Shown here in pieces: positions 1 to 5,246 of a DNA stretch of 5,246 nt. Origin of the DNA: Dehalococcoidales bacterium (lineage in GTDB: Bacteria; Chloroflexota; Dehalococcoidia; Dehalococcoidales; UBA5760); contig JAQTTS010000169.1 of the NCBI GenBank assembly GCA_028710655.1, forward strand, positions 1 to 5,246, given 5' to 3'. Numbering within the stretch: position 1 is the stretch's first letter; each line of letters begins with the position of its first letter. The position numbers and the translations under genes are program-made. The notes under the pieces are model-generated. The model was not told where the DNA came from. It did no database searches and saw only the letters and a list, made by a program, of their open reading frames with translations.

Positions 1-186
1 GGGGCATTAGATAGTGAAAGCGACGATTGGGAATACCTGTTCAGGTGGAGTGTCCCTTCAGAAGAGCGGGTAATTTTTCCTAAACCGGTTGGTAGTGGTG
101 AGGGGACTCAACCTATGAGGGGGCAGAACGTTAGCATCCGCAAGGCGCGAAAGTCAGTGACACCGAGTATTGTGAAAGCGAGGTAG
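1..186 (+). CDS. C-terminal fragment of an unidentified protein (5' truncated)
   Basis: The first reading frame is open from base 1 to a TAG at 184-186 and gives 61 residues with no start inside the window, so this is the end of a gene beginning upstream. The segment starts acidic (SESDDWEYLF), passes through a Trp/Phe-containing stretch likely to form strands, and ends in a basic, probably disordered tail (SIRKARKSVTPSIVKAR). The next gene's ribosome binding site (GAGGT, 180-184) lies over the last codons, which supports this being a translated end in the same operon. I do not recognise the family. A 317-codon open frame on the minus strand covers part of it, but that frame lacks a binding site and overlaps several better genes. 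Confidence 0.6.
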   Translation, partial: GALDSESDDWEYLFRWSVPSEERVIFPKPVGSGEGTQPMRGQNVSIRKARKSVTPSIVKAR

Positions 187-191
187 GGAAT

Positions 192-734
192 ATGGCAGAG
201 AGAATGGCGTTCGGCAAACCAATATACATGAAGTCCGTGGAAGAAAAAGGGGAGAACCTGTCCCGTGGTGTTTGGAACCTCAGTGAGACCTCGGAAGGGA
301 ACTTGTTCCCATCGGATGGTGACGTGTTCAGCAGCAGCGACTCGGCAGAAAAGGCGAACCGGGAAATCATGGCTACCATGGGCATGAAATTGTTCTATGG
401 CCAGCTTCCCGATGGTAACGTAGTAGAGTTTATACGCAAGGGACGTATCGCCGAGCGCGATATGAAGGCTATCAGGGATATGGGAGTGAAGAGGCTCTGG
501 TGGAGCACCTTCACGGCGAAGACCTGGCTCATCGATAATGTAGAGCAGCGCACAACCAAAGAGATTGATTTGAGTCCGAAGGAAACCACTGCCGAGGCTC
601 TGCGGTGGGGACCGGCCTTCGGCTATCCTCATATGGAAGTGCCGTGGCCGAAGAAGTCTACAAAGAGAAGTGGCACGAAACGGCGAGCATCGGGGCATGA
701 GATGCCGCCGCCCAGAATTATGGGGTCGCGGTAA
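192..734 (+). CDS. Hypothetical phage protein, 180 aa
   Basis: ATG at 192 follows GAGGT (180-184) at 7-base spacing, 5 bases after the upstream stop. An internal Met at residue 5 is a weaker alternative start. The first 60 or so residues are polar and Ser/Glu rich (LSETSEGNLFPSDGD), likely flexible. Residues of about 60-130 look folded: a strand pair around KLFYGQLPDGNVVEFI, a helix (ERDMKAIRDMGV), then an aromatic stretch (RLWWSTFTAKTWLID). The tail from about residue 150 is rich in Lys, Arg, Ser and Pro (KKSTKRSGTKRRASG) and is probably an unstructured nucleic-acid- or protein-contacting extension. No signal peptide or membrane helix is seen. I do not recognise a family and propose no function; the gene call itself is good because of its length and binding site. 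Confidence 0.75.
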   Translation: MAERMAFGKPIYMKSVEEKGENLSRGVWNLSETSEGNLFPSDGDVFSSSDSAEKANREIMATMGMKLFYGQLPDGNVVEFIRKGRIAERDMKAIRDMGVKRLWWSTFTAKTWLIDNVEQRTTKEIDLSPKETTAEALRWGPAFGYPHMEVPWPKKSTKRSGTKRRASGHEMPPPRIMGSR

Positions 735-746
735 GAAGGAGGCACT

Positions 747-911
747 ATGATAGGTGGGAAAAAGTTCAGGACGCTTAGAGAAGCGAAGAAATACAAGGCG
801 GGTTTGTCTGCTATTAACCGGGATGTCAGTGATATTTACAATTTGAAGGGTAAGAAGACCAGAGTGTACCGATACTTTGTTGGTACGCATCTGGAGTGGC
901 TGAATCTTTAG
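747..911 (+). CDS. Small basic protein, 54 aa, unknown function
   Basis: ATG at 747 lies 4 bases after AAGGAGG (736-742) and the frame ends at TAG 909-911. The product has 13 Lys/Arg against 4 Asp/Glu. It begins GGKKFRTLREAKKYKAGL, a short strand plus an amphipathic helix, and ends in a strand and aromatic tail (RVYRYFVGTHLEWLNL). The opening Gly-Lys-Lys-Phe and following Ala/Lys helix recall the FDGKKF miniproteins further along (1791 and 2102), but the rest does not align well, so common origin is only a possibility. No metal site, membrane segment or catalytic motif is visible. The strong net positive charge is compatible with nucleic acid binding, which is inference only. Confidence 0.72.
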   Translation: MIGGKKFRTLREAKKYKAGLSAINRDVSDIYNLKGKKTRVYRYFVGTHLEWLNL

Positions 912-913
912 AG

Positions 914-926
914 GGAGGTGTATACA
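914..926 (+). promoter_or_regulatory. Ribosome binding site deciding the 926 start (repeat copy 1)
   Basis: GGAGGTGTATACA precedes and includes the A of ATG 926, with 7 bases between GGAGG and the start codon. The frame is also open from an upstream ATG at 896, but that one lies inside the previous gene without a comparable site, so 926 is chosen. The same 13 bases recur exactly at 2089-2101. Confidence 0.8.
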
Positions 927-1087
927 TGGTTGATAATAGTTTGAGATGCCCGCATTGCGGGAGCAGTAAACTGATAAAATCCGGGAAGGTCTGGTCCAAA
1001 GGGACGTTATTGCATCGCCGAAAAGTGCAACGCTGGCAATGTAATCTATGCGGACGGACAAGTATTAGGCCCCGTGGAGGTAAATAA
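926..1087 (+). CDS. Stand-alone zinc-ribbon miniprotein, 53 aa (transposase-type ribbon)
   Basis: The protein carries two CxxC knuckles, Cys8/Cys11 (RCPHCGSS) and Cys39/Cys42 (QCNLCGRTS), separated by 27 residues with a basic strand-turn-strand middle (IKSGKVWSKG, HRRKVQRW). This is the layout of a four-cysteine zinc ribbon and resembles the N-terminal zinc-binding segment of several transposase families (CPxCGS...KxGK...YxCxxCGR). No catalytic DDE region follows, so this is a free-standing ribbon rather than a transposase. Such domains usually bind DNA, RNA or protein partners; the target here is unknown. Start 926 is set by the site at 914-918. The C-terminus RGGK is encoded by the next gene's ribosome binding site, and its TAA overlaps that gene's ATG by one base. 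Confidence 0.85.
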   Translation: MVDNSLRCPHCGSSKLIKSGKVWSKGTLLHRRKVQRWQCNLCGRTSIRPRGGK

Positions 1088-1305
1088 TGGCAATAACTAT
1101 GCGTCGCGTTGGGAGTAAAGTAAAACTGACTCCGAAGGCAGCCAAGAACGCCCCTGACCTTACGGATGTGATTGGCACGATTACGTATCGCCCAATACAG
1201 GCGTGGGACAAAGGAGCGAAGAGGCCACATATCCGGTACACAGTAAACTTCGGGAAGTCGTTTGGTTCGTTCTCGATTAGAGCCAACGAACTTCGTAAAG
1301 CGTAA
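1087..1305 (+). CDS. Small basic protein, 72 aa, probable SH3-like barrel
   Basis: ATG 1087 overlaps the previous stop as TAATG, with GGAGG (1076-1080) 6 bases upstream, so the pair is likely translationally coupled. The sequence opens with VGSKVKLTPKAAKNAP, continues with a strand after Gly (DVIGTITYRP), then IRYTVNFGKS and SFSIRANELRKA. Alternating short strands, the VGxKVxLT opening and a closing xxELRxA are typical of small phage SH3-like or KOW-type barrels, in which a 'G(D/S)xVxLT...GTVxxV...YxVxF...xxxxELxxA' outline recurs. The assignment is by outline, not by a diagnostic motif. Such folds bind nucleic acid or protein; no catalytic residues are visible. Confidence 0.75.
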   Translation: MAITMRRVGSKVKLTPKAAKNAPDLTDVIGTITYRPIQAWDKGAKRPHIRYTVNFGKSFGSFSIRANELRKA

Positions 1306-1311
1306 GGAGGT
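1303..1311 (+). promoter_or_regulatory. Stop-overlapping ribosome binding site deciding the 1316 start
   Basis: TAAGGAGGT combines the stop of the preceding gene (TAA 1303-1305) with a near-perfect Shine-Dalgarno, 5 bases from ATG 1316. The frame is also open from an ATG at 1262, but that lies inside the previous gene with no such site. Confidence 0.8.
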
Positions 1312-1315
1312 AAGT

Positions 1316-1528
1316 ATGCCGAAAGCCAGGCATATCATGGATGCGACCAAAGTTATCAATGGCAAGAGATACAAGGGGCTTCAAAGATATGGCTCGCGTC
1401 TTGCGGCTCAGCGGGAAGCGGCCAAGTGGGTAAGAGAACCCGGAGTATCTGCCAAGATTACCGGGCCGGATGATAGGGATGGTTTCTATACCGTCTGGGT
1501 GAGAATGAAGAAGAAGGGGGAGAGGTAG
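1316..1528 (+). CDS. Basic miniprotein, 70 aa, member 1 of a repeated strand-helix-strand-strand family
   Basis: The core runs from residue 13: a strand-turn (VINGKRYKGLQRYG), a helix rich in Ala, Arg and Lys (RLAAQREAAKWVREP), Gly43, a strand (VSAKITG), an acidic turn (PDDRDG) and a closing strand (FYTVWVRMKK). The same order is visible in the proteins starting at 1791 and 2102, where NGKRY is replaced by DGKKF, and more loosely in those at 3306 and 3615. I infer paralogy from this order plus shared positions: the Asn/Asp-Gly-Lys turn, helix alanines, glycine at the helix end and aromatic closing strand. The outline resembles half of a SPOR-like or double-stranded-RNA-binding-like alpha/beta fold, but no known family is established. 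Function is unknown. Confidence 0.8.
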   Translation: MPKARHIMDATKVINGKRYKGLQRYGSRLAAQREAAKWVREPGVSAKITGPDDRDGFYTVWVRMKKKGER

Positions 1529-1630
1529 ATGATTGTACTTCCGCGATATCTTTGGGGTGGATGTGGAGCGAAACAGACAGATAAGCGTACCTATAAAGAT
1601 ATCAGGCACAAGAAAGGCAGGAGGAAGTAG
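1529..1630 (+). CDS. Very small basic peptide, 33 aa
   Basis: ATG 1529 starts immediately after the previous TAG (1526-1528), with a purine-rich GGGGGAGAGG run (1516-1525) as a close binding site. The 33-residue product contains 11 Lys/Arg and 2 Asp. It opens with a hydrophobic segment (MIVLPRYLWGGCG) holding a single Cys and closes with a basic tail (HKKGRRK). The last codons AGG AGG AAG double as the Shine-Dalgarno of the next gene, so part of the tail may be constrained by that signal rather than by protein function. It could be a genuine miniprotein or a short translated leader that couples translation to the next gene. No family is recognised. Confidence 0.55.
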   Translation: MIVLPRYLWGGCGAKQTDKRTYKDIRHKKGRRK

Positions 1631-1635
1631 CGATG
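1620..1635 (+). repeat. Gene-junction repeat, copy 1 (GGAGGAAGTAGCGATG)
   Basis: This junction holds the Shine-Dalgarno, the stop of the upstream gene (TAG 1628-1630), two bases and the ATG of the next gene. The following junction (1777-1793) is the same except for one extra A, so consecutive genes are joined by nearly identical sequence. That suggests tandem duplication or modular gain of minigenes. Confidence 0.7.
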
Positions 1636-1788
1636 GCAAAGTGGTTGATACTAACAGGTGGCGGGGGTGCCGTAAGAGGTCGGTATGAGGGCACCAGAGA
1701 ACAGGCTGTAGAGTATTGCAAGGCACATTTTATGCCGAAGGGCTACAAAATCGTGAAGGACAAAACGAAGAAACTGGGAGGAAAGTAG
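1633..1788 (+). CDS. Small basic protein, 51 aa, unknown function
   Basis: ATG 1633 lies 8 bases after GGAGG (1620-1624) and only 2 bases after the previous stop. Residues 1-9 form a short strand (AKWLILTGG), followed by a Gly-rich turn (GGGGAVRG), a helix (REQAVEYCKAHF), a glycine and a strand (GYKIVKDKT), with a basic end (KKLGGK). This is a strand-helix-strand arrangement with 'EGTREQA..Y' at the helix start, similar in outline to the repeated miniproteins but without the closing aromatic strand, so membership is doubtful. The C-terminal GGK is encoded by the next gene's binding site. An opening strand followed by four glycines is unusual, but it does not match a Walker A loop because no GK[ST] follows. 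Confidence 0.72.
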   Translation: MAKWLILTGGGGAVRGRYEGTREQAVEYCKAHFMPKGYKIVKDKTKKLGGK

Positions 1789-1793
1789 CGATG
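1777..1793 (+). repeat. Gene-junction repeat, copy 2 (GGAGGAAAGTAGCGATG)
   Basis: The order is again GGAGG, stop TAG (1786-1788), CG, ATG. It differs from copy 1 at 1620-1635 by a single additional A after GGAGGA. The spacing from GGAGG to the ATG at 1791 is 9 bases, against 8 in copy 1. The site also decides start 1791 over an in-frame upstream ATG at 1716. Confidence 0.7.
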
Positions 1794-1970
1794 CCAGCAA
1801 CTTATAAGTATTTTGACGGAAAGAAGTTCCACTTTCTCGGTGAGCGCAAGACGAAACGTACTGCGGCGGCTCTGGCAGATAAGTATCGCAGTGAATGGGG
1901 CCGGGGGGCCAGAATTATTCCCGGTCAGATATGGAAGTACGCCGTTTGGGGTGAGAACATTAAACAGTAA
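1791..1970 (+). CDS. Basic miniprotein, 59 aa, member 2 of the repeated family (FDGKKF type)
   Basis: The protein opens with YKYFDGKKFHFL (from residue 5), continues with a Lys/Arg/Ala helix (RKTKRTAAALADKYRSEWG, 19-37), then a strand (ARIIPG) and a short aromatic closing strand (WKYAVWG). The FDGKKF hexapeptide is identical to residues 23-28 of the protein starting at 2102, and the two genes still share much of the DNA over this segment (TTtGACGGaAAGAAGTT against TTcGACGGtAAGAAGTT). This is the clearest pair of paralogs in the window. Compared with the 2102 protein it lacks the N-terminal extension and has a shorter turn before the last strand. The role is unknown; basic charge and small alpha/beta size would suit nucleic acid or partner binding. 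Confidence 0.8.
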   Translation: MPATYKYFDGKKFHFLGERKTKRTAAALADKYRSEWGRGARIIPGQIWKYAVWGENIKQ

Positions 1971-1980
1971 GGCAAATAAA

Positions 1981-2088
1981 ATGAAAAAGTTAGCGTCTCG
2001 TTTACGTGATGCTCGCGCCAAACGGATGGGGCACAAAGAGAATGTTGAAGGTAAGGTGCTCCGGCGAAGTAAGAAACACCCGTGGTAA
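1981..2088 (+). CDS. Very small basic peptide, 35 aa
   Basis: ATG 1981 is 8 bases after TAAGG (1968-1972), which overlaps the previous stop; this is a weaker site than its neighbours have. The frame is open much further upstream, but that part lies out of frame inside the preceding gene and is best ignored. The peptide has 13 Lys/Arg and 3 acidic residues in 35. It starts as a probable amphipathic helix (KKLASRLRDARAKRMG) and ends SKKHPW. Its TAA forms part of the strong TAAGGAGG site for the next gene. It could be a short nucleic-acid-binding helix or a coupling leader. I recognise no family. Confidence 0.55.
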   Translation: MKKLASRLRDARAKRMGHKENVEGKVLRRSKKHPW

Positions 2089-2101
2089 GGAGGTGTATAC
2101 A
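2089..2101 (+). promoter_or_regulatory. Ribosome binding site for the GTG start at 2102 (repeat copy 2)
   Basis: GGAGGTGTATACA is an exact 13-base copy of 914-926. Here it is followed by GTG, whereas in copy 1 the last A begins ATG. The site begins directly after TAA 2086-2088 and gives 8 bases from GGAGG to the start. It selects the GTG at 2102 over an in-frame ATG at 2006 inside the previous gene. Confidence 0.75.
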
Positions 2102-2329
2102 GTGTCTACAGCAGTTACAAGATATGGTTATAGCCGGGGGCTTCCCGGTGGCAGAATTGACAAAAGGTTCGACGGTAAGAAGTTTCTACTCCAATTTCAG
2201 AGGGGCAGCAAGGTCGAGGCGAATGCTGAGGCCCGCCATCTGAGAGAAATAGGGTATTTCGTCAGGGTGGTAAAAATGCCCTACAATAAGGAATATCCAT
2301 ACTGGATATTTATCAGGGCGAAGCGCTAG
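2102..2329 (+). CDS. Basic miniprotein, 75 aa, member 3 of the repeated family (FDGKKF type, GTG start)
   Basis: GTG 2102 is chosen because AAGGAGGT (2087-2094) precedes it at good distance. After a 22-residue Gly/Arg-rich lead (YGYSRGLPGGRIDKR) the core reads FDGKKFLLQFQ (23-33), a helix (KVEANAEARHLREIG, 37-51), a strand (YFVRVVKMP), a Tyr/Asn turn and a closing strand (YPYWIFIRAKR). This is the most complete member of the family and fits a strand-helix-strand-strand fold; the 'EARHLREIGYFVRVVK' segment resembles the helix-plus-strand half of SPOR-type or similar small alpha/beta domains. That likeness is structural guesswork. No signal peptide is present, so peptidoglycan binding as in true SPOR proteins is unlikely. 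A perfect inverted repeat sits in its 3' end. Confidence 0.82.
   Translation: MSTAVTRYGYSRGLPGGRIDKRFDGKKFLLQFQRGSKVEANAEARHLREIGYFVRVVKMPYNKEYPYWIFIRAKR
2292..2310. repeat. Perfect 8-3-8 inverted repeat inside a gene end
   Basis: AATATCCA (2292-2299) and TGGATATT (2303-2310) are exact reverse complements around the three bases TAC. The stem would be AT-rich and ends 17 bases before the TAG stop. It encodes part of the closing strand (residues 64-70). It may be a protein-binding palindrome, an mRNA hairpin near the next gene's start, or chance. No U-tract follows, so it does not look like an intrinsic terminator. Confidence 0.6.
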
Positions 2330-2334
2330 GAGGT
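2327..2334 (+). promoter_or_regulatory. Ribosome binding site for the GTG start at 2343
   Basis: TAGGAGGT fuses the stop of the 2102 gene (TAG 2327-2329) with a strong Shine-Dalgarno. GGAGG (2329-2333) ends 9 bases before GTG 2343. This site is the main support for the small peptide gene that follows. Confidence 0.7.
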
Positions 2335-2342
2335 AGCTGAAG

Positions 2343-2471
2343 GTGAAACAAGACTATGAGAAGCCGAAGGTTGAAAAAGTCAGGGAGATGAATTTCCCTG
2401 TTGAAATCTTGAATAAGGATGGTAAGGTTGTTGTCTGCAAGCAGTGCTCCAATTGCCACAGTTGCCGATAA
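2343..2471 (+). CDS. 42-aa peptide with C-terminal CxxCxxCxxC
   Basis: GTG 2343 follows GGAGG (2329-2333) by 9 bases and the frame closes at TAA 2469-2471. The first half is charged (DYEKPKVEKVREM), followed by a hydrophobic patch (NFPVEIL), a Lys-Asp-Gly turn, a short strand (KVVV), and then Cys32, Cys35, Cys38 and Cys41 at even spacing, closing with Arg. Four cysteines within ten residues are striking in an otherwise cysteine-poor window. Two readings are possible: a metal-binding tail (zinc, or an iron-sulfur site like CxxCxxC-type ferredoxin motifs), or a ribosomally made precursor peptide whose KPKVE/FPVEIL half would be a leader and the Cys-rich end a core. No maturation enzyme or exporter is in the window, so the second remains speculation. 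The long shadow frame 2419-2484 is not used. Confidence 0.68.
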   Translation: MKQDYEKPKVEKVREMNFPVEILNKDGKVVVCKQCSNCHSCR

Positions 2472-2484
2472 GCCCGTTAGGGTT

Positions 2485-3096
2485 ATGCCGCGAAGGGTTT
2501 GGCCGGAGACCATCTTCCGCTATGGGAAGTGGGTTAAAATCCATAGCTGGACTACTGAGGAAGATGAGATACTCAGGCGGGAATATACCTTTACCTTAAA
2601 ATCGCTTGATGTCTTAGCCCTTAAACTGGGGGTGACAAACAATGCGGTCAGACAGAGGCTGACCAGACTGGGTCTGTTGAAACTCAATATCAGAAAGTGG
2701 ACCCCGGAAGAGGAAGAATATCTGCGGGAGAACTATACTCAGTTGTCAACGAGGACATTAGCCGTGAAGTTGCATATGTCTCGGAATGCGGTAGTGCGCA
2801 AGGCGCATCGGCTGCATGTGACACAAAGGGTTCGAGACGGCTGGTTCACGCTGAGTGAGGTATCAAAGATTCTAGGTGTAGATGCCGGATGGGTGACGAG
2901 AAGGATACACAACGGGCACCATCTTGAAATGGCACCTCATTCGGAGGATAAGGTCCCCAAGCAGGGGAGTTACGCTGCTTGGCATATATCGGAAGAAGCG
3001 CTGTGCGACTTTATTAGACGATATCCCGAAGAGTTGTCCGGTCATAACGTTGATTTCGTAATGTTGGTAGACATACTGGCCGGAATTAAGAATTAA
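2485..3096 (+). CDS. Putative DNA-binding regulator: two Myb/SANT-like repeats plus MerR/excisionase-like domain
   Basis: Three helical DNA-binding units can be read in its 203 residues. Unit 1 (about 22-64) starts WTTEEDEIL and ends in GVTNNAVRQRLTRLG; unit 2 (72-112) starts WTPEEEEYL and ends in HMSRNAVVRKAHRLH. Both follow the 'WTxEE..LR..Y......lA..LhxSxxAVxxxAxRLg' pattern of prokaryotic Myb/SANT-like repeats, with the last helix as probable recognition helix. Unit 3 (119-203) begins FTLSEVSKILGVDAGWVTRRIHNG, as in MerR/excisionase winged helices, continues to a wing strand (AAWHIS), and closes with EEALCDFIRRYPEEL...VDFVMLVDILAG, a tail seen in phage helix-turn-helix proteins. The likely role is site-specific DNA binding or transcription control. 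ATG 2485 was chosen because the earlier in-frame ATG (2419) overlaps the preceding gene; its own site (AGGG, 2479-2482) is weak and close, so translation may depend on coupling. Confidence 0.82.
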   Translation: MPRRVWPETIFRYGKWVKIHSWTTEEDEILRREYTFTLKSLDVLALKLGVTNNAVRQRLTRLGLLKLNIRKWTPEEEEYLRENYTQLSTRTLAVKLHMSRNAVVRKAHRLHVTQRVRDGWFTLSEVSKILGVDAGWVTRRIHNGHHLEMAPHSEDKVPKQGSYAAWHISEEALCDFIRRYPEELSGHNVDFVMLVDILAGIKN

Positions 3097-3110
3097 GTGG
3101 AGGAACGATT

Positions 3111-3296
3111 ATGGCGTGGAGCATAAGTTGGTCAGAACCACACAAGAAGAAACGGCAGGTTACCGTTGTCTGGAATGAGCAGGATATAAAGAGGGTCAAG
3201 CACAACCTCAAAGGGGTCTTTAACGCTACTGATATAAGGGTTACCAAACTGAAGGGAAGCTACGTTAACCCACGGGAGATGGGCATCAGACAGTAG
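3111..3296 (+). CDS. Small basic protein, 61 aa, unknown function
   Basis: ATG 3111 has GGAGG (3099-3103) 7 bases upstream and starts 14 bases after the regulator's stop. The sequence suggests a strand (KRQVTVVWNE), a helix (QDIKRVKHNLKG), and a second strand (ATDIRVTKLKG), with a polar Arg/Gln tail (NPREMGIRQ). It is basic and has no cysteine, membrane segment or enzyme motif. The strand-helix-strand arrangement is similar in size to the miniprotein family, but the FDGKKF turn and the aromatic final strand are missing, so I keep it separate. No family is recognised. TAG 3294-3296 runs into the next gene's binding site. Confidence 0.75.
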   Translation: MAWSISWSEPHKKKRQVTVVWNEQDIKRVKHNLKGVFNATDIRVTKLKGSYVNPREMGIRQ

Positions 3297-3305
3297 GAGG
3301 CACAC

Positions 3306-3602
3306 ATGCCAAGAACACGAACAAAATTAGTCAAAATGAGGGCCACAGATGATACCGAGATTGATGTCAGAGTTCCCACGAGCATATCTTCTCCGCCGAA
3401 GAAGGACCTTGCGGTAGCGGAGAGCATGTTCGACAAAGAGAACTGGAAGTATCCGACTAAGACGAAGACCTTCAAGACGGAAAGCCGGGCCAGGGCCATT
3501 GGCAGAGCGCTATCCTTCTATCTCGGCGGTTATGAAATTGTACAAACGCCTAGAGGGTGGCAGGTCGGGTCAAAGGGATACTACCACTATATCGGAGCAT
3601 AA
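3306..3602 (+). CDS. Hypothetical protein, 98 aa, with a C-terminal miniprotein-like half
   Basis: ATG 3306 lies 5 bases after GGAGG (3296-3300), which overlaps the previous stop. The first half (to about residue 45) is polar: a basic start (PRTRTKLVKMR), an acidic-hydrophobic strand (DTEIDVRVP), a Ser/Pro linker and a helix (DLAVAESMF). The second half reads WKYPTKTKTF, a helix (SRARAIGRALSFYLGG), a strand (YEIVQTP) and a closing strand region (GWQVGSKGYYHYIGA). That half has the same strand-helix-Gly-strand-strand order as the 2102 protein, with a distinctive aromatic end GYYHYIGA. I infer a distant relationship and possibly a fused N-terminal extension. Function is unknown. Confidence 0.8.
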   Translation: MPRTRTKLVKMRATDDTEIDVRVPTSISSPPKKDLAVAESMFDKENWKYPTKTKTFKTESRARAIGRALSFYLGGYEIVQTPRGWQVGSKGYYHYIGA

Positions 3603-3614
3603 GGAGGGCTTGTT

Positions 3615-3764
3615 ATGTTACCAGCACCGATTGCGCGGGCGATGACTAAAGAGGAAGCCGAGGATAAGGCTCGGCGGTACATAAAACCCGGCCACCGTGT
3701 GGTTAAAAAGCAGCATGGCACCTATCAGGGGAAGGAATACAATTACGTCGTGTACGTGAAATAA
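3615..3764 (+). CDS. Small basic protein, 49 aa, possible distant member of the miniprotein family
   Basis: ATG 3615 is 7 bases after GGAGG (3603-3607), part of TAAGGAGG built on the previous stop. It is too short for common gene-length cut-offs and easily missed. A short hydrophobic start (LPAPIARAM) leads into a helix (TKEEAEDKARRYIK), Pro-Gly, a strand (HRVVKKQ), a turn (GTYQGKE) and a closing strand (YNYVVYVK). The helix, Gly, strand and aromatic closing strand match the second part of the 1316 and 2102 proteins, while the opening FDGKKF strand is absent. It is either a shortened paralog or an independent small alpha/beta protein. Confidence 0.75.
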   Translation: MLPAPIARAMTKEEAEDKARRYIKPGHRVVKKQHGTYQGKEYNYVVYVK

Positions 3765-3781
3765 CGGAGAGGTAACGTCCA

Positions 3782-3997
3782 ATGTCATGGAAGCATAAGA
3801 TAGTCACCAAACCCATAGCCAAACTGGAGGTTGGGGAGATGACTTGGTGTAAGCACTCCGGCAGGTATCGCGGGGTGAGCATTGGCAGAGATAAGGACGG
3901 CTATTATGTGTGTACACATCGGGCCAGGTCAAGGAGCTATCGTAGCCCGCTGTCTATCCCTTTGAAGGAGCTTGCGTGGATAAAGAGTACGGGGTAG
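3782..3997 (+). CDS. Conserved-looking phage miniprotein, 71 aa, THRARS motif
   Basis: ATG 3782 follows GGAGAGG (3766-3772). The protein looks mostly beta: IVTKPIAKLEVGEMTWCKH, a turn, YRGVSIGRDKDGYYVCTH, then the basic segment RARSRSYRSP, a short SIPLKEL stretch and a hydrophobic end AWIKSTG. The THRARS.SY.SP..IP...I..I.STG outline is one I associate with uncharacterised phage and prokaryotic small proteins, from memory and without a check. The two Cys residues (23 and 44) are too few for a zinc ribbon. The density of Arg, Ser and Tyr in residues 46-56 could contact nucleic acid. No catalytic role is apparent. Confidence 0.78.
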   Translation: MSWKHKIVTKPIAKLEVGEMTWCKHSGRYRGVSIGRDKDGYYVCTHRARSRSYRSPLSIPLKELAWIKSTG

Positions 3998-4007
3998 AAC
4001 GGAGTAG

Positions 4008-4073
4008 ATAACTGCGGACGAGAACCGCATCTTCAATAAAGGGAAGAAAAAGGGTAAAATTAAAAGGAGGTAA
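4008..4073 (+). CDS. Possible 21-codon minigene or gene remnant without a standard start
   Basis: In the 83-base gap between two genes, one frame runs from ATA 4008 to TAA 4071-4073. It gives a Lys/Arg-rich peptide ending KGKKKGKIKRR, the same kind of tail, encoded over a Shine-Dalgarno, as other minigenes here. GGAG (4001-4004) precedes ATA by only 3 bases, yet there is no ATG, GTG or TTG in the frame. It may be a degraded minigene, a start lost to mutation or sequencing error, rare ATA initiation, or chance. Confidence 0.2.
   Translation: MTADENRIFNKGKKKGKIKRR
4013..4029 (+). other. Weak hairpin in the largest gap between genes
   Basis: TGCGG (4013-4017) and CCGCA (4025-4029) can pair around a 7-base loop. 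The five-pair stem is short, and the bases after it (TCTTCAATAAAGG) hold no run of T, so it is a poor terminator candidate. It might be an mRNA structure or chance. Confidence 0.25.
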
Positions 4074-4080
4074 GGGGAAC

Positions 4081-4446
4081 ATGCCGAAGCTAAGGGTAAC
4101 ACGGAGAGGTCATTACAGGGATGCGCACATGCGGCCCGGTGGGGTTGTGGTGCCGCGCCGGAAAATCAAGAAGGTCACATTCCTTATTAAGGACCGTGGC
4201 GCTCCGGGCCGGACTCCGAAGGAGGATAGGTTCTTCCATCCCAAGGTACATACCGGGTGGGAAGCTGACATGCCCGCCAAGAAGAGGCGAGGTCTGATGC
4301 TGAAGGCACATGGCGGCAATGCGCTGTCCACCGCGAGAGCTTTGCAGGCGCTGCATAACGTTTCTTTTAGAACCGCCCCGGCTGCTGCGGCCAAAGCTCA
4401 AGCAGATGCGAAGTTCTTTTATCGGAAGCATAAGGCTGAGAAATAG
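4081..4446 (+). CDS. Basic hypothetical phage protein, 121 aa
   Basis: ATG 4081 has AAGGAGGT (4064-4071) 9 bases upstream. The N-terminus is basic and extended (MPKLRVTRRGHYRDAHMRPGG), followed by a strand (KKVTFLIKDRG), a Gly/Pro turn (APGRTPKED), and then KVHTGWEADMPAKKRRGLMLKAHGG. From about residue 80 it is helical and Ala rich (STARALQALHNV, AAAAKAQADAKFFYRKHK). The profile, a basic lead plus a conserved-looking central Trp/Lys block and an Ala/Lys helix ending in aromatic residues, resembles uncharacterised small proteins next to phage structural genes. Its place immediately before a long presumed virion protein fits a morphogenesis-linked role, but nothing in the sequence proves it. 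No metal site or membrane segment is visible. Confidence 0.82.
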   Translation: MPKLRVTRRGHYRDAHMRPGGVVVPRRKIKKVTFLIKDRGAPGRTPKEDRFFHPKVHTGWEADMPAKKRRGLMLKAHGGNALSTARALQALHNVSFRTAPAAAAKAQADAKFFYRKHKAEK

Positions 4447-4458
4447 CCGAGGAGATTT

Positions 4459-5246
4459 ATGCCCCCATCTGTATTTGGGCAGACGCTCGTAACCGGGCAA
4501 CCGGCTACCACGGAGCCGAGCGGACATCCGACTGTGGCGGGGACCCCGCCCATTGTCCCTGCTGATGCGCCTCTACCAGTAGCAGGCGGGGCAATAGCCT
4601 CACGCCCTTCTGTGGCTCGCTCAACTGTGGATACTGGCGAGTTTCTGAGACAGTTGGCTGCTATCGACGCAGAGATAGACCCCGTTTGGTTATCTGGACG
4701 AGGCATGAATCCCTCAAGCCAGGAGTCCGCTGCGCGTGATAAGAAGCTGGGGGAGTTGTATGCCAAACGTGATGCGATAATGGCAAGCAACCCGGAACTT
4801 GCGGCGAAAGTACGGAAGGCGGAAGATAACTATCGTCTCGTTAAGTTTGGTGGGCTACAGGGGGATGTATTTCCTCGCCCATTAGGCGGTATTCCCGCAG
4901 GCGGTCTTACACTGGAGCAGGTAGATGAATATTCCCGCATGACCATAGAGGACATTAAGCGGCTTAACCCCGCTGCTGTACCAAGCCGCCCGGCGACACA
5001 AGAAGAGTTAACAGGCCAGGCAGGTAAGGCCCCTCTTAGCGAGGCTGACTGGAAGGCAGCAGTTAAAGAAAAGGACCTAACTACGGAGCAGCGGGGTTTG
5101 CTAGGCACATCATACCAAGATTATTTGTCAATGCCATCCGAGGCACAGCAAAGGGGTGCGATATCTCCGGCTAGTCTGTCTTACAAGCGTCTGCAAGATG
5201 CGGGGGTTATTGACGCGAAAGGCAATCTAGATGCATTGAAAGCGCA
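4459..5246 (+). CDS. N-terminal part of a long hypothetical, probable phage structural or morphogenesis protein (3' truncated)
   Basis: ATG 4459 follows GAGGAG (4449-4454) at short spacing and the frame stays open for 262 codons to the window edge without a stop. Residues 1-54 are rich in Pro, Ala, Thr and Gly (QPATTEPSGHPTVAGTPP) and probably disordered. Residues of about 59-125 are helical and charged (EFLRQLAAIDAEID, KKLGELYAKRDAIM, ELAAKVRKAEDNYR), likely a coiled coil. A Gly/Pro segment follows (GGLQGDVFPRPLGGIPAGG), and then an alternation of acidic helices (TLEQVDEYSRMTIEDIKRL, SEADWKAAVKEKDLT) and polar linkers. No enzymatic motif has appeared yet. Large disordered/helical proteins after small genes are common among phage virion, scaffold or injected proteins, so that role is inferred from context only. 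Composition is less basic than the minigenes before it. Confidence 0.8.
   Translation, partial: MPPSVFGQTLVTGQPATTEPSGHPTVAGTPPIVPADAPLPVAGGAIASRPSVARSTVDTGEFLRQLAAIDAEIDPVWLSGRGMNPSSQESAARDKKLGELYAKRDAIMASNPELAAKVRKAEDNYRLVKFGGLQGDVFPRPLGGIPAGGLTLEQVDEYSRMTIEDIKRLNPAAVPSRPATQEELTGQAGKAPLSEADWKAAVKEKDLTTEQRGLLGTSYQDYLSMPSEAQQRGAISPASLSYKRLQDAGVIDAKGNLDALKA

Follow-up and report, generated by a model that had tools for sequence, protein, structure and literature searches.

A family of small paralogous proteins, three full copies and one short, encoded in a compact and plausibly viral gene cluster

The window analyzed here, i.e., the whole 5,246-bp stretch of DNA, carries 18 genes, every one on the + strand, which we refer to by their first positions. 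The 2102 protein occurs on just one contig, of this same length, and the window probably represents a complete contig. This gene set was picked by eye from the list of open reading frames (ORFs), without a gene finder, and excludes antisense ORFs of up to 317 residues (108 to 1061, minus strand) and a partial ORF at 1 to 186. Intergenic gaps among the first 17 genes range from -1 to 83 nt. An earlier note on this DNA had placed five proteins (1316, 1791, 2102, 3306, and 3615) in one family of small, basic strand-helix-strand-strand proteins. All five ORFs exist, and each has a GGAGG within 20 nt upstream of its start; over the whole set of 18 chosen starts, the count is 12. The description of the proteins as basic is true of their charge but not distinctive, since 17 of the 18 predicted proteins in the window are net positive. 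The features discussed below are as follows.

747 to 911, + strand: possible further relative of 54 aa, in which a GGKKF turn lies close to the start (by trio profile, i.e., the profile of 1316, 1791, and 2102)
1316 to 1528, + strand: full-length family member 1, 70 aa, net charge +11 (by the profile of 1791 and 2102)
1610 to 1638, + strand: gene-junction repeat, copy 1 (direct repeat D1, 72% over 29 nt)
1633 to 1788, + strand: 51-aa protein, possible truncated relative, with a start junction like that of 1791 (by junction repeat)
1768 to 1796, + strand: gene-junction repeat, copy 2 (direct repeat D1)
1791 to 1970, + strand: family member 2, 59 aa, net charge +8, the modelled copy (by the profile of 1316 and 2102)
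2102 to 2329, + strand: family member 3, 75 aa, net charge +11, starting at GTG and with an additional N-terminal stretch (by the profile of 1316 and 1791)
2485 to 3096, + strand: helix-turn-helix (HTH) protein (phrog_323, E 8.5e-17; Pfam GcrA, 38.6 bits, cut-off 26.9)
3306 to 3602, + strand: 98-aa protein claimed as a family member (by outline only)
3615 to 3764, + strand: shortened member, 49 aa, helix-Gly-strand-strand only, without the N-terminal hairpin (by trio profile)

The HTH protein is the sole window gene with a clear family match. Among the window proteins that were scanned, there was no match to a hallmark phage family, and searches of the window found no tRNA and no Rfam family at the gathering threshold. 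A phage origin is nonetheless likely because the genes are tightly packed, mostly small, and on one strand, and because the HTH protein matches phrog_323.

The relationship among 1316, 1791, and 2102 was examined both pairwise and with profiles. Across all 153 protein pairs, local alignment gave z scores of 7.0 for 1791/2102, 4.4 for 1316/2102, and 3.1 for 1316/1791. Pairs without any claimed link reach comparable values (3.8 for 1316/3782 and 3.3 for 1633/3615), and pairwise scores by themselves therefore prove only the relationship of 1791 to 2102. This is what would be expected if these two proteins alone were related and the rest reflected convergence of small basic alpha/beta proteins, an account that we nevertheless consider very improbable in view of the profile searches. 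When each member of the trio was left out in turn, 1316 was found by the 1791/2102 profile at 12.9 bits, 1791 by the 1316/2102 profile at 16.4 bits, and 2102 by the 1316/1791 profile at 19.1 bits, in each case with 0 of 2,000 shuffles scoring as high. The left-out proteins each ranked first among 1,740, 1,728, and 1,793 scored sequences, respectively (member included). As a control on real DNA, we used 2,183 ORFs from eight loci (200 kb), a convenience set obtained through matches to the HTH gene (L001 to L003 and L004 to L007) or through a weak match to 1316 (L008, E 4); the best of these ORFs reached 8.7 bits in the leave-one-out searches. To control for basic composition, we built 300 profiles from random pairs among 597 small basic ORFs and scored each against 16 others. 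Their best score was 11.3 bits, such that none of the 300 reached the 12.9 bits of 1316. Taken together, these comparisons support 1316, 1791, and 2102 being paralogs.

The earlier note had also described an opening (N/D)GK(K/R)(F/Y) turn, which is seen in all three proteins, and the identical hexapeptide FDGKKF in 1791 and 2102 with near-identical DNA. The hexapeptide is indeed common to both (positions 1812 to 1829 and 2168 to 2185, respectively), and 15 of its 18 coding bases match. The three differences are all at synonymous third positions, pointing to conservation at the protein level rather than to a recent DNA copy. Aligned over their whole length, the two genes score above shuffles (0 of 500 as high) with several gaps. 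Judged from these alignments, 1791 and 2102 are old paralogs in which the turn has been retained, rather than recent copies.

Profile similarity extends beyond this pair not only to 1316 but also to 3615, contrary to the result that the earlier note had named as refuting the family. The trio profile matched 3615 over profile positions 21 to 60 with 13.0 bits, a score reached by 0 of 2,000 shuffles, 0 of 2,183 control ORFs, and none of the 300 random pair profiles. With 3615 as a single-sequence query, 2102 came fourth (5.7 bits), behind three controls of which the best scored 6.7 bits. This is not significant and is in keeping with the convergence account; the membership of 3615 thus rests on the profile. 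Its pairwise z scores were 4.2 with 2102, 1.1 with 1316, and 0.7 with 1791. The only PHROG matches to the five named proteins were two weak ones to 3615, both to families of unknown function (phrog_1212, E 0.15; phrog_38434, E 0.2). As the sequence statistics support, the four proteins share descent and have diverged to about 30% identity.

For 3306, the convergence account does apply. The trio profile gave it -0.8 bits, with 1,397 of 2,000 shuffles as high, and adding 3615 to the profile still left 1,106 of 2,000 shuffles as high. Its pairwise z scores with 1316, 1791, 2102, and 3615 were 1.4 or less. A low-confidence single-sequence model (mean pLDDT 56.6) places strand-helix-strand-strand at residues 54 to 89, so that the C-terminal half of 3306 may have the same outline as the family, but this outline is common and homology is unsupported. 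The proposed paralogy therefore holds for 1316, 1791, 2102, and the shorter 3615 but not for 3306. By sequence comparison, the family is genuine, new, and unnamed. It consists of three full-length copies plus a shortened one and is smaller than had been claimed.

We then considered other window proteins as candidates. The best lead is 747, a possible further relative: the trio profile gave it 6.2 bits, a score reached by 23 of 2,000 shuffles, 1 of 2,183 control ORFs, and 21 of 300 random pair profiles. It became weaker once 3615 joined the profile (49 of 2,000 shuffles). The 1633 protein, possibly a truncated relative, scored 1.4 bits with the trio profile (427 of 2,000 shuffles as high) and 3.3 bits when 3615 was included (109 of 2,000). 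Four further proteins, 3782, 1087, 3111, and 4081, were rejected as members, their trio-profile scores being reached in 102, 419, 1,884, and 983 of 2,000 shuffles, respectively. The gene junctions also carry repeats. GGAGG(A)AAGTAGCGATG is common to the starts of 1633 and 1791, and a 13-mer, GGAGGTGTATACA, occurs at the starts of both 926 and 2102. Among 17 starts, 1633/1791 is the best start-context pair (reached in 15 of 500 column shuffles) and 926/2102 the second best (reached in 2 of 500). These likenesses weakly suggest that genes may have been copied or swapped at junctions here.

Database searches returned few relatives. None of the five named proteins matched NCBIfam, nor Pfam or PADLOC at E values up to 1, and the family alignment rows (n = 5) had no Pfam match at E values up to 10, SPOR, SUI1, and LAGLIDADG included. 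In a collection of 5.8 billion protein sequences, searched by a method that requires short exact words, 1316 and 3306 each retrieved only themselves, and the trio alignment retrieved only the window's own 2102 and 1316 plus one other protein (P0003). The latter, 93% identical to 1791, is the only non-self relative found with these three queries, and the family thus either evolves fast or is rarely sampled. The identical 1316 protein occurs on two contigs and the 3306 protein on three, the longest measuring 22,846 bp in either case; this suggests at least one further contig of the same lineage. Searches of viral contigs with 1791, 4459, 192, 1316, 4081, or the trio alignment gave no loci. With the HTH gene, three viral loci (L001 to L003) were recovered, whose ORFs did not match the trio profile (top score 3.4 bits, E 2.7), along with one locus among genome contigs (L004), on a Wallbacteria metagenome-assembled genome contig that looks chromosomal and has only the HTH in common with the window. 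Twelve phage records matched the window through the HTH gene only (E 8e-7 to 7e-4). No family relative was found in phage records by DNA search or by tblastn with 2102, 1316, 4081, 4459, 192, and 1791, or in plasmids with 2102; phage and plasmid matches to 2102, 1316, and 1791 had E values of 4 to 9 and were rejected as relatives. A brief literature search at the title and abstract level, too thin to show absence, returned nothing on such a family.

The fold was examined with an AlphaFold2 (AF2) model of 1791 built from a three-sequence alignment (pLDDT 77.1, pTM 0.60). It contains strands at residues 5 to 8 and 11 to 19, a helix at 22 to 36, and strands at 40 to 44 and 50 to 56. The helix-strand-strand part of the proposed outline is present, but the model has one strand more, giving strand-strand-helix-strand-strand. 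With moderate confidence, the full copies probably form a sheet of four strands, one face of which is covered by the single helix. Such an outline is common, and designed mini-proteins were the two best aligner rows for the 1791 model, as the convergence account would have it.

We tentatively read these proteins as lineage-specific paralogs in which a four-stranded sheet and a helix form a module that binds nucleic acid through its open sheet face. In the simplest account, the three full copies and the shortened 3615 would have arisen by duplication within one operon, the sheet face away from the helix would be the binding surface, and the copies would differ in the sites or partners that they bind within an infected cell. 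By strand alternation in the model, K12, R41, W53, and position 55 of 1791 are predicted to lie on the open face. In 1791, 2102, and 1316, respectively, these positions (1791 numbering) are K/K/R at 12, R/R/K at 41, W/F/W at 53, and E/R/R at 55, and 3615 has R, Y, and K at 41, 53, and 55. An open sheet with conserved basic and aromatic side chains is a feature of many nucleic-acid binders, and it is such residues on the putative open face that favor the nucleic-acid-binding reading; the argument from charge is weak, given the near-universal positive charge in the window. Hydropathy revealed no export or membrane stretch in any of the five named proteins (highest 19-residue mean 0.46, in 3306), and the family proteins are probably cytoplasmic.

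Alternatively, though we consider it rather unlikely, members of this same family could be small protein-protein inhibitors of host or defense proteins whose divergence tracks different targets. Tiny, rapidly diverging genes grouped in a single operon are generally in line with accessory phage genes, and the single non-self relative found in the three protein searches agrees with this idea. Against it, the five named proteins lack a PADLOC match, and neither a feature specific to inhibition nor a known target was seen. The suggestion of the earlier note that the copies are host-interaction or nucleic-acid-binding modules expanded under selection is a guess as regards the modules and plausible as regards selection. 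More speculatively, and with little expectation that it will prove right, a phage lineage may have made one stand-alone strand-strand-helix-strand-strand module into diverged binding proteins within one operon, acting together, alone, or as mixed dimers. The outline of such a module equals that of a bare LAGLIDADG-half DNA-binding saddle or of half a SPOR domain.

The four supported copies within 2.5 kb, with no convincing match in Pfam, PHROG, NCBIfam, or PADLOC, offer a tractable route to how viral binding modules diversify, being small paralogs of one operon. Phages in general are known to carry groups of small paralogous genes, and the gain from this family is accordingly modest; such groups are ordinary, and so is this family in kind.

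Several known folds resemble the 1791 model, and PDB searches gave no match below E 0.5. The strand-helix-strand-strand part of the SPOR domain (CwlC, 1x60; RlpA, 6i05), which we take to be Pfam PF05036, superposes on the model at 1.1 Å over 40 columns or 1.8 Å over 49 residues, a likeness that is not significant. The SPOR fold continues with a second helix and a last strand, whereas the 59-residue 1791 stops after strand 50 to 56; this second half is missing and an extra N-terminal strand is found instead. The copies could in principle dimerize through the sheet and so rebuild a SPOR or ferredoxin-like unit, with glycan or one another as possible ligands. This seems improbable given the early end of the model, the lack of Pfam matches even at the permissive thresholds above, and the absence of an export-type hydrophobic stretch, whereas SPOR domains act outside the cytoplasm. 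The DNA-binding saddle of LAGLIDADG homing endonucleases (I-DmoI and I-Tsp061I) and WhiA also resemble the model, with Z scores that are not significant. In LAGLIDADG endonucleases, a helix bearing the catalytic acid precedes the first strand; it is absent from 1791, where only four residues precede that strand. The eIF1/SUI1 fold, the best match in a viral structure library (E 0.053, TMq 0.64), has the strand-strand-helix-strand-strand core in common with 1791, again not significantly, and ends with a helix that 1791 lacks. Finally, small unnamed proteins in BFVD are like 1791 in size and outline (E 0.23 to 0.8, 13 to 29% identity, rmsd 1.5 to 1.8 Å over 41 to 47 columns), i.e., A0A2H4P783 of Pseudomonas phage nickie (70 aa), A0A6J5NJQ8 of an uncultured Caudovirales phage (60 aa), and A0A088C3R4 (57 aa).

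All 17 predicted proteins encoded within 192-4446 carry a net positive charge, and the 4459 protein (genes and proteins are named by their plus-strand start coordinates) is the only predicted protein of the window with a negative net charge. Matches to described families were obtained for the following genes:

926-1087, plus strand: 53-residue protein with two CxxC motifs; sub-threshold zinc ribbon matches
2485-3096, plus strand: HTH protein; GcrA/D5-like matches (phrog_323)
4081-4446, plus strand: 121-residue, very basic protein (+22); sub-threshold DUF5771 match

The HTH protein also gave a sub-threshold HTH_17 match close to its C-terminus. Its sole confirmed match in the search of genome contigs was found on a Wallbacteria MAG contig (residues 14-103, 37% identity), with no obvious phage context around it. 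The DUF5771 match of the 4081-4446 protein had an E value of 0.091, and no confirmed relatives of this protein were found in the viral contigs or phage records searched.

Similar stop-to-start junctions precede 1633 (1610-1638) and 1791 (1768-1796), the latter a full-length member of the small-protein paralog family. The two genes may be related, with 1633 as the truncated copy.

The best match of the zinc-ribbon-like 926 protein was PF12760 (E value of 0.00027, sub-threshold). The unrelated genes 926 and 2102, the latter another full-length family member, have a 13-mer in common, GGAGGTGTATACA, located directly ahead of their starts (914-941 and 2089-2116); gene-junction swapping is a possible reading of this likeness.
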